DNA from: Parabacteroides faecis
GTDB taxonomy: Bacteria; Bacteroidota; Bacteroidia; Bacteroidales; Tannerellaceae
Reading direction: 5' to 3'
Assembly (NCBI RefSeq): GCF_014647375.1
Contig: NZ_BMPB01000002.1
Coordinates: forward strand, 372,001 to 436,000
Length of the DNA: 64,000 nucleotides
Shown here: positions 1-64,000 of the stretch, in pieces
How positions within the stretch are numbered: position 1 is the stretch's first letter
Layout: the number at the start of each line of letters is the position of its first letter
Position numbers and translations under genes: made by a program
Notes under the pieces: generated by a model
The model's input: only the letters and a program-made list of their open reading frames with translations
The model's database searches: none
What the model was told of the DNA's origin: nothing

Positions 1-255
1 TTCAGCAAAACTTCCGGCACAGGAGTTTGTGACAATTGCCAGTACATCTGTAAGATTTGCACTTACATTATTATTTTTCAGTATCTTATATGCTTTTTGC
101 GGATCGCTTACAATAATGCGCAGAATACCATATTCAGACGTATCCGCAACTGTAGCAGCAATGATCCGTATCTTTTCTTCAGCGAGCAGAGCCAGGATTT
201 CACTAAGTTTTCCGTATTTATTCTCCAGGAAAATAGAAATTTGATTTACCGTCAT
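1..255 (-). CDS. ACT domain protein, 3' end cut by window edge
   Basis: The minus strand reads ATG at 253-255 and stays open to base 1, giving 85 residues beginning MTVNQISIFLENKYGKLSEI and ending in ...CAGSFAE. The start (short beta strand, then an L-E-N-K-x-G-x-L helix cap) and the later LRIIVSDP strand are typical of ACT amino-acid-binding domains. Family members beside phenylacetate-CoA ligase in Bacteroidales usually carry two ACT repeats in about 140 residues, so roughly 55 residues are probably missing. It lies 32 bases downstream of the ligase on the same strand and is probably co-transcribed. A role in sensing aromatic or branched amino acids is inferred from context only. Confidence 0.8.
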   Translation of the reverse strand, partial: MTVNQISIFLENKYGKLSEILALLAEEKIRIIAATVADTSEYGILRIIVSDPQKAYKILKNNNVSANLTDVLAIVTNSCAGSFAE

Positions 256-287
256 AGCTGTATCTTTTTATTTGTTGAACAATCGTT

Positions 288-1589
288 TTAACAGAACTTA
301 CGTAAGTCTTTTACCCTTACGGCCTTACCTTCCTGTGTCGGTAATGAGCCCTTGGCAACCAGTTTCAGACGCGGGGTCAGTAGCAACTCATCTTTCAACT
401 GTCTTGTGATATCTTTTGCAAGACGTTGAAGTACGCTGTAATCGTCTGTGAACAGGTCACTTAATTCCACTTCGATCAACATTTCGTCGCTATTATTCAC
501 GGTTTCAAGGGTGATCAGGTAATTACTACCTAATTCTTTGAACTGCATCAATATCTTTTCGATCTGGATCGGGAAGAGGTTAACACCTTTCAGGATGATC
601 ATATCGTCGCTACGTCCTTTGAAACGGGCCAGACGTTTATGAGTTCTTCCGCAGGCACATTCACCGGGAATAATGCAGGTCAGGTCACGGGTACGATAGC
701 GCAGCAATGGCATGGCTTCACGATTGATCGTTGTCAATACCAGTTCGCCGACTTCTCCTTCGGGGACAGGTTGCAATGTCTGGGGATCGACTATTTCGAC
801 AATCGTATAATCTTCCCAAATGTGCAAACCGTTTTGTTCCGTACATTCAAATGCAACTCCGGGACCATTCATTTCTGACATACCAAAACAGTTATATGCC
901 TTTACGCCTAACAATTGTTCGATGCGTTTGCGCTGTTCTTCCGAGTGAGGTTCGGCACCGATGCAAACGGTATGTAGTTTGGTGTCTTTTCGCGGATCAA
1001 GTCCGATCTCGTACATAACTTCAGCTAAACGGGTTGCATAGCTCGGTATAATATGCAGGCAGGTCGTTCCGAAGTCGGTAATGAATTTGATCTGTCGTTT
1101 CGAATTACCGGCAGCAGCGGGAACGGTCAATGCACCAAGCCTTTCAGCACCGTATTGAAATCCCAGACCACCGGTAAACATACCGTATCCGGAAGTGTTC
1201 TGAAAAACATCCGTATCGCGTAAACCGACCATGTACATGCTGCGTGCTACCTGATTGGCCCATTGGTCCAGGTCTTTTGCCGAATGTAAAACAACGGTAG
1301 GATTACCGGTTGTACCGCTCGAAGAATGTACTCTTACACAATCCTTGAGGGGAATGGCTGCCATTCCAAACGGGTAATTATTACGCAAGTCATCTTTCGT
1401 TGTGAAAGGGATTTTTTGCAGGTCATCCAATGACTGGATACTGTCTGCCGTTATACCGTTGTCTTTAAGTACTTTACTGTAGAAAGGGGAGTGTCCGGCT
1501 AATTCTATTGTTTGTTTCAGTCGCTCTAACTGTAGTTTATTCAGTTCGTCACGACTCATCGTCTCAATATCTTTCTGCCAATACATCAT
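288..1589 (-). CDS. paaK: Phenylacetate-CoA ligase family (PaaK)
   Basis: A 433-residue member of the adenylate-forming (ANL) superfamily, predicted to activate phenylacetate or a related aryl acid with ATP and CoA in the cytoplasm. The AMP-binding loop SSSGTTGNPTV is near residue 90, FGMSEMNGPG near 236 and YRTRDLT near 300. The C-terminal AMP-binding domain includes GRSDDMIILKGVNLFP. Length fits the family (about 430). Two adjacent ATG codons at 1584-1589 make the start ambiguous by one residue. The ACT gene follows on the same strand; in gut Bacteroidales this pair often sits by indolepyruvate:ferredoxin oxidoreductase, which would lie beyond the left edge. The real substrate could be another aryl acid. 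Confidence 0.92.
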   Translation of the reverse strand: MMYWQKDIETMSRDELNKLQLERLKQTIELAGHSPFYSKVLKDNGITADSIQSLDDLQKIPFTTKDDLRNNYPFGMAAIPLKDCVRVHSSSGTTGNPTVVLHSAKDLDQWANQVARSMYMVGLRDTDVFQNTSGYGMFTGGLGFQYGAERLGALTVPAAAGNSKRQIKFITDFGTTCLHIIPSYATRLAEVMYEIGLDPRKDTKLHTVCIGAEPHSEEQRKRIEQLLGVKAYNCFGMSEMNGPGVAFECTEQNGLHIWEDYTIVEIVDPQTLQPVPEGEVGELVLTTINREAMPLLRYRTRDLTCIIPGECACGRTHKRLARFKGRSDDMIILKGVNLFPIQIEKILMQFKELGSNYLITLETVNNSDEMLIEVELSDLFTDDYSVLQRLAKDITRQLKDELLLTPRLKLVAKGSLPTQEGKAVRVKDLRKFC

Positions 1590-1633
1590 AGCTTTTTCGT
1601 ATTATATTGTGTTTAATTCATGAAATTAGAATG

Positions 1634-1641
1634 CAAATGTA
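1634..1641 (-). promoter_or_regulatory. Candidate -7 box for paaK
   Basis: The minus strand reads TACATTTG, matching the Bacteroidota -7 consensus TAnnTTTG, about 45 bases before the paaK start. I see no clear TTTG at -33, so support is partial. Confidence 0.4.
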
Positions 1642-1735
1642 TCTTTTATTTTGGATTAGAGCAGCATTTTATATTAAAATTATAAGGATAGAGTAATTAA
1701 ATAGATGTTTTTCAAGGATCATTGAAAAATATATT

Positions 1736-1743
1736 TACATTTG
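1736..1743 (+). promoter_or_regulatory. Candidate -7 box for the hybrid kinase gene
   Basis: TACATTTG fits TAnnTTTG and lies about 50 bases before the ATG at 1795. No good -33 element is visible at the right spacing. With the box at 1634 it would give divergent promoters in this 205-base gap. Confidence 0.4.
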
Positions 1744-1794
1744 CTACTCGATACAAGCAAATCAAATTTATGCACAAGCCTTAAAATCTAAGAA

Positions 1795-3435
1795 ATGGAT
1801 GTATATGAAAATTTTTCAAGGGAAGAATTGATTCAGCGAATAAAGGAACTCGAAACAAATCTATCTCAATCTGCAATGAATAATGCGGATATGGAAGAAA
1901 TGAGTGAGAATCTTGCCAATCAGCGTAAGATTAATTTCCTGAATATATTAATGAATACAATTCTGTCGAATGTTTTTGTTGCGATTAGTGTAAAAGATAT
2001 TTTCGATGGATTCAAATACATCTATTTTAACCAGGCGGCAGAGGATTTTACCGAGGTAAATGCTTCTGACGTGTTAGGCAAAACTGATTTTGAACTTTAT
2101 CCGGACCCGCGGAGAGCCCATGAAATCAGGACGGAGGACTATTCCACAATAAAAAATGGAAGAACTCATAAGATAATGGTAGAATATGAGAAACCGAATG
2201 GCGACATCCGGATTGTAAATACAATTCGTCTGTTGATAACCAATCCGGACCCAGGGGCTTCCCCGTTGCTGTTAGTGATGTTATGGGACGTTACCGAACA
2301 ACGCCAGAATGAACTCGACCTGATCAAAGCACGTGAAGCCGACAAAATGAAAAATGCTTTCATTGCTAATATGAGCCATGAGATACGTACCCCGTTGAAT
2401 GCGATCGTAGGCTTCTCCAGATTGATCACAGAAACCGATAATGACAGTGAACAGCAGGAATATCTTACTATTATTGATAACAACAGCAGTCTGTTACTCC
2501 AGTTGATCAATGATATTCTGGATTTTGCGAAAATAGAATCTGGAACATTGAATTATAATATTTCGTATGTCGACCTGAAAGATATTTGCCATGAGGTATA
2601 TGTATCTCAGTCGCTGAAGATGACTTCCGATGTTGCTCTGCTGTATAATGGAGATTTGTTACCTTCAGTTCGGTTGCAGACTGATGCACAGCGTGTCGAA
2701 CAGGTGCTTCTGAATCTTCTGTCAAATGCGATAAAATGTACGAATCAGGGTTTTATCTCATTGTCTTATAAATTGGAAGACGGCTTTGTACGTGTTTCTG
2801 TGACAGATACCGGAATAGGTATCGCCAGAGAAAAGCAAAATGCTATTTTTGACCGTTTTGTGAAACTGGATGAATTCAGGCAAGGTACAGGCTTGGGATT
2901 ATCTATTTGTAAAATGATCATAGAAAAGTTAGGAGGAGAAATAGGAGTGGAATCAGAACAAGGGAAAGGTTCTTGTTTTTGGTTTACTCTGCCGTTGAGT
3001 GTTCCGTTGGCATTTCCGGACGAAGAAGATGATAATATATCCGATAATATTCCGGAAGCATTACCCGGGCAATATACATTGTTGGTTGCAGAAGATGTAT
3101 TGGAAAATTACCTTTTGTTACAAGCCGTTTTAAAGCAACAATATCGTTTGATCTATGCTACGAATGGACGACAAGCTGTACAAATGTTTAAAAAGTATGA
3201 ACCGGATTTGATTTTAATGGATATAAAAATGCCTGTCATGGATGGGTTTGCAGCGACTCGTGAGATCAGGGAACTATCTTCGGATGTTCCCGTAATGGCT
3301 CTTTCTGCTTTTGCCTATGATAAGGAAAAAGAGAAAGCGAAAGAATGCCATTTCAATGACTATCTTGTAAAACCGGTCGATATTCCATTATTGAAGTATA
3401 AGATCAAATATTATCTGAATAAAAATAAAAAATAA
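1795..3435 (+). CDS. PAS-containing hybrid histidine kinase
   Basis: A 546-residue cytoplasmic hybrid sensor kinase. There is a short N-terminal coiled-coil-like segment, a PAS domain at about 50-165 (FNQAAEDFTEVNASDVLGKT), then HisKA with SHEIRTPLNA, whose phospho-acceptor is His195. HATPase_c follows with the N box NLLSNAIKCT, DTGIGI and GTGLGLSI, and a C-terminal receiver has Asp476 in LILMDIKMPVMDG and Lys in LVKPVD. There is no signal peptide, membrane helix or DNA-binding domain, so output must pass to another protein through a phosphorelay. No partner is encoded next door. The DJ-1 gene begins 5 bases after its stop, so the two are probably co-transcribed. The sensed ligand is unknown. 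Confidence 0.93.
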   Translation: MDVYENFSREELIQRIKELETNLSQSAMNNADMEEMSENLANQRKINFLNILMNTILSNVFVAISVKDIFDGFKYIYFNQAAEDFTEVNASDVLGKTDFELYPDPRRAHEIRTEDYSTIKNGRTHKIMVEYEKPNGDIRIVNTIRLLITNPDPGASPLLLVMLWDVTEQRQNELDLIKAREADKMKNAFIANMSHEIRTPLNAIVGFSRLITETDNDSEQQEYLTIIDNNSSLLLQLINDILDFAKIESGTLNYNISYVDLKDICHEVYVSQSLKMTSDVALLYNGDLLPSVRLQTDAQRVEQVLLNLLSNAIKCTNQGFISLSYKLEDGFVRVSVTDTGIGIAREKQNAIFDRFVKLDEFRQGTGLGLSICKMIIEKLGGEIGVESEQGKGSCFWFTLPLSVPLAFPDEEDDNISDNIPEALPGQYTLLVAEDVLENYLLLQAVLKQQYRLIYATNGRQAVQMFKKYEPDLILMDIKMPVMDGFAATREIRELSSDVPVMALSAFAYDKEKEKAKECHFNDYLVKPVDIPLLKYKIKYYLNKNKK

Positions 3436-3440
3436 GCGTT

Positions 3441-3995
3441 ATGAAAGAAGCATTTATATTCCTGGCAACAGGATTTGAAGAAATTGAGGCATTAGGCACA
3501 GCCGATATATTACGCAGAGGCGGTGTCAGGACTACTACTGTCTCTATCGATGGAAATATGCGGGTTATGGGAGCACATAATATTCCGGTAATTGCCGATT
3601 ATGTGTTTGAAGATGCCGATTACAGTACGGCGGATGCCTTGATCCTTCCGGGGGGAATACCGGGAAGTAACCATCTGAATACTTGCACCCGATTGAAAGA
3701 ATTGGTAATGGAGAAGTATAAAGAGAATAAAATACTGGCAGCAATATGCGCCGGTCCTATGGTTCTTGGAGGACTTGGGTTATTGAAAGGACGCAAAGCA
3801 ACTTGTTTCCCTTATTTTGAACCGACAATGATCGGAGCAACTCCTACAGATAATGGTGTGGAGCAGGATGGAAATATCATTACCTGTAAAGGGCCGGGAT
3901 TTGTGTTTGATTTTGGTTTGACTATTCTTCGGGAACTTCGTGACGAAGAAATTGCCCAGGAGGTTGCTGCAGCACTGTTAGTCAATTATAGGTGA
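3441..3995 (+). CDS. DJ-1/PfpI family protein (YajL/ThiJ-like)
   Basis: A 184-residue single-domain class I glutamine amidotransferase-like protein of the DJ-1 group. The nucleophile-elbow Cys is residue 103 in AAICAGPMVLG, and the conserved acidic residue is in the N-terminal motif ATGFEEIEALG. The length is that of DJ-1, so an oxidative-stress or glyoxal/protein repair role is known for the family but the exact activity is not. It begins 5 bases after the hybrid kinase stop, which implies translational coupling and perhaps a shared response. Confidence 0.9.
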   Translation: MKEAFIFLATGFEEIEALGTADILRRGGVRTTTVSIDGNMRVMGAHNIPVIADYVFEDADYSTADALILPGGIPGSNHLNTCTRLKELVMEKYKENKILAAICAGPMVLGGLGLLKGRKATCFPYFEPTMIGATPTDNGVEQDGNIITCKGPGFVFDFGLTILRELRDEEIAQEVAAALLVNYR

Positions 3996-4012
3996 ATTTT
4001 CTTACCTTTGGT

Positions 4013-4020
4013 CTGTTGAA
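4013..4020 (+). promoter_or_regulatory. Candidate -7 box for guanine deaminase
   Basis: TACCTTTG matches TAnnTTTG, 20 bases before the ATG at 4041, which would give a very short leader. No convincing -33 element is seen. Confidence 0.4.
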
Positions 4021-4040
4021 CCAATAAATAAGGAAAGAGA

Positions 4041-5381
4041 ATGAACGATCCGGTATATTTATATAGGGGAGAAGTCTTTTATTTTAAGGCTTCTCCTTTG
4101 GATACAGATGATTTTTATTGTTATTTCCCCGATGGACTTCTGGTAGTTTCTCAGGGAAAGATCATAGAGACTGGTACATATCAAGATATAAAAGACCGTT
4201 ATCCGGAAACCTCTATTACGGATTATTCCGGTAAACTATTGATGCCGGGGCTGATCGATTCGCATGTCCATTATCCGCAGTCGGAAATGATTGGCATGTA
4301 TGGCAGGCAGTTGCTCGACTGGCTGAACGAATATACTTATCCTACGGAAGAGGCTTTCTGCAATCCTGAATATGCAGAACGAGTCGCTCGTTTTTTTGTA
4401 AATGAACTTTTCCGCAATGGTACGACTACTTGTATGGCCTATGCTACTGTCCATAAAGAGTCTGTCGATGCACTTTTTTCCGTGGCTTCCGGTTATAATA
4501 TGCAAATGCTAACCGGTAAAGTACTGATGAACCGCAATGCTCCTCAGGTATTGATGGATACGGAAGAAAGCGGAGAATCGGATAGCCGGGAATTGATCGA
4601 GACCTGGCATAAGAAAGGACGTAATTTGTACGTGATTACTCCCCGTTTTTCTATTACTTCTACTCATGGTCAATTGATCAGTGCCGCCCGTTTACATGAA
4701 GAATATCCGGATACTTATGTCCAGACCCATCTTTCTGAAAATAAGAATGAGATAGATTCGACACTTTCTTTATCTCCGGAATGTACTGATTATTTAGAGG
4801 TGTATGAACGTGCCGGACTGGTAACCGAACGTGCTGTGTTCGGTCATTGCATCCATCTTTCCGATTCGGAATGCCGGCGGATGGCTGAAGCCGGAGCGAT
4901 AATAGCTCATTGTCCGACCTCAAACCTGTTTCTGGGAAGCGGTTTGTTTGATATGCAACAGGCTAACCGGATCAATATCCGGACAACATTGGCTACAGAT
5001 GTAGGTGGCGGTACTTCTTTCTCCCTATTCCGCACTATGGGGGAAGCCTATAAAGTACAACAATTGAATGGTTATTCCATGCCCGTTTTCGAATCATTAT
5101 ATAAATGTACGCGCGGTACGGCTAAAGCATTGAAACTGGATGATAAGATCGGTAGTTTTGAACAAGGAAGAGAGGCCGATTTTATTGTTGTAGACTATGC
5201 GGCAACACCTTCTCAGCAAATACGAAAAGAATATCTGGAACGTAATGGCAAGTGGGACCTGGAAAACAAACTGTTCGGTATCCAGACTTTGGGAGATGAC
5301 CGTAATATCCGGGCCACTTATGTGGCGGGAAATAGGGTTTACCTGTCAGATTCGGGCAATCATCAGGAAACAGGTATGTAA
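4041..5381 (+). CDS. guaD: Guanine deaminase
   Basis: A 446-residue amidohydrolase predicted to convert guanine to xanthine and ammonia in purine salvage. Metal ligands and signature motifs are visible: HVHYPQ after MPGLIDS, THLSE, GHCIHLS, and TDVGGGTSFS with the last metal-binding Asp. The preceding SRRLL-type PLLD... segment is replaced by QLLDWLNEYTYPTEE, the usual guanine deaminase signature. Length matches bacterial GuaD (about 440). The last 36 bases overlap the 3' end of the convergent Fe-S membrane gene. It likely has its own promoter. Confidence 0.93.
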   Translation: MNDPVYLYRGEVFYFKASPLDTDDFYCYFPDGLLVVSQGKIIETGTYQDIKDRYPETSITDYSGKLLMPGLIDSHVHYPQSEMIGMYGRQLLDWLNEYTYPTEEAFCNPEYAERVARFFVNELFRNGTTTCMAYATVHKESVDALFSVASGYNMQMLTGKVLMNRNAPQVLMDTEESGESDSRELIETWHKKGRNLYVITPRFSITSTHGQLISAARLHEEYPDTYVQTHLSENKNEIDSTLSLSPECTDYLEVYERAGLVTERAVFGHCIHLSDSECRRMAEAGAIIAHCPTSNLFLGSGLFDMQQANRINIRTTLATDVGGGTSFSLFRTMGEAYKVQQLNGYSMPVFESLYKCTRGTAKALKLDDKIGSFEQGREADFIVVDYAATPSQQIRKEYLERNGKWDLENKLFGIQTLGDDRNIRATYVAGNRVYLSDSGNHQETGM

Positions 5382-6320
5382 AACAACTGTAATGACAATC
5401 CAGAGGCGTTCGGCTGTAGCTGGACGCAATCTTAAAAAACGATATTCCAACCCGCCGTGCTTACAGGCCGAAAGACAATCGCCGCAATAAGTACAGGTGT
5501 AGCCTATCTTTCCCTTTTCGATATTTTCTTTATGTAATGCATCATATTTACAGGCTTTCAGGCAAGCCATGCAATGTGTACAGTTCATGTTGAGCCTGAC
5601 CCGGAAAGGAGAGAGCTTCTTCATAAAAGAAACCAATGTTCCTATCGGACAATAGCTGCTGCAATGGATCATTTTTTTCTTCTTCCGTGAAAGTGTCAGC
5701 ATGATTCCCAATCCGATGATCCCGACAATCAGTCCGGCAATCGTAGCCAGCCATCCAGTTGCCCCGAATAACCGTAATGCAATAGCCCCTGCTATTACTA
5801 TAAAAAATACACTGTAGCGCAATTGCTTATGATAATGGAAAACGTTCTTTTCTGTCTTCCCTTTTGCGTTCCACGCATCAAATGCCCCGAAATAACAAAG
5901 CTGGCTGCACCAGGCTGGTCCCGAAAGCAGCAATGTACTCAGAAAAAGTATAGGCATAAACAAACCTTCCAACCGGAAAAGCGGACCGGCCAGTATAATT
6001 GCCGGGACGGGTAAATGCAGCTTTCCGGTCATCAGGAAGACGGAATCGACAGTTATGCCTAAGAATAACTGACCGAAAAAAACAATGGAAAAAAGTAACC
6101 AGGCCCGGAGTCGCCATTTGGGTCGTTCTTTCCGATCCTGCATTTTATAACTGAGCAGTGCCCCGTAAATGACAGCAATGCCGACCTGTATCCATCCTGC
6201 GGATGGCACAAATCTATCCAATAGCAGTAATGGTTTGTTTGGAACGATCTGAACAATCGTCAATAGAATAGCAATTAGTATTGCCGTTATAGCTGAAATA
6301 TAGAGAAACTGTTTATTCAT
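5346..6320 (-). CDS. Membrane 4Fe-4S protein, NapH/CcoG-like
   Basis: A 324-residue polytopic protein with about six hydrophobic spans. It carries WCSQLCYFG and CSSYCPIGTLVSF, the paired Cys motifs after membrane helices found in NapH/NosR/CcoG-type electron-transfer proteins. Two ferredoxin-type 4Fe-4S clusters follow (CTHCMACLKACKYDAL and CTYCGDCLSACKHGG) and then a terminal helix. It probably moves electrons across or along the inner membrane, but donor and acceptor are unknown and no partner oxidoreductase is adjacent. Its 3' end overlaps the guanine deaminase by 36 bases in opposite orientation. Confidence 0.85.
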   Translation of the reverse strand: MNKQFLYISAITAILIAILLTIVQIVPNKPLLLLDRFVPSAGWIQVGIAVIYGALLSYKMQDRKERPKWRLRAWLLFSIVFFGQLFLGITVDSVFLMTGKLHLPVPAIILAGPLFRLEGLFMPILFLSTLLLSGPAWCSQLCYFGAFDAWNAKGKTEKNVFHYHKQLRYSVFFIVIAGAIALRLFGATGWLATIAGLIVGIIGLGIMLTLSRKKKKMIHCSSYCPIGTLVSFMKKLSPFRVRLNMNCTHCMACLKACKYDALHKENIEKGKIGYTCTYCGDCLSACKHGGLEYRFLRLRPATAERLWIVITVVLHTCFLMIARI

Positions 6321-6419
6321 CTCTTAACGTACTTTGTAGCAGTGCTGGTCTGAAAATTATTATCTGTCGTTGATCAAATAATCGTTTCCATGATATTGAG
6401 TTATGTATTACTATTTCCA

Positions 6420-6427
6420 CAAAGATA
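6420..6427 (-). promoter_or_regulatory. Candidate -7 box for the NapH/CcoG-like gene
   Basis: The minus strand reads TATCTTTG (TAnnTTTG), about 100 bases before the start at 6320. No matching -33 was found. Confidence 0.35.
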
Positions 6428-6573
6428 CTTTTTTATCCTCTAAATACATATTGTAAGAATGTAATAATAGATAAGTAGATTCCGAATTATGAATGACTGT
6501 ATCAGAAAATCATCATTTATGTAACTTGTTCTATCCTAAATTATTGATTGTAAGAGTCTTTGAATATTAAGAT

Positions 6574-6603
6574 GACTAAAATAAACGATCGTTTATTTTA
6601 GTC
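6574..6603. repeat. Perfect 30-base palindrome upstream of susC
   Basis: The left arm gactaaaataaacga is followed directly by its exact reverse complement, with the dyad centre at 6588/6589 and no spacer. The core AAACGATCGTTT flanked by GACTA/TAGTC recurs in the larger palindrome at 6711-6750. An alternative short hairpin, tagtct (6599-6604) with agacta (6613-6618), overlaps its right end. It could be an operator for a dimeric repressor or an RNA hairpin. The 565-base gap 6321-6885 contains no gene. Confidence 0.85.
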
Positions 6604-6710
6604 TACAAAACTAGACTATTTTTCTTATATAAACAAATTTTATGAATATTATTTAGGGCTTATATTTCATAGTTTAAGGTTGAATATATCTAAAAACATC
6701 TTATAAGGCC

Positions 6711-6750
6711 AGAATGACTAGAAAAAACGATCGTTTTTTCTAGTCATTCT
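6711..6750. repeat. Perfect 40-base palindrome upstream of susC
   Basis: Two exactly complementary 20-base arms meet at 6730/6731. The centre reads GACTAGAAAAAACGA and its complement, sharing the GACTA...AACGATCGTT...TAGTC layout with 6574-6603. The two dyad centres are 142 bases apart, and the 40-mer ends 135 bases before the susC start. A third, smaller inverted repeat (caatgtt/aacattg, 6762-6780) lies just downstream. No transposase or target duplication is present. Confidence 0.85.
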
Positions 6751-6885
6751 GATTTTATACACAATGTTCAAAAAACATTGGTGAGAGTTTACAAAATATT
6801 ATTAATCACGTTAATACGCAAGAAAAATCATGGAGAAAGAACAAAAAACAAAGAGTGAATGTAACCTTATTCTAAGTGAATAGAG

Positions 6886-9800
6886 ATGAGTTTTACGGTG
6901 TTTAACAGAAAAATTAAAAGTATGACAAACAGTATTAACCTATTTCGGGGTCTGATAAAGCCTCATGAAATGAATTATCTGAAAGTAGGAGGAGTCAGTG
7001 CCCTGCTATTATGTATGTCGCCGCAATTCATCATGGCTGAAGCCAATGACAATGCAGCTGTAACTATCACCCAACAAAAAGAACATCTTGTAACAGGTAC
7101 GATTACAGATGATGCGGGTGAACCTCTTATCGGAGTGAATGTGAAGATCAAAGATTCTACAGTTGGGACAATAACCGATGCCGATGGTAAATTTACTATT
7201 AATGCCCCTGTGGGCAGTCAATTGGAAATTTCCTACATAGGCTATAAAACCCAAATAGTCACTGTAGGAGAAGCACCGGTCAAACTGAAATTGAAAGAAG
7301 ACTCACAGGCATTGGATGAAGTGATTGTCGTTGGTTATGGTACGACCTCTACCCGCAAAATGGTAGGAGCTGTTACAGCTATGAAGACAGATAAAATCGA
7401 CCAGTTACCTTTCACTAATACAGCTTCAGCATTGCAGGGGCGTACGCCTGGTGTGATCGTTCAGCAGGGAGGAGCCGAACCCGGATCTACTCCGACTATT
7501 TCTATCCGTGGCGGTGGCACACCTCTCTATGTTATTGACGGTGTAATACGTGAAGCACAGGATTTTAACAGTTTAAACTCTTCTGATATTGAAAAGATCA
7601 GTATATTGAAAGATGCCAGTGCAACAGCTGTATATGGGGCCCGTGCCGGTAATGGTATCATCATGGTACAAACTAAAAGAGGTAAGGAAGGACAAACTAA
7701 GATCGAATATACGGGAGGTATAGACTTCAGTTCACCTACCGTTTTGCCATCGAGGGTAAATACAGCGGAATATACAGGGGCTACCAACCAGGCTGCGGCT
7801 TACGATGGCATTGATCCGGTATATCCGGCAGATGTTATTGCAACCCTACCGGATACCGATTGGCAAAAACTGGCTTTGAAAAACAATGCGATCCAGCAAC
7901 GTCATACCTTATCCTTCTCTGGAGTGAAGAATGGCGTCAACTATTATACGGCTATGGGTATCCTGGATCAGGGTTCCTTGTTCAGAGAAAGTCATAATGA
8001 TACTTATACCCGCTATAATCTGCGCAGTAACGTATCGACGACATTCGATCCGATCGGGTTGGAGGTTGGAGTGAATATCGATGGTGCCTGGGAAAGAAAG
8101 CATCCGACCATCAAAGGAAGTTATGCTGTATGGCGTGATATCAATGCGGCAAAACCGACTATTGAGGCTTACAATCCTGATGGTACTTTAAGTGCTTTGT
8201 CATTACATCCGCTGGCTTACCTCGATAAACGTTCGGGTTACAATAATAATGATGATAAATATGCAAACGTACAAGTTTATGCCAATTGGGCGGTTCCGTT
8301 CGTAAAAGGATTAAAGGCCGGATTCATTGGTAACTTCCGTATATCGGATTATAACTCGAAATCGTTCAATGCCAATGCACCCCAATATACCAGTGACGGA
8401 ACGCTGGTCCCTAAAGATTTCCGCTCGCTTCAGATGTCTAATTCATGGGGATGGCGTAACTCGTTTGATGTGAATGTGCAATACGGTAAAACATTCGGTA
8501 AACATAACTTTGAGGTACAGGGTGTTTATTCTTTCCAGCAAACATTCGATGAGAACTTCTGGGGATACCGTGAAGGCTTTATTTCTTCTGACTTTGACCA
8601 GTTATTCGCCGGTGATGCCTCTACCCAGCAAAACTCAGGCTTTGCAGAAAAGAGTGCCCGTGTCGGTTATGTTGGCCGTGTGAAATATGATTATGCGGGT
8701 AAATACCTGTTTGAAGGTAATTTCCGTGTAGACGGTTCCGACAATTTCGCCAAAGGTTCCCGTTACGGATTTTTCCCGTCAGCCGCATTGGCCTGGGTTG
8801 TTTCAGAAGAAGGGTTTATGAAGGAACTGAATGAGAGGAATATACTTAATTTCTTTAAGATCAGGGCTTCTTTTGGTCAGGTAGGTTTGGAAGGACTGGA
8901 AGGATTGTCCGGTGACGATTACCGGAACATGCGTTTCAGGTATGTTCCTGCTTATAGTTTTAACTCAAAAGGATATGTTGTCGATGGTAAGTTTGTCTCC
9001 AGTTTCTCGGAAGGACCTTTGGTTTCAAACGATTTGAGTTGGTATACTAAAGATGTGTGGGATATTGGTGTCGACTTGTCTACCTTGCAGAATCGGCTGT
9101 CGGCTTCATTCGATTATTTTTACTATCGTACCAAGGGATATCTGATCTCTCCGCAGAACAGATATACAACACCTCTGGGTAAAGACCTGCCGCAGGTAAA
9201 ATCGGAAAGCGTGCACCGCCGTGCCGGTTTTGAATTGAATTTGCGCTGGAAAGATTCCTATAATGATTTCCATTATGAAGTCGGCTTCAATGTCACCGGT
9301 TACAATGAGTTATGGGAAAAGAAAGAAGACGAGTCTTTATCCAGTCTGATGAACCCTAAAAAGCGTGTGACTCATATAAAGAACTTTTATGGTACGGCTT
9401 ATCAGAGTAACGGATTGTATCAGAGCGGAGAACAAATCCTGAACAGTCCTCGTCGTGAAGCCTCCAACGAACTGAAACCTGGAGATATAGCTTATCAGGA
9501 TATCAATGGTGACGGTAAAATAGATGGTGAAGATCAGGTACGTATCGGTAAGCCGACCTTCCCGGCAGTAAGCTACGGTATTGATTTTAGTCTGGATTAT
9601 AAAGGTTTCTTTGTCAACGGTTTGTTCCAGGGAACAGGAGAACGTTACCGTGCCCTGGATGAATTTATGAGGGGAACCTATGCGGAGGCTTTAACGTATA
9701 AATTCCAGCTCGATTACTGGCGGCCCGATAATACAGATGCAATGTTTCCGCGTTTGTCAACTATGACAGGTCTGAACGGAAATAACAATTATGGAGTAAG

Positions 9801-10047
9801 TTCTGACTTCTGGTACCATAATGCGGCTTATTTCCGCCTGAAAAGCTTGCAGGTCGGATACGACTTCAAAAAGGTTATCTTGAAAGATTATAAGCTGATA
9901 TCTTCTTTGCGGCTGTCTTTATTGGGAACGAATATATTCACCATCTCAGATGTGAAAGACTTCTATGACCCGGAACTGAATGCTAATAACGGGTATGCAT
10001 ACCCGACACAAAAGACTTATTCTATTGTATTAAATGTCGGATTCTAA
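6886..10047 (+). CDS. SusC/RagA family TonB-linked outer-membrane transporter
   Basis: A 1053-residue TonB-dependent transporter of the SusC group. After the export signal (hydrophobic VSALLLCMSPQFIMAEA near 34-50) comes a carboxypeptidase-regulatory-like domain at about 67-135 (VTGTITDDAGEPLIGVNV), the SusC signature ALDEVIVVGYGT near 143, the plug (LQGRTPGV, YGARAGNGIIMV) and a long barrel ending in the terminal Phe of VLNVGF. There is no STN domain, so it is unlikely to signal to an anti-sigma factor. The start is uncertain: ATG at 6922 or the Met before NYLKVGG could be used. With the SusD gene it should import an oligosaccharide or other ligand. No glycosidase or regulator is adjacent, so the substrate is unknown. 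Confidence 0.95.
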   Translation: MSFTVFNRKIKSMTNSINLFRGLIKPHEMNYLKVGGVSALLLCMSPQFIMAEANDNAAVTITQQKEHLVTGTITDDAGEPLIGVNVKIKDSTVGTITDADGKFTINAPVGSQLEISYIGYKTQIVTVGEAPVKLKLKEDSQALDEVIVVGYGTTSTRKMVGAVTAMKTDKIDQLPFTNTASALQGRTPGVIVQQGGAEPGSTPTISIRGGGTPLYVIDGVIREAQDFNSLNSSDIEKISILKDASATAVYGARAGNGIIMVQTKRGKEGQTKIEYTGGIDFSSPTVLPSRVNTAEYTGATNQAAAYDGIDPVYPADVIATLPDTDWQKLALKNNAIQQRHTLSFSGVKNGVNYYTAMGILDQGSLFRESHNDTYTRYNLRSNVSTTFDPIGLEVGVNIDGAWERKHPTIKGSYAVWRDINAAKPTIEAYNPDGTLSALSLHPLAYLDKRSGYNNNDDKYANVQVYANWAVPFVKGLKAGFIGNFRISDYNSKSFNANAPQYTSDGTLVPKDFRSLQMSNSWGWRNSFDVNVQYGKTFGKHNFEVQGVYSFQQTFDENFWGYREGFISSDFDQLFAGDASTQQNSGFAEKSARVGYVGRVKYDYAGKYLFEGNFRVDGSDNFAKGSRYGFFPSAALAWVVSEEGFMKELNERNILNFFKIRASFGQVGLEGLEGLSGDDYRNMRFRYVPAYSFNSKGYVVDGKFVSSFSEGPLVSNDLSWYTKDVWDIGVDLSTLQNRLSASFDYFYYRTKGYLISPQNRYTTPLGKDLPQVKSESVHRRAGFELNLRWKDSYNDFHYEVGFNVTGYNELWEKKEDESLSSLMNPKKRVTHIKNFYGTAYQSNGLYQSGEQILNSPRREASNELKPGDIAYQDINGDGKIDGEDQVRIGKPTFPAVSYGIDFSLDYKGFFVNGLFQGTGERYRALDEFMRGTYAEALTYKFQLDYWRPDNTDAMFPRLSTMTGLNGNNNYGVSSDFWYHNAAYFRLKSLQVGYDFKKVILKDYKLISSLRLSLLGTNIFTISDVKDFYDPELNANNGYAYPTQKTYSIVLNVGF

Positions 10048-10060
10048 AAAGTACAGAAAT

Positions 10061-11785
10061 ATGAAACGAGATAAAATTTATAAATTATTCATCTGCATTA
10101 CGGCATTGACAGGAATGACTTCCTGTAATGACTATCTGGATAATCTCCCTTTGGATAAGTTCCCTGAAGAAACTGTTTGGAGCGAACCTGCGTCGGCACA
10201 ACTATTTGTCAACGGAACTTATTACATTATCAATGATTTTCTGGTGGGGAACGATGACTGGAGCGATAACACGGTCATCAATGCAGAAAAAGCGGATGCC
10301 CTGATCAGGGAACAGATAACCGAAGACAATGATTACGGCTGGTATAAATATGGCGATATCCGCCGTTGTAACATTATCCTTGAAAAAGTGGCAGCCGCTA
10401 CCAACTTCACACAGGCTGATCAGGACCTGTTGATGGGAGAAGGATATTTCCTCCGCGCCTCGGTTTATTTCAATATGGCCCGTAAATTTGGCCGGTTGAT
10501 GATCGTGGATAAGGTGCTGACGCCCGATGATGATATGGAGTTATCGAGAACTAAAACTATCAAGGAAACCTACGATTTCATTCTCAAAGACCTGGATGAA
10601 GCTGCCAAACGCCTTCCTGTAGATGTGAAATCCGGACGTATCAGCCGTGGAGCGGCTTATGCGTTGAAAGCTGAAGTTTGTCTGCAAGGGGCTGCTTATA
10701 TGGATAATGCCTCTGAAAAGAAAGATTACTATACACAAGCCAAACAGGCAAGCGAAGAATTGTTCAATTTAAATAAGTATTCGCTCGATTCTGACTTTAA
10801 GGGGTTGTTTAACGACTATTCGGTCGGAACAAATTCCAGCGAAATAATTCTCGGAGTATATAAGATTTCCGAGAATACAACATTTCAGGGTACCTGGATG
10901 CAGGAATTGGTTCCTAATATGAATATGGATAAGGCGATCGACGGTGTATGGGAAAAATGGCCGTTGGATGCCAATTTGGAAGGTTGGATGGAACGGACTC
11001 CTTCCCAGGAAGTGACCGATGCCTTCCTGGTGATCGACAAGGATGGAAAAGCCAAACGTTGGGATGAAGCATCTTATTATACGGAAGATTTCAAACAAGG
11101 AAAACTGTGGGTGCGTGATGCCCTTTACGGACATCGTGACAAACGTTTCGATGCGACTATCGTCTATGATTCCTGTCATTATTTCACTTCGATTGTTTCT
11201 ACCCGCCTGAAAGGAAATATTCATTATCTGTCTAATAAAGAACAGACACGCCATGTATCGAAGAGTGGATATATCTATCGCAAAAACGTTTATGAAAGTA
11301 AATGGGTATGGTATTCCGACCCGACCGATTATCATTATGTAGTACTCCGCCTGGGGCGTTCTTACCTGAATTATGCAGAAGCTATGCTTCGTTTAGGTGA
11401 CAAGAATACGGCGATCGAATATATAAACAAGACGAGAAGTGTTCACGGTGGCTTACCTGAATTACCGGCAGGCACCAGCCTGGAAGATACCTGGAAATAT
11501 TACAAAATAGAACGCCGTGTCGAACTGGTACAGGAAAACGACCGTTACTGGTCTCTACTTCGCTGGGGAAAAGAAGAGGGACTCGATGTGATCCCCGAAT
11601 TAAATTCAACTCCGACCGCTATTACGATTTCTGAGGACGGTAGGTCTTTCTCCATTGGAACTGTCCAGGCTGTTGAAGCTGCCAATGCGCGTGTCTTTAC
11701 TAAGCGCCGATATCTGCTTCCTGTTCCGAGAAGTGAACGTAATGAGAATCCGAATCTGGCCAACGACCAGAATCCCGGGTGGTAA
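10061..11785 (+). CDS. SusD/RagB family surface lipoprotein
   Basis: A nutrient-binding lipoprotein that caps the SusC pore. From ATG 10061 it has 574 residues with the lipobox LTGMTSC, lipidated Cys22, then NDYLDNLP, a typical SusD opening. TPR-like helices (GEGYFLRASVYFNMARKFG) and the C-terminal RRVELVQENDRYWSLLRWG and LLPVPRSE segments are SusD hallmarks. An in-frame ATG at 10034 lies inside the end of susC and would bury the signal peptide, so I prefer 10061, which begins 13 bases after the susC stop. The third operon member follows. Confidence 0.94.
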   Translation: MKRDKIYKLFICITALTGMTSCNDYLDNLPLDKFPEETVWSEPASAQLFVNGTYYIINDFLVGNDDWSDNTVINAEKADALIREQITEDNDYGWYKYGDIRRCNIILEKVAAATNFTQADQDLLMGEGYFLRASVYFNMARKFGRLMIVDKVLTPDDDMELSRTKTIKETYDFILKDLDEAAKRLPVDVKSGRISRGAAYALKAEVCLQGAAYMDNASEKKDYYTQAKQASEELFNLNKYSLDSDFKGLFNDYSVGTNSSEIILGVYKISENTTFQGTWMQELVPNMNMDKAIDGVWEKWPLDANLEGWMERTPSQEVTDAFLVIDKDGKAKRWDEASYYTEDFKQGKLWVRDALYGHRDKRFDATIVYDSCHYFTSIVSTRLKGNIHYLSNKEQTRHVSKSGYIYRKNVYESKWVWYSDPTDYHYVVLRLGRSYLNYAEAMLRLGDKNTAIEYINKTRSVHGGLPELPAGTSLEDTWKYYKIERRVELVQENDRYWSLLRWGKEEGLDVIPELNSTPTAITISEDGRSFSIGTVQAVEAANARVFTKRRYLLPVPRSERNENPNLANDQNPGW

Positions 11786-11819
11786 CAACAAAATAGTATG
11801 AACAATAACTATAAATAGA

Positions 11820-12290
11820 ATGAATATGAAATATTTGAAATATATATTGCTGTTCTTCGTTTGCTTGTCATTCTCTTCCTGCCTGACATCAGGTCTGGAA
11901 GATCTGCCCAGCTATGAAGATGCTGACGTTAAGGCGTTCACTTTTGAATATCGTTGGATGATCAAAGAGGGCGAAAGTGAGAAACTGAGAGTCCAGAAAA
12001 TGGATACGGATGTAAAGATCGACGTAGACAATATGACTGTTACCTGTACTATTACGGTACCGGCTGTGAACGGAGCTTTTACTCAGGAAGTACGCAATAA
12101 AGTAGCATTGAGCAATCTGAATGCATATTGCACGATCTCTACTGCGGCTACAATTACACCTGTCGGCGATACTCCTGTATTAGGTAAAATAGGGGATTTC
12201 TCCAAAAGTGATATGCAATATGAAGTTGTTGCAGCTGATGGAAAGACGAAGAAGATTTGGAAACTTATTATTGGTGGTTTTAATAAGTAG
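11820..12290 (+). CDS. Small lipoprotein of the SusCD operon (DUF5018-like)
   Basis: A 156-residue lipoprotein. From the second ATG (11826) the lipobox SFSSC places the lipidated Cys at residue 19. The remainder is beta-rich and holds one Ig-like or DUF5018-type domain (ADVKAFTFEYRW..., ending KIWKLIIGGFNK), where short strands alternate with charged turns. It follows susD by 34 bases, so it is probably a surface accessory binding protein of the same uptake system. The family assignment rests on position and general pattern; ligand unknown. A strong terminator follows. Confidence 0.7.
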   Translation: MNMKYLKYILLFFVCLSFSSCLTSGLEDLPSYEDADVKAFTFEYRWMIKEGESEKLRVQKMDTDVKIDVDNMTVTCTITVPAVNGAFTQEVRNKVALSNLNAYCTISTAATITPVGDTPVLGKIGDFSKSDMQYEVVAADGKTKKIWKLIIGGFNK

Positions 12291-12309
12291 GCGTTTGGTA
12301 AATAAAGAA

Positions 12310-12342
12310 AGTGGCCGTCCAAAAGTGATTTTGGCGGCCACT
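12310..12342. terminator. Rho-independent terminator after the SusCD operon
   Basis: agtggccg pairs with cggccact and ccaaaa with ttttgg around a GTGA loop, with one bulged base, followed by gttgtttt. The stem is 20 bases after the lipoprotein stop and can also serve the convergent HU-like gene, which ends at 12386. Confidence 0.85.
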
Positions 12343-12385
12343 GTTGTTTTATATCCATCCGGGTGGCGGAGTCTTCCCCGGAAAA

Positions 12386-12994
12386 TTAAACTTGTCCGGC
12401 TTTTGACAAAGTATAGACGACGACTTTCCGGTATCCCTGTTGGGTTATTTTCTTTTCTGCGAGAAGTTCCTTGATATCCTTCAATGCGAGATAACGCGTA
12501 CACTCGTTTATCCCCATACAATCGGAGCTCATAATAGTTTCTTGTTTTTCAAGGTATTGCATGATCCTTGCCTTTCGTTCCTCACTGTTGTATTTTACAG
12601 GTTTCGATGATCCCGGCTTTCTTTCCACGTCCATACAGCGAAGGCGGTCTGTTATTTCTTTCGAACAGCGGAAGTTTACCGACTTGAAACTGATATCTTC
12701 GGCACGCACTTGCCGGGGATTTGTTATTTTAGGACATTTCAGTGAGATGGAAAAATGCCCGAGACCTTCCAGTTCGACTTCATCGCCGTCTTCCAAATAT
12801 GATACGAGCACATCTGCAAAAGCTTGCAATAGTCCTTTCACATCTCCCGGGCTAAAAGATGTGCATTCGGATATCTCTCGTGTAATCCGGTCGATCCGTA
12901 TCGTTCTTCCCGGAATGATGCGGGCATGAAGAATATCACTTTCTTTCTCTCCTTTATGCGGAGGATTTTTGAAAAGTCCGTACTGTGCAGTCAT
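12386..12994 (-). CDS. HU-like DNA-binding protein with C-terminal extension
   Basis: A 202-residue member of the Bacteroidota HU/IHF-like proteins. Residues about 1-125 form the HU-fold part (FSPGDVKGLLQAFADVLVSYLEDGDEVELEGLGHFSISL). The last 65 residues (EERKARIMQYLEKQETIMSSDCM..., ...KITQQGYRKVVVY) look like a helix-turn-helix module. It is about twice as long as canonical HU (90 residues), so it is probably a locus-specific regulator or architectural protein, not bulk nucleoid HU. A repeat array of 22-base units fills its leader (13064-13149), and a promoter with both elements lies just upstream. Autoregulation through these repeats is my inference. Confidence 0.85.
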   Translation of the reverse strand: MTAQYGLFKNPPHKGEKESDILHARIIPGRTIRIDRITREISECTSFSPGDVKGLLQAFADVLVSYLEDGDEVELEGLGHFSISLKCPKITNPRQVRAEDISFKSVNFRCSKEITDRLRCMDVERKPGSSKPVKYNSEERKARIMQYLEKQETIMSSDCMGINECTRYLALKDIKELLAEKKITQQGYRKVVVYTLSKAGQV

Positions 12995-13063
12995 AATACC
13001 AGTGTTTTTTAATTATAAGGTTACTACTTTCAAATTCAAACGTCCGTATCTTCTATATTTTTG

Positions 13064-13149
13064 ACCCAGGTCGCAAACGTTTACTACCTTGGTCAAAAAC
13101 GTTTAGCACCTAGGTCGAAAACGTTTGTCACCCAGGTCGAAAATATAGG
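13064..13149. repeat. Four 22-base direct repeats with palindromic cores
   Basis: Units start at 13064, 13086, 13108 and 13130 (the last is partial, 20 bases). Each begins ACC, then a palindromic core (CCAGGTC, CTTGGTC, CTAGGTC, CCAGGTC); the first three also contain the perfect 8-base palindrome AAACGTTT. The whole array is bracketed by near-inverted ends (ctatatttttgacc left, ggtcgaaaatatag right, one mismatch). It lies between the promoter and start of the HU-like gene, in what would be the 5' untranslated leader, and upstream of the divergent DUF5131 gene. Confidence 0.85.
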
Positions 13150-13159
13150 AGTAAAGGAA

Positions 13160-13190
13160 CAAATATATTGAAAGATAGGAGGAAAAACAA
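13160..13190 (-). promoter_or_regulatory. Promoter of the HU-like gene
   Basis: On the minus strand TTG (13188-13190), a 20-base spacer and TATATTTG (13160-13167) match the Bacteroidota -33/-7 promoter. Transcription should begin near 13153, immediately before the repeat array, giving a leader of about 160 bases. Confidence 0.6.
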
Positions 13191-13313
13191 GGAAAGAAGG
13201 GAGAGATATATCAGAAGTTCACCGGATTATTTCTTTCCTGCAGGTAAAAGGAATAAAATTATTGTACTTTCGTGCTGATTTTACTGAAGTTCTACCGCTA
13301 TAAAAAGAATAGA

Positions 13314-14054
13314 ATGGGGCAAAAAGCATCTATATGGAATCCCTGGCATGGCTGTCATAAGTTAAGTGAGGGATGCCGGCATTGCTATGTTTATCGTACG
13401 GACGGTAAATATGGCAAAGACAGTTCTGTTGTTGCAAAAACGGAAAAGTTTGATCTGCCTTTGCAGCTGAAAAAGAATAAGACTTATAAAATTCCTTCGG
13501 GAAACCTTGTTTATACCTGCTTTACTTCCGATTTCCTGGTTGAAGATGCGGATGAATGGCGTGCCGAAGCCTGGGAAATGATACGGACGCGGCAGGATCT
13601 TGATTTTCTGTTCATTACCAAACGGATCGACCGGTTGCATGAATGTCTTCCGGCTGACTGGGGAGATGGATATGATCATGTAACCATCTGTTGCACAATG
13701 GAAAATCAGGACCGGATAGATTATCGCCTGCCTATCTATAAAGCTGCTCCGATAAAGCATAAAATTATTATTTGCGAACCGCTTCTCGGACCGATAGACT
13801 TCAGAGGTGAACTGGGCGATTGGGTGGAACAGGTGGTAGCCGGAGGGGAATCCGGTAAGGAGGCCCGTAGATGCAATTATGACTGGGTGCTGGATATCCG
13901 TCGGCAATGCATGGAGGCGGATGTCGGTTTCTGGTTTAAGCAAACCGGTTCTTATCTGCTGAAAGAAGGTTGCGAATATAAAATTGCCCGTCAGTTTCAA
14001 CACTCACAGGCAAGGAAAGCTGGGATAAATTATGAACGGAAGAAGAATCTATAA
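13314..14054 (+). CDS. DUF5131 (phage Gp37/Gp68-like) family protein
   Basis: A 246-residue protein from ATG 13314 (MGQKASIWNPWHGCHKLSEG). It has the DUF5131 signature NPWHGC, a Cys cluster C-x6-C-x2-C-Y (CHKLSEGCRHCY), CFTSDFLVEDADEWR, FITKR, CCTMENQ, EPLLGPID and VAGGESGKEARRC. The family is common in phages and bacteria and has been proposed to be radical-SAM related; its activity is not established. An in-frame ATG at 13272 is less likely because residues before MGQKAS are not typical. No other phage gene is nearby, so it looks domesticated or a lone insertion. It converges on the T9SS plug-like gene. Confidence 0.85.
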   Translation: MGQKASIWNPWHGCHKLSEGCRHCYVYRTDGKYGKDSSVVAKTEKFDLPLQLKKNKTYKIPSGNLVYTCFTSDFLVEDADEWRAEAWEMIRTRQDLDFLFITKRIDRLHECLPADWGDGYDHVTICCTMENQDRIDYRLPIYKAAPIKHKIIICEPLLGPIDFRGELGDWVEQVVAGGESGKEARRCNYDWVLDIRRQCMEADVGFWFKQTGSYLLKEGCEYKIARQFQHSQARKAGINYERKKNL

Positions 14055-14088
14055 AACGCAATGCAGGTTAAAATACCTGCATTGCGTT
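14055..14088. terminator. Bidirectional terminator between convergent genes
   Basis: A perfect 14-base stem, aacgcaatgcaggt (14055-14068) with acctgcattgcgtt (14075-14088), and a 6-base loop. It starts right after the DUF5131 stop and overlaps the last codons of the minus-strand gene. A short T run follows on the minus strand. Confidence 0.8.
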
Positions 14089-15342
14089 CTTAACGCTTGT
14101 GACTCCGATTAATCGGTCGTATTGTATGCCCATCGGGCGGTAATAGACGTAAATGGTATATTCGTTTTCTGCCTGATAGTAATTGCCTTCTATCGGACCA
14201 GTTTCTCCGACCGTGTTACCGTTGGGTACAAACAGATATTGATAATTATAACTTCCTTGTTTTAAAAGCACTGCTTTTTCATACTGGTGAGTTTCAAAAT
14301 TGTAACCCATCTTGCTCTTTTCATCGAGTACATTGTGGAAGAGTTCGCCGTTCAGATAAACATTGCCGTCAAGTAACGGGTCGCAGGCCAAAGCGAAATG
14401 AACAATGCAGTAATCCGCCTCCGTATCCGGATCGTTGCAACTGCTGCAACGAATAAAGAAACGGCCGTCCTGATCCTGATCGTACTGATAGGTCTGGTCG
14501 CTGCGTTTATGGTCGGTCATTAGTTCCACATTATAATAAGGATTGTGGTACGAAATATTTTCTATGTGCATTCCATTATATTTGGTACTCAGGAATTCCA
14601 TACGGCGGTATTCATTTCCGGCCGAGAAGATCAGACTACGGTTGTTTGTGTAGCCGATCTGATTCTCAAGAATGGTTGTCGGTTGAAGTCCTGATACGGC
14701 ATTATCGCGCCGGTTATCCTGATAGACATGTATTTTCAGATCTGTTTGCGGATAAGGTATCGGAAAGTTTTTATTATTGATCGTGAAACTAACCTGCTGG
14801 TGAGTCTGGTTTGTATCGATGTCCGTATTTCCGCTAACGGAAGCAGAAATGCCGACCATCGGCTCCACAACAGAGAAACAGGCGGTAAGAACTATCTGGT
14901 CAGGAATGTCTTCATTATAAATCTGTACGGCATAATTTCCCGAAACTTTGAATTGTATGTCTTCATTCGGCAACAGCAGATTGTAGTTTGTGTACTGTGT
15001 TGTGGTGTTAATGGAATTCGCGAAGTCATCTATCGTTAATCCTTGAAAACCACTCATATATTGAATGGGAGAGAGGATAGACTTCTGCCAGTTTGCATCA
15101 CAATGGATGATGGAATAAGAATAGCGGACGCCGCCTTGTTCCAACGCATCGAAGTTGATCTGGATCTGTTGGTCGCCGTTCAACTCGATATAAGGCTCGG
15201 AAATAAACTCTCCGGCCACCTTCACCTGAAGGGTTTTTATCAGCTTGCTGTTAACGTCGGTAAAGTACGTTTGCTGAGCATTGGCCGGCATTATAGCGGC
15301 ACAAAACAACAAAAATAGTAAACAATGTACTCTCATTTTCAT
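14068..15342 (-). CDS. Type IX secretion plug-domain (DUF5103) protein
   Basis: A 424-residue exported protein with signal peptide (HCLLFLLFCAAIMPANAQ, cleavage near residue 23) and a beta-rich body matching the DUF5103 family, which in Flavobacterium structures plugs the SprA translocon of the type IX secretion system. Visible features include TLQVKVAGEF, ELNGDQQIQINFD, YSIIHCDANWQ and C-terminal YYRPMGIQYDRLIGV. Length fits the family (about 420). No other T9SS gene is present in the window, which is usual because these genes are scattered. It is divergent from nqrA. Confidence 0.87.
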   Translation of the reverse strand: MKMRVHCLLFLLFCAAIMPANAQQTYFTDVNSKLIKTLQVKVAGEFISEPYIELNGDQQIQINFDALEQGGVRYSYSIIHCDANWQKSILSPIQYMSGFQGLTIDDFANSINTTTQYTNYNLLLPNEDIQFKVSGNYAVQIYNEDIPDQIVLTACFSVVEPMVGISASVSGNTDIDTNQTHQQVSFTINNKNFPIPYPQTDLKIHVYQDNRRDNAVSGLQPTTILENQIGYTNNRSLIFSAGNEYRRMEFLSTKYNGMHIENISYHNPYYNVELMTDHKRSDQTYQYDQDQDGRFFIRCSSCNDPDTEADYCIVHFALACDPLLDGNVYLNGELFHNVLDEKSKMGYNFETHQYEKAVLLKQGSYNYQYLFVPNGNTVGETGPIEGNYYQAENEYTIYVYYRPMGIQYDRLIGVTSVKNAMQVF

Positions 15343-15425
15343 GTATCTTTCTTTGACGGTACAAAATTATGGAATTATTTCTCTAATTATTTCTTTAATC
15401 CTGCTTTAAAGCATAAAAATTTATG

Positions 15426-15433
15426 TACTTTTG
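15426..15433 (+). promoter_or_regulatory. Candidate -7 box for the nqr operon
   Basis: TACTTTTG matches TAnnTTTG, 35 bases before the nqrA ATG. The -33 element is not obvious. Confidence 0.45.
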
Positions 15434-15468
15434 CGGGAAAATTACATATAAACAATTTTAGTTGTATC

Positions 15469-16818
15469 ATGGCAAATGTGATTAAGATTAAAAAGGGTTT
15501 AGACATTAATCTGAAGGGTAAAGCTTCGGACGTACTGTTAAACACCGGGAAAAGCGACAGTTATGCTATCGTCCCCGATTATTATAACGGTATTACCCCC
15601 AAAGTTGTTGCCAAAGTAGGAGAAAAAGTCAAAGCCGGTTCTGTATTGATGATCGATAAGAACCGCCCGGAGATCAAGTTCGTTTCACCCGTTAGCGGTG
15701 AAGTAACTGCCGTAAACCGAGGAGAGAAGCGTAAAGTGCTTAGCATCGTTGTTAAGCCGGACACGCAGATCGAGTATGAGGATTTCGGTAAGAAAAATGT
15801 GTCTTCGCTGAAGAGTGAAGAGATAAAGGAAGCCCTGCTCAATGGTGGTATGTGGCCTTTTATCAAACAGCGTCCGTACGATATCGTAGCAACGCCGACA
15901 GATGAACCGCGTGACATTTTTGTGTCAGCATTCTATTCTGCACCGTTAGCTCCGAATTTCGATTTCATCCTGAAAGGACAGGAAGCTGATTTCCAGACCG
16001 GGTTGGATGCACTGGCAAAACTTACGAAAGGTAAAGTTTATGTCGGCGTCAGAAAAGGTTCTTCCGTGAATGTGAAGGGAGTTGAAACCGTTGAGTTTGA
16101 AGGACCGCATCCTGCAGGTAATGTGGGTGTGCAGATCAACCATATCAAACCGGTTAATAAACTGGAAGTTGTTTGGGTGGTAAATCCGGCAGACGTGATC
16201 GTTATCGGTCGTCTGTTCAATAAAGGAGTAGCTGATTTCAGTCGCTTGGTAGCTATCACTGGGTCAGAAACAACGGAAAGAGGATATATCAAAACAATTT
16301 CAGGTTGTACGATCAACAGTTTGGTTGCCGGAAAGATACTGGAAGGCAAGGAAGATCTTCGTATCATCAGCGGAAATGTGCTGACCGGAACGAAAGTTCG
16401 TAAAGATGATTATCTGGGTGCTTATGACAATCAGATCACTGTGATTCCGGAAGGAGACAAAACATATGATTTCTTCGGCTGGGCGACTCCCGGATTCGGA
16501 AAATATAGCGTAAGCCACTCTTTCTTTACCTGGTTGGCTCCGAAGAGCAAAGAATATGTAATCGATGCACGTATCAAAGGTGGTAAACGTGCCATGATCA
16601 TGTCGAACGAATACGAAAAAGTATTCCCGATGAGCATCTATCCCGAATACCTGCTGAAAGCCATTATCGCTTTCGATATCGATAAAATGGAAAATCTGGG
16701 TATCTACGAAGTTGCTCCGGAAGATTTTGCACTTTGCGAATTTGTTGACACTTCCAAGATCGAGATCCAGAAGATCGTACGTCAGGGATTGGATCTGTTA
16801 TACAAGGAAATGAATTAA
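15469..16818 (+). CDS. nqrA: Na+-translocating NADH:quinone reductase subunit A
   Basis: A 449-residue peripheral subunit of the six-subunit Na+-NQR that oxidises NADH, reduces quinone and pumps sodium. It starts MANVIKIKKGLDINLKGKA, the usual NqrA opening, and contains the biotinyl-lipoyl-like N-terminal hammerhead (PVSGEVTAVNRGEKRKVLSI) and the characteristic PADVIVIGRLF and FFGWATPGFGKYS segments. An in-frame upstream extension to 15325 overlaps the divergent gene and is rejected. First gene of nqrABCDEF. It has no quinone-site annotation I can confirm by eye. Confidence 0.96.
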   Translation: MANVIKIKKGLDINLKGKASDVLLNTGKSDSYAIVPDYYNGITPKVVAKVGEKVKAGSVLMIDKNRPEIKFVSPVSGEVTAVNRGEKRKVLSIVVKPDTQIEYEDFGKKNVSSLKSEEIKEALLNGGMWPFIKQRPYDIVATPTDEPRDIFVSAFYSAPLAPNFDFILKGQEADFQTGLDALAKLTKGKVYVGVRKGSSVNVKGVETVEFEGPHPAGNVGVQINHIKPVNKLEVVWVVNPADVIVIGRLFNKGVADFSRLVAITGSETTERGYIKTISGCTINSLVAGKILEGKEDLRIISGNVLTGTKVRKDDYLGAYDNQITVIPEGDKTYDFFGWATPGFGKYSVSHSFFTWLAPKSKEYVIDARIKGGKRAMIMSNEYEKVFPMSIYPEYLLKAIIAFDIDKMENLGIYEVAPEDFALCEFVDTSKIEIQKIVRQGLDLLYKEMN

Positions 16819-16840
16819 TAACATAAAAAATTAGAATACA

Positions 16841-18043
16841 TTGAAAGCGTTAAGGAATTACCTCGACAAGATTAAGCCTACTTTTGAAGAAGGCGGAAAG
16901 CTGGCGATGTTCCGTTCTGTATTCGAAGGTGTTGAAACATTCTTATTTGTTCCGAGCACCACTTCGAAATCAGGCGTGCATATTCACGACTATATCGATT
17001 CTAAGCGTACTATGACTGTGGTTATTATCGCTTTGTTGCCTGCTTTGCTTTTTGGTATGTACAATGTCGGCTATCAACACAATCTGGCTGTTGGCGCTGA
17101 TCCCGGATTTTTGATGACCTTCATCTTCGGTTTCCTGGCTGTACTGCCTAAAATTATTGTTTCGTATGTAGTAGGTCTGGGTATCGAGTTTGCTGTTGCC
17201 CAGGTGAAGAAAGAAGAAATTCAGGAAGGTTTCCTGGTTTCCGGTATATTGATCCCGATGATCGTTCCTATCGATACTCCGCTGTGGATGATCGCTGTAG
17301 CTACTGCTTTTGCAGTCGTTTTTGCTAAGGAAGTATTCGGTGGTACAGGTTATAACGTATTTAACGTAGCATTGGTAACACGTGCATTCCTGTTCTTTGC
17401 TTATCCGGCTGCCATGTCTGGCGACCAGGTATTCGTTCGCACAGCCGATACATTCGGACTGGGTGCAGGAACAGTAGTTGACGGTTTCTCCGGAGCTACT
17501 CCGCTGGGACAGGTTGCTATTGCAGGAAAGGATATGATCGGTTCATTCCAGACAGTCGACGTTCTGGGTAACCCGATGACTACCTGGGATATGTTCCTGG
17601 GACTGATTCCGGGTTCAATCGGTGAAACATCCGTATTGGCTATCCTGATCGGTGCTGTTATCCTTCTGTATACTCAGATCGCAAGCTGGAAGACCATGCT
17701 GTCTGTATTTGTAGGTGGTGCTTTAATGGCGGCTATCTTCAATATGATCGGCACAACGGTGGCTATGTGTGTATCTCCGATCGATCATTTGTTCCTGGGT
17801 GGTTTTGCTTTTGGTGCCGTATTTATGGCTACCGACCCTGTGACATCTGCACGTACTGAAACAGGTAAATATATCTATGGCTTCCTGGTAGGAGCAATGG
17901 CTATCATTATCCGTGCATTGAACCCGGGTTATCCTGAAGGTATGATGCTTGCTATCCTGTTAATGAATGTATTTGCTCCGCTGATCGACTACTATGTGGT
18001 AGAAAGCAACATCACACGTCGTTTGAAAAGAGCAGTGAAGTAA
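16841..18043 (+). CDS. nqrB: Na+-NQR subunit B (TTG start)
   Basis: A 400-residue inner-membrane subunit with about nine to ten helices. It carries covalently bound FMN on the Thr of DGFSGATPLGQ. The reading frame opens with TTG at 16841 giving MKALRNYLDKIKPTFEEGGKL, which is the standard NqrB N-terminus, so the unusual start codon is convincing; the next Met (MFRSVF) would remove conserved residues. It begins 22 bases after nqrA. The GATPLG motif and the C-terminal FMATDPVTSARTETGKY loop are intact. Confidence 0.96.
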   Translation: MKALRNYLDKIKPTFEEGGKLAMFRSVFEGVETFLFVPSTTSKSGVHIHDYIDSKRTMTVVIIALLPALLFGMYNVGYQHNLAVGADPGFLMTFIFGFLAVLPKIIVSYVVGLGIEFAVAQVKKEEIQEGFLVSGILIPMIVPIDTPLWMIAVATAFAVVFAKEVFGGTGYNVFNVALVTRAFLFFAYPAAMSGDQVFVRTADTFGLGAGTVVDGFSGATPLGQVAIAGKDMIGSFQTVDVLGNPMTTWDMFLGLIPGSIGETSVLAILIGAVILLYTQIASWKTMLSVFVGGALMAAIFNMIGTTVAMCVSPIDHLFLGGFAFGAVFMATDPVTSARTETGKYIYGFLVGAMAIIIRALNPGYPEGMMLAILLMNVFAPLIDYYVVESNITRRLKRAVK

Positions 18044-18065
18044 CATTATAATAAGAAGTAGAATT

Positions 18066-18731
18066 ATGAATAGAGATAGTAATGTATATACCGTAGTATA
18101 CGCTTCTGTAATGGTTCTTCTGGTTGCTGTTGTGTTAGCTTTCACTTCGCAGTCGCTGAGAAGTTTCCAGAAAAAGAATGAAGATAACGACAAGAGACAA
18201 CAGATCCTGCGTTCAATCAATGTATCTGCATCGGCTAATGACGCTGAAACAAAATACAATGAATTGATTAAAGAATCTTTCCTTGTGAATGAAAATGGAG
18301 AAAAGGTAGAAGGTGACGCATTTACTGCAACACCTGATCAACATCCGGTATTTGTAGCCAATGTAGATGGTAAAAACAAATATATCATGGCTTTGTCAGG
18401 TGCAGGTTTGTGGGGACCTCTGTGGGGGTATCTTTCCGTTGATGAAGACAAGAATACAATTTTTGGTGCAGACTTCAGCCACCAGGGAGAAACTCCGGGA
18501 TTGGGTGCTGAGATCTCAAAGCCAGAATTCAGCAAAGAATTCAAAGGTAAAAAATTGTTCTTCAACGGTGAATTCAAATCCGTAGCTATTGTTAAGCCGG
18601 GTAAGAGCGTAGCCGGTCAGGACTATGTTGACGGTATTTCAGGTGGTACGATCACCAGTCAGGGGGTTGACCACATGTTGTTCAATAGCCTGAATGGTTA
18701 TGTTAAGTTTTTAACCTCACAAAATCAGTAA
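18066..18731 (+). CDS. nqrC: Na+-NQR subunit C
   Basis: A 221-residue subunit with one N-terminal membrane helix (VYASVMVLLVAVVLAFT) and a periplasmic FMN-binding domain. The flavinylated Thr lies in DGISGGTITSQG near residue 200; most homologues have SGAT, here SGGT. HQGETPGLGAEI is the conserved FMN-domain strand. It is 22 bases after nqrB, followed after 4 bases by nqrD. Shorter than the Vibrio subunit (about 257), as usual in Bacteroidales. Confidence 0.95.
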   Translation: MNRDSNVYTVVYASVMVLLVAVVLAFTSQSLRSFQKKNEDNDKRQQILRSINVSASANDAETKYNELIKESFLVNENGEKVEGDAFTATPDQHPVFVANVDGKNKYIMALSGAGLWGPLWGYLSVDEDKNTIFGADFSHQGETPGLGAEISKPEFSKEFKGKKLFFNGEFKSVAIVKPGKSVAGQDYVDGISGGTITSQGVDHMLFNSLNGYVKFLTSQNQ

Positions 18732-18735
18732 GAAG

Positions 18736-19365
18736 ATGGGATTATTATCAAGTAAGAATAAAGAAGTTCTGTTAGGCCCGTTGAGCACAAACAACCCTGT
18801 CATCGTACAGATGTTGGGTATTTGCTCTGCACTGGCTGTAACATCAAAACTTGAGCCGTCTATTGTAATGGGTATTTCCGTGACGGCTGTGGTGGCGTTT
18901 GCCAACGTGATTATTTCGTTACTGCGTAATACAATTCCTAACCGTATCCGTATTATCGTACAGTTGGTAGTTGTTGCCGCATTGGTAACTATTGTAAGTG
19001 AAGTATTGAAAGCATTTGCCTATGATGTAAATAAGCAGCTTTCGGTGTTCGTTGGTCTGATCATTACCAACTGTATCCTGATGGGACGTCTGGAGGCGTT
19101 TGCTTTGGGTAACGGTCCGTGGGAATCTTTCCTGGACGGTATCGGTAATGGTTTGGGATATGCTCTGATCCTTGTGATCGTAGGTTTCTTCCGTGAGTTA
19201 TTAGGTTCTGGTACGTTACTTGGATTCCAGGTGATCCCGCAGGCATTCTACGACTTCGGCTATGTAAACAATGGTTTGATGATCCTGCCTCCGATGGCTT
19301 TGATCGTGATTGCCGTGATTATATGGGTTCACCGTTCTAAGAACAAAGAGCTTCAAGAAAATTAA
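18736..19365 (+). CDS. nqrD: Na+-NQR subunit D
   Basis: A 209-residue membrane subunit of the RnfE/NqrD family with six hydrophobic spans. FVGLIITNCILMGRLEAFALGNGPW contains the conserved Cys that, with NqrE, coordinates an intramembrane iron centre. It begins 4 bases after nqrC, indicating tight translational coupling. Confidence 0.95.
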   Translation: MGLLSSKNKEVLLGPLSTNNPVIVQMLGICSALAVTSKLEPSIVMGISVTAVVAFANVIISLLRNTIPNRIRIIVQLVVVAALVTIVSEVLKAFAYDVNKQLSVFVGLIITNCILMGRLEAFALGNGPWESFLDGIGNGLGYALILVIVGFFRELLGSGTLLGFQVIPQAFYDFGYVNNGLMILPPMALIVIAVIIWVHRSKNKELQEN

Positions 19366-19390
19366 TACAAACTATTAAACGAATAATAGA

Positions 19391-20008
19391 ATGGAAGAAT
19401 ATTTAAGCACGTTTGTCCGCTCGATCTTCGTAGACAACATGATTTTCGCATACTATCTGGGTATGTGTTCTTTCCTGGCTGTTTCCAAGAACGTAAAGAC
19501 TGCTTTAGGATTGGGTATGGCTGTAACGTTCATCCTGGTATGTACGTTGCCGATCAACTATATGCTCGAAAATTATATATTGAAAGAAGGCGCCATGAGC
19601 TGGTTAGGCGCTGAATATGCAGGAGTGAATCTGAGTTTCCTTTCTCTGATCATCTTCATCGCCATCATTGCTTCATTTACGCAGTTGGTTGAAATGGTTG
19701 TTGAGAAATTTGCTCCGGCATTGTATGCATCTCTGGGTATCTTTTTGCCGCTTATCGCTGTGAACTGTGCTATCCTGGGTGGTTCTCTGTTTATGCAACA
19801 AAGAGCATTTCCTAATGTAGGAGTTGCTACTGTATACGGTTTAGGTTCTGGTATCGGTTGGATGCTGGCTATCGTTGGTATGGCTGCTATCCGTGAAAAA
19901 CTGGCTTATTCGGATATACCGAAGCCTTTGAAAGGTCTGGGTATTACCTTTATCATTACCGGTCTGATGGGTATGGCATTTATGTGCTTCTCAGGACTTA
20001 AGATCTAA
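19391..20008 (+). CDS. nqrE: Na+-NQR subunit E
   Basis: A 205-residue RnfA/NqrE-type membrane subunit with six helices and inverted topology to NqrD. The second conserved Cys is in IAVNCAILGGSLFMQQR, and MCSFLAVSK is the first-half equivalent. Together with NqrD it forms the sodium path and iron site. Position in the operon and length are canonical. Confidence 0.95.
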   Translation: MEEYLSTFVRSIFVDNMIFAYYLGMCSFLAVSKNVKTALGLGMAVTFILVCTLPINYMLENYILKEGAMSWLGAEYAGVNLSFLSLIIFIAIIASFTQLVEMVVEKFAPALYASLGIFLPLIAVNCAILGGSLFMQQRAFPNVGVATVYGLGSGIGWMLAIVGMAAIREKLAYSDIPKPLKGLGITFIITGLMGMAFMCFSGLKI

Positions 20009-20035
20009 GTATTAACGCATTAAACAAGAATAAAG

Positions 20036-21325
20036 ATGATTATATTAATGTCGGGCGGACTTACCATTGCAGTCGGAGCAGTCGTTTTCCTTGTGATTAC
20101 ACTGATCCTTGTTGGTTCGCTTTTATTTGCGAAAGCAAAATTAATACCATCGGGCAATGTGAGGATGGTTGTTAACGGAGAAAAGGAATACGATGTTCCC
20201 ATTGGTGGAACAGTATTGAATACGCTTCAGAGTGAAGGTATTTTCCTGTCGTCTGCTTGTGGTGGTAGCGGTAGCTGTGGACAGTGCCGTTGTCAGGTGC
20301 CGGAAGGTGGCGGAAACATTCTTCCTACGGAAGTTGGTTTCTTCTCTCGTAAACAAATTAAAGATCATTGGAGACTGGGTTGCCAGACCAAGATAAAAGA
20401 AGATATCAAGATCAAAGTTCCTGATGAAGTATTCGGAGTTAAGGAATGGGAATGCGAAGTGATCAGCAACAAGAACGTGGCTACCTTTATTAAAGAGTTT
20501 ATCGTTGCTCTGCCTAAGGGTGAACACATGGACTTCGTTCCGGGTTCTTATGCACAGATCAAGATCCCTGCATATACTATGGATTATGATAAGGATATCG
20601 ATAAAGACCTGATCGGTGAAGGTTATCTGCCGGCATGGAAGAACTTCGGTTTGTTCAGTCTGAAATGTCAGAACTCGGAACCGACTATCCGTGCTTACTC
20701 AATGGCCAACTATCCTGCAGAAGGAGACCGTATCATGTTGACAGTACGTATCGCAACTCCTCCTTTCAAACCGAAAGAACAGGGTCCTGGATTCCAGGAT
20801 GTAATGCCGGGTATCGCTTCTTCTTATATCTTTACCCTGAAACCGGGTGATAAGGTAATCATGAGCGGTCCTTACGGTGATTTCCATCCAATCTTCGACT
20901 CTAAGAGAGAAATGATGTGGGTCGGCGGTGGTGCCGGTATGGCTCCGTTGCGTGCTCAGATCATGCACATGACTAAGACATTGAAGACAACAGATCGTAA
21001 GATGACTTATTTCTATGGTGCTCGTGCATTGAATGAAGTATTCTATCTGGAAGACTTCCTGGCAATAGAAAAAGAATTCCCGAATTTCGAATTCCGTCTG
21101 GCACTTGACCGTCCGGATCCTGCAGCTGATGCAGCCGGCGTGAAGTATACCCCGGGTTTTGTACACCAGGTAATTTACGATACTTATCTGAAGGATCACG
21201 AAGCTCCGGAAGATATCGAATATTACATGTGTGGTCCGGGCCCGATGTCGAAAGCTGTAGAAAATATGCTTGACAATCTGGGTGTACCTCGTGAAATGTT
21301 ACATTTCGATGACTTCGGTGCATAA
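20036..21325 (+). CDS. nqrF: Na+-NQR subunit F (NADH dehydrogenase, FAD and 2Fe-2S)
   Basis: A 429-residue electron-input subunit. One N-terminal helix (AVGAVVFLVITLILVGSLLF) is followed by a plant-type 2Fe-2S domain (CGGSGSCGQCRCQV, then Cys in RLGCQTKI), an FAD domain with RAYSMANYP and a NADH-binding domain (GGGAGMAPLRAQI, CGPGPMSKA). NADH electrons pass FAD to 2Fe-2S and on to NqrB/C flavins. Last gene of the operon; a terminator follows. Confidence 0.96.
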   Translation: MIILMSGGLTIAVGAVVFLVITLILVGSLLFAKAKLIPSGNVRMVVNGEKEYDVPIGGTVLNTLQSEGIFLSSACGGSGSCGQCRCQVPEGGGNILPTEVGFFSRKQIKDHWRLGCQTKIKEDIKIKVPDEVFGVKEWECEVISNKNVATFIKEFIVALPKGEHMDFVPGSYAQIKIPAYTMDYDKDIDKDLIGEGYLPAWKNFGLFSLKCQNSEPTIRAYSMANYPAEGDRIMLTVRIATPPFKPKEQGPGFQDVMPGIASSYIFTLKPGDKVIMSGPYGDFHPIFDSKREMMWVGGGAGMAPLRAQIMHMTKTLKTTDRKMTYFYGARALNEVFYLEDFLAIEKEFPNFEFRLALDRPDPAADAAGVKYTPGFVHQVIYDTYLKDHEAPEDIEYYMCGPGPMSKAVENMLDNLGVPREMLHFDDFGA

Positions 21326-21358
21326 AATGGAGTGATCCATATTCAGATCCAAATAATG

Positions 21359-21391
21359 AAAGGGAAGAAAAATTGAATTTTTCTTCCCTTT
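21359..21391 (+). terminator. Terminator of the nqr operon
   Basis: agggaagaaaaa pairs exactly with tttttcttccct around a TTGAA loop, with flanking A/T pairs, followed by a T-rich run. It is 34 bases after the nqrF stop. Confidence 0.85.
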
Positions 21392-21581
21392 TTCTTTTCT
21401 GTTTTATTTATAAAAGCCATATAAGATATATAAGTATAATTTATTATATGCTCTTAAATCCTGAAATTCAAGTAAATTTCTAAAGAAAAATACATAAAAT
21501 GTACTTTTCATGTAATATCATGCAGCATTTTTCGTTCTTATTACATCTTAGCTAATAGAGACATAAAAATTGAGCAAGATT

Positions 21582-21764
21582 ATGAAGCCGTTGATTTTAT
21601 CTTTTTTCGCAGTTATACTAGGTTATTCTCTTCTTTTTAATGAAAAAGAAGAAATCAGTCAGCCGATTCATGTGATTGATAATTCTGTGTATATCCATAA
21701 ATCCGATACACCGAGGGTCGATTCTGTTGCCATTTATTATAACAGAACAGCATCTGTTTTATAA
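21582..21764 (+). CDS. Small exported or membrane-anchored protein, unknown
   Basis: From ATG 21582 the product is 60 residues: MKPLILSFFAVILGYSLLF, a signal-like hydrophobic stretch, then a polar tail with EKEEISQPIHVIDNSVYIHK and DTPRVDSVAIYYNRT. A TTG at 21570 would add four residues. I recognise no family. It lies alone between the nqr terminator and another unknown ORF on the same strand. The clean signal-like start supports a real gene but the evidence is modest. Confidence 0.45.
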   Translation: MKPLILSFFAVILGYSLLFNEKEEISQPIHVIDNSVYIHKSDTPRVDSVAIYYNRTASVL

Positions 21765-21824
21765 AAAATACTCCAAATAGCAATATTTATTCTGTAAATG
21801 TTTGTTTATTAAATAAATATTGCT

Positions 21825-22124
21825 ATGTTTGTTCCGTATAATTATGAATATGCGGAAATGCTACACCAGTTTCTTACTATATATACTTCTGAATTTTTGA
21901 TGACAATGCTCTTTGGAGTGTTGTTTTTTCTGTGTCTGCCTGTTTTTTTCATAGAAGTAAGCAAGTCTTTTATTATAAATAATGTAACCCGATTAATTCC
22001 GGTTATCTCTGATTCTGTTTTTGCGGGGGAACAGGATAGAATAACTGAATCCAAGAAGGGTTTCATGCATCATACGATCCCGGATAAATCACAGATAAGG
22101 AATAACCGTCACCGGTTGGGCTGA
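21825..22124 (+). CDS. Hypothetical protein with one or two membrane segments
   Basis: A 99-residue reading frame, MFVPYNYEYAEMLHQFL..., with a strong hydrophobic segment LMTMLFGVLFFLCLPVFFI at about 25-45 and a polar C-terminus. No family is recognised. Its last 20 bases run into the structured element at 22104-22163, which argues either for a shorter gene or for an RNA overlapping the coding end. Moderate to low support. Confidence 0.4.
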   Translation: MFVPYNYEYAEMLHQFLTIYTSEFLMTMLFGVLFFLCLPVFFIEVSKSFIINNVTRLIPVISDSVFAGEQDRITESKKGFMHHTIPDKSQIRNNRHRLG

Positions 22125-22163
22125 CGAACCCTTATCCGGCAACTAAGCGTTGAAGGATAAGGG
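22104..22163 (+). ncRNA. Compact stem-rich element, possible structured RNA
   Basis: Two consecutive hairpins: aaccg/cggtt around TCAC (22104-22117), and a nested stem cccttatcc (22129-22137) with ggataaggg (22155-22163) that encloses a second helix caac/gttg (22140-22152). An alternative helix cgtca/tgacg (22108-22125) is mutually exclusive with the first. There is no T run after it, so it is not a simple terminator. Function unknown; it lies in the gap between an unknown ORF and the convergent HSDR_N gene. Either strand could be the transcribed one. Confidence 0.45.
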
Positions 22164-22255
22164 GAGAGGCTTTGTGTAAAAAATCTAATACTTATTATCT
22201 GTACTGTTTTCAGATAAATAAGAACGAAGTTGTTGTCTTTTCTTATCGGTTTTGT

Positions 22256-22708
22256 CTACTCCAGCACATTATATTCCGGGATTCCTTCCAAAAAAGAATA
22301 AGTCAGATTTTCATAGTCTATTTTGCAGCAGAAATGGCTGATGCCGTTGCTGACGGCGAGATAACGAACGTGTAATACCATGTTATAGCGTACTATCTGG
22401 TCAAATACCGAGCTTGTGATCTCGATGTGGGGAGCTTTATATTCTACGATCATTAAAGGGGTTAAAAAGCGGTTATACGCAACCGTGTCGCATCGTTTGG
22501 AGGTGCCGTTCAGTTTTAAAGGAACTTCATTTGCCAGAAGTTCTTTAGGGTATCCTTTATCCGTGATCAGATAATTCACAAAATGTTGGCGAACCCATTC
22601 TTCAGGAGTCAGGGCAACAAATTTGCGGCGTACCGGATCGAATATGATGTGCTTCCCATCTTTTTCCTTTACTTTCGCAGCGAATGTTGGTAAGTTTAAT
22701 GACAGCAT
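22256..22708 (-). CDS. HSDR_N-type endonuclease-like domain protein
   Basis: A 150-residue protein consisting of the type I restriction R-subunit N-terminal (PD-(D/E)xK-like) domain. RRKFVALTPEEWVRQHFVNYL is the family signature, and the nuclease core candidates are CDTVAY (Asp) and MIVEYKAP (E-x-K). There is no helicase, HsdM or HsdS nearby, so it is not a restriction system. Stand-alone copies next to holA are widespread in Bacteroidota, and function is unknown. It is divergent from the AMP nucleosidase gene. Confidence 0.85.
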   Translation of the reverse strand: MLSLNLPTFAAKVKEKDGKHIIFDPVRRKFVALTPEEWVRQHFVNYLITDKGYPKELLANEVPLKLNGTSKRCDTVAYNRFLTPLMIVEYKAPHIEITSSVFDQIVRYNMVLHVRYLAVSNGISHFCCKIDYENLTYSFLEGIPEYNVLE

Positions 22709-22766
22709 TTATTATATTTGTCGTTTATATTATACACTATAATTGTACCCTCAAAGGTAATGATTT

Positions 22767-23543
22767 ATGAAAACAAAACAAGAAATCGTTGAAAATTGGC
22801 TGCCTCGTTATACCGATCGCAAGTTGGAAGATTTTGATAAGTATATATTACTCACGAACTTTACCAAATACGTCGAGCTGTTTGCTGAAAAATTTAATGT
22901 TCCGATACTCGGACTGAAAAGTTCCATGCCGAACGCTTCGGCAGAAGGCATCACCATCATCAACTTCGGTATGGGAAGTGCAAATGCTGCAACGATCATG
23001 GATTTGTTGTCGGCTGTCAGTCCGACCGCCGTCCTGTTTCTAGGTAAATGCGGCGGATTAAAGAAAGCCAATAATCTGGGCGATTATGTTTTGCCGATTG
23101 CTGCAATCCGTGGTGAAGGAACTTCTAACGAATACCTGCCCGCCGAAGTTCCGTCTCTCCCGGCATTTTCGATGTTGCGCGCTATTTCTTCTGCCGTTCG
23201 TGACCAGGGAAAAGATTATTGGACCGGAACGATTTATACTACGAACCGCCGTGTTTGGGAGTATGATACATCTTTCAAGGAGTATCTGAAACGCACTCAT
23301 GCTACCGGTATCGATATGGAAACCGCGACGTTGCTTACTGCGGGCTTTGCCAATAAAATTCCAACAGGAGCCTTGCTGATGATCTCGGATAAGCCTTTGG
23401 AAGAAGATGGAGTTAAAACAGAAGCGAGTGATCGGGTAGTTACCCGTAACTTTGCTCCGGAGCATGTAAAACTGGGGATCGAAGCCCTTCGTCAAATTAT
23501 AGACGATAAAAAAACAGTTCGCCATATCCGGTTCAGTTGGTAA
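22767..23543 (+). CDS. amn: AMP nucleosidase (short Bacteroidota form)
   Basis: A 258-residue nucleoside-phosphorylase-fold protein predicted to split AMP into adenine and ribose 5-phosphate. Motifs are INFGMGSANAATIMD, FLGKCGGLKK, EYLPAEVPSLPAF, GIDMETATLL (the ribose-contact Met-Glu) and ISDKPL with the conserved Asp. It lacks the N-terminal regulatory domain of the enterobacterial enzyme (about 480 residues), as usual in this phylum. It is followed 16 bases later by holA and the two are likely one transcript. Confidence 0.9.
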   Translation: MKTKQEIVENWLPRYTDRKLEDFDKYILLTNFTKYVELFAEKFNVPILGLKSSMPNASAEGITIINFGMGSANAATIMDLLSAVSPTAVLFLGKCGGLKKANNLGDYVLPIAAIRGEGTSNEYLPAEVPSLPAFSMLRAISSAVRDQGKDYWTGTIYTTNRRVWEYDTSFKEYLKRTHATGIDMETATLLTAGFANKIPTGALLMISDKPLEEDGVKTEASDRVVTRNFAPEHVKLGIEALRQIIDDKKTVRHIRFSW

Positions 23544-23559
23544 TAATTAAAGCTATATT

Positions 23560-24582
23560 ATGGCAAAAAAAGAAAATACGTTTGAGGAAATATGCCGGGA
23601 TATCGTAGCAAAGAAATTTCAACCCGTTTATATTTTAATGGGCGAAGAGCCCTTTTTCATGGACAAGATAACCGATCTGCTTATTGAGAACGTGCTGTCG
23701 GAATCCGAACGGGATTTTAACCAGATGATCATGTATGGTGCAGATACGGATGCAGCCATGATCATCAATGCAGCCCGGCGGTTCCCAATGATGTCTGAAT
23801 ATCAACTGGTCGTGGTACGTGAGGCCCAACTGGTCCGTGACATAGAATTGTTGACCAATTATGTCAAGAATCCGCTTAAATCGACGGTACTGGTCGTCAA
23901 TTACAAGTATAAGAATCTGGATAGAAGGAAGTCTTTGGCTGCAGCTACTGAAAAAACAGGCGTTCTGTTCGAATCGAAAAAGATTCCGGATTATAAAATG
24001 CCGGGGTTTATCGTTTCGTTTATGCAACAGCGTTCTATCGGGATCGATCCAAAGGCCGCTCAGATGCTCTCAGACTTCCTGGGAAACGATTTAAGCCGTC
24101 TTAGTAAGGAATTGGACAAGTTGACATTGATCTTGCCTGAAAAAGCCCCAAAACGCGTCACACCGGAATTGATAGAACAGAATATCGGAATAAGTAAAGA
24201 ATACAATAACTTCGAATTGATAAAAGCCATTGCGGTAAAGGATGTATTAAAAGCAAACCGGATCATTCAGTATTTTGAAAAGAATCCGAAAAGTAACCCG
24301 ATACAGATGACCCTTCCTGTAATTTTTAATTATTTCTCAAACCTGCTGATCTGCTATTATACAAAGGACAGGTCGGAGACTGGATTAATGACGGCATTAG
24401 GTTTAAGAGGAACTTTTCAGGTAAAAGATTATATGACCGGACTAAGAAACTATCCGGCCATGAAAGTTTTTAATCTGATCAGTGATATCCGGACAACTGA
24501 TGCGCGGTCAAAAGGAGTAGACAATTCTTCTGTGTCGGATGCAGATTTACTCAAAGAATTATTATATAAAATACTTCATTAA
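23560..24582 (+). CDS. holA: DNA polymerase III subunit delta
   Basis: A 340-residue clamp-loader delta subunit. It has the N-terminal AAA+-like fold with VYILMGEEPFFMDKITDLL, the clamp-contact region DFNQMIMYGADTDA and RRFPMMSEYQLVVVREA, then the helical collar domain ending SDADLLKELLYKILH. The delta subunit opens the beta clamp and does not hydrolyse ATP. Length matches HolA (about 340). A clear terminator follows. Confidence 0.93.
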   Translation: MAKKENTFEEICRDIVAKKFQPVYILMGEEPFFMDKITDLLIENVLSESERDFNQMIMYGADTDAAMIINAARRFPMMSEYQLVVVREAQLVRDIELLTNYVKNPLKSTVLVVNYKYKNLDRRKSLAAATEKTGVLFESKKIPDYKMPGFIVSFMQQRSIGIDPKAAQMLSDFLGNDLSRLSKELDKLTLILPEKAPKRVTPELIEQNIGISKEYNNFELIKAIAVKDVLKANRIIQYFEKNPKSNPIQMTLPVIFNYFSNLLICYYTKDRSETGLMTALGLRGTFQVKDYMTGLRNYPAMKVFNLISDIRTTDARSKGVDNSSVSDADLLKELLYKILH

Positions 24583-24600
24583 AAATAGGATCAATAGTGA

Positions 24601-24650
24601 AAACTGCATGTGTGATAAATCTAAATTATCGACATATGCAGTTTTTTTAT
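24601..24650 (+). terminator. Terminator after holA
   Basis: aaactgcat (24601-24609) pairs with atgcagttt (24635-24643), with an inner GATAA/TTATC helix, followed by seven Ts. It ends the amn-holA unit. Confidence 0.8.
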
Positions 24651-24940
24651 GAAACTACCGGTTGGAGCTCTTTCAATCGTTTTTTTACTCTTCTTTTTCT
24701 AGAACAGTCTAAACGCAGAACGACAAAAAAGTAGGTGTTCGTTTTGTTTCTCAATGATTAAGACTATATTTTACCCCTCTGAGAATTCAATATTTATTTC
24801 CGTCCGTATAGTTGTTTACAAATATCACTGAAAAATCAGGTTTTAGAGTCTTGGATACAAAAGTATATCAGATAATAGAAGACCAGGAATACAAAATAGG
24901 ACATATTGGCAGTAGCTCTTTTCAATTAAAGAAGGTGAGT

Positions 24941-25055
24941 TTACAAAAGTGTGGTTTAAAGTAAATGTTACTTTTGTAATCGGGTACACTTGTGTACTGA
25001 GGAATCGAAACAAATGTCACTTTTGTAAAGATGTTATCCGTGATACAAAAGTGAC
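24941..25055. repeat. Cluster of TACAAAAGTG motifs, distal block
   Basis: TTACAAAAGTGT at 24941-24952, the reverse-orientation ACTTTTGTAA at about 24970-24979, the perfect dyad gtacacTTgtgtac at 24984-24997, and a pair gtcacttttgta (25016) / tacaaaagtgac (ending 25055) that forms an exact 12-base inverted repeat over a 16-base loop. These lie inside a 915-base gene-free region (24583-25497) that otherwise appears AT-rich and featureless. Confidence 0.75.
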
Positions 25056-25316
25056 AATATACATTACTAATATAAATCAATAAAAATAGGTTTAAATACT
25101 GTTATTGTAAATGTATATGATAAAAGATCAAAAACCAGCACATTATCTAAATATATTAATTGTATACATTAATTTTCTCCTATTATTCCGTATATAAATG
25201 TGAAATATGCTTGAATCTATGCAAATAATAATAGCTTAATGTATTATGTAACAGATATTTATTATATAAAATCATTAACACTACTTTAAGCCTGTTTTAT
25301 GGTCCTGGATATCGGT

Positions 25317-25344
25317 TTACAAAAGTGTTCTACACAAAAGTGTA
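25317..25344. repeat. TACAAAAGTG motifs, promoter-proximal block
   Basis: TTACAAAAGTGT at 25317-25328 and the dyad TACAC-AAAA-GTGTA at 25331-25344, followed by a weaker GTTACAAATG copy at about 25351. The block sits about 45 bases upstream of the -33 element of the XRE gene, a place where an autoregulator would bind. Confidence 0.75.
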
Positions 25345-25386
25345 ACGATGGTTACAAATGTTTTGGTTTATTGTTATAACTATAAA

Positions 25387-25417
25387 TTGCACAATTGGAA
25401 ATAATGATTTATCTTTG
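25387..25417 (+). promoter_or_regulatory. Promoter of the XRE regulator gene
   Basis: TTG (25387-25389), a 20-base spacer and TATCTTTG (25410-25417) match the Bacteroidota consensus. Transcription should begin near 25424, giving a leader of about 74 bases. Confidence 0.6.
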
Positions 25418-25497
25418 TGTCTGTATTTATTTTTGTATCATATGCTTGTAAACAGTCATATTGGCAGTGATTTTTGATATATAAATCGTATTTTAGT

Positions 25498-25947
25498 ATG
25501 AAAGATCGTATTTTAGCAGTAATGGAACATGAAGGGCTGACTCCTTCTAAATTTGCTGAAGCAATCGGTATCCAGCGTTCGGCTATGTCGCATATTATAT
25601 CCGGCAGGAATAATCCCAGCCTGGATGTGCTGATAAAAATTCTGGAACGATTCACATATGTAGATTCCGACTGGCTTTTATTCGGTAAAGGCAATATGAT
25701 GCGCGAACATGTGTTAACTGAACCCAATTTGTTTACAAATACGACGATAAATCCGCCCAACCTATCGGATTCTCCCGAATATCGCAAGGAAATTAGGGTT
25801 GAGACACCTGTAAACACACCTAAACAGCCTGTAATTGAACAAATTGTGCTTCCGGAACAACCTGTCAGAAATGTGAGCAAAATAATGATATTTTATTCTG
25901 ATAATACATTTGAGACTTTTACGTCTGAAAAAAACAAGAAAGACTAG
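25498..25947 (+). CDS. XRE-family helix-turn-helix regulator
   Basis: A 149-residue protein from ATG 25498 (MKDRILAVMEHEGLTPSKFAE). Residues about 1-65 form a Cro/C1-type HTH (SKFAEAIGIQRSAMSHIISGRNNPSLDVLIKIL is the helix 2 to 4 region, shown here as separate landmarks SKFAEAIGI, SAMSHIISGR and NPSLDVLIKIL). A Pro/Thr-rich linker follows, and a short C-terminal strand KIMIFYSDNTFETFT that may mediate dimerisation. An earlier TTG start at 25474 is less likely. It probably reads the TACAAAAGTG motifs upstream (inference). It precedes pyrK but has its own promoter and pyrK has another. Confidence 0.85.
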   Translation: MKDRILAVMEHEGLTPSKFAEAIGIQRSAMSHIISGRNNPSLDVLIKILERFTYVDSDWLLFGKGNMMREHVLTEPNLFTNTTINPPNLSDSPEYRKEIRVETPVNTPKQPVIEQIVLPEQPVRNVSKIMIFYSDNTFETFTSEKNKKD

Positions 25948-25954
25948 GCCAACA

Positions 25955-25985
25955 TTGTTATATACATCTTATTCATGTATCTTTG
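25955..25985 (+). promoter_or_regulatory. Promoter of pyrK-pyrD
   Basis: TTG at 25955-25957, a 20-base spacer and TATCTTTG at 25978-25985, close to consensus, 25 bases before the pyrK ATG. Confidence 0.6.
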
Positions 25986-26010
25986 TATAGAAATTGAGTA
26001 ATCATATTAT

Positions 26011-26793
26011 ATGAAGAAGTACATGTTAGATATGAAGGTCACTGAAAACAACCGCCTTCATAAAAATTATTGCCTGCTGAAGTTAACCAGCGACGATACT
26101 TTACCGGAAATGCTTCCCGGACAGTTCGTTCAAGTGCTGGTGGATAACTCTCCTACAACATTTCTACGCCGACCTATTTCAATTAACTTTGTAGATAGAA
26201 CAACCAATGAATTGTGGTTGCTTATCCAGTTGATTGGCGACGGAACACGTCGTATGGCAGAATACCGTCCCGGAGATATTGTAAATATTATGTTGCCGCT
26301 TGGGAACAGTTTCACAATTCCTGCTGTCGGAGATAAAAATCAGAAATTTCTGCTTATTGGCGGTGGTGTCGGTACGGCTCCGATGTTATGTTTGGGATCT
26401 GCCCTGAAGAATGCCGGTTTTGAACCTGTATTTCTGTTGGGAGCGCGTTCAAAGGATGATGTATTGCAACTGGATGAGTTTACGAAGATCGGAACTGTTC
26501 ACATAACTACCGAAGATGGTTCTCTCGGAGAAAAAGGTTATGTAACAAACCATTCCGTATTGAAAAACGTTCATTTTGATAGAATTTACACATGTGGACC
26601 GAAGCCTATGATGGTAGCTGTTGCCAAATATGCAGCTGCTGAATCGATCACATGCGAAGTCTCGCTTGAAAATACAATGGCCTGTGGTATAGGTGCTTGC
26701 CTGTGCTGTGTGGAGAATACGAAAGAAGGTCATGTATGTGTTTGTACTGAAGGTCCCGTATTTAATATAGAAAAATTGACATGGCTGAGTTAA
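26011..26793 (+). CDS. pyrK: Dihydroorotate dehydrogenase electron transfer subunit
   Basis: A 260-residue FAD/2Fe-2S subunit that couples class 1B dihydroorotate dehydrogenase to NAD+. FLRRPISIN is the FAD-binding R-x-x-S/T motif, [13 protein letters not shown] the nucleotide-binding glycine loop, and the four-Cys 2Fe-2S site lies in CGIGACLCC followed by [11 protein letters not shown]. Length is standard. Its last 13 bases overlap pyrD, so the two are translationally coupled, as expected for the heterotetramer. Confidence 0.95.
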
Positions 26794-27692
26794 ATGTAAA
26801 CATAGGTAATTTGCCGTTAAAGAATCCGGTAATGACTGCATCGGGAACATTTGGATACGGAGTCGAATATTCAGACTTTATGGATATTTCGAGACTGGGC
26901 GGTATTTTTGTAAAAGGAACAACTATCCAGCCACGCGAAGGCAACCTGTATCCCCGTATGGCAGAAACTCCTTCCGGAATGTTGAATGCCGTCGGTCTGC
27001 AGAACAAAGGTGCCCAATATTTTGTCGATAATATCTATCCCGCTATTAAGGATATCGATACTAATATGATCGTAAATGTGAGCGGATCGTCTGTTGAAAC
27101 ATACGTGGAATGTGCAGAGAAAATAGCGGAATTGGATAAAATTCCTGCTATCGAACTGAATATTTCCTGCCCGAATGTGAAGCAAGGCGGTATGGCTTTT
27201 GGAGTGACAACCTGTGGTGCTGCCGAAGTCGTGAAGGCTGTCCGCAAGGTTTATCCTAAGACCCTTATTGTAAAACTTTCTCCTAATGTAACCGATATAA
27301 CCGAGATAGCAAAAGCTGTCGAAGCTGAAGGTGCAGACTCTGTTTCGCTGATCAATACCATGCTTGGTATGGCTATCGATGCAGAGAAGCGTAAACCTAT
27401 ATTATCTACAATAACCGGTGGCCTTTCCGGTCCTTGTGTAAAGCCGGTTGCTCTCCGTATGGTATGGCAAACGTACAAGGCTGTGAAGATTCCTATCATC
27501 GGTTTAGGTGGTATTTCCAACTGGAAAGATGCCGTCGAGTTTATGCTGGCCGGGGCTACTGCCATACAGATCGGAACTTATAACTTTATTGATCCGACTG
27601 TATCGGTAAAAGTGATCGATGGTATGAACGATTACCTCGACAGGCATGGTTTTAAGTCTGTAAAAGAGCTTATTGGGGCTTTGGAAGTATAA
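26781..27692 (+). CDS. pyrD: Dihydroorotate dehydrogenase, class 1B catalytic subunit
   Basis: A 303-residue FMN-dependent TIM barrel that oxidises dihydroorotate to orotate in pyrimidine synthesis. [12 protein letters not shown], the FVKGTT strand, [13 protein letters not shown] (catalytic Cys in the family) and [23 protein letters not shown] can be recognised as the FMN/orotate site and phosphate-binding glycine region (landmarks [10 protein letters not shown] and [11 protein letters not shown]). It requires PyrK, encoded just upstream and overlapping. Confidence 0.95.
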
Positions 27693-27759
27693 GACTTACT
27701 ATTAAACAGAAGAACTTTCTTGCTTTTTTTACGGAAGGAAGTTGTTTATTGCTTGTAAC

Positions 27760-27851
27760 ATCCGGATGCTACCGATCGGTAGACCCGGGTGTTATTAGGG
27801 TCAACACCCGGGTGTCAACCTCTTTGAGATCCGGGTGTCGATCAGTTTAAC
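27760..27851. repeat. Four 23-base direct repeats with palindromic cores
   Basis: Units start at 27760, 27783, 27806 and 27829, exactly 23 bases apart. Each opens with ATCCGGATG, ACCCGGGTG, ACCCGGGTG or ATCCGGGTG, a palindrome-like core; the remaining bases of each unit differ. It lies in the gene-free region 27693-28111 between pyrD and the alpha-galactosidase. Layout resembles the 22-base array at 13064. Confidence 0.85.
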
Positions 27852-27951
27852 TACTGACCTTTGTAAAAAAAGACAATAGGGTTTATGGAAAGCACAAGTA
27901 TCGTCGGAGAACTTGCCACACGAATGATTTCGTTGATTATATTCGGAAACT

Positions 27952-28056
27952 ATGATAGTTGTATGATAGTTAAATGATAGTTGAAAATAAGAACTATCAT
28001 TATGTAAAGCTTAGATTTATAGGTATTTATACTTGAAAATGATAGTATGATAGTTG
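27952..28056. repeat. ATGATAGTT iterons, 11-base period
   Basis: Three head-to-tail copies of ATGATAGTT start at 27952, 27963 and 27974 (11-base steps). An inverted copy AACTATCAT is at 27992-28000, and two more direct copies start at 28039 and 28047. All lie 55-160 bases before the alpha-galactosidase start, where an activator or repressor would bind. I find no good -7 box in this stretch. Confidence 0.8.
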
Positions 28057-28111
28057 TTTTTCGATTTCTAAGTATGTAATGTATTTATTGTAAACCAAGT
28101 AAAATAATAGT

Positions 28112-30268
28112 ATGAGGAACAAATTATTTCTTTTAATCTTATTGACGATTTTATCTATATCGTTGAAAGCCAGTGACAAAACAGTTATTCCTATTACAAC
28201 GGAAAATATTAGCCTGATCTATAAAGTCGGTGATAACGGTCGTTTATACCAATCATATTTAGGGCAAAAACTTCGTTTCAGCAGTGATATCGACCAATTG
28301 CCGATGGGTGATGAAGCTTATATTGCGCATGGCATGGAAGATTATTTCGAACCAGCTATCCGCGTATTGCATAATGACGGCAATCCTTCCCTGCTACTGA
28401 AATATATCTCTTCCGAAACCCGGGAGTTGCAGCCGGGAGCTACAGAAACTGTCATTAAGCTGCAAGATGAAGTTTATCCCGTAATGGTAGACCTCTATTT
28501 TATAGCTTATGCCAAAGAAAACATCATCAAGACATATACAGAAATATCCCATCAGGAAAAAAAGCCGGTTACGCTCTATAATTATGCTTCTTCTATGTTG
28601 CATCTGAACAGCGGCAAGTATTTTCTCACGGAATTTGCCGGTGACTGGGCACACGAAGTCAATATGACGGAACAACAGCTTTCATTCGGTAAAAAAGTTT
28701 TGGATACGAAGCTGGGAAGTCGTGCAAATATGTTCAACTCGCCTTTCTTTTTACTGGCTTTGGACGAACAGGCAAAAGAAAATGAGGGTGAAGTACTTTT
28801 CGGGACAATTGGTTGGACAGGGAATTTCCGGTTTACCTTTGAAGTCGATAACTTGAATAATTTACGTATTCTTTCAGGCATAAATAACTATGCATCAGAA
28901 TATTCATTAAAACCGAAAGAAATATTCCGTACTCCTGAATTTATATTTACTTTCAGCGCGGAAGGAAAAGGGAAAGCAAGCCGCGATTTTCACAGATGGG
29001 CTCGTAAATACCAGGTGAAAGACGGTGAGAAATCACGTCTGACATTGTTGAACAACTGGGAGGCTACTTATTTTGATTTCAATGAAGACAAGTTGGTCGA
29101 TATTATGGATGAAGCGAAATCGCTGGGAGTCGATATGTTCCTGTTGGACGATGGATGGTTTGCCAACAAATATCCGCGTAACAGCGACCGCCAGGGTTTG
29201 GGTGATTGGGATGAAACAGCAGAAAAACTGCCGAATGGCATTGGGAAATTGGTGAAAGAAGCAACCGGTAAAGGGATAAAATTCGGTCTGTGGATTGAAC
29301 CGGAGATGGTAAATCCGAAGAGCGAACTGTATGAAAAGCATAAAGACTGGGTAATTCATTTGCCGAACAGAGAAGAATATTATTTCAGAAATCAATTGGT
29401 ATTGGACCTCAGTAATCCGAAAGTTCAGGATTATGTATTTGGTATTGTGGATAATCTGATGACAAAATATCCGGGTATCGCTTATTTTAAATGGGATTGT
29501 AATAGTCCGATCACCAACATTTATTCCCCTTATTTAAAAGATCAACAATCTCATTTGTACATAGAACATGTGAGAGGTTTATATAATGTATTGGAACGTG
29601 TAAAAGCAAAATATCCGGATCTGCCGATGATGCTCTGCTCCGGAGGTGGCGGACGTACGGATTATGAAGGATTGAAATATTTTACCGAGTTCTGGCCGAG
29701 TGATAACACAGACCCTATCGAACGTATCTTTATCCAGTGGGGATATTCTCATTTCTTCCCGTCAAAGACAATGGCAGCGCATGTAACAAGCTGGAACAAA
29801 GGGGCTGGTGTGAAGTTTCGTACGGATGTTGCGATGATGGGTAAGTTGGGTTTCGATATCCGTATTCATGATATGACCCCGGCAGAACAGGAATATTGCA
29901 AAGGAGCTGTGAAAAACTTCAACCGTTTGAATAAGGAAATTATGGAAGGTGATCTGTACCGTCTCGTATCCCCTTATGATGGAAATCATTCGGCTGTAAT
30001 GTATGTAAATGAGGCTGTAGATAAAGCTGTTCTTTTTGCTTTCGATATCCATCCGCGATATGCTGAAAATTTACAGTCAGTGCGTTTACAGGGGTTGAAT
30101 CCGGACGCTCAGTACGAGATAAAGGAGATTAATTTACTACCGAACACTAAATCGGTGTTGAGATGTAATGGAAAGACTTATTCCGGTGAATACCTGATGA
30201 AAGTAGGTATACCGGTATTTTCCGGCAGACAATTGGCTAGCCGGGTTATTGAGATCTCAAAAATATAA
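28112..30268 (+). CDS. Alpha-galactosidase, GH36 family
   Basis: A 718-residue exported glycoside hydrolase with an N-terminal signal peptide (LFLLILLTILSISLKA). It hydrolyses alpha-1,6-linked galactose from raffinose-type or galactomannan substrates. An N-terminal beta-supersandwich is followed by the (beta/alpha)8 barrel: MFLLDDGWF, GLWIEPEMVN, YFKWDCN with the nucleophile Asp, CSGGGGRTDYEG, and FWPSDNTDP with the acid/base Asp. A C-terminal beta domain follows. Length is normal for GH36. No SusCD pair or transporter is adjacent. Upstream are two different repeat arrays that may control it. Confidence 0.93.
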   Translation: MRNKLFLLILLTILSISLKASDKTVIPITTENISLIYKVGDNGRLYQSYLGQKLRFSSDIDQLPMGDEAYIAHGMEDYFEPAIRVLHNDGNPSLLLKYISSETRELQPGATETVIKLQDEVYPVMVDLYFIAYAKENIIKTYTEISHQEKKPVTLYNYASSMLHLNSGKYFLTEFAGDWAHEVNMTEQQLSFGKKVLDTKLGSRANMFNSPFFLLALDEQAKENEGEVLFGTIGWTGNFRFTFEVDNLNNLRILSGINNYASEYSLKPKEIFRTPEFIFTFSAEGKGKASRDFHRWARKYQVKDGEKSRLTLLNNWEATYFDFNEDKLVDIMDEAKSLGVDMFLLDDGWFANKYPRNSDRQGLGDWDETAEKLPNGIGKLVKEATGKGIKFGLWIEPEMVNPKSELYEKHKDWVIHLPNREEYYFRNQLVLDLSNPKVQDYVFGIVDNLMTKYPGIAYFKWDCNSPITNIYSPYLKDQQSHLYIEHVRGLYNVLERVKAKYPDLPMMLCSGGGGRTDYEGLKYFTEFWPSDNTDPIERIFIQWGYSHFFPSKTMAAHVTSWNKGAGVKFRTDVAMMGKLGFDIRIHDMTPAEQEYCKGAVKNFNRLNKEIMEGDLYRLVSPYDGNHSAVMYVNEAVDKAVLFAFDIHPRYAENLQSVRLQGLNPDAQYEIKEINLLPNTKSVLRCNGKTYSGEYLMKVGIPVFSGRQLASRVIEISKI

Positions 30269-30291
30269 GTGAAACATATTCATTCTTTAGC

Positions 30292-30335
30292 AAAAACGGA
30301 GAGGCTGATAAGTTAAGTCTCTCCGTTTTTTTGTT
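30292..30335. terminator. Bidirectional terminator after alpha-galactosidase
   Basis: aaaaacggagag (30292-30303) pairs with ctctccgttttt (from 30319), extended by G-U and C-G pairs, followed by T runs. Convergent with the MFS gene ending at 30356. Confidence 0.8.
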
Positions 30336-30355
30336 TTCACTATAAACTATATTAT

Positions 30356-31558
30356 TTATATTTTCCTTTTTGATAGTAAAGTGACCGACAGGGAAGCACA
30401 GCAGAGTAAGACCCCAACACCGGCTGTCCCGGCCCAACCGAACAATTGCCAGGCTGTCCCGGAAAGAAAGGTTCCCAGTGAGCCGCCAACAAAATAAGTG
30501 GTCATGAATATGGTATTTACCCGGTTCGATGCAGCCGGACATAACTCGAAAATGCTCGATTGGTTACTGAGCTGGATGCATTGCATGCCGATATCGATAA
30601 TAATTATACCCGCAATGATGGAAGTATAAAAACTACCTCCGAAATAAAGTAATAACCAGGATAACAATATCAATCCGCATCCCCAGAAATTAAAACATCT
30701 GACGCCTACTTTCTTTACATATTTCCCGACAAGTGATGCCGACATGGCTCCGGCAACCCCGCAAAGTCCTAACATACCGACGACATCGCTATTGGCAAAG
30801 AAAGGGGCTTGTCCCATCTTAAATGCCAGGCATGACCACATCGCCAGAAAAGATCCGAATGCCAGTCCGGACCGGACAGCATAAATACGCAACGCCGGAA
30901 ATTCTTTTACGAGGGAAAGCAAGGATTTCATCAATTCAGCATATTTCCCTTTAAAAGTCGGACGTATATCCGGTAGTACGGTGATCACGACAATACAGCA
31001 GACGATCATCAATCCGGCTGCAATGTAATACATTTCACGCCATCCGAACAGTTCTCCGACTAATCCGCTGATCACCCGCGATACCAATATCCCGGATAAC
31101 AATCCCGAAACGACCAGTCCGACATTACGTCCTTTATTTTCCGGTTTGGAATAGAGGGCGGCGATAGGAATGAATATCTGCGGAATTACCGAGCAAACAC
31201 CTGTGACCAGTGAAGCGATCAGGATAATATGAATATTGGGGGCCATGGCAATGCTTAACAGCGATAGCACCAAAAGGGTAAAGTTGGTTATAATGATTTT
31301 TTTACGTTTGAACATGTCGGCTAGCGGTACCACAAACAACAGTCCCAACGCATAACCGATCTGGGTAACCATTGCGATCAGGTTGGTTGTAAATTCGGAT
31401 ACGTCGAGATCGCGCCGTATCATATTTAAAAGCGGTTGATTATAATAAAGATTGGCTACCGATATACCGGCTACGATAGATAATGTCCAGAGTATCGAAG
31501 CTGGCAGACCTCCGTTTTCTTTCAATGTCTGTTTCATATTTTGCGTTTGAACCGGCAA
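30356..31558 (-). CDS. MFS transporter
   Basis: A 400-residue major facilitator with twelve predicted helices. LADMFKRKKI is the cytoplasmic loop 2-3 signature, and SIVAGISVANLYYNQPLLNMI is seen in the drug/multi-substrate DHA1 branch (landmarks SVANLYYNQPLL). An alternative start at 31537 (MKQTLKEN) is possible and closer to homologues. Substrate unknown; export of a small molecule is the usual role of this branch. Confidence 0.85.
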   Translation of the reverse strand: MPVQTQNMKQTLKENGGLPASILWTLSIVAGISVANLYYNQPLLNMIRRDLDVSEFTTNLIAMVTQIGYALGLLFVVPLADMFKRKKIIITNFTLLVLSLLSIAMAPNIHIILIASLVTGVCSVIPQIFIPIAALYSKPENKGRNVGLVVSGLLSGILVSRVISGLVGELFGWREMYYIAAGLMIVCCIVVITVLPDIRPTFKGKYAELMKSLLSLVKEFPALRIYAVRSGLAFGSFLAMWSCLAFKMGQAPFFANSDVVGMLGLCGVAGAMSASLVGKYVKKVGVRCFNFWGCGLILLSWLLLYFGGSFYTSIIAGIIIIDIGMQCIQLSNQSSIFELCPAASNRVNTIFMTTYFVGGSLGTFLSGTAWQLFGWAGTAGVGVLLCCASLSVTLLSKRKI

Positions 31559-31643
31559 ATTTACCTTAAAAAATTGAGATATAGAACCTTTTTTCTTTGT
31601 ATGGAAGCTGCCTCCGGCATATAGAGATATTCAAATAATTGGT

Positions 31644-31651
31644 TATATTTG
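31644..31651 (+). promoter_or_regulatory. Candidate -7 box for the mgtC-like gene
   Basis: TATATTTG matches TAnnTTTG, 25 bases before ATG 31676. The -33 element is not clear. Confidence 0.4.
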
Positions 31652-31675
31652 CCAATAACTAAAACAGGAGAATAT

Positions 31676-32380
31676 ATGTTTGAACATCTTAATGATATAT
31701 TGGAAAATACAACTATAACACCCTCAACCGCAGCTGTCAAACTACTTGTCAGTTTCTTTCTGGGTGCTATTATCGGTATAGAACGTCAATTCCGCCGCCG
31801 TGAAGCCGGAATGCGTACATTTACACTGATCTGTATGGGATCGGCTGCCGCTATGCTCATTTCCATCTGGATACCGCAATGCTATCCTGACTTTCTGAAT
31901 GGAGATCCGGGACGTATTGCTGCACAGGTACTTACCGGCATCGGCTTTCTTGGTGCCGGGGCGATCATGCAAAGTCACGGAAGCATTCACGGATTGACAA
32001 CGGCTGCCTGTATCTGGGTAGTGGCCGTGATCGGTCTGGCCGTGGGAGCGGGGATGTATGTACCGGCATTGATAGGGACAGGCCTTACATTGGTTATCCT
32101 GGTCAGCCTTGAAAAGCTTGAAAAAAGAATGTTCCTGAACGGAGTGAATAAGATCCTGACAATTATTTGTACAACAGCAACACCTGACCTGAAAGCAGTT
32201 CGTAAGATATTGGAATCAAAGAATATTTATATTGTCAGTGTTTCGTTCGAATCGATCTATGAGCAGAATAAAGCGATTATCACTTATAAAGTGAATGTCA
32301 AGGCGCAGTCTTCTTATATGAATTTATTCAGCGAGATCAGGACGTTGGGGTATGTCTCTCAAATAAGATTGATGGCCTGA
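31676..32380 (+). CDS. MgtC/SapB family membrane protein
   Basis: A 234-residue protein from ATG 31676, which is preceded by a good AGGAG at 31666. Five hydrophobic spans carry the MgtC signature: FFLGAIIGIERQFRRREAGMRT split across the first helix and loop (landmarks GAIIGIERQ and EAGMRTFTL), GIGFLGAGAIMQ and GLTTAACIW. A C-terminal soluble ACT-like domain (KAVRKILESKNIYIVSVSF) follows. Family members affect magnesium-limited growth and membrane potential in other bacteria. Its stop codon lies inside the hairpin at 32367-32390. Confidence 0.88.
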   Translation: MFEHLNDILENTTITPSTAAVKLLVSFFLGAIIGIERQFRRREAGMRTFTLICMGSAAAMLISIWIPQCYPDFLNGDPGRIAAQVLTGIGFLGAGAIMQSHGSIHGLTTAACIWVVAVIGLAVGAGMYVPALIGTGLTLVILVSLEKLEKRMFLNGVNKILTIICTTATPDLKAVRKILESKNIYIVSVSFESIYEQNKAIITYKVNVKAQSSYMNLFSEIRTLGYVSQIRLMA

Positions 32381-32390
32381 GCCATCAATC
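32367..32390. terminator. Hairpin shared by two convergent stop codons
   Basis: gattgatggc and gccatcaatc form a perfect 10-base stem with a CTGA loop. The mgtC-like stop TGA is in the loop, and the minus-strand gene ends at 32385 inside the right arm. The T run is weak, so termination is likely but not certain. Confidence 0.5.
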
Positions 32391-32858
32391 CAATTCGTTT
32401 TTCAGCATCCGGCCTGCTATCCGGGCAGCCGTTTCCACATATTTGCTGCAAGGGCGCTTGGCATAATATTCCGCTGTTCTAGCAGAAGGGGCAGGAGTTG
32501 TCTGGCTGGCTTCTGCGGCAGGCAAAAGACTCCGGCAGATAATCGTACCATGCTGTTCCTTAAACAATTCAGCCATTTTTTGCACCATTCCATAATTCTT
32601 TGTCCGGGCTTCCTGATCATTTTGATCCAGTACCGGATATTTGAATCCTGCAAGCATAGCCATAGCACTGACCGTCCCGCAGACTTCCCGCATCCGGCCT
32701 ACGCCGCCACCGAAAGAGACAGACATTTTCTTCGCCATATCCAGATTCAGTTCTAAAACATCCGAATAGGCCAGGAATACGGATTGTGCACAGTTAAACC
32801 CCGATTCAAAATTTTGAACGGCGAGTTTTACACGTTCTTCAATATCAAATTCCTTCAT
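32385..32858 (-). CDS. C_GCAxxG_C_C family (putative redox) protein
   Basis: A 157-residue protein of the TIGR01909-type family named for its conserved Cys pattern. FNCAQSVF, GGGVGRMREVCGTVSAMAM and RPCSKYVETAA carry the spaced Cys residues; a further Cys is in TIICRSLL. The family is thought to bind a metal or cofactor, but no activity is established. It is the third gene of a minus-strand run serB, Dabb, this gene (17-base gaps). Confidence 0.85.
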   Translation of the reverse strand: MKEFDIEERVKLAVQNFESGFNCAQSVFLAYSDVLELNLDMAKKMSVSFGGGVGRMREVCGTVSAMAMLAGFKYPVLDQNDQEARTKNYGMVQKMAELFKEQHGTIICRSLLPAAEASQTTPAPSARTAEYYAKRPCSKYVETAARIAGRMLKNELD

Positions 32859-32875
32859 AAAGGAAGTATTAAGTA

Positions 32876-33178
32876 TTAGAATTCGTAGTCAACACATGCC
32901 CTGTCGGCTTTTACCGGGCCGATAATTCCTTTCGATACAGCTACATGTTCAGGATGATTGGCATATGTTTTTACATCTTCGAGCGAATCGAGCTCTGTTG
33001 TCAGGATAATATCCCATGTTTCTTCCGGGTTGATATTGAAATCGACACGGATCATACGCAATATATCGATCTTATCGATCAAAGCTTCCAGCCCCGTTTT
33101 GATTTCCTGCATTTTTGCCTGTTTATCGGCAGGAGTTGCAAACTCCGTCAGTTTAAACATTACAATGTGTCTTACCAT
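32876..33178 (-). CDS. Dabb family (stress-responsive A/B barrel) protein
   Basis: A 100-residue ferredoxin-like dimeric alpha/beta barrel protein. It starts MVRHIVMFKLTEFA, the standard Dabb opening with conserved His and FK, and has TELDSLEDVKTYANHPEHVAV, the second half signature (landmark YANHPEHVAV). Dabb proteins are of varied or unknown function. It lies between serB and the C_GCAxxG gene. Confidence 0.9.
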   Translation of the reverse strand: MVRHIVMFKLTEFATPADKQAKMQEIKTGLEALIDKIDILRMIRVDFNINPEETWDIILTTELDSLEDVKTYANHPEHVAVSKGIIGPVKADRACVDYEF

Positions 33179-33194
33179 AAACGCTTTTAATTAA

Positions 33195-34421
33195 TTACAT
33201 TTGTTCGTCCAAATAGGAATCTTTGTATCCCAGGAAATATAATATGCCATCCAGTCCGATCGTGGAGATTGACTGTTTGGCGGTTTCTTTTACTTTCGGT
33301 TTGGCATGGAAAGCAATTCCCAACCCGGCTATGCTGATCATAGGCAGGTCGTTCGCGCCGTCTCCGACAGCAACGGTCTGGCGTATATCTACGTTTTCCA
33401 CCTGTGCGATCAACCGAAGTAATTCGGCTTTCCGTTTACCATCGACAATATCCCCGACGTATCGGCCTGTCAATTTGCCGTCCTCGACTTCAAGCTCGTT
33501 GGCATATACATAGTCTATGTTATATTTTTGTTTCAGGTAATTGCCGAAATAGGTGAATCCGCCCGAAAGGATAGCGATTTTGAATCCGACTTTTTTAAGG
33601 ATACGCATCAGACGGTCGACCCCTTCCGTTATAGGAAGGTTTTCAGCGATCTCCTGCATGACAGAGACGTCCAGTCCTTTCAGTAATGCACAACGCTGGG
33701 CGAAGCTTTCGCTGAAATCGATTTCTCCGCGCATAGCCGATTCGGTAATCGCTTTTACCTGGTCGCCGACACCGGCACGAACGGCCAATTCGTCGATCAC
33801 TTCCGTTTCGATAAGCGTCGAGTCCATATCGAAGCAGATAAGACGACGCATACGGCGATACATACTGTCCTCCTGAAAAGAAATATCCATTACCTGTTCG
33901 GAAGAAAGCTTCATAAATTCCGCTTTCATCAGTTCTTTGTCGCAAGGAGTACCACGCACAGAGAACTCGACACTGGCTTTCGGAGTACGGGCATCTTCAT
34001 CCAGAGGGATACGTCCGGTCAGGCGCTTGATGTCGTCGATATTCATTCCCTGGTCAGCAACAATACGGGTCACTCCTGCAATTTGTCTGGCAGTCAGCTT
34101 TCGTCCCAGAATGGTGATGATATACCGGTTCTTTCCTTGCATATCGACCCACTTCCTGTATTCCTGTTCCGTGATCGGGTTGAAACGGATATTTACGTCC
34201 AGCTCATAGCTTTTGAAAAGTAGCTCTTTCAGGATATCTCCCGAATTACCTTCGCAACTCTGGAAAAGAATACCCAATGACAAGTTATTATGAATGTCAG
34301 CCTGACCGATATCGAGAATAGCCGCATTATTTTTAGCTAAGATCTCAGTAAGGGCGGCAGTGACACCCGGACGATCGGCTCCATTTATATTTAATAGTAT
34401 AATTTCGTCTTTTTGTCCCAT
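33195..34421 (-). CDS. serB: Phosphoserine phosphatase with N-terminal ACT domains
   Basis: A 408-residue enzyme from ATG 34421 (MGQKDEIILLNINGADRPGV) catalysing the last step of serine synthesis. Two ACT-like repeats cover about 1-180, followed by a HAD phosphatase with FDMDSTLI (nucleophile Asp), ILSGGF, KRKAELL and VGDGANDLPM. The reading frame extends upstream to 34493, but the extra 24 residues do not look like SerB. The ACT part suggests allosteric control by an amino acid. Same operon as the Dabb and C_GCAxxG genes. Confidence 0.93.
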   Translation of the reverse strand: MGQKDEIILLNINGADRPGVTAALTEILAKNNAAILDIGQADIHNNLSLGILFQSCEGNSGDILKELLFKSYELDVNIRFNPITEQEYRKWVDMQGKNRYIITILGRKLTARQIAGVTRIVADQGMNIDDIKRLTGRIPLDEDARTPKASVEFSVRGTPCDKELMKAEFMKLSSEQVMDISFQEDSMYRRMRRLICFDMDSTLIETEVIDELAVRAGVGDQVKAITESAMRGEIDFSESFAQRCALLKGLDVSVMQEIAENLPITEGVDRLMRILKKVGFKIAILSGGFTYFGNYLKQKYNIDYVYANELEVEDGKLTGRYVGDIVDGKRKAELLRLIAQVENVDIRQTVAVGDGANDLPMISIAGLGIAFHAKPKVKETAKQSISTIGLDGILYFLGYKDSYLDEQM

Positions 34422-34576
34422 GTTTTTTGTTTTATAAGGCAAAGGTAAACAAGTTATATACAAATTCAGGCATCCGGATAAACAAAAATTCAAATGAAAT
34501 TGTTATTTTTACAGAGACGTTATATTTAATTTAGAACCTGGCAACCTTAATAAGTCCTGACTGGCAGGCAAATGAG

Positions 34577-35101
34577 ATGAAGATTCAGTTTGAAGTTAAG
34601 GAAAAGCTGCCTGAGATTATTGCCGAAGTACGGCATTCAGACAAATGGCAAACAAAAGTAGTGGAAAAAACGCACAGCCTTGAAAGAGTTACGATCAAAG
34701 ATCCTAATTATGATTCGGAAGCCTGTGTAGAGATCTGGGAACATGAGATTCATATCCGTACGGCATGGTCTAATTATACCTACCGTATTTTCAAACGGGG
34801 TGATTCTTGTTGGTGTGAATATATCGGAGCTTATCGGGGATTACTGGAGCAGACACTGCTTCCTACGTTGACTCCCAAGTTGAACATATTGGATTCTGTC
34901 GTTATAGAGAGTTCATTGACCGGTAACAGAAAGGAAACGTTGCGGACTTATAGTTCTGAAAACCTCAAATTGAAAAATTTCCGTCGTGATAATTTCAAGG
35001 AAGAATATAACAGAACATCGTTGCAGGACCATCCGACGGTCGTTTATGATGAATATATCAAGGAAGGGATGCCGATGCCTTCCCCTTACGATAAAGAATA
35101 A
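34577..35101 (+). CDS. Conserved-looking protein of unknown function
   Basis: A 174-residue soluble protein: MKIQFEVKEKLPEIIAEVRH..., with an aromatic and charged centre (CVEIWEHEIHIRTAWSNYTY, WCEYIGAYRGLL) and a C-terminus KEGMPMPSPYDKE. No signal peptide, membrane helix or known motif is visible. It starts 83 bases after the upstream end of the serB reading frame, divergently, and has its own strong terminator, so it is probably a single-gene unit. Family not recognised. Confidence 0.75.
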   Translation: MKIQFEVKEKLPEIIAEVRHSDKWQTKVVEKTHSLERVTIKDPNYDSEACVEIWEHEIHIRTAWSNYTYRIFKRGDSCWCEYIGAYRGLLEQTLLPTLTPKLNILDSVVIESSLTGNRKETLRTYSSENLKLKNFRRDNFKEEYNRTSLQDHPTVVYDEYIKEGMPMPSPYDKE

Positions 35102-35106
35102 CAGGG

Positions 35107-35140
35107 AAAAGCCCGATGCACTCCGTATCGGGCTTTTTTT
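35107..35140 (+). terminator. Terminator after the unknown gene
   Basis: aaaagcccgat (35107-35117) and atcgggcttttttt form a stem with a 9-base loop and a 7-T tail. Confidence 0.85.
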
Positions 35141-35300
35141 ATCTCCATATCTATCTAATATACATGATTATTGAGTTTATTAACCTGATTTTAGTATATA
35201 GCGAAAACTAAATTTATGTTATAAAACAACCGTTTTAGTGGATTTTTATGCGATAAAACATATAAAAAATCTTGCATTTCAGTCGATTTATGTTATATCG

Positions 35301-35333
35301 TTTGGAAGGATAGGTAATTTGCCTGTATCTTTG
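35301..35333 (+). promoter_or_regulatory. Promoter of the thioredoxin-fold gene
   Basis: TTTG at 35301-35304, a 21-base spacer and TATCTTTG at 35326-35333 are a close match to the Bacteroidota consensus. A start near 35340 leaves a leader of about 160 bases before the ATG at 35501. Confidence 0.65.
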
Positions 35334-35343
35334 CCAGCGTTAA

Positions 35344-35447
35344 AAACAAGAAAGTGGCTCCTTAGCGAAGGAAAAGCACTTGTTTATTTCCTGAAAATCA
35401 GGAGTCGGACATAAAGATATGCAGAGGAAAGCCGACCGCAGACCGGC
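35344..35447 (+). promoter_or_regulatory. Structured 5' leader, possible riboregulator
   Basis: Successive helices in the leader: aaacaag/cttgttt (35344-35350 with 35379-35385) enclosing cctt/aagg with an AGCG tetraloop (35360-35371); cctga/tcagg (35390-35402); and two competing helices, gtcgg (35404-35408) with ccgac (35432-35436), or gccg (35431-35434) with cggc (35444-35447). The competition looks like a switch. No riboswitch class is recognised. Confidence 0.45.
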
Positions 35448-35500
35448 GAGTAGAGTGTTGAAGGGTATGTTCCGATTAAGTTTAACGTAAATATTAAATT

Positions 35501-36001
35501 ATGAAGGTAAGAGCTTATGTTCTCATTGTAGCGGTAGCATTTACAATAATGTCGTCCGGTACAAAAGAAGCAAGACCTACCGTGGGTACCAATCCCGGTG
35601 ATCTGGCTCCGAGAATAGAGTCTTTGGGAAACGAAAGCAATTTCAGTTTCCAAAATCATTCAGGACGTTACACATTGCTGAATTTCTGGGCAGCTTACGA
35701 TGCTGAATCGCGGGCCCGTAACGTTCAATTATGGAATGAGATTAACAAGTTAAGTTCGGACAGAGTTGCTATGTATTCTGTATCTTTCGATGAGAAAGAA
35801 TCGATCTTTACCGAGACGGTAAAAGCGGACAGACTGAGCAATACAAAGCAATTTCATGAAGAACTTGGTAAAAAGTCAGAGTTGTATGGAAAGTTTAACC
35901 TGAAGAAAGGTTTGAAGAACTTTCTGATCGACGACAAAGGGGTTATCATAGCCGAAAATGTTACTCCGGACAAACTGACTGAAATTTTGAATAGAATTTA
36001 A
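35501..36001 (+). CDS. Thioredoxin-fold protein lacking the CxxC motif
   Basis: A 166-residue exported protein with an N-terminal signal segment (VLIVAVAFTIMSSGT) and a TlpA/AhpC-like fold: GTNPGDLAPRIESLG, YTLLNFWAAYDAESRARNVQLW, VSFDEKESIF, and ENVTPDKLTEIL. Where TlpA proteins have WAxWCxxC, this reads WAAYDAES, so both redox Cys are absent. It cannot act as a thiol oxidoreductase and may be a binding or chaperone-like relative. A structured leader precedes it and a strong terminator follows. Single-gene unit. Confidence 0.8.
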   Translation: MKVRAYVLIVAVAFTIMSSGTKEARPTVGTNPGDLAPRIESLGNESNFSFQNHSGRYTLLNFWAAYDAESRARNVQLWNEINKLSSDRVAMYSVSFDEKESIFTETVKADRLSNTKQFHEELGKKSELYGKFNLKKGLKNFLIDDKGVIIAENVTPDKLTEILNRI

Positions 36002-36019
36002 TCTGTCGATTATTTATTA

Positions 36020-36060
36020 AAAAAGAGCTGTTTCGCCCAACGAGGAACAGCTCTTTTTTG
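36020..36060. terminator. Bidirectional terminator between convergent genes
   Basis: aaaagagctgtt (36021-36032) and aacagctctttttt (36046-36059) form a 12-base stem with a 13-base loop, A-rich on the left and T-rich on the right, ending one base before the beta-propeller gene. Confidence 0.85.
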
Positions 36061-37359
36061 TTATTTCAGATGGGCGATCATAAAGATCGGGTTATCTTCG
36101 TCATCCACCTTTCCTGATAAATCGAGCAACGCTTGATCCACCTTATTGCCGGTGGCCTGCTTTTCATCTATATATTCATGTAGCTCGTAGGGCCAGAAAT
36201 AAGCAAACAGTTTATTGTCGTAGATACCGAAACGGGGGAAGAAAGTCTCTTTGTGATGAATATCGTCGATAAACCCTTTTCCTTCTATGGCTATGGTTTC
36301 ACCTGTCCGTTTATTATAATAGGCGATTTGTGGATAGACCTGATCTTCCAGTCCCCGTAAAGCCGGACTTACTACGAATTCATTCCAGATAATAAATATA
36401 TAATTATCCGTATCGTAAACAGCATTGACCATTTTCTTCCCTTTTGTCAGACGCGTTAATTCGCAATTGTCAAGACAATTCTTGACGGCGGCACTCCTGT
36501 CTACGCTGTTCCTGGATTTATGGATACACATTAATGCATCGGTGAAAAGCTCGTTTTGCCGTATCAGTGATATTTCGTCGGGTATTTTATAGTCACCCAG
36601 GTCTATGATCCACCGGGAAGCCAGGCCGTTTTCCGTCACCCGGTATATCGTGTCGTTGTAGTAATTATAAAAAAGGGTACTGTCTGAGTTGCAGGTGTAA
36701 GCACGTTTTATACCTGTATAACCTACATTGTTCAGTTGTACTTTAGGAATGGAAGGAGAGATAGCCCGCTCGGCTTTCAATGTATTAAAGTCGCGGTCTA
36801 TTGTATAGACTGTATCCGGTTGGTTAAATACCGAGATATTATTTCCGGCCGGTGCCCAATCATCAACCCATCCTATTCTGCCCAGCTGTTCAGGTATGTC
36901 AAACTCTGATTTGCCCTTTGACAACAGTTGTATTTCTTTCCCGGTAAATTTCCCATTTTCATCATATTCTATCAACTTGTGTCCATAGCTATAAAAATGT
37001 CCTTTTGTAAAGATAGAACCCATATATTGCGTAGGGTCTTCGCCCGGTCCTTGTCCGATCCGGCCGATGGTCCGGATAAACCGGCCGTTCAGGTCGAAAA
37101 CTGTCCGGTTGCATATGATATAAGGAGGAGAGTAGTTAAACCAGCTGGTATTCCTGAGCAAACATTCTTTACGGGTTTCCAATGGGAGATAAGTAATGCT
37201 GTCTACCAGTTCCGACAGATTGACTTTCCGTATATGGTCGATTGCATCGGCCAGGCGGATGATGTTGTCGACAGGTTTCTCTTCTGCCTCTGATTGTTTG
37301 GGGGCGCCGGAACAGGAGAGCAGAAGACCGGCAAAAAAGAGATAGATTAACTTTTTCAT
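36061..37359 (-). CDS. 6-bladed beta-propeller lipoprotein
   Basis: A 432-residue lipoprotein. The lipobox LLLSC gives lipidated Cys16. The remainder is the Bacteroidota 6-bladed beta-propeller family: ITYLPLETRKECLL, VFDLNGRFIRTIGRIGQGPGE (landmarks FDLNGRFIRTIG and GQGPGE), YDENGKF and FNQPDTVYTIDRDF. These proteins are surface or periplasmic and of unknown function, often near signalling genes. A possible -7 box (TATCTTTG on the minus strand, 37401-37408) lies upstream. Confidence 0.88.
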   Translation of the reverse strand: MKKLIYLFFAGLLLSCSGAPKQSEAEEKPVDNIIRLADAIDHIRKVNLSELVDSITYLPLETRKECLLRNTSWFNYSPPYIICNRTVFDLNGRFIRTIGRIGQGPGEDPTQYMGSIFTKGHFYSYGHKLIEYDENGKFTGKEIQLLSKGKSEFDIPEQLGRIGWVDDWAPAGNNISVFNQPDTVYTIDRDFNTLKAERAISPSIPKVQLNNVGYTGIKRAYTCNSDSTLFYNYYNDTIYRVTENGLASRWIIDLGDYKIPDEISLIRQNELFTDALMCIHKSRNSVDRSAAVKNCLDNCELTRLTKGKKMVNAVYDTDNYIFIIWNEFVVSPALRGLEDQVYPQIAYYNKRTGETIAIEGKGFIDDIHHKETFFPRFGIYDNKLFAYFWPYELHEYIDEKQATGNKVDQALLDLSGKVDDEDNPIFMIAHLK

Positions 37360-37400
37360 GGCAACGAAATTTATAGGATAACATTAGAAGCTGTTATGAA

Positions 37401-37408
37401 CAAAGATA
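37401..37408 (-). promoter_or_regulatory. Candidate -7 box for the beta-propeller gene
   Basis: The minus strand reads TATCTTTG about 42 bases before the start at 37359; no -33 partner is clear. Confidence 0.35.
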
Positions 37409-37516
37409 CGACATTATTACGAATTATTCGTAACATATCCGCGAAACAGTGTAAAATGTTATTCGAATCAAACATGTAATCTCCTTTCAAAATAAGGGCG
37501 AAACGGATTTTTATTG

Positions 37517-37524
37517 TATTTTTG
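37517..37524 (+). promoter_or_regulatory. Candidate -7 box for the GH20 gene
   Basis: TATTTTTG matches TAnnTTTG, 37 bases before ATG 37562. No -33 partner is clear. Confidence 0.4.
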
Positions 37525-37561
37525 CTTTCTAATTTATTACCAAACAAATAAACACATAAAA

Positions 37562-39862
37562 ATGTACAAACAATTTCTTGCAGCTTGCTCCCTGACCGGA
37601 GCTTTAATGCTGAGTGCATGTTCGCCCACGACGCCTGCGGCACATGATGTTTCCCTGATCCCCGTTCCGAAAGAGATCAAGAATGTGAATGGACAGTTCA
37701 TCCTGAAGAATGGTATGACGATCGGTGTTGCCGATAAGCAGTTATTACCGGCAGCAAATTATCTTTCCGGCCTTTTATCGCGTGCAACCGGCTATATATA
37801 TAATGTACGTGAGGGAGACGGTGATATATCTTTGGCGGTAAGTGATATTGCCGGCCAGAATGAAGGAGCTTATACGCTGGATGTTTCTTCCGGAAAAGTA
37901 CAGATTAAGGGAAATACTTATGGTGGAGTTATTTCCGGTATCGAATCGCTTCGCCAGCTTTTGCCGGCAGAGATCGAATCGCCGGAAGTGGTGAACGATA
38001 TTACCTGGAGTGTTCCGGCTGTCCAGATCACGGATGCACCCCGTTTCGGATGGAGAGGGTTGATGCTGGATGTTTCTCGTCATTTCTCTACTAAAGAAGA
38101 AGTGAAAGAGCTGCTGGATATGATGGCTCTCTACAAATTGAATAAATTCCATTGGCATCTGACCGATGACCAGGGATGGCGTATTGAAATAAAGAAATAT
38201 CCGCTGTTGACTGAAAAAGGAGCCTGGCGTACCTTCAACAATCATGACCGGGAATGTATGAGATTGGCAAAATCACAGGATAATCCGGATTATGAATTAC
38301 CTGCTGAGAAATTGCAGATTGTACAAGGTGATACTCTGTACGGCGGTTTCTATACTCAGGAAGATATTAAGGAAATCGTAGAATATGCCGGTGTGAGAGG
38401 TATCGACGTAATCCCGGAAGTGGATATGCCGGGCCATATGCTGGCTGCCGTAAGCAATTATTCAGGCGTTTCCTGTTTCAACCAGACAGGATGGGGAACC
38501 ATGTTTTCTTCGCCGGTATGTCCCGGAAAAGACTCTGCCCTTGAATTTTGTAAGAATGTGTATAGCGAAATAATCCCGCTTTTCCCTTATAAATATATTC
38601 ATTTGGGAGCGGATGAAGTAGAGAAAGCCAACTGGAAGAAATGCCCGGATTGCCAGAAGCGGATGAAAGATAACGGACTGAAGACGGAAGAAGAATTGCA
38701 ATCCTGGTTCGTTCATAATATGGAGAAATTCTTCAACGATAACGGAAAAGAAATGATCGGCTGGGATGAGATCCTGGAAGGCGGATTGTCTCCGACGGCG
38801 ACGATCATGTGGTGGCGTACCTGGTCTCCGAACGCTGTTCCGGAAGCAACCGCACAGGGAAACCATGCTATTCTTTCCCCGAATGCAAACTTCTATTTCG
38901 ATTATCAGCAGGATAAAAACTCTTTGCCGGGTGTTTACAACTACAATCCGATGCCCGAATCGTTGAGTGATGCGCAGAAGGCCTTGATCCTGGGTATTCA
39001 GGCAAATCTCTGGTGCGAATATATCCCTTCTTTCGAACGGGCACAGTATATGATCATGCCCCGTATGATGGCTATGGCGGAACTAGCCTGGAGCGATCCT
39101 TCCGTAAAAAGCTGGGATGGTTTTAAAGAACGGATGGTTAAGCAATTCCCGCGTCTGAACATTATGGATGTGAATTATCGTATTCCGGATCTGGAAGGAT
39201 TCAATAATACCAATGCGTTTGTCGGTGAAGGCACATTGACGGTAACCTGTCTCGATCCGAGTGCGGAGATCCATTATACAACCGACGGAAGTACTCCGAC
39301 TCTGGAATCTCCTCAATATAAAGAACCGGTCAAAGTAACGGAGACGACAGACTTTACTTTCCGTACATTCCGCCCGAACGGAAAGAAAGGCGACATCGTA
39401 AAGACACGGTTTATCAAGAGCGAATATGCACCGGCAGCAGAAGCAACTCCTTCAAAGAAAGGTTTGCAGGCTGTATGGCATGAGTTCAGAGGCAGTGCAT
39501 GCGACGAGATAGAAAAGGCTCCGGTAAACGGTACTTATGAGATATCCGAAGTGACTATTCCGGCAGAAGTGAAAGGAAATATCGGCTTGGTCGTAACGGG
39601 GTATTTCAATGCTCCGGAAGATGGTATTTATACCTTCAACCTGTTGTCTGATGACGGCAGTACGCTGAAAGTCGATGGAGAGCTGGTTGTCGATAATGAC
39701 GGTCCTCATTCACCTCGCGAAGTTGTCGGACAAAAGGCGTTGGCAAAAGGTCTTCATCCGATAGAAGTAAAATATTTCGATCATAACGGCGGAATGCTTC
39801 AGATGAAGGTGCTGACAGCCGACGGAAAAGAATTACCTAACGCAGATATGTTTGCTTATTAA
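37562..39862 (+). CDS. Beta-N-acetylhexosaminidase, GH20, with PA14 domain
   Basis: A 766-residue lipoprotein from ATG 37562; lipobox LMLSAC. It removes terminal GlcNAc or GalNAc from host glycans or other glycoconjugates. The GH20b N-terminal domain is followed by the GH20 barrel with FHWHLTDDQGWRIEIKKYP (landmarks HWHLTDDQGWR), EVDMPGH, HLGADE with the catalytic Asp-Glu pair at about 351-352, and WDEILEGG. A chitobiase C-terminal Ig-like domain (IHYTTDGSTPT) and a PA14-like domain (GYFNAPEDGIYTFNLLSDDG) close the protein. The frame is open upstream to 37514, but the lipobox supports 37562. A terminator follows. Confidence 0.94.
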   Translation: MYKQFLAACSLTGALMLSACSPTTPAAHDVSLIPVPKEIKNVNGQFILKNGMTIGVADKQLLPAANYLSGLLSRATGYIYNVREGDGDISLAVSDIAGQNEGAYTLDVSSGKVQIKGNTYGGVISGIESLRQLLPAEIESPEVVNDITWSVPAVQITDAPRFGWRGLMLDVSRHFSTKEEVKELLDMMALYKLNKFHWHLTDDQGWRIEIKKYPLLTEKGAWRTFNNHDRECMRLAKSQDNPDYELPAEKLQIVQGDTLYGGFYTQEDIKEIVEYAGVRGIDVIPEVDMPGHMLAAVSNYSGVSCFNQTGWGTMFSSPVCPGKDSALEFCKNVYSEIIPLFPYKYIHLGADEVEKANWKKCPDCQKRMKDNGLKTEEELQSWFVHNMEKFFNDNGKEMIGWDEILEGGLSPTATIMWWRTWSPNAVPEATAQGNHAILSPNANFYFDYQQDKNSLPGVYNYNPMPESLSDAQKALILGIQANLWCEYIPSFERAQYMIMPRMMAMAELAWSDPSVKSWDGFKERMVKQFPRLNIMDVNYRIPDLEGFNNTNAFVGEGTLTVTCLDPSAEIHYTTDGSTPTLESPQYKEPVKVTETTDFTFRTFRPNGKKGDIVKTRFIKSEYAPAAEATPSKKGLQAVWHEFRGSACDEIEKAPVNGTYEISEVTIPAEVKGNIGLVVTGYFNAPEDGIYTFNLLSDDGSTLKVDGELVVDNDGPHSPREVVGQKALAKGLHPIEVKYFDHNGGMLQMKVLTADGKELPNADMFAY

Positions 39863-39886
39863 TCTGATAAGTATATAGATGCAAGA

Positions 39887-39930
39887 ATCCCCGTAAAGAG
39901 TTTGATGACTGCTTTACGGGGATTTTATTT
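39887..39930. terminator. Bidirectional terminator after GH20 gene
   Basis: atccccgtaaag (39887-39898) pairs exactly with ctttacggggat (39912-39923), followed by a T-rich run; convergent with the aminopeptidase gene ending at 39951. Confidence 0.8.
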
Positions 39931-39950
39931 ATCTTGTTATAGCCGTATAA

Positions 39951-41324
39951 TTATCGCAGTGCTTCTACTTCTTCCGTATGCAAAGGAATCTTCTTTCCTA
40001 ACAAACGTGCTCCGTCTTCCGTGATCAGATAATCCTCTTCGTTACGGATACCGCTGAAGTCTTTATAAGTTACCAGCTTTTCATAATTGATAAATTCAGT
40101 GAACTTATTCTGGCCTCTCCATAAATCCATCAGTTCAGGAATGAAGTAAATCCCCGGTTCGATCGTAAGAACAAATCCCGGTTCCAGTTTACGTCCCAGG
40201 CGGAGAGACTTACGGCCGAACTCAGTGCTCTTCGGCTGTCCGTCATAACCCACATATACCTCACCCAGGTTTTCCATATCATGTACATCCAGTCCCATCA
40301 TATGTCCCAGGCCACAAGGCATGAACATGGCATGTGCACCAGCCTTTACAGCATCCATCGGATCGCCTTTTACGAAACCAAGATCTTTCAAACCTTCCAT
40401 AATGACCTTACAAGACAGCTCATACACATCGACGAAAGGAATACCCGGACGAAGGGCGGCAACAGCAGCTTCATGGGCAGCTACCTGGATATCGTAAATA
40501 TCTTTCTGGCGGGTGGTGAATTTGGAATCGGCCGGAATAGTAGACGACATATCGCCTGCATAGCCCATCTCCGTTTCGGCACCGGCATCGAGCAACAACA
40601 TATCGCCGCTCTTGATCATATTGCTGTGATCATGATTATGCAATGTCTGTCCGTTGATTGTCGCGATAATAGGGAAGGAGAGCTGATAGTCGTTGGCATA
40701 AGCCACTTCTGCCACGGCAGCAGCCACTTCGCTTTCGCGGATTCCCGGACGGACCGTACGCATGGCAGTCAGGTGCATATCGGCAGTGACCACACAAGCC
40801 TTTTCGATCTCGACAATTTCTTCCGCCGTCTTATAGTTACGCTGGTTAACGACACCGAAGATGAAAGGAACGGAAGGTTGTTCGGTTCCCGGTACGATGC
40901 CTAACCACTGGAATAACTTGATCTGATGTTCTGCACGATATGTCGGCAGGTAATGGATACGCTGGCTTTTCTGCCCAGCCGCTTTCAGATAGGTTTCAAT
41001 TTCCTTGAATGGGCGTACTTCCGTGATACCGGCAGCTTCGCTCTTTTCTTTCAAAGTCGGTTGCGTACCCATCCATACGATTGCGTCGATGGTCAGTTCG
41101 TCACCGAAGATGATCTCTTTGTCGTTGTCTATATCAATGATGGCGGACAGTCCGGCATACGGCAGTCCGAAGAAATACAAGAAAGTAGAATCCTGGCGGA
41201 AGTGATACGTGTTGTCTGCATAGTTCATTCCTGACTCATCATTTCCAAGGAAAAGTAACAGACCTGAGCCTATCGTCTGTTTTAGTTTAGCCCGGCGGGC
41301 GATATAGGTTTCTTTACTAAACAT
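39951..41324 (-). CDS. pepP: Aminopeptidase P family (M24B) metallopeptidase
   Basis: A 457-residue enzyme that removes N-terminal residues ahead of proline. An N-terminal creatinase-like domain (about 1-165, FLGNDESGMNYADNTYHFRQDS) is followed by the pita-bread fold. The dinuclear metal ligands are visible as Asp in LLLDAGAE, Asp in YAGDMSS, His in GLGHMMGLDVHD, Glu in LTIEPGIY, and a last Glu in GIRNEEDYLI. Length fits PepP. It is divergent from the sensory hydrogenase module. Confidence 0.93.
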   Translation of the reverse strand: MFSKETYIARRAKLKQTIGSGLLLFLGNDESGMNYADNTYHFRQDSTFLYFFGLPYAGLSAIIDIDNDKEIIFGDELTIDAIVWMGTQPTLKEKSEAAGITEVRPFKEIETYLKAAGQKSQRIHYLPTYRAEHQIKLFQWLGIVPGTEQPSVPFIFGVVNQRNYKTAEEIVEIEKACVVTADMHLTAMRTVRPGIRESEVAAAVAEVAYANDYQLSFPIIATINGQTLHNHDHSNMIKSGDMLLLDAGAETEMGYAGDMSSTIPADSKFTTRQKDIYDIQVAAHEAAVAALRPGIPFVDVYELSCKVIMEGLKDLGFVKGDPMDAVKAGAHAMFMPCGLGHMMGLDVHDMENLGEVYVGYDGQPKSTEFGRKSLRLGRKLEPGFVLTIEPGIYFIPELMDLWRGQNKFTEFINYEKLVTYKDFSGIRNEEDYLITEDGARLLGKKIPLHTEEVEALR

Positions 41325-41437
41325 AAGATTAGAATTTTATTTATTGCTACCAAAGATAGTAATTAATATAGACTAACGGACATCTATTAAAAAATATTTC
41401 TTACATTGCCATCACGAATTAAACCTTGCATGCGATT

Positions 41438-41782
41438 ATGAAGATTCAGCAAATACAAGAACTTACCGATGCGGTTGTGGCGTGCGGAAACGACAAGCTA
41501 GACCATGATGTACAATGTGCTTTTGCCAGCGACCTGATGAGCGACGTGCTGACACTGGACTGTAATGAAGTCATTCTTATCACCGGACTTTGTAACCTGC
41601 AAACAATCCGTACGGCGGAAATGGCAGATGTCGACTGTATCCTTTTCGTCCGTGGAAAAAGGATCACTCCGGAGATGCTGCAACTGGCATCCGAGAATAA
41701 CATGATCTTACTCGAAACGGAACATTCCATGTATCATACGGTGGGCGAACTGTATTGCAGCGGCCTCGTACCGGTCTATTAA
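41438..41782 (+). CDS. DRTGG domain protein (first copy)
   Basis: A 114-residue stand-alone DRTGG-type domain from ATG 41438 (MKIQQIQELTDAVVACGNDK). CAFASDLMSDVLTL is the core signature, seen again as YTSDLLSDVMGH in the second copy at 43592. The domain occurs in phosphotransacetylase and HPr-kinase-related proteins and beside [FeFe]-hydrogenase genes, and its ligand is unknown. The frame can begin at a TTG at 41426. First gene of the module; the ATPase gene begins 14 bases after its stop. Confidence 0.85.
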   Translation: MKIQQIQELTDAVVACGNDKLDHDVQCAFASDLMSDVLTLDCNEVILITGLCNLQTIRTAEMADVDCILFVRGKRITPEMLQLASENNMILLETEHSMYHTVGELYCSGLVPVY

Positions 41783-41796
41783 AGAAAGGAGAAAGT

Positions 41797-42219
41797 ATGC
41801 AACTGAGGTTTGAATTAGAAGGAGGAAATTTCTCGAAAGCCGGATATGCGTCCAGCCAGGTCAAGAAGATACTGAAACAGCTGTCCATCGATCCCCGCAT
41901 CATCAAGAGGGTGGTTGTCGCCCTGTATGAAGCCGAGGTAAATGTGGTTGCCCATGCCTGGCGGGGAAAAGTACTGGCGGAACTCGATGCCGATAAGATC
42001 TCTTTGTTGTTGAAGGATGAAGGTCCCGGCATCCCCGATATTCCGCAGGCCATGCAGGAAGGGTTCTCGACTGCTTCGCCTGCTGTGCGGGAAATGGGGT
42101 TCGGTGCGGGAATGGGATTGCCCAATATGAAAAAGAATGTAGACGAACTTAATATAGAGAGCGAGGTCGGCGTAGGCACAACCGTACGCATGGTCACCTG
42201 GTTCGGGAAGAAGGAGTAA
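41797..42219 (+). CDS. RsbW-like histidine-kinase-type ATPase
   Basis: A 140-residue ATP-binding protein from ATG 41797, preceded by AAAGGAG. It has only the HATPase_c fold of anti-sigma factors: VALYEAEVNVVAHA is the N box, KDEGPGIPDI the G1 box, and GFGAGMGLPNMK the G2 box. There is no phospho-accepting His domain. RsbW/SpoIIAB relatives are Ser/Thr kinases that bind sigma factors, but here it is sandwiched in a hydrogenase module. Six bases separate it from the H-cluster gene. Confidence 0.88.
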   Translation: MQLRFELEGGNFSKAGYASSQVKKILKQLSIDPRIIKRVVVALYEAEVNVVAHAWRGKVLAELDADKISLLLKDEGPGIPDIPQAMQEGFSTASPAVREMGFGAGMGLPNMKKNVDELNIESEVGVGTTVRMVTWFGKKE

Positions 42220-42225
42220 AACACC

Positions 42226-43605
42226 ATGGAAGAGACGAAGTTTTATCATGCACTTAAAATAAACCAGGAACGTTGCATCGGTTGCACGCATTGTATGACC
42301 AAATGCCCGACCCGTGCAGTCCGTATCCGTGACGGTAAAGCCGTGATACGCAAAGACTGGTGTGTCGATTGCGGGGAATGCCTGAAAGCCTGTCCGGCGG
42401 AAGCCATCTATGTGGAGCAGGATGACTTCCAGAAGATATTCGACTATGAATGCCGGGTGGCGCTTGTTCCGACCGTATTTATCGGCCAGTTTTCCAAATA
42501 TACGACGGAAGAGGAGATATTCAGTGCCCTGTATGAGTTGGGATTCACCCATGTGTACCAGGTCGAATTCACTGCCGATATGATCCACCGGGAGATGCTC
42601 CGGCAGATGGAACAGGCAGAGGAGAAGCCGGTTATCAGCTCTTTCTGTCCGGCAATCGTGCGGTTGATACAGATTCGTTTCCCGGCGTTGGTCGATAATA
42701 TTCTTTTGGTGAAAAGTCCGGTCAATGCGACTGCCACCTATTATCATCAAGTGTTGACGGAAGAAGGTTATCAGCCCGGACAGATCGGACTCTTTTACGT
42801 GACGCCTTGTGCTGCCAAGATTGCCGCATTGAAAAGTGCGGATGGCTATTCATCCACCATTAACGGTGTGATCAATATGGATACCCTATATAATAAGGTA
42901 TATTATATCCTGCAAAACCGTCCGAAAGGCTACAAGCCCGAATGTGTCCTTCCGCCCGCCCTGACCAAGAAAGAAATGAGATGGAGCCAGACGGGAGGGG
43001 AGGCAAAGCATTTCTCCGGCCGTTGCCTGGCTATCGACGAAATACACAACGTGATCGACTTTCTGGAACGGATGGAGACGACAACGGAGGTCCGGAATGT
43101 GGATTTCCTCGAACTGCGTGCCTGTGACCGCAGTTGTGCCGGAGGTGTATTGGCTGTAGCCAACCGTTTCCTGACTGCCGAGCGGATCATGAAGCGTTCG
43201 ATGAAACGTGATAAGGCCCCGCTTATTTATGCTTCTGAACGGCTGGGGGCATTAGCTTACCTGAAACAACATATCACGATCCGTCCGCTTCCGGCTAATC
43301 CGAAACTGCTTTACGACGGTAGCATTGAAGAAGTGCTGAAAAAGATGGAGCAGGTACGGAGATTGATGTGTTATCTTCCGGGAATCGATTGCGGTGCATG
43401 TGGAAATCCGAACTGTCAAAGCCTGGCGGAAGATATTGTCCGTCATGAAGCCCAGTTCAGTGACTGTATTTTTATGCAGCGTAATATGGAGAAACATGGC
43501 AAACTGGACCAGGAGCATGCTTTCCGCCTGGTAGAAAAAATATGGGGGAAGGATCGTTTAAATAAAGACTGTTATAAGAAAGGAGCCAAATATGAAGGTC
43601 AGTGA
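42226..43605 (+). CDS. Putative sensory [FeFe]-hydrogenase-like protein
   Basis: A 459-residue protein. Two N-terminal 4Fe-4S sites (CIGCTHCMTKCP and CVDCGECLKACP), an H-cluster domain, and a C-terminal 4Fe-4S motif (CGACGNPNCQSLAEDI). All four Cys that hold the H-cluster are present (SSFCPAIV, TPCAAK, ELRACDRSCAGG). The catalytic enzymes' TSCCPGW becomes SSFCPAI, so the proton-relay Cys is replaced by Phe, and the L2 Glu is missing. These losses are typical of group C/D putative sensor hydrogenases. No PAS domain, which favours the group D type. The stop overlaps the second DRTGG gene by 14 bases. Confidence 0.88.
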   Translation: MEETKFYHALKINQERCIGCTHCMTKCPTRAVRIRDGKAVIRKDWCVDCGECLKACPAEAIYVEQDDFQKIFDYECRVALVPTVFIGQFSKYTTEEEIFSALYELGFTHVYQVEFTADMIHREMLRQMEQAEEKPVISSFCPAIVRLIQIRFPALVDNILLVKSPVNATATYYHQVLTEEGYQPGQIGLFYVTPCAAKIAALKSADGYSSTINGVINMDTLYNKVYYILQNRPKGYKPECVLPPALTKKEMRWSQTGGEAKHFSGRCLAIDEIHNVIDFLERMETTTEVRNVDFLELRACDRSCAGGVLAVANRFLTAERIMKRSMKRDKAPLIYASERLGALAYLKQHITIRPLPANPKLLYDGSIEEVLKKMEQVRRLMCYLPGIDCGACGNPNCQSLAEDIVRHEAQFSDCIFMQRNMEKHGKLDQEHAFRLVEKIWGKDRLNKDCYKKGAKYEGQ

Positions 43606-43930
43606 TCTTGTAAAAGAATTGGAACTCACCGTTTTCTGCGGTGAAGAGAATCTGGATGCCGTCGTTAAAGGCGGTTATACCAGCGATCTGTTGAGTGATG
43701 TAATGGGGCATATGGAAGAAGGGATGCTATGGATCACCATGCAAACCCATCAGAATATCGTTGCCGTTTCAACCTTGAAAGATGCGGCGGCTGTTTTGAT
43801 CGTGAACGGTGCTTCACCGGATGAAGAAACGTTGCAGAAAGGCATAGAAGAAGGGGTTCCTTTACTGGGGACGCCGCTTTCCGCTTTCGTCGTCAGTGGT
43901 AAAATATATCAACTCCTGCAGAACGGATGA
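43592..43930 (+). CDS. DRTGG domain protein (second copy)
   Basis: A 112-residue second stand-alone DRTGG domain (MKVSDLVKELELTVFCGEEN). It shares the GGYTSDLLSDVMGHMEEG core with the first copy but differs elsewhere (landmarks YTSDLLSDVMGH), so the two may form a heterodimer or bind different ligands. It overlaps the H-cluster gene by 14 bases and the PHP gene by the ATGA at 43927. Confidence 0.87.
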   Translation: MKVSDLVKELELTVFCGEENLDAVVKGGYTSDLLSDVMGHMEEGMLWITMQTHQNIVAVSTLKDAAAVLIVNGASPDEETLQKGIEEGVPLLGTPLSAFVVSGKIYQLLQNG

Positions 43931-44670
43931 ATCTTTACCGGGCTGATCTGCATATTCATACTTGTCTTTCCCCTTGCGGAAGCCTGGAAATGAGCCCCAC
44001 GGTCATTGTCGAAACAGCACTTGCCCGGGGACTGGATATTATTGCCGTAACGGATCATAACAGTACCCTGCAATGTCCTGAGATACAAAAGCTGGGGGCC
44101 GAAGCCGGATTGACGGTTTTTGCCGGGGCCGAGGTTTGTTCCCGTGAGGAGGCGCATTGCGTGGTTCTTTTGGGAACGGAAGAGGCGCGTGTTGCTTTTC
44201 AGCAATATCTGGAGATGTATTTGCCGCCTGTCCCGAACGATCCTGAACGGTTCGGTGACCAGGTGTGGGTGAACCGGCAGGACGAAATAATAGGGGAGGT
44301 CCCGTATTTGTTGCTCTCTGCGCTCGACCGCAATGTGAATCAGGTAGCGGCATTTGTAAAGGAACTGGGCGGTCTGTTTATTGCTGCTCATGTGGAACGC
44401 CCGTCTTTCAGCCTGATCAGCCAGCTTGGTTTCATTGACCCGGCATTGCCTTTGGATGCGATTGAATATACGGATGCGTCCCGGTTTGCAAGGCTTGTGG
44501 ACAAACAAAAGTATTTGTCGAACTACACCTCTTATCCGGCTTCCGATGCCCATTACCCGTCACAGATCGGAAGTAATCCATGCCTGATACGGGCTTCTGC
44601 ACCTTTATTCGAAAACATCAGGATGGCTTATGCTAAAACTCAGGAACATTTAGTTTTTTCCTCCGCATAA
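43927..44670 (+). CDS. PHP domain phosphoesterase
   Basis: A 247-residue polymerase-and-histidinol-phosphatase (PHP) domain protein. The metal-binding motifs are ADLHIHTCLSPCG, TDHNS, and AGAEVCSREEAHCVVL, HVERP and SDAHYPSQIG (shown as separate landmarks). It is probably a metal-dependent phosphatase or nucleotidase for a small phosphorylated signal or protein. It begins in the ATGA overlap with the DRTGG gene, so the five genes 41438-44670 form one unit. Confidence 0.88.
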   Translation: MNLYRADLHIHTCLSPCGSLEMSPTVIVETALARGLDIIAVTDHNSTLQCPEIQKLGAEAGLTVFAGAEVCSREEAHCVVLLGTEEARVAFQQYLEMYLPPVPNDPERFGDQVWVNRQDEIIGEVPYLLLSALDRNVNQVAAFVKELGGLFIAAHVERPSFSLISQLGFIDPALPLDAIEYTDASRFARLVDKQKYLSNYTSYPASDAHYPSQIGSNPCLIRASAPLFENIRMAYAKTQEHLVFSSA

Positions 44671-44688
44671 TTAAAAGAATAAGATAAA

Positions 44689-44754
44689 CTATACATAAAT
44701 GTAAAGCATACTATACGTATAAGTAAGGTTATCTATACAAAAACGTAAGGCAAG
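44689..44754. repeat. Three 22-base direct repeats
   Basis: Units start at 44689, 44711 and 44733, exactly 22 bases apart. Each begins CTATAC and carries GTAAAG or GTAAGG in its second half. They lie in the 150-base gap between the PHP gene and the next ATPase gene, about 70-130 bases before its start. Possible operator for a regulator that binds on one DNA face every two turns. Confidence 0.8.
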
Positions 44755-44820
44755 CTTTCCTTTTATAAAATAGAGGAGAAAAAAGTTTAAAATTCACTAT
44801 GTCAGGAAATAAATATCAGG

Positions 44821-45345
44821 ATGAACACGCTTACATTCCATATCACCGATATTGCCTCGAACAGTGTTCGTGCAGGCGCCACCCGTATTTCGTTGGAAAT
44901 AACGATTCATGAAGACCATACGACTATCCGTATTACGGATAACGGTTGTGGTATGGATGCAGAAACGGTCTCCCGGATAACCAATCCGTTCTATACGACC
45001 CGGACAACCCGGAAAGTAGGACTGGGAATCCCTTTCCTTATTCAGAATGCAGAACAAACCGGCGGTCATGTCAGCATCACATCGGAGCCGGGAAAAGGAA
45101 CGGCGGTAACGGCTTGCTTCATTACTTCTAATATCGACTGTCCGCCTATGGGGGATCTGCCCGGAACGGTTGCTATGCTGATAAGCGGGAATCCGGGGAT
45201 TAATGTCTGTTTTTCTTACAGGAAAGAGGAATTGTTCTTTGAAATAAGTTCGGAGGATTTGCATAGCATCTTTGAAGATATCCCGTTAAGCCATCCGAAA
45301 GTCATACTTGCCATCCGGGAGATGATCGCCGCCAATCTGTCCTGA
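44821..45345 (+). CDS. Histidine-kinase-type ATPase, hydrogenase-associated
   Basis: A 174-residue protein with an N-terminal HATPase_c domain: DIASNSVRAGAT (N box), ITDNGCGMDAETV (G1), KVGLGIPFL (G2) and GKGTAVTA. A separate C-terminal about 50 residues (INVCFSYRKEELFFEISSED) has no known match. It has no dimerisation or sensor domain. Such genes accompany [FeFe]-hydrogenase genes in clostridia and other anaerobes. It probably belongs to the module although a repeat array separates it from the PHP gene. Converges end to end with the transglycosylase gene. Confidence 0.87.
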   Translation: MNTLTFHITDIASNSVRAGATRISLEITIHEDHTTIRITDNGCGMDAETVSRITNPFYTTRTTRKVGLGIPFLIQNAEQTGGHVSITSEPGKGTAVTACFITSNIDCPPMGDLPGTVAMLISGNPGINVCFSYRKEELFFEISSEDLHSIFEDIPLSHPKVILAIREMIAANLS

Positions 45346-46740
45346 TCAACTACGTTTGGTCTTTGTCTTGTAGTATTCGAAACGTTGCATCACTTCACGC
45401 ACATAATTATACGTTTCCGAACCACGCAAATATCCATGCTTGCAGACAGGGTCGTTGTAATATTCGGGATCGCTTTTCAGGCGAACATATTCGGCTACGT
45501 TGTTATCCCAGACTTTCGGGTCTTTCCCGTATTTCTCCGCCAGACGCTGGGCGTCGTAGATATGTCCGATACCGGCATTGTAAGAGGCTAGAGTAAACTT
45601 GATCTTCTCCTGCGGATCGGTTATTTCAGAAAAGCCCTGACGGAATTTGCGCAAGCAATCCACGCCGGTACGGATGCCGACATCCGGGTCTTTCAGTTCG
45701 TGCGGAGTGACGCCGAGTGCCTTGGCTGTATTAGGCATGATCCCCATCAATCCTTCCGCTCCAGCCCATGAAACGACCGATGGGTTGAAATGAGACTCCT
45801 GATAGGAGATAGATGCGATAAGCTGCCAATCCCAGCCGATGTTTTTGGAATGCTTTCTGAACAGCTCGTCGTAGGGAGAAATATGTCCGTTCTTTACCGG
45901 AGGCAGGTCGGCGGTAAGCGGTTGCTTGCCTAGCTCGAAATAACGTTTCACCAATGCCCGGTAGACATGGTTTCCCGATTTGTCGGATGCCCAGGCGTTG
46001 ATCGCTTCTGCCAGTTTCGGACTTGTCTTACGAACCAGCCAGGAAGAACGCTGCATGAAGCTGACTTTCAGTGATACGTTGATGTTCCAGAAATAAGTCT
46101 TGTTCAGACGGGCGATATTATCGTCGCTGATGGTGTAGGGTATTTCGCCCTGCGAAACCATGGCGATCAGGTCTTCGGTTGTTACCGTATCTTTCTTGAT
46201 GTCTTTTATATGGATACCGCCGCCCAGTTCTTTATCCAGGTTTTTAAGCCGTTCGTAATATTTGGTATCCGGCTTTACATACACTTCTTTCCCGATCAGT
46301 TGAGTCACATCTTTAAGGATCGTATCTCCTTTGTTGGCACGCTGAACCAACACCTGGCTGGTCAACTCTTCGCGCCCGCAGTAAAGATAGTTCTCTTTCA
46401 GGTTATTACTCATCTGGATAGGGTAGGCAACAACGTCTGCTTCACCGGCTTCCAGCATCTCGATCAAACGGGTTGCGTTTTCAGCGACTTTGATGTTCAG
46501 CTTCAACCCTTCGGAGCGGGCGAAGTCTTTGATCAGATCGTATTCATACCCCATCGGTTCCATTTTATACTGGAAGTAGGAAGTGGAGCTGTAAAGTGTC
46601 ACGGCCGTGATCTCACCCTCCGCTTTCAGTTGGGGCAGGTCGGTATAGACAAAATCGTCTTCCTTTTGCTCTTGCTTATTGCCGGAACAGCTACTCAAAA
46701 GCAAAGTTAAGCACAAAAGGGAGACGATTTTCCTATACAT
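45346..46740 (-). CDS. Membrane-bound lytic transglycosylase, MltF-like
   Basis: A 464-residue lipoprotein (lipobox LLLSSC). An N-terminal periplasmic solute-binding domain (SBP_bac_3 type, about 40-270, EITAVTLYSSTSYF) is fused to a C-terminal SLT domain with the catalytic Glu in ISYQESHFNP, then SWAGAEGLMGIMP and TLASYNAGIGHI. It cleaves peptidoglycan to anhydromuropeptides. Architecture is that of MltF. It converges directly on the ATPase gene with no intergenic bases. Confidence 0.92.
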   Translation of the reverse strand: MYRKIVSLLCLTLLLSSCSGNKQEQKEDDFVYTDLPQLKAEGEITAVTLYSSTSYFQYKMEPMGYEYDLIKDFARSEGLKLNIKVAENATRLIEMLEAGEADVVAYPIQMSNNLKENYLYCGREELTSQVLVQRANKGDTILKDVTQLIGKEVYVKPDTKYYERLKNLDKELGGGIHIKDIKKDTVTTEDLIAMVSQGEIPYTISDDNIARLNKTYFWNINVSLKVSFMQRSSWLVRKTSPKLAEAINAWASDKSGNHVYRALVKRYFELGKQPLTADLPPVKNGHISPYDELFRKHSKNIGWDWQLIASISYQESHFNPSVVSWAGAEGLMGIMPNTAKALGVTPHELKDPDVGIRTGVDCLRKFRQGFSEITDPQEKIKFTLASYNAGIGHIYDAQRLAEKYGKDPKVWDNNVAEYVRLKSDPEYYNDPVCKHGYLRGSETYNYVREVMQRFEYYKTKTKRS

Positions 46741-46751
46741 TATTATATATG

Positions 46752-48167
46752 TTATTCTTTCTTTTCCAGTAAGACAACATTTTCCACGTGATGTGTATGT
46801 GGGAACATATCTACGGGGCGTACCTTCTTCACATTATACTTCACGCTAAGCAGGCTTAAATCGCGGGCCTGTGTTGCCGGGTTACAACTTACATATACGA
46901 TACGCTTCGGTTCGGCAAAAAGGATGGTGTTGATTACATCATCATGCATTCCGGCACGAGGCGGATCGGTAATAATAACATCCGGACGGCCATGTTGGTT
47001 TATGAAATCTGCCGTAAGGATATCTTTCATGTCACCGGCATAGAATAATGTGTTGTCGATTTTGTTCAGGGCAGAATTGATTTTGGCATCTTCGATAGCT
47101 TCGGGCACGTATTCGATACCGATTACTTTCTTTGCCTGGCGTGAAACGAAGTTGGCGATCGTTCCGGTTCCCGTATAAAGGTCGTACACCATTTCATTGC
47201 CGGTCAGTCCGGCAAACTCGCGGGCTACCTTATATAAGTTGTAAGCCTGTTCACTGTTCGTCTGGTAGAAAGATTTGGGACCCACTTTGAATTGCAGCCC
47301 TTCCATCTCTTCAATGATATGGTCTTTGCCACGGAACACAAGAACATCCTGGTCGGTGATCGTATCGTTGCATTTCTCGTTTATTACATATAATAAAGAG
47401 GTGATCTCCGGAAATTGTTCTGCCACATGCGAGAGCAAGGCTTCGCGGCGTTCCTTATCTTCGTGGAAGAATACGACTACCACCATCAGGTCGCCCGTTG
47501 AAGCGGTACGGATCATCAATGTACGGATAAACCCTTCCTGGTTCCTTAGATCGAAGAAAGGATAGCCTTCGTGTGACAAGCAATACTCTTTGATACAAAG
47601 ACGGATGCGGTTGGAAATATCATTCTGCAACCAGCATTTGTGTATATCCAATACCTTGTCGAACATTCCCGGGATATGGAAACCGACAGCGTTCATACAA
47701 TCGAAAGTGGCTCCTGACTTCACTTCTTCTTCCGTCAGCCATTTCTTATTGGAGAAGGTGAATTCGAGTTTATTCCGGTAGAAGGTGGTACGTTCGGAAC
47801 CTAATATAGGCAAAACCTCTTCCATCTCGATCTTTCCGATGCGGGTAAGGTTGTCTATAACCTGCTTATGTTTGTATCTTAACTGGGCTTCATAGGGGAG
47901 ATGTTGCCATTTGCAACCACCGCATACGCCGAAATGTTCGCAAAACGGAGTGGCTCGTTCTGTAGAGTATTCGTGGAAGTGTACAGCCTTCCCTTCGGCA
48001 TAACTATTCTTTTTACGGGTAAGTTGGATGTCTACTACATCGCCGGGAGCGACAAAAGGAACAAACACTACTTTCTCATTTACACGTGCAATCGCCTTAC
48101 CTTCAGCGGCTACGTCTGTAATTGTTACCTTTTCAAGCAAGGGTAACTGCTTCTTATTTCTTGCCAA
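46752..48167 (-). CDS. rlmD: 23S rRNA (uracil-5-)-methyltransferase, RlmD/RumA family
   Basis: A 471-residue class I methyltransferase. An N-terminal TRAM RNA-binding domain (about 1-65) leads into the 4Fe-4S site (CEHFGVCGGCKWQHL), then FYQTNSEQAYNLY, the SAM motif YDLYTGTGTI, TDPPRAGM and the catalytic Cys in VSCNPAT. It methylates a uridine of 23S rRNA, probably U1939 or U747; which one cannot be decided by eye. It lies 11 bases upstream of the transglycosylase on the minus strand. Confidence 0.9.
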   Translation of the reverse strand: MARNKKQLPLLEKVTITDVAAEGKAIARVNEKVVFVPFVAPGDVVDIQLTRKKNSYAEGKAVHFHEYSTERATPFCEHFGVCGGCKWQHLPYEAQLRYKHKQVIDNLTRIGKIEMEEVLPILGSERTTFYRNKLEFTFSNKKWLTEEEVKSGATFDCMNAVGFHIPGMFDKVLDIHKCWLQNDISNRIRLCIKEYCLSHEGYPFFDLRNQEGFIRTLMIRTASTGDLMVVVVFFHEDKERREALLSHVAEQFPEITSLLYVINEKCNDTITDQDVLVFRGKDHIIEEMEGLQFKVGPKSFYQTNSEQAYNLYKVAREFAGLTGNEMVYDLYTGTGTIANFVSRQAKKVIGIEYVPEAIEDAKINSALNKIDNTLFYAGDMKDILTADFINQHGRPDVIITDPPRAGMHDDVINTILFAEPKRIVYVSCNPATQARDLSLLSVKYNVKKVRPVDMFPHTHHVENVVLLEKKE

Positions 48168-48292
48168 TTTTATCTGTGTTTAAAATTTTCGCCACGCAAA
48201 TGTACATATTTAGCTGATACGAATAGTAAAGAATAGTTCTAAAACATATAAAAATCTTTAACTTTCTGTATCCTGTGTACTTCTAAATAGCA

Positions 48293-48300
48293 TATATTTG
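48293..48300 (+). promoter_or_regulatory. Candidate -7 box for ppdK
   Basis: TATATTTG fits TAnnTTTG, 64 bases before the ppdK ATG. The -33 region shows no clear TTTG. Confidence 0.4.
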
Positions 48301-48363
48301 CAGCATTGCAATGTAGAGATAGCAAAACTGAAATCTAATAAACATATATTTACAGTCTGACAT

Positions 48364-51084
48364 ATGGAAAGAAAAAGAGTCTACACATTCGGAAATGGAA
48401 AAGCCGAAGGTAAAGCAGATATGAGAAATCTGCTGGGTGGTAAAGGTGCAAACCTTGCCGAAATGAATTTAATTGGTGTTCCGGTTCCTCCGGGATTTAC
48501 AATTACAACAGAAGTTTGCTCGGAATATTATGAACTGGGCAAAGACAAAGTGGTAGAATTACTGAAGTCGGACGTTGAAAAAGCTATTGCTAACATAGAA
48601 ACGTTAATGAACTCCAAGTTCGGAGATGTGGAAAACCCGCTGTTGGTTTCTGTCCGTTCCGGAGCACGTGCTTCTATGCCGGGTATGATGGATACCATCC
48701 TGAACCTGGGATTGAACGACGAGGTAGTAGAAGGGTTGACACGTAAAACAGGCAACGCTCGTTTTGCATGGGACTCTTATCGCCGTTTTGTACAAATGTA
48801 TGGTGATGTGGTTCTGGGTATGAAACCGACCAGTAAGGAAGACATCGATCCGTTCGAAGCGATCATCGAAGAGGTGAAAGAAGCCAAAGGGGTGAAGCTG
48901 GACAACGAACTGACTGTCGACGACCTGAAAACATTGGTGACAAAGTTCAAAGCCGCTGTTAAGAAACAAACAGGAAGCGACTTCCCGACTTGTGCCTACG
49001 AACAATTGTGGGGTGCAGTCTGTGCCGTATTCAACTCCTGGATGAACGAACGTGCTATCCTGTACCGCCAGATGGAAGGTATTCCGGCAGAATGGGGAAC
49101 AGCTGTTTCTGTTCAGGCGATGGTATTCGGTAACATGGGTGATACATCTGCTACAGGTGTATGTTTCTCTCGTGACGCCGGTAACGGTGAAGACTTATTC
49201 AACGGTGAATACCTGATCAATGCACAGGGTGAAGACGTTGTTGCCGGTATCCGTACTCCGCAGCAGATCACGAAGATCGGTTCACAGCGCTGGGCTGAAC
49301 GTGCCGGTATTCCGGAAGAAGAAAGAGCTGCTAAATTCCCTTCAATGGAAGAAGCAATGCCGGAAATCTATAAGGAACTGGATGCACTGCAGACAAAACT
49401 GGAAAATCATTACCGCGACATGCAGGATATGGAATTTACCGTACAGGAAGGCAAACTTTGGTTCCTTCAGACACGTAACGGTAAACGTACCGGTTCTGCT
49501 ATGGTGAAGATCGCTATCGATCTGTTGCATCAGGGAATGATCGATGAAAAGACAGCTTTGAAACGCATCGAACCGAATAAACTGGATGAATTGCTTCACC
49601 CGGTATTTAACAAATCAGCTTTGAAGAAAGCGAAAGTATTGGTAAAAGGTTTGCCTGCATCTCCGGGTGCTGCGACAGGCCAGATCGTATTCTTTGCGGA
49701 TGACGCTGCCGAATGGCATGCTGCCGGAAAGAACGTGGTATTGGTTCGTATCGAAACTTCTCCTGAGGACCTGGCTGGTATGGCTGTGGCTGAAGGTATC
49801 CTGACAGCTCGTGGTGGTATGACCTCTCATGCTGCTGTAGTTGCCCGTGGTATGGGTAAATGCTGTGTGTCAGGTGCTGGCGGTTTGAATATCGATTATA
49901 AGAAGAAAACGATAGAGGTAGGAGGTATTACGCTGAAAGAAGGTGACTTCCTGTCTATCAACGGTTCTACCGGTGAAATATTCGAAGGCAAAATTGAAAC
50001 AACTGCAGCTGAACTTTCTGACGATTTCGCAGAACTGATGAAGTTGGCCGACAAATACACCAAATTGCAGGTTCGTACCAATGCAGATACTCCGCATGAT
50101 GCTGAAATTGCCCGTGCATTCGGTGCAAGTGGTATCGGATTATGCCGTACGGAACATATGTTCTTTGAAGGTGAAAAGATCAAAGCCATGCGTGAAATGA
50201 TCCTGGCAGAAGATGCTGAAGGACGTAAGAATGCATTGAAGAAGATCCTGCCTTATCAGCAGGCTGACTTTAAGGGTATTTTCAAAGCTATGCATGATCT
50301 GCCTGTCACTGTTCGTTTGCTCGATCCTCCTTTGCACGAGTTCGTTCCTCACGATCTGAAAGGTCAGGAAGAAATGGCAGAAACAATGGGTATTTCTGTA
50401 AAGGAAATCCAGCAGCGTGTAGAATCGCTTTGCGAACATAACCCGATGTTGGGCCACCGTGGTTGCCGTCTGGGTAATACATATCCTGAAATTACAGAAA
50501 TGCAGACACGCGCTATCTTAGGTGCTGCGCTGGAATTGAAGAAAGAAGGTATCGTAGCTAAACCGGAAATTATGGTTCCTCTGACAGGTATCTTATACGA
50601 ATTCAAAGAACAGGAAAAAGTAATCCGTGATGCCGCAGAAAAGTTATTTGCCGAAGTAGGAGACCGTATCGACTTTAAGGTAGGTACAATGATCGAAATT
50701 CCTCGTGCTGCTTTGACTGCTGATCGTATCGCTTCTTCTGCTGAGTTCTTCTCATTCGGAACAAATGACCTTACTCAGATGACATTCGGCTATTCACGTG
50801 ACGATATTGCCTCTTTCTTACCGATCTATCTGGAAAAGAAGATCCTGAAAGTAGACCCGTTCCAGGTATTAGACCAGAATGGAGTAGGCCAGCTGGTTCG
50901 GATGGCAACAGAAAAAGGACGTGCAATCCGCCCGGATCTGAAATGTGGTATTTGTGGTGAGCATGGCGGTGAACCTTCTTCAGTGAAGTTCTGTCATAAA
51001 GTAGGACTGAATTATGTATCTTGTTCTCCGTTCCGCGTGCCTATCGCTCGTATCGCTGCCGCACAAGCTGCGATCGAAGATTAA
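48364..51084 (+). CDS. ppdK: Pyruvate, phosphate dikinase
   Basis: A 906-residue enzyme interconverting pyruvate + ATP + Pi and phosphoenolpyruvate + AMP + PPi, a glycolytic step in anaerobes. The N-terminal ATP-grasp domain (LLGGKGANLAEM, SVRSGARASMPGMMDT) is followed by the swivelling domain with the phospho-His in GGMTSHAAVVARGMG, and the C-terminal PEP/pyruvate TIM barrel with SFGTNDLTQMTFGYSRDD and CGICGEHGG (catalytic Cys). Length is canonical. It has its own promoter and terminator. Confidence 0.97.
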   Translation: MERKRVYTFGNGKAEGKADMRNLLGGKGANLAEMNLIGVPVPPGFTITTEVCSEYYELGKDKVVELLKSDVEKAIANIETLMNSKFGDVENPLLVSVRSGARASMPGMMDTILNLGLNDEVVEGLTRKTGNARFAWDSYRRFVQMYGDVVLGMKPTSKEDIDPFEAIIEEVKEAKGVKLDNELTVDDLKTLVTKFKAAVKKQTGSDFPTCAYEQLWGAVCAVFNSWMNERAILYRQMEGIPAEWGTAVSVQAMVFGNMGDTSATGVCFSRDAGNGEDLFNGEYLINAQGEDVVAGIRTPQQITKIGSQRWAERAGIPEEERAAKFPSMEEAMPEIYKELDALQTKLENHYRDMQDMEFTVQEGKLWFLQTRNGKRTGSAMVKIAIDLLHQGMIDEKTALKRIEPNKLDELLHPVFNKSALKKAKVLVKGLPASPGAATGQIVFFADDAAEWHAAGKNVVLVRIETSPEDLAGMAVAEGILTARGGMTSHAAVVARGMGKCCVSGAGGLNIDYKKKTIEVGGITLKEGDFLSINGSTGEIFEGKIETTAAELSDDFAELMKLADKYTKLQVRTNADTPHDAEIARAFGASGIGLCRTEHMFFEGEKIKAMREMILAEDAEGRKNALKKILPYQQADFKGIFKAMHDLPVTVRLLDPPLHEFVPHDLKGQEEMAETMGISVKEIQQRVESLCEHNPMLGHRGCRLGNTYPEITEMQTRAILGAALELKKEGIVAKPEIMVPLTGILYEFKEQEKVIRDAAEKLFAEVGDRIDFKVGTMIEIPRAALTADRIASSAEFFSFGTNDLTQMTFGYSRDDIASFLPIYLEKKILKVDPFQVLDQNGVGQLVRMATEKGRAIRPDLKCGICGEHGGEPSSVKFCHKVGLNYVSCSPFRVPIARIAAAQAAIED

Positions 51085-51103
51085 CATAAAATGTAAATAA
51101 AGT

Positions 51104-51142
51104 AATTAAGAAGGGTATTCTTTTGGGATATCCTTCTTAATT
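51104..51142 (+). terminator. Terminator after ppdK
   Basis: aattaagaagggtat pairs with atatccttcttaatt (one G-U pair) over a 9-base loop; the T run beyond is broken (ttcgtttt). Confidence 0.75.
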
Positions 51143-51248
51143 CGTTTTAAAATAGTTCGTATTCTATATCATTTATTTCATTATTCTCAAAATATAATTA
51201 CTTTTGTATTAATGATTTTTTATTATTCATAAATGTAGAAAAATTTAT

Positions 51249-51470
51249 ATGGCACGAAAAGTAAATTATTCAAAAAGGATCGGGAAAATTAAAGCTCAAC
51301 TAGACGAGCTGGTTAATGACATTGAAAATGGTTCTAAAAAAGAAACAGAAGAAGTTGTAGAACAGAAAGTGAAAATTTCTGATATTGATTTCGAAAATGA
51401 AGATGTTGCTACGTTAATGAAAATTCAGACGCGTTTAGTTCGTGCAATTAATCAAAAAATGAAGAATTAA
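51249..51470 (+). CDS. Small charged protein, unknown
   Basis: A 73-residue basic/acidic protein with MARKVNYSKRIGKIKAQLDE at the N-terminus and an acidic stretch (DIENGSKKETEEVVEQKV) in the middle. The C-terminal LMKIQTRLVRAINQKMKN looks helical. No known family, signal or metal motif. It is the first gene of the leftward boundary of the phospho-signalling locus and has a strong terminator. Coding is supported by the clean start and by the terminator, not by homology. Confidence 0.55.
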   Translation: MARKVNYSKRIGKIKAQLDELVNDIENGSKKETEEVVEQKVKISDIDFENEDVATLMKIQTRLVRAINQKMKN

Positions 51471-51500
51471 TCGAATTGAGGTTTTATACCTTAAATGGAG

Positions 51501-51532
51501 AAGGGTGTTCTGTAATGGAATACCCTTTTTTT
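51501..51532 (+). terminator. Terminator after the 73-residue gene
   Basis: aagggtgttc and gaatacccttttttt pair (G-U allowed) over a 7-base loop with a seven-T tail. The stretch 51533-51796 beyond it holds no gene or element I can name. Confidence 0.8.
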
Positions 51533-51796
51533 ATATTAAACAGGTCATGTCTGGTGTCCGGTTGATGCCAAATATTCAATGAGAAGTTTCCAGCTTAGGC
51601 CAGGTATGGGGTGAGCTATTGAAATTTAATAGATAACTTATTTTTATCGAACTTCTTAATATTCAAGAATAAAAGAGGAATTTTATCAGCACGGCTTTCC
51701 CTTTACATTTATATTTCTTTGTAAAATATAGCCGGAATAAAGATAAAATACCGTATATTTGTTACTCGATGAAAATTAAAAAAACAATATCAACGT

Positions 51797-52195
51797 ATGG
51801 AGCGGTATTTAATAATTAAGACGAGGGATGAGTTGTTACGAATAAAGATAGGGCAGATACTCTATTTTGAAGCTGATAGAAATTACACTAAATTACTATT
51901 ATCCAATGGAATCCAGTTTACGTTTGCAATTAATATCGGTAAAATAGAAGAGATATTAGAAAAGCAGGTGGCAGGATGCAACAAGATATTAATGAGAGTT
52001 GGAAAAAGTCATATCATCAATAAAAATCATATTCTGCAGATCAATTTACCTAAGCAAAAACTATTATTGTTGACGGAAGAGGGCAAACCCAGAGAGCTTA
52101 TAATATCTAAAGATCCTTTGAAAGTGCTAAAAGAATCGCTGGAAAAGGAGATGGGCAAACCGGAAGAACCAAAGGAATTAAAAGATGAAAATTAA
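51797..52195 (+). CDS. Stand-alone LytTR DNA-binding protein
   Basis: A 132-residue protein that is a LytTR domain for about 1-105 (ERYLIIKTRDELLRIKIGQI, YFEADRNYTKLLL, MRVGKSHIINKNHILQI) with a charged Glu/Lys/Pro tail. LytTR domains bind pairs of direct repeats spaced about two DNA turns apart. There is no receiver, so activity is not controlled by a partner kinase in the usual way; Ser/Thr phosphorylation by the adjacent system is an attractive but unproven option. The stop overlaps the FHA gene by 11 bases. Confidence 0.9.
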   Translation: MERYLIIKTRDELLRIKIGQILYFEADRNYTKLLLSNGIQFTFAINIGKIEEILEKQVAGCNKILMRVGKSHIINKNHILQINLPKQKLLLLTEEGKPRELIISKDPLKVLKESLEKEMGKPEEPKELKDEN

Positions 52196-52838
52196 AATCG
52201 GTAAAGCTGAAGATAATGATTTTATAGTGAATGATCCTCATGTTAGCAGACACCATGCTTGTCTGATGCGTGAGGATCATGGCTGTTGGTTGTTAGAAGA
52301 TCTCGGCTCTACCAACGGAACTTTTGTTAATGGTTCACAGATCGTCAAAAAACGTGTTACACCGACAGATAAGATCATTTTGGGAACAGGCTATGTCCTG
52401 AATTTGTCTGAAGCGCTGAAGTATAATAATGACTATAGCGAAGAATTTGCCGCTTTAAAGAAAGTGTATGATGATTATGTTCAAGCAAAAGTGAAGATAC
52501 AGTCGGCTAATCAGTTTAAAACCAGATTATTTCAATCCCTTCCTTTTGCTTTACCCGGTATAATAGGTGTTGTGATCGGTTTTTTAGGTAAAGGGAGTCC
52601 TGAGTTTTTAGGGATAAGTCTTTTCATTACAATTTGTGCTCCTACCGTCGGTATTTATATGGGAGCCAAACAGGCATCCAAGACACCTCAACAGTTGCAA
52701 GACATTGCAAATCAATTTAAAATAGACTATGTATGTCCCAAATGCGGTACTTTTTTGGGAGAAATACCTTGGGAATCCCTGAGGAACAGAAAGCAATGCC
52801 CGGTTTCTTCCTGTAAAGCAAAGTGGGTCAGCGAATAA
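52185..52838 (+). CDS. Membrane FHA protein with C-terminal zinc ribbon
   Basis: A 217-residue protein. The FHA phospho-threonine-binding domain covers about 1-75 (GKAEDNDFIVNDPHVSRHHA, DLGSTNGTFVNG). A charged helical linker, two membrane helices (LPFALPGIIGVVIGFLG, SLFITICAPTVGIYMG) and a zinc ribbon (CPKC...CPVSSC) follow. FHA therefore faces the cytoplasm, as does the ribbon if the two helices hairpin. It starts inside the LytTR gene, so the two are coupled. Confidence 0.9.
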   Translation: MKIKIGKAEDNDFIVNDPHVSRHHACLMREDHGCWLLEDLGSTNGTFVNGSQIVKKRVTPTDKIILGTGYVLNLSEALKYNNDYSEEFAALKKVYDDYVQAKVKIQSANQFKTRLFQSLPFALPGIIGVVIGFLGKGSPEFLGISLFITICAPTVGIYMGAKQASKTPQQLQDIANQFKIDYVCPKCGTFLGEIPWESLRNRKQCPVSSCKAKWVSE

Positions 52839-52975
52839 GTTGTTTCGTATCTCAAAAGCGGACAGTTTGTACATAAAACCCAAACCTTTGATTATAAGAG
52901 GAAATTACATGTTAATTTAATCCGTTACTTTTTCTACTTTTGTTTCCAGAAAGAATAATTTTAATTCAAACCAGT

Positions 52976-53218
52976 ATGCAAGAGGAGGAATACACATTCG
53001 TTACACTAGACAGTGACGACTCCGTATTTAGTGATGCGGTAGTAGTAGATGTGGATGGGGAAAACGATTTATCTGGTATCGTTATGATTGATGATGATAA
53101 TATGGATGTTTCAGATTTTATTACATTATCTGATGACACTATAATATTGTCTGACACAGATGTACATGACGCTTTCTCTACTGATATTGACGGAGCTGAT
53201 ATATCGTTCATGTTATGA
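52976..53218 (+). CDS. Short acidic Asp/Ser/Thr-rich protein
   Basis: An 80-residue protein from ATG 52976 (MQEEEYTFVTLDSDDSVF) made of repeated short strands separated by acidic turns: FVTLDSDDS, VVVDVDGEND, IVMIDDDN, FITLSDDT, IILSDTDVHD. It is unusually rich in Asp with Thr/Ser beside acidic residues, the context favoured by FHA-binding phospho-sites and by acidophilic kinases. No signal peptide or known domain. The last 4 bases overlap the next FHA gene (ATGA), so it is firmly part of the operon. Could be an FHA ligand or scaffold (inference). Confidence 0.75.
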   Translation: MQEEEYTFVTLDSDDSVFSDAVVVDVDGENDLSGIVMIDDDNMDVSDFITLSDDTIILSDTDVHDAFSTDIDGADISFML

Positions 53219-53730
53219 TTTCAGTCAAGTGTCCACATTGTCACGTAGGATTAAAGGTAGACGAGGGGAAACTTCCCCTCGATCTCACTTCTTTTAAATG
53301 TCCGAAGTGTAAACAATCGATTCCTGTCTCTTTGCTTCAACTGGGAAAGCAAGGAGCAGATTGTGATCAGGATACAATCCTGGTCCATCCCGTTTCAAAC
53401 AGTACAGGTCAGCTTTTGGTTGTTGGCGATGCCGTTACCCCCGAACAATCTTTTCCCCTCTATGAAGGTATTGCAGTCATCGGTCGAAAATCCAATGCAT
53501 CGAATGCTACTATAGGGATTCTGACGGCCGATAAATCAATGAGCCGGGAACATATACGAATAGAAGTTAAAAAAGACCCAAAAGGAGGGTATAAACATTA
53601 TCTTTCTGACAATAATAGTAAAAACCATACGTTATATAATAGCAATTACCTTGAAAATGGAGAAGTAGTGGTGCTGAAGAATAATGACGAGATCGTTATC
53701 GGGCATACTGTTCTTCGCTTTAATGAATAA
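53215..53730 (+). CDS. FHA protein with N-terminal zinc ribbon
   Basis: A 171-residue soluble protein. An MJ0042-like zinc finger at 1-40 (CPHCHVGLKVDEG, FKCPKCKQSI) precedes an FHA domain at about 75-170 (IGRKSNASNATIGI, SMSREHIRIEV, DNNSKNHTLYN). Key FHA residues Arg, Ser and Asn are in place. It overlaps the acidic-protein gene and lies 14 bases before the phosphatase gene. Probable cytoplasmic reader of kinase-phosphorylated partners. Confidence 0.9.
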   Translation: MISVKCPHCHVGLKVDEGKLPLDLTSFKCPKCKQSIPVSLLQLGKQGADCDQDTILVHPVSNSTGQLLVVGDAVTPEQSFPLYEGIAVIGRKSNASNATIGILTADKSMSREHIRIEVKKDPKGGYKHYLSDNNSKNHTLYNSNYLENGEVVVLKNNDEIVIGHTVLRFNE

Positions 53731-53744
53731 AATCTGTTCGTGCT

Positions 53745-54548
53745 ATGAATATAACGATTGGCAAGCCTTGGGCCGTTTGTGAAAAAGGCGGTAGACAAAA
53801 CAACGAGGATTCAATCTATCCGTTACCGGAAATGGTTAATTCCAATCAGAAATTATTTCTGGTTTGCGATGGTGTCGGCGGATCAGAGAAAGGAGAGATT
53901 GCCAGTTCGCTGGCTTGTGAATCTTTCCAGACTTTCTTTTCTACATTCCTGGACGATGAACCATCAGAAGAATTTATAAATAAAGCTATCAGATATACAG
54001 AAGCTCGTTTCGACGATTACGTAAATACCCATCCGGAGGCCAAAGGTATGGCTACGACACTGACGATGGTTTCAGTTGGGACATCCGGTGTGACATTAGC
54101 GCATGTTGGGGACAGCCGGATTTATCAATTCCGCCAGGGAGAGATCCTTTATCAGACTGAAGACCACTCGTTAGTCAATTCACTTGTCAAATTGGGAAAG
54201 ATAACTAAGGAAGAAGCATCGACCCATCCGCAAAAAAATGTTATTGTTCGTGCCATACAAAGTACGGAACATCCGACGGAAGCAGATGTGATCCTGTTAA
54301 AAGATATACAGGCTGGCGATTATTTTTTCATGTGTACGGATGGTGTATTGGAACGGTTGAAAAATGAGGACCTTTCTTATATTTTCTCAACCCATAATAA
54401 CCCGGAAGATATAAAAGATGCCATTATGGCATCCTGTTGCGGGAAGACCAGGGATAACTTTTCTTTTTATATTTTACCGGTTCAAAACGTTGGTGAATCT
54501 ATCGGAATAAAACAAAATATTCTCTCTTTCCTTTATTCTTTTATATAA
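53745..54548 (+). CDS. PP2C-type Ser/Thr phosphatase
   Basis: A 267-residue PPM-family phosphatase. GGRQNNEDSI and CDGVGGSEKG carry the metal-binding Asp (Asp42), AHVGDSRIYQF, TDGVLERL and GKTRDNFSFYIL the remaining metal sites. It should reverse phosphorylation by the kinase encoded 43 bases downstream. No regulatory domain; the terminal 20 residues are extra and hydrophobic. Confidence 0.93.
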   Translation: MNITIGKPWAVCEKGGRQNNEDSIYPLPEMVNSNQKLFLVCDGVGGSEKGEIASSLACESFQTFFSTFLDDEPSEEFINKAIRYTEARFDDYVNTHPEAKGMATTLTMVSVGTSGVTLAHVGDSRIYQFRQGEILYQTEDHSLVNSLVKLGKITKEEASTHPQKNVIVRAIQSTEHPTEADVILLKDIQAGDYFFMCTDGVLERLKNEDLSYIFSTHNNPEDIKDAIMASCCGKTRDNFSFYILPVQNVGESIGIKQNILSFLYSFI

Positions 54549-54591
54549 ATAACGTAATTTTGGCAGATTAAAAAGAGATACGCAATAAGTT

Positions 54592-56493
54592 ATGAATTTG
54601 CCAAACGGACATCTTCTTCAAAATAGAAAATATCGGCTTACTCATGTAGTTGGTCAGGGCGGCTTTGGTATAACTTACAAAGGCGTCTGGTTTACTGAGG
54701 TTAAAGGACCATTGGGAACGATCAAAACAGAAGTTCCTATATGTGTAAAAGAATATTTTTTTAAAGATTACTGTTATAGAGATCCTGATTCTTTTGAAGT
54801 TAAAGTTCATTCAGAAACAGGAAGGGCGCTTTTTGAGAAGTTTAAAGAGAAACTGATTAAAGAGGCTAAGATATTATCGGATGTTCATCACCCTCATATT
54901 GTCAATGTATTGGAAGTGTTTGAAGAAAATAACACGGCCTATATTGCTATGGAGTATATTTCCGGTAATAGTTTGAAATATATGATGGACAAGGAAGGCG
55001 TCTTGCCGGAAGCGAGGGTGCTCAGATATGTGCATCAGATAGGAGAGGCTCTTCAGTTCGTTCACGAGAAAAATGTTCTCCATCTGGATATAAAACCGAG
55101 TAATATACTGATCGACCAAAGTGGGAAAGCACGCCTGATCGATTTTGGTGTGAGTAAACGATATGATATTGAACAGCAGGAGACAAGTACGACCATGCTG
55201 ACTTTATCGAAAGGTTTTGCCTCTATAGAGCAGTATGATAATGAGGGTACACAAAATTTTTCGCCATGCCCGGATATTTATTCCCTGGGCGCAACTATGT
55301 ATAACCTGTTGACCGGCAAGATACCGACAGAATCTATTCTCCGTGCAACCCGTCCGTTGCCAGTTCCTAGAGAATTAAATCCGGCTATTTCTTCCAAGAC
55401 AGAAGCTGCAATAATCAAGGCAATGGAAATTGTTCCTGCTGACCGTTTTCAATCGGTGTCGGAGATGTTGGTAGCTTTGGACTTCCCAGAAGCGGAGGAA
55501 GAGGAAATAAAAAAAGATATATCTTCTCCGGAATATTTTGAGGAAGATGAAACGACGATTTTATTTACAACACGTTTACCCCAATCCAAGACGGATGAAG
55601 GAGATGAAACGGTATTGAATAATGTCGATCAGCCTTCAATACCTAAAAAGAAAAAAAGAAAAGTAACGTTAATATCTTTACTTATTATTATATTTGCAAG
55701 TATAGCTTCTGCATGGGTGCTGTTGGTACAACGAAATAAACCTGTACCTCCTGTTGTTGAAGTTCTGAATGCTGCTCCGAAAGGAAATAGCGATCCGGTC
55801 TCTGAAACGGTAGCTACTGATATTATTGAAAAGAACAATACGTCGGCAGTTGCTGAAGAAGAACCCAGAAATGGTTCTGATGAGAAAAATGTCGATAACC
55901 GGCAGACTTCGCAAGAGAAACCCGCTGTTAAGTCTGAAGTTACGACTTCACGAACAGATACGGCGAAACCTCCAAAGGAGCCAACGGTAAAAGATATTGA
56001 GAAAACAGTTGTTACACCATCAGTTCCTTCGGAAGAAGAGATCAATGCGGAGTTTGAAACATTGATTACTTCCGGTAAAAGTAAAATGGCGGACGCACAG
56101 GTTTCCAATGGTGCAGCCGATTTTGCAAAAGCTACGGAAGAAATTTCGGAAGCAGGTCTTGCTTTCAGTAAGGCTGCAAAGCTCAAAACGACGGATGAAC
56201 TTATTGACCTTATAGGAAAATGTAAAGTCAAAGAGGAGGAAATACTCCTTGCCGGTAGAAAAGCACAATATGAAGAAATAAAACCATTTGGTGATCTTAT
56301 GATCGTTCAGAAAAAGGATACGAAGAAGTACGGAGCCATTGATGCCAATGCAAGAGAACGGGTCAAATGCAAATATTTGGCGGCATACCGGACACAGCAA
56401 GGATATGGAGCGTTTGTCAGGGAAGATGAATTGTTCGATATTTATAATACCGAAGGTGTAATGATCAGTGAACGTTTACCAGATTATTATTAA
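54592..56493 (+). CDS. Membrane Ser/Thr kinase with HLD catalytic loop
   Basis: A 633-residue eukaryotic-like kinase. Gly loop GQGGFGITYKG, ATP-contact Lys53 in CVKEYF, catalytic loop HLDIKPSNIL with Asp166, and DFG at 184-186; KGFASIEQYDN replaces the APE region. The usual Arg of HRD is Leu, so it is a non-RD kinase and may not need activation-loop phosphorylation. A charged linker with DETVLNN and TTILFT, one helix near 358-380 and a Ser/Thr/Lys/Glu-rich extracytoplasmic segment lead to a C-terminal beta domain (YGAIDANARERVKC) resembling a WG-type repeat. Last 26 bases overlap the next reading frame. Confidence 0.93.
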   Translation: MNLPNGHLLQNRKYRLTHVVGQGGFGITYKGVWFTEVKGPLGTIKTEVPICVKEYFFKDYCYRDPDSFEVKVHSETGRALFEKFKEKLIKEAKILSDVHHPHIVNVLEVFEENNTAYIAMEYISGNSLKYMMDKEGVLPEARVLRYVHQIGEALQFVHEKNVLHLDIKPSNILIDQSGKARLIDFGVSKRYDIEQQETSTTMLTLSKGFASIEQYDNEGTQNFSPCPDIYSLGATMYNLLTGKIPTESILRATRPLPVPRELNPAISSKTEAAIIKAMEIVPADRFQSVSEMLVALDFPEAEEEEIKKDISSPEYFEEDETTILFTTRLPQSKTDEGDETVLNNVDQPSIPKKKKRKVTLISLLIIIFASIASAWVLLVQRNKPVPPVVEVLNAAPKGNSDPVSETVATDIIEKNNTSAVAEEEPRNGSDEKNVDNRQTSQEKPAVKSEVTTSRTDTAKPPKEPTVKDIEKTVVTPSVPSEEEINAEFETLITSGKSKMADAQVSNGAADFAKATEEISEAGLAFSKAAKLKTTDELIDLIGKCKVKEEEILLAGRKAQYEEIKPFGDLMIVQKKDTKKYGAIDANARERVKCKYLAAYRTQQGYGAFVREDELFDIYNTEGVMISERLPDYY

Positions 56494-56500
56494 TGTTTTT

Positions 56501-57442
56501 ATGAAGAGACTTTGGATACTTATCTTATTTGTTGTATTGCCGGGTTATATAATGGCACAACAATATACAGAATATAACAAGAAAGGCGATGAAGCAATGA
56601 AGCGCCAGGATTACAGGAATGCGACAATGTGGTATGAAGAAGGCGTTATGCAGTGTGATTCATACAGCATAGAGCAATTGACTACTATCTGGAAGCTCAA
56701 TAAAAAGATGCGTCCGTCTATGCGTAGCCTGATGAGTAAGTGTTTCGACTGTCTGAGAGATAAAGCTACAATAGATAGCGATTCGACTGCCATATCGCAA
56801 CTGATCCTTTATTATAAAGAAGGAATAGGTACTTTGGCAAATGAAGAACGTGCCAGAAGTTGGAGTAATCGCTTGGAAGAACTTCGCAGACCGGTGGAAT
56901 CGATAACTTATATCCCCCACCAGGAGAAAAAGCCCAGAGAACCCATGAAATTTTTTGTTGGTTATGCATTCTCTATCGAGGCTCCTTACGGCTTAACTGT
57001 AGGTGGCGTAGGAGAAAGGTTCGGTTGGTATGCACGGTTCAGGACGAATATGTCATTTGATAATTATACGGATAAATGTAAAGGAACAGATGAGTTTATC
57101 AGTTATCCGGAAAATACAGCTTTAAAGTTTACCAATAAGAAAAAAGTAAACTGCTTAACAGCTTCTGCCGGTCTTGTTGTTAAATGTACGCCGTGGTTGT
57201 ATACTTCTGTCGGTTTAGGATATGGGAAGCGGGAGTTGTTGTGTGAATATAATGCTACCAGTTGGGATGATATCAATATAAAAAATACGTATTGGGCAAA
57301 GAATATTGATCATTCGTATGAAGGTGTGATCGCTGATTTAGACTTTATGGTAAAGTTCGGTTCAATATTTGTTAGTGCCGGATGTAATACCTTGAATTTT
57401 AAATATGTGGATCTGAATGCAGGTTTAGGTTTATTCTTTTAA
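56501..57442 (+). CDS. Exported TPR-like plus beta-rich protein
   Basis: A 313-residue protein from ATG 56501 (MKRLWILILFVVLPGYIMAQ, signal peptide cleaved near Ala19-Gln20). Residues 22-130 form TPR-like helices (EYNKKGDEAMKRQDYRNATMWYEEGV), which are Bacteroidota-typical, followed by a beta-rich region with alternating aromatics (FFVGYAFSIEAPYGLTVGG, LYTSVGLGYGKRELL) ending in Phe-Phe, consistent with an outer-membrane barrel. No named family. It starts 8 bases after the kinase stop, so it may be the envelope target or the periplasmic partner of the kinase. Confidence 0.75.
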   Translation: MKRLWILILFVVLPGYIMAQQYTEYNKKGDEAMKRQDYRNATMWYEEGVMQCDSYSIEQLTTIWKLNKKMRPSMRSLMSKCFDCLRDKATIDSDSTAISQLILYYKEGIGTLANEERARSWSNRLEELRRPVESITYIPHQEKKPREPMKFFVGYAFSIEAPYGLTVGGVGERFGWYARFRTNMSFDNYTDKCKGTDEFISYPENTALKFTNKKKVNCLTASAGLVVKCTPWLYTSVGLGYGKRELLCEYNATSWDDINIKNTYWAKNIDHSYEGVIADLDFMVKFGSIFVSAGCNTLNFKYVDLNAGLGLFF

Positions 57443-57453
57443 CTGATAAGATT

Positions 57454-59694
57454 ATGAAACAATTATACTTCTTATTAACTATATTTTCTTTACTATTATC
57501 AGGTTGTTTGGAAGATCCGGATATGAATACCGGATTACAGAATGCATTGAAACCGGAGTTTGAAAAATTTAGTGGAGATGATATTACAAAGACGGCAACA
57601 ACGATTGTTGCTAAAGCTACTATAAAGAAAGAAAATGGGTCTCCGGTTACTGAACGTGGATTCCAATATTGGGAGGAGAACAGTACTAATATTCAAAAAG
57701 AAACTGATAAGGAAAAAGAAGGCAAAGGAACATATAGTTTAACTATGGACCAACTGATAGATGGTGCAACTTACATGATATGTCCTTATGCAATTAATGG
57801 TGTTGGTACCAGTTATGGAGATACAATTAAGGTTAATACAAATCGTGGAACTGGTCGAGTAAAGACAACGACAATAGAGGATGAAGCTATTAATGCCACT
57901 TCTGTGAATGTAAAAGGCATCATTGCTGAAAAAGGAGAGGGAGAATATGAAGATTATGGTTTCCGTTTATTTAATGCTGAAAAAGATACAACATTTAATA
58001 AGGAAAAGGGTGTAGAACTTCGGGATGATAGTGTTTTAGTATATACAATTGAAGGATTGGAGCCTAATACTGAATATTTCGTGGAAGCCTATGCAAAGAA
58101 TAAATTCGGAACATTTAGTTCTGATGGCAAAGTGAAATTCACAACAAAAGATGGTCTTCCTCAATTAGGAAGTATCAGTCTTAAGGAAGATGCAGGATAT
58201 GATTATGCAATTTTAAGAGCGGAACTGGTTTGTGAAGGAGATTCTGCAGTGAAAGAGTTCGGCTTTTGTTGGGGGACAGATAATAGAACTCCAGGAAGGC
58301 CCAATATTGAACAAGACGATACGGTCAGGGCCCTCTCATTGGATGCTGATAATTTCTTCGAAGCTACGATCAAAAATCTGAGTGCTGCAACAAACTACTA
58401 TGTGATTGCTTATGCAACCAACGCTTTCGGAACACGGTATAGTAATGATACGATCAGAGTGGTGACAAAGAGAGACCTTCCGACCATATTTCTCAATGAA
58501 TCTTCCACTTATGTCATAAGTGCCGGAGTTGTTACGATTGGTGGGGAACTGCAAAGTGAAGGAAAAACGCCTGTGAGTGAATTAGCTGTTTATTATTCTT
58601 CATCTACCAAAACTCCTGGTCCGGAAAACTATGAAGGGAAAAAGGAGTTTAAGACTACTGATCTGGATGAAAATAATAAGTTTACCGTTACTCTTGAGAA
58701 TATAAAAGGAGGAAAGGAATATTATGTCAGAGCTTATGCGACCAATGAATCCGGTTCGGCTCCAAGTAATGAGATTCAAAAATTTACTACCCCTTCCATC
58801 TTTGGAGAAGATTTGGCTACTTTCCCCGGGTCAGGGCGTGTTGAATTTTCTACCTTCTGTGTAAACAGTCAGATATATATTCTGGGAGGATATTCTGGTA
58901 CCGGATATATTAAAGAACTATACGGTTATAGTCCGAGTGTGAACAAATGGGCAGCATTGTCTTCTTACAATGAAAATGTGTATGGAGCTTCTGTCTGTAC
59001 CCAGGATGATCATGTTTATTCTGTCGGGGGAAGGACAAATTCAAAATGGTTTACAGAATTATATACTTACGAGAATAATTCTTGGTCTTCATTTGCTTCA
59101 ATGGATAGCAAAATGGAATGTATTTTCCCTACTAGCTTTGTTTATAAAGATTCAATCATTTTGATTGGAGGTGAAAGAGCTGTAACGGTTCCTGAAAGTA
59201 AAAGCAGTATGGAAGTGCAGGACACTATATATCGTTATGATATGGTCAATAAAGAATGGATTGGATGCGGTAATTTTCCAGTCCCTATAAAGTCTGGAGT
59301 TTCTATCACTTCCGGAGATAGTGTATTTGTTGGTTTGGGAAGTATCTCTAAAGATAATTCATATGAACGGGGATTGTGGCTTAATACCTCTGGTAACTGG
59401 GAGGATTGGGCTGAGCTGGCTGATGCACCGACCGGTATGGGAAATGTTAGTTCTGGTATTTTGTTCAAGGATTGTTTATACTATATAGATAATGCTGGCA
59501 TTATCTGGCGTTTTAGTTTAGCAACGAAAGAGTGGTCAAAAATGTCCAGCTTCCCTAGAAAACTGGATAACCCACCTGTCGATTATAGGATATTCCTGTT
59601 GGATGATACTATATACATTTTCCTGATCAATTATTACTATTCTTATTTGAAGATTTATGATCCTTTGTGGGATGTACCACAAGAACAGAAATAA
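57454..59694 (+). CDS. Surface lipoprotein with FN3-like and Kelch repeats
   Basis: A 746-residue lipoprotein (LLLSGC, Cys18). Four to five fibronectin-type or Ig-like modules with the recurring LEPNTEYFVEAYAKN / LSAATNYYVIAYATN / GGKEYYVRAYATNE motif cover about 35-440, then a Kelch-like propeller (FCVNSQIYILGGYSG, SVGGRTNSKW, ILIGGERA) to the C-terminus. Likely exposed on the surface and involved in binding. It follows the TPR/barrel gene by 11 bases and is last in the run. The next gene, cysE, begins 1 base after its stop. Confidence 0.85.
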   Translation: MKQLYFLLTIFSLLLSGCLEDPDMNTGLQNALKPEFEKFSGDDITKTATTIVAKATIKKENGSPVTERGFQYWEENSTNIQKETDKEKEGKGTYSLTMDQLIDGATYMICPYAINGVGTSYGDTIKVNTNRGTGRVKTTTIEDEAINATSVNVKGIIAEKGEGEYEDYGFRLFNAEKDTTFNKEKGVELRDDSVLVYTIEGLEPNTEYFVEAYAKNKFGTFSSDGKVKFTTKDGLPQLGSISLKEDAGYDYAILRAELVCEGDSAVKEFGFCWGTDNRTPGRPNIEQDDTVRALSLDADNFFEATIKNLSAATNYYVIAYATNAFGTRYSNDTIRVVTKRDLPTIFLNESSTYVISAGVVTIGGELQSEGKTPVSELAVYYSSSTKTPGPENYEGKKEFKTTDLDENNKFTVTLENIKGGKEYYVRAYATNESGSAPSNEIQKFTTPSIFGEDLATFPGSGRVEFSTFCVNSQIYILGGYSGTGYIKELYGYSPSVNKWAALSSYNENVYGASVCTQDDHVYSVGGRTNSKWFTELYTYENNSWSSFASMDSKMECIFPTSFVYKDSIILIGGERAVTVPESKSSMEVQDTIYRYDMVNKEWIGCGNFPVPIKSGVSITSGDSVFVGLGSISKDNSYERGLWLNTSGNWEDWAELADAPTGMGNVSSGILFKDCLYYIDNAGIIWRFSLATKEWSKMSSFPRKLDNPPVDYRIFLLDDTIYIFLINYYYSYLKIYDPLWDVPQEQK

Positions 59695-59695
59695 G

Positions 59696-60583
59696 ATGAA
59701 CAGAACTGATATTTTAAACCAGATACAAAAAAACGTTGAACGTTTATCGGCTTCCGATCTGCCGGAGTATAAATATATTCCGCTGCATCAGAAGCCATCA
59801 CCTTCCGTGCATTCTCTTCGGGAGGTGATGTTATTGCTACGGAAAGTGATCTTTCCGGGATTCTTTGGATCGGAGCAAGAGGCACAGGTAGATTCAATCC
59901 AATATTATACAGGTGTATATCTGGAGAAAATATACGATCTGTTACAGGAACAGATATACAATGGACTGTGTTTTGAAGTGGATCGTTGTTGCGACTCGAA
60001 AGATCGCGCTTCCCGGATAGCGATTGATTTTATAAATAAAATTCCTCATATAAAGTATTTGCTTTCTACAGATGTAAAGGCTATACTGGATGGAGATCCG
60101 GCGGCGAAGAGCCTTAGTGAAATAATTTTCTGTTATCCCGCCGTACATGCAATCCTTCATCAACGGGTAGCTCATGAGTTATTAAAGCTGGGTGTACCTG
60201 TTCTGCCGCGTATTATAACTGAGATGGCCCATTCCGAGACTGGTATCGATATTCATCCGGGAGCACAGATAGGAGAATATTTCAGTATCGATCATGGTAC
60301 GGGTATTGTTGTGGGACAAACTGCTATTATCGGTAACCACGTCCGTCTATATCAGGGAGTCACTTTAGGAGCCAAAAACTTTACGTTGGATGAAGAAGGA
60401 CTACCTATCGATGTTCCCCGTCATCCGATCATTGAAGATTATGTTACTATCTACTCCAATGCATCTATTCTCGGTCGTATCACGATCGGAAAAGGTTCGG
60501 TGATAGGGGGTAATATTTGGTTAACTCATAGTGTCCCACCAAACTCCAAAGTTCTTCAAACGCGAGCTGTTGAAGACAAATAA
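59696..60583 (+). CDS. cysE: Serine O-acetyltransferase
   Basis: A 295-residue enzyme from ATG 59696 (MNRTDILNQIQKNVERLS) that makes O-acetylserine for cysteine synthesis. An N-terminal helical region (about 1-150) is followed by the left-handed beta-helix with hexapeptide repeats: GIDIHPGAQIGEYFSIDHG, GIVVGQTAIIGNHVRLYQGV and VTLGAKNF, ending in LQTRAVEDK (landmarks HPGAQIGEY and VVGQTAIIGN). It is the EpsC/CysE long form. It starts almost at the stop of the surface lipoprotein, so transcription may read through. Confidence 0.93.
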   Translation: MNRTDILNQIQKNVERLSASDLPEYKYIPLHQKPSPSVHSLREVMLLLRKVIFPGFFGSEQEAQVDSIQYYTGVYLEKIYDLLQEQIYNGLCFEVDRCCDSKDRASRIAIDFINKIPHIKYLLSTDVKAILDGDPAAKSLSEIIFCYPAVHAILHQRVAHELLKLGVPVLPRIITEMAHSETGIDIHPGAQIGEYFSIDHGTGIVVGQTAIIGNHVRLYQGVTLGAKNFTLDEEGLPIDVPRHPIIEDYVTIYSNASILGRITIGKGSVIGGNIWLTHSVPPNSKVLQTRAVEDK

Positions 60584-60681
60584 ATCTTTTGTTTTTTTAG
60601 AACAAAACACGCCCGTAAATCAAACAGAAATACGTATGTTTGTGTCATACCCATGTGGTAATAATGCCTTAAATGTGTACG

Positions 60682-61083
60682 ATGATGAACAAAGTAAAAA
60701 CGTTAGATGACCTGCGGAAGATGCGTGAATCCTTACGTACCTCTCTTGATTTACGCGAGAAAAGTAATAATCCCGAGCAAATGGTTCAGATTAAGGTCGC
60801 TATGGCAACCTGTGGTATTGCTGCCGGAGCCAAAGAAGTAATGAGCTATTTTATTGAAGCCCTCGATCGGGAACGTGTAGATGCCCTAGTGACTCAAACT
60901 GGTTGTATGGGATATTGCTACGCGGAGCCTACTGTCGAGATCACAGTCCCCGGCAAAGAACCGATCGTATTTGGTCGCGTCAATAAAACCAAAGTAGACG
61001 AGATCATAACCAGTTATATCAAACAGGGTATTCTGATAGACGACATTATACCTGTCAACTATAACTCGGTTGGCCCAGAATAA
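60682..61083 (+). CDS. Thioredoxin-like 2Fe-2S subunit of the hydrogenase
   Basis: A 133-residue thioredoxin-fold ferredoxin (NuoE/HydC-like). Visible ligands are the Cys of MATCGIAAGAKE and the C-x3-C of TGCMGYC; the second Cys of the first pair, present as CGGTGC in the next protein's own 2Fe-2S domain, is Ala here. This C-G-I-A-A-G-A pattern is common in the small ferredoxins of anaerobic hydrogenase operons, so it is not a lone defect. ATG codons at 60673, 60682 and 60685 are all possible starts. Precedes the NuoF-like gene by 23 bases. Confidence 0.85.
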   Translation: MMNKVKTLDDLRKMRESLRTSLDLREKSNNPEQMVQIKVAMATCGIAAGAKEVMSYFIEALDRERVDALVTQTGCMGYCYAEPTVEITVPGKEPIVFGRVNKTKVDEIITSYIKQGILIDDIIPVNYNSVGPE

Positions 61084-61106
61084 AAACCAATACAAATTCT
61101 TACATA

Positions 61107-62900
61107 ATGGCACAATATAGCAACTATATCCTGGTGTGCGGCGGTACAGGCTGCCGTGCATCACAGAGCGAACTTATACTACAAAACCTGAAAGAGGCGG
61201 TCAGGCAAAACGGATTACAGGAAAGTGTACAGGTGATCCGGACAGGCTGTTTCGGCTTTTGTGAGAAAGGTCCGGTTGTAAAACTGATCCCGGATAATAC
61301 TTTTTACGTGCAGGTTACTCCCGAAGATGCGGATGATATCGTCAATGAACATCTGATAAAAGGTCGTAAAGTAGAGCGTTTACTCTATGTAAACCCGGAA
61401 ACGAACGAACTGATACTCGACTCCAAACATATCAATTTTTATAAAAAACAGTTACGTATAGCCTTACGTAACTGTGGTTTCATCAACCCTGAAAATATAG
61501 ATGAATATATTGCTCGTGACGGTTACATCGCCCTGGGGAAAGCGCTGACCGAAATGACACCTGAAGAAGTGATCAAAGAGATTATGGATAGTGGTTTGCG
61601 AGGCAGAGGCGGTGGTGGTTTCCCTACCGGATTGAAATGGCAGATTACCCGTAAAGTACAGGCACCACAGAAATATGTAGTCTGTAATGCCGACGAAGGC
61701 GATCCGGGAGCGTTCATGGACCGCTCCATCCTGGAAGGCGATCCGCACTCTATTGTCGAAGCAATGGCAATCAACGGATATTGTACCGGTGCCAGCAAAG
61801 GACTTGTCTATATCCGTGCCGAATATCCATTGGCAGTAGAGCGTCTGAAGATTGCTATAGACCAGGCGAAGGATTACGGATTCTTGGGTGATAACATTTT
61901 CGGTACAGACTTTTCTTTTGATATTCAGATACGTTATGGTGCCGGTGCTTTCGTCTGCGGAGAAGAGACGGCACTGATCCATAGTATGGAAGGATTGCGT
62001 GGGGAAGCCACGGTCAAACCTCCTTTCCCCAGTGAAAGTGGTTATAAAGGTTGTCCGACGAACGTGAACAACGTAGAGACTTACGCCAATATTCCCGTTA
62101 TCCTGCTGAAAGGAGCCAAATGGTTCAGCAGCATAGGTACGGAAAAGAGCAAAGGCACGAAAGTTTTTGCCCTGGCCGGCAAAGTGAACAACGTCGGACT
62201 GATTGAAGTTCCGATGGGAACGACACTGCGCGAAGTAATATTCGGTATCGGAGGAGGAATAAAAGACGGAAAGAAATTCAAAGCTGTACAAACCGGTGGC
62301 CCTTCCGGTGGCTGCCTGACAGAGAAGCATCTGGATCTACCGATCGACTATGACAATCTGATCGCAGCCGGTTCCATGATGGGATCGGGTGGAATGATCG
62401 TGATGGACGAAGACGATTGCATGGTAGCAATGGCCAAGTTCTATCTCGATTTCACGGTAGAAGAGTCGTGTGGCAAATGTGCCCCTTGCCGTATCGGAAA
62501 TAAACGTTTGCATGAAATGCTGCAGAAGATAACTTCGGGTAGAGGGAACATCGAAGATCTGGATAAACTGCGTAACCTCGCTATGGTAATAAAAGATACT
62601 GCTTTATGCGGTTTGGGACAAACATCACCCAACCCTGTTCTTTCTACCATGGATAACTTTTACGATGAATATCTGGCACATGTCGACGAACAACGCTGTC
62701 CTTCTCACCAGTGCCGCGAACTGACCCAGTACTTTATCAATCCGGAGAAATGTAAAGGTTGTACCATGTGTGCCCGCATCTGTCCGGTACATGCTATCAC
62801 TGGTAGCCGGAAAGTACCTCATACGATCGACTCGGAAATTTGTATCCGTTGCGGATCATGTATAGAGAAATGCAAGTTCGATGCTATTTATGTACACTAA
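61107..62900 (+). CDS. NuoF-like flavoprotein subunit of the hydrogenase (HydB-like)
   Basis: A 597-residue diaphorase subunit. N-terminal 2Fe-2S thioredoxin domain (VCGGTGCRASQ, RTGCFGFCEKG), FMN/NADH domain (GLRGRGGGGFPTGLKW, CNADEGDPGAFMD), an SLBB region, the 4Fe-4S motif CGKCAPCRIG, and two C-terminal ferredoxin clusters (CKGCTMCARICPVH, CIRCGSCIEKCK). This is the composition of HydB of bifurcating [FeFe]-hydrogenases and of formate/NADP reductases. Here it sits with HydA, so it should exchange electrons with NAD(H). Full length. Confidence 0.93.
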   Translation: MAQYSNYILVCGGTGCRASQSELILQNLKEAVRQNGLQESVQVIRTGCFGFCEKGPVVKLIPDNTFYVQVTPEDADDIVNEHLIKGRKVERLLYVNPETNELILDSKHINFYKKQLRIALRNCGFINPENIDEYIARDGYIALGKALTEMTPEEVIKEIMDSGLRGRGGGGFPTGLKWQITRKVQAPQKYVVCNADEGDPGAFMDRSILEGDPHSIVEAMAINGYCTGASKGLVYIRAEYPLAVERLKIAIDQAKDYGFLGDNIFGTDFSFDIQIRYGAGAFVCGEETALIHSMEGLRGEATVKPPFPSESGYKGCPTNVNNVETYANIPVILLKGAKWFSSIGTEKSKGTKVFALAGKVNNVGLIEVPMGTTLREVIFGIGGGIKDGKKFKAVQTGGPSGGCLTEKHLDLPIDYDNLIAAGSMMGSGGMIVMDEDDCMVAMAKFYLDFTVEESCGKCAPCRIGNKRLHEMLQKITSGRGNIEDLDKLRNLAMVIKDTALCGLGQTSPNPVLSTMDNFYDEYLAHVDEQRCPSHQCRELTQYFINPEKCKGCTMCARICPVHAITGSRKVPHTIDSEICIRCGSCIEKCKFDAIYVH

Positions 62901-62941
62901 ATAAGTTGACAGTGGATAATTGACAGTTGACAGAGAAGAAT

Positions 62942-64000
62942 ATGGAAAAGATAAAACTAACAATAGATAACAGAGAAGTGGAAGTCCTCAAAGGGACAAC
63001 CATTCTCGACGCAGCAAAGAGCATGGGAATCCGTATCCCGACACTTTGCCACATGAAACTCGAAGATTTGAATTACGAAAACAACCCCGGAGCTTGCCGT
63101 ATCTGTGTGGTGGAGATCGAGGGACGCCGCAACCTGGCCCCGTCCTGTAAGATGGAATGTACGGAAGGAATGGTGGTCAGAACCCATACACCCCGCGTAA
63201 TGAATGCACGGAAAACAGTGATGGAACTGATCCTGTCCAATCATCCGGCCGGTTGCCTTACCTGTAGCAGTAACGGATATTGCGAATTGCAGACCATCGC
63301 TCACGACCTCGGTATTCGTGAAATAAGATATCAGGGTGAACAGTCTACTTTTGAGATCGACCGTTCTCCTTCCATTGTGCGGAATATGAACAAATGTATC
63401 ATGTGCCGTCGTTGCGAAACCATGTGTAACAGCATACAAACGGTAGGTGCTTTGACTGCTGTTCATCGTGGATTCAACGCTGCTGTTTCTACAGCCTTTG
63501 AACGGGACATAGCCGGTAGCACCTGTTCCTATTGCGGGCAGTGTGTTTCAGTCTGCCCGGTGAATGCACTTAGTGGCCGTAATACCCAGCAGCCGGTACT
63601 GGACGCATTGGCCGATCCGACCAAGATTGTGATCGCACAAACTGCTCCGGCAGTGCGTACGGCACTCGGACGTGATTTTGGCTGTGAACCGGGAACATTG
63701 GTTACAGGAAAGATGGTATCTGCCCTTCGTCAGTTAGGTTTTGATTATGTATTCGATACCGACTTTGCCGCCGATCTGACCATCATGGAAGAAGGTACGG
63801 AGCTTCTTCAAAGACTGGGCAAATACCTTTCGGGAGATCAGGAGGTGAAAATACCGATGATGACCAGTTGTTGTCCGGGGTGGGTGAGTTTTGTAGAACA
63901 ACACTTTCCTGAATTACGCGACAACCTGTCGACAGCAAAAAGTCCGCAGCAGATGTTTGGAGCTATAGCTAAAAGCTATTTTGCAGAAAAACTAGGAGTG
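62942..64000 (+). CDS. hydA: [FeFe]-hydrogenase catalytic subunit, cut by window end
   Basis: Reading from ATG 62942 the frame is open to 64000, giving 353 residues. The order is an N-terminal 2Fe-2S domain (CHMKLED, GACRICVVEI, CKMEC), an H-C-C-C cluster (NHPAGCLTC...C), two 4Fe-4S motifs (CIMCRRCETMC and CSYCGQCVSVCP), then the start of the H-cluster domain with the intact L1 motif TSCCPGWVSFVEQHF. L2 and L3 lie beyond the edge. It is a catalytic group A enzyme, unlike the module at 42226. Expected total length is about 570-650 residues. Confidence 0.93.
   Translation, partial: MEKIKLTIDNREVEVLKGTTILDAAKSMGIRIPTLCHMKLEDLNYENNPGACRICVVEIEGRRNLAPSCKMECTEGMVVRTHTPRVMNARKTVMELILSNHPAGCLTCSSNGYCELQTIAHDLGIREIRYQGEQSTFEIDRSPSIVRNMNKCIMCRRCETMCNSIQTVGALTAVHRGFNAAVSTAFERDIAGSTCSYCGQCVSVCPVNALSGRNTQQPVLDALADPTKIVIAQTAPAVRTALGRDFGCEPGTLVTGKMVSALRQLGFDYVFDTDFAADLTIMEEGTELLQRLGKYLSGDQEVKIPMMTSCCPGWVSFVEQHFPELRDNLSTAKSPQQMFGAIAKSYFAEKLGV

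Follow-up and report, generated by a model that had tools for sequence, protein, structure and literature searches.

In this study, eight neighbouring genes of Parabacteroides faecis were found to form a set that is inherited together across the Tannerellaceae, comprising a LytTR DNA-binding protein, two FHA proteins (FHA1 and FHA2), an acidic peptide (ACID), a PP2C phosphatase, a membrane Ser/Thr kinase (STK) and two envelope proteins (BARR and KELCH). The best model for this set is a trans-envelope phosphothreonine relay that would control its own promoter, with LytTR-FHA1 driving the internal promoter P2, and we give it an even chance of being correct. The window, meaning the whole 64-kb stretch that was analyzed, is the forward strand of GCF_014647375.1, contig NZ_BMPB01000002.1, 372,001-436,000, and the cluster occupies its positions 51797-59694.

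Cluster content

The initial annotation had described eight genes of these kinds on one strand, and all of them were recovered on the + strand where it had placed them (Table 1), with the LytTR, FHA, PP2C, kinase and Kelch domains scoring above their Pfam cut-offs. The receiver domain was not matched in the LytTR protein in the Pfam search, ACID and BARR gave no family above cut-off with Pfam and curated models, and RNA families and tRNAs were absent from the 64-kb window. The hydrophobic segments of FHA1 span residues 115-137 and 141-161, and in its ribbon C184, C187 and C210 are invariant and C205 is nearly invariant in A1. The zinc ribbon of FHA2 matches MJ0042_CXXC (27.2 bits, cut-off 20.9).

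Table 1. Features of the cluster and its flanks (positions in the window; bit scores with Pfam cut-offs in brackets)
Feature	Position	Strand	Description	Score
P1	51754..51761	+	-7-like box TATATTTG ahead of LytTR; conserved in 30 aligned upstream regions	
LytTR	51797..52195	+	132 aa, stand-alone DNA-binding protein	LytTR 39.9 (22.6)
FHA1	52185..52838	+	N-terminal FHA, two-helix membrane hairpin, C-terminal zinc ribbon	FHA 68.2 (20.7)
Candidate LytTR-type operator	52843..52898	+	R1 52843-52856, R2 52865-52877, third block 52887-52898	
P2	52935..52942	+	-7-like box TACTTTTG of the likely internal promoter ahead of ACID; conserved in 31 aligned gaps	
ACID	52976..53218	+	80-aa acidic peptide; conserved FVTLD and DFITLSDDT motifs	
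FHA2	53215..53730	+	MJ0042 zinc ribbon, linker with acidic-Thr motif (T54), FHA	FHA 47.1 (20.7)
PP2C	53745..54548	+	PP2C-type protein phosphatase	PP2C_2 59.7 (24)
STK	54592..56493	+	Membrane Ser/Thr kinase	Pkinase 138.6 (31.7)
BARR	56501..57442	+	Exported; Sel1/TPR-like helices and predicted small outer-membrane barrel	
KELCH	57454..59694	+	Lipoprotein (LLLSGC), FN3-like part and Kelch propeller	Kelch_1 43.7 (20.1), fn3 41.2 (25)
Serine acetyltransferase-like gene	59696..60583	+	1 bp behind KELCH; neighbour, not core	

The genes are tightly packed: LytTR and FHA1 overlap by 11 bp, ACID and FHA2 by 4 bp, and the gaps from FHA2 through KELCH are, in order, 14, 43, 7 and 11 bp. The exception is the 137-bp gap between FHA1 and ACID, which likely divides the set into two transcription units. 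The start of ACID is most likely the ATG at 52976 rather than the TTG (52940) of the listed open reading frame, and that of BARR is more likely the ATG at 56501 than the listed GTG (56468).

Conservation of the set

Among the 57 fetched Tannerellaceae loci that hold an STK ortholog, 49 retain the full eight-gene order, and the cluster is therefore not a chance arrangement. The eight exceptions consist of five loci that stop at contig ends and three splits retaining every gene, in which LytTR-FHA1-ACID-FHA2-PP2C is separate from STK-BARR-KELCH, with the second block retained at another place in the same genome (G061, G042 and G028). ACID was detected in 53 of the 57 loci. The gene directly behind KELCH, whose product we take from its sequence to be serine acetyltransferase-like, occupies that place in 41 of them and was not found there in several genera. 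The module is mostly single copy, with its order kept and with the same PPDK or RlmD neighbours close by in many loci.

Across 66 genomes of the family, STK was matched at no less than 605 bits in 61 and FHA1 at no less than 200 bits in 62, with both present in 59. Two near-complete genomes (G029 and G076) lacked STK and FHA1, and probing them with LytTR, FHA1, ACID, FHA2, PP2C and BARR returned just a distant FHA2-like gene. FHA1 is kept in G063 and G065, where the STK ortholog was not found, possibly owing to assembly gaps, and stops interrupt the STK matches of G055, G074 and G075. Mean identity to the window within the genus falls from the inside of the cell to the outside, from 0.88 for LytTR, the highest of the eight, to 0.32 for KELCH, the fastest evolving, whose propeller part reaches 0.21-0.32.

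It had been proposed from the window that these genes act as one undescribed system. LytTR, FHA, PP2C, STK and the Kelch lipoprotein are indeed adjacent family-wide and co-inherited, with the proximity of LytTR to the kinase widespread; the set is therefore no peculiarity of a single strain.

Outside the family, the genome G314 carries LytTR-FHA1 apart from ACID-FHA2-PP2C-STK-BARR-KELCH. An order-wide search with FHA1 gave matches in 22 of 295 genomes, several of the weaker ones being FHA domains of other proteins. Nine further loci of the order hold FHA1-like genes; LytTR was matched in three of these (one weakly, at 23 bits) and was not found in the other six, some on short contigs, although STK, PP2C, SCAF or FHA2 parts lie near. 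A second type of cluster was also observed, in which LytTR-FHA1 recurs with STK, FHA2 and PP2C. The idea that ACID is a truncated version of the scaffold protein of this second type (SCAF) was considered and rejected, the profile match covering just 24 columns at a probability of 22%.

The second-type clusters hold several kinases, and one (L095) also has a caspase-like gene, as might be expected of an anti-phage or conflict system using a kinase, comparable to the kinase-type systems of PADLOC. The window's kinase matches the PADLOC models mad6 and PD-T4-6, and the fast evolution of the KELCH propeller points the same way. However, those matches are to generic kinase domains, the other seven proteins are unmatched, and the Tannerellaceae set is the mostly single-copy, order-keeping module described above, often with the same neighbours, so we regard a defence role as highly improbable.

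A likely internal promoter and a putative operator

The consensus TAnnTTTG is known as the Bacteroidetes -7 box. The promoter box TATCTTTG is given for Bacteroides in PMC6193735. Besides the P1 box, the 30 aligned regions upstream of LytTR showed no clearly conserved element. The FHA1-ACID gap is richer and, to judge from its sequence, likely holds an internal promoter behind a putative LytTR operator, consisting of family-conserved direct repeats spaced 21-22 bp in the geometry of LytTR targets.

In an unanchored self-match of 41 non-redundant FHA1-ACID gaps, the signal peaked at 21 bp (z 10.2), followed by 22 bp (z 4.4), and no clear 21-bp signal was seen ahead of LytTR (z 1.7; 24 sequences, Parabacteroides). 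In the second-type clusters, a possible signal at 21-22 bp ahead of LytTR reached z 3.0-3.5. The claim on spacing relies on this unanchored test and not on the anchored one, which kept 23 elements (19 non-redundant) with the first repeat in the anchored stretch, dropped the other gaps and misregistered L047. In Tannerella gaps, identity was 0.71 at 21 bp against 0.19-0.32 at other offsets, with an anchor picked for its 21-bp match and thus biased in favour. A stricter operator pattern matched almost solely at the FHA1-ACID gap in 39 genomes, and with at most two mismatches 24 of 24 genus matches fell at this site, one of them assigned by contig. The repeats are not clear ahead of ACID in G314. 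A wider LytTR regulon was also considered and not retained: across 39 genomes a loose tandem half-site matched 50 times, including 4 times at the module, its reversed control matched 32 times, and the true site in the window was missed.

The STK-BARR-KELCH units of the three species with split sets each carry a separate -7-like box and lack a TTTnGTA site within 420 bp, and in L079 a period-21 tandem repeat upstream of STK holds no TTTnGTA. Control of the kinase and envelope genes by LytTR is therefore not obligatory. The initial annotation had predicted a flow from the kinase to FHA readers and LytTR transcription; the part that places kinase, FHA and LytTR in one conserved set holds, whereas the putative LytTR target was located inside the cluster, upstream of ACID, and not in a separate envelope regulon, so that transcription would feed back on the relay itself. 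The direction of flow is not derivable from gene order alone.

Kinase, acidic-motif threonines and FHA proteins

STK, for which the query gave no second match in the genome, is organized as a kinase domain, juxtamembrane threonine motifs (T321, T322 and T340), one transmembrane segment (356-382), a long variable linker and a periplasmic part with helices and a WG-like domain. In the juxtamembrane linker the mean top-residue frequency is 0.40, and E320, T321, T322 and T340 reach 0.85, as do otherwise the kinase end and one Lys alone. ACID T7, T10 and T50 are kept in 33 of 33 genus sequences, and FHA2 T54, N-terminal to the FHA domain, in 32 of 33. This conservation makes the acidic-motif threonines of the STK linker, FHA2 and ACID candidate ligands of the FHA domains.

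Several observations count against such a relay. A strict acidic-Thr expression matched only 8 of 33 STKs and, outside the module, 8 of 9 PPDKs, and a third FHA protein is coded elsewhere in the genome, with relatives retained where the module is lost. FHA domains usually start with G-R, whereas that of FHA1 begins with G-K.

Among solved structures, the kinase profile is closest to PpkA (5hnv, E 2e-42). PpkA takes part in the control of type VI secretion through PpkA/PppA/Fha, and with the same sorts of kinase, FHA and PP2C partners present here, the cluster could be a similar threonine-phosphorylation pathway switching a secretion or surface-assembly machine, with LytTR incidental. We consider this improbable: LytTR and the putative operator remain with the set family-wide, and secretion genes are absent among the eight, as had been noted initially. 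The genome also had no match to the sheath protein VipB, a search with a single Pfam model that was positive in 1 of 14 control genomes and that divergent Bacteroidales forms could escape.

Envelope proteins

The AlphaFold model of BARR (mean pLDDT 88, pTM 0.50) has ten strand pieces, Foldseek aligned it with the Ail, OmpX and OmpA barrels at E 8e-7 to 7e-6, and profile comparison recovered Sel1 chains. The protein thus modelled probably combines periplasmic helices with an eight-stranded barrel of the OmpX/OmpA sort. KELCH is a lipoprotein, probably at the cell surface. These proteins had been read as an envelope output; the anatomy of the cluster suggests a role in input at least equal to any role in output, and the split STK-BARR-KELCH unit is without the operator site.

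Proposed relay

In the proposed relay, KELCH and BARR together would make an outer sensor. The long variable linker of STK might bridge a large part of the periplasm, and the kinase's end domain may meet BARR. Judging from protein families and conservation, STK would phosphorylate its own T321/T322 and T340, FHA2 T54 and ACID T10 and T50, and PP2C would strip the phosphates from those threonines. The FHA domains of FHA2 and membrane-bound FHA1 would read the phospho-sites, with ACID perhaps a small phospho-switch or scaffold. By analogy with known LytTR regulatory systems, where the membrane protein inhibits the regulator, and from the pairing of the genes, FHA1 may hold or release LytTR at the membrane. 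LytTR would act at the 21-22 bp repeats before P2, and the state of the kinase would set transcription of ACID-FHA2-PP2C and, where linked, of STK-BARR-KELCH.

The same parts might also be two systems side by side, in which an autonomous LytTR-FHA1 switch does no more than set the level of downstream expression, and the kinase, phosphatase and FHA2 have a post-translational output at the envelope (surface, cell wall or S-layer), no phospho-signal reaching LytTR. FHA1 is without the acidic-Thr motif (0 of 30), LytTR was not seen in some FHA1-kinase clusters elsewhere, and the three split species separate LytTR-FHA1-ACID-FHA2-PP2C from an operator-less kinase unit. Yet FHA1, coded with LytTR, belongs to a family of phosphothreonine readers, the second-type clusters again pair LytTR-FHA1 with STK, FHA2 and PP2C, and G029 and G076 miss both blocks together. 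We judge this division unlikely, though worth keeping in mind beside the single relay.

More broadly, and tentatively, the relay may represent a circuit class of Bacteroidales, in which a Ser/Thr kinase acts on a membrane-tethered FHA protein gating LytTR, with the operator between LytTR-FHA1 and an ACID/scaffold-FHA2-PP2C unit. In the Tannerellaceae version, the signal would pass from a variable propeller at the surface to a barrel in the outer membrane and on to a kinase that spans the periplasm, and neither two-component nor sigma/anti-sigma elements would take part.

Comparison with known systems

The cluster resembles the LytTR regulatory systems HdrRM and BrsRM, which according to PMC6193735 have a receiver-less LytTR regulator coded beside a membrane protein, as LytTR overlaps FHA1 here, and direct repeats of about 21 bp period that precede one of the promoters of the locus. 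Unlike in those systems, the partner in the membrane combines an FHA domain with a zinc ribbon, the repeats front the next transcription unit and not the LytTR gene, and the cluster also includes a kinase, a phosphatase and envelope proteins. The similar operons of Bacteroides described in that paper differ in having an NfeD/DUF2154 membrane protein and a membrane LytTR.

The mycobacterial regulator EmbR itself carries an FHA domain. Mycobacterial Ser/Thr kinases act through EmbR on the transcription of envelope genes, according to PMC6213207, and the likeness is that kinases reach transcription through an FHA-associated regulator. In the cluster, however, different proteins carry the FHA domain and the DNA-binding domain, the FHA partner is membrane-bound, and the regulator is LytTR rather than OmpR-like.

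GarA and OdhI bind their own phospho-threonine intramolecularly with their FHA domain. FHA2 is similar in that its conserved acidic-motif threonine lies in the linker before the FHA, comparable to their N-terminal phospho-threonine (Thr14 in OdhI, PMC2784874). FHA2 differs in having a zinc ribbon and in being coded with ACID as a second phospho-candidate, and it reached 17.2 bits with the OdhI equivalog model (cut-off 200).

As in the PASTA-type Stk1/PknB kinases with Stp1/PstP, a membrane kinase and a PP2C phosphatase share one operon. In contrast to those, the periplasmic part of STK is helical with a WG-like sheet, domain searches reported no PASTA repeats, and the curated-model scores were below cut-off (Stk1 178 bits against 450; Stp1, for PP2C, 187 against 230). 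Against solved structures, this periplasmic domain gave nothing at E ≤0.001. Compared with PpkA/PppA/Fha control of type VI secretion, the cluster has a built-in transcription regulator and a likely operator, and no secretion genes.

No description of such a system was found in the literature searched. The combination is a new variant on LytTR regulatory systems and kinase-FHA-PP2C sets, and the internal promoter with its repeats, the conserved acidic-motif threonines and the barrel model of BARR are newly observed.

Significance

Knowledge of Ser/Thr-kinase signalling in Bacteroidales seems scant, and a word search of the main text of a review of bacterial Hanks-type kinases (PMC6213207) returned no word beginning with Bacteroid. 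The set is kept in most of the Parabacteroides and Tannerella relatives searched and makes kinase-to-transcription signalling testable in a tractable gut commensal, which offers a defined likely operator, candidate phosphosites and one such kinase in its own genome. If the relay is true, it would add to response regulators and anti-sigma factors a further route by which a signal at the outer membrane reaches a promoter.

Conservation of the eight-gene module

The initial annotation described LytTR, two FHA proteins, an acidic peptide, PP2C, a membrane Ser/Thr kinase (STK), an exported TPR/barrel-like protein (BARR) and a Kelch lipoprotein on one strand, and all eight genes were recovered as such (see the table). 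Domains of six of the eight proteins exceeded the Pfam cut-offs, the exceptions being ACID and BARR. In the 6.66-Mb P. faecis genome, the STK query matched only itself (E <= 0.001), and two of the three FHA domains above cut-off lie in the module. K53, H164-L165-D166 and D184-F185-G186 of STK were invariant in an alignment of 21 STKs, and the catalytic H-L-D motif marks a non-RD kinase. A 73-aa gene before LytTR was seen in just two of the fetched genus loci, L031 and L032, and so was placed outside the module. A third FHA protein with an MJ0042 ribbon, likened by eye, is unlinked in P. faecis, divergent beside LytTR in G028 and present in G029, which has no module.

Table. Features located in the P. 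faecis genome (G000) and in compared genomes and loci
Feature	Location	Strand	Description
Window	G000:C2:372001-436000		whole stretch
Module	window 51797-59694	+	LytTR, FHA1, ACID, FHA2, PP2C, STK, BARR, KELCH in this order
FHA1			FHA, two-helix hairpin, zinc ribbon
ACID			80 aa, acidic
FHA2			MJ0042 ribbon, FHA
Small gene	window 51249-51470		73 aa
Third MJ0042-ribbon FHA protein	G000:C18:58509-58736 (L234); L230 6353-6895; L219 6794-7324
Second LytTR-FHA pair (G050)	L085 2959-5753		tandem, before module
Caspase-like product	L095 14241-14993		Peptidase_C14, 64 bits
SCAF	L065 5336-6262		about 300 aa
KELCH-like ORF (G099)	L223 10718-12799	same as LytTR-FHA1	127 bits
Outside half-site pairs	G001:C68:46481; G001:C93:119; G012:C1:3300897; G014:C3:821106; G015:C1:2931811

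Within Parabacteroides, an STK match was present in 36 of 39 genomes (26 of 27 among the better ones). In 66 Tannerellaceae genomes, each at least 90% complete, STK scored at least 605 bits in 61, three of these matches carrying stops and two being in pieces (G048, G052). No STK match was found in G029, G063 and G076, only weak ones in G065, and in G054 only relatives from the related, non-orthologous clusters termed second-type below. FHA1 (E <= 1e-20) was found in 63 of the 66 and absent from G029, G076 and G022; the module-bearing contig of G022 stops in ACID, that of G045, with a partial FHA1 match only, begins at ACID, and the FHA1 of G054 is of the second type. Both proteins occur together in 59 genomes and neither in G029 and G076, with FHA1 lacking STK in G063 and G065, and STK lacking FHA1 in G022 and G045. 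In G029 and G076, and likewise in G020 and G035, which are less complete, the sole match to a probe of six module proteins other than KELCH was a distantly related FHA2-like gene (29-32% identity).

The full eight-gene order on one strand was observed in 49 of the 57 fetched family loci holding an STK ortholog; as the module HMMs were built from genus loci, detection within the genus follows by construction, but gene order does not. LytTR thus accompanies the kinase cluster well beyond one strain, which bears out the synteny expected of a system. Among the eight exceptions, five lie at contig ends; in the other three (G061, G042, G028) the cluster is split after PP2C, before STK, and the missing block is present elsewhere in the same genome each time. 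PP2C is shortened in G042. In an order-wide draw, a kinase relative (E <= 1e-60) was detected in 11 of 295 genomes, four of them family members. In G314, one of the other seven and from another family, ACID-like, FHA2, PP2C, STK, BARR, KELCH and acetyltransferase-like genes are grouped, and LytTR-FHA1 lies on a separate contig. The strongest evidence that the module parts work together is that blocks are kept after separation and are jointly absent.

Of the three split species, two have short tandem-repeat DNA upstream of their separated STK unit (in L079 and in the earlier stretch of L091). The extra FHA protein of the tandem pair in G050 (344 aa) has an FHA domain and a low overall FHA1 score.

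Envelope part and conserved threonines

The periplasmic domain of STK (residues 480-633) was predicted as three helices and a sheet (pLDDT 95), with a sub-threshold WG-repeat match and no close match among solved structures. Between membrane and this domain lie about 100 variable residues (0.28), a stretch that would be long enough to span a large part of the periplasm. The BARR model combines helices (Sel1-like by sequence) with a small barrel (pLDDT 88, pTM 0.50), and its best structural matches were Ail, OmpX and OmpA (E 8e-7 to 7e-6; TM-scores 0.36-0.57 by target, 0.22-0.30 by query). The model therefore points to an Ail/OmpX/OmpA-like fold class, which does not imply kinship, with a putative eight strands read from those matches. 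Identity declines from inside to outside: LytTR 0.88, FHA1 0.77, FHA2 0.72, PP2C 0.70, ACID 0.66, STK 0.60, BARR 0.59 and KELCH 0.32. This gradient fits a variable sensor at the surface that would read a constant cytoplasmic core.

In STK, residues 296-355 link the kinase domain to the membrane; top-residue frequency averages 0.40 in this linker, against 0.87 in the kinase part, and the linker positions at or above 0.75 are L296, D297, E320 (0.91), T321, T322, T340 and K353. T321 and T322 are each kept in 29 of 34 sequences and T340 in 32 of 34; T54 of FHA2 is found in 32 of 33, and T7, T10 and T50 of ACID in all 33. ACID carries the motif [DE]T[IV][LM] at a density of 8.8 per 1000 aa and FHA2 at 4.6, compared with 0.19 in 43 other window genes. 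The motif's density in STK is only 0.40 (8 of 33 sequences); a looser form, which allows for the first site being ETT, gives 0.99 (16 of 33). Outside the module, the neighbouring PPDK also carries it (8 of 9). The conserved threonines of the STK linker, FHA2 and ACID are candidate phosphosites and FHA ligands.

Candidate operator and promoters

Across the genus, the FHA1-ACID gap (137 bp in the window) shows strong conservation and bears a TACTTTTG box; upstream of LytTR nothing is clearly conserved except a TATATTTG box. In the gap, TTTnGTAnnnnAAA occurs again at a distance of about 21 bp, which is 22 bp in the window, and TTTGATTATAAG comes next. The anchored test over offsets 12-33 gave 21 as the best (0.54; column-permutation p 5e-4; 19 non-redundant elements). 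Unanchored, 41 non-redundant gaps gave z 10.2 at 21 bp, 4.4 at 22 bp and at most 2.3 elsewhere, and 24 sequences before LytTR gave 1.7 at 21 bp with a maximum of 2.7 at 19 and 30 bp; such z-values assume that related sequences are independent, and the informative part is the contrast between offsets. Gaps of Tannerella and near kin plainly show the repeats, TTTTGTACAATAA and TTTTGTACGTTAT (13 non-redundant of 16). In second-type clusters, the best offset behind FHA1 was again 21 bp (z 4.4, 20 sequences; by eye where a gap follows FHA1), and z before LytTR was 3.0-3.5 at 21, 22 and 28 bp. In PMC6193735, the direct repeats of known LytTR regulatory systems measure 9 bp in the examples and are mostly separated by 12 bp, a 21 bp period. 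The module resembles these systems, but lacks one of their defining features, repeats before the LytTR gene's own promoter.

The pattern of the second repeat and third block (R2-R3) had 35 matches in 39 Parabacteroides genomes and 10 for the reversed control. All 24 matches with at most two mismatches and 6 of 11 with three lie at the FHA1-ACID gap, two of these 30 (G010, G031) being located by contig or sequence only. As the pattern was derived from these gaps, on-site matches are expected, and the informative result is the lack of other close sites, with which degenerate sites are compatible. This lack suggests a local, dedicated regulatory role for LytTR. The operator picture is not a simple one: TTTnGTA is absent within 420 bp of the three split STK units, which do have a -7-like box (a putative promoter element), and G314 shows by eye at most a half-site before ACID.

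Outside the module, four related genomes carry paired half-sites similar to these, a TTCGTATTG-like one ahead of TTTTCGTACT or TTTTTGTACT; they are possibly a further site of the module LytTR or of another LytTR protein.

Second-type clusters

Beyond the orthologs, a scan across genomes yielded at least 61 loci among the best 80 matches listed, from Prevotellaceae, Muribaculaceae, Rikenellaceae, Bacteroidaceae and others. LytTR and an FHA1 of the module kind are both present in 18 of these 61 listed loci, adjacent in 17, with FHA1 alone in three and LytTR alone in two. These clusters usually combine LytTR-FHA1, one or more STKs, FHA2, PP2C and a scaffold-like protein (SCAF), which often has an N-terminal acidic-Thr motif (EETxV-like). 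Four clusters were read gene by gene, three being extra clusters within Tannerellaceae genomes (L065, L066, L095) and one from another family (L102). The distribution is patchy: among 295 order genomes, at the cut-offs used, LytTR adjoins FHA1 in all four family members and in G314, G322, G236 and G200. Around nine further FHA1 matches, LytTR was present in L221 and L225, weak in L223 and not found in L222, L224 and L226-L229 (L227-L229 being short contigs); since it was not found in six of the nine, some FHA1-kinase clusters seem to lack LytTR.

A protein with an export-signal-like start lies directly behind FHA1 in L095, L156, L166, L172, L188 and L200; it is caspase-like in L095, the other five being counterparts by eye. 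SCAF and its relatives (alignment A8) share a conserved EAFAxARAEVGPGGVFEWHG core and have weak EF-hand matches, with no family above cut-off in the two sequences searched. In G099, from another family, a KELCH-like ORF lies upstream of a second-type LytTR-FHA1.

Relation to known systems and proposed mechanism

The module's working would be similar to that of kinase-FHA-phosphatase sets, but by curated scores it is not PASTA/Stp1, and the one Pfam sheath model used, VipB, matched no T6SS sheath gene in the P. faecis genome. In the literature searched, which leaves out bioRxiv preprints and the majority of subscription papers, nothing joined LytTR with an FHA domain. The same literature held nothing that looked related on LytTR, FHA and threonine kinase together, or on Parabacteroides, threonine protein kinase and FHA, and a wider look, including PMC7159879 and PMC6213207 by word search, revealed no such system.

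We favour, at about even probability, a threonine-kinase relay that spans the envelope and, by way of LytTR-FHA1, acts back on its own promoter. A variable surface sensor would signal to a constant cytoplasmic core.
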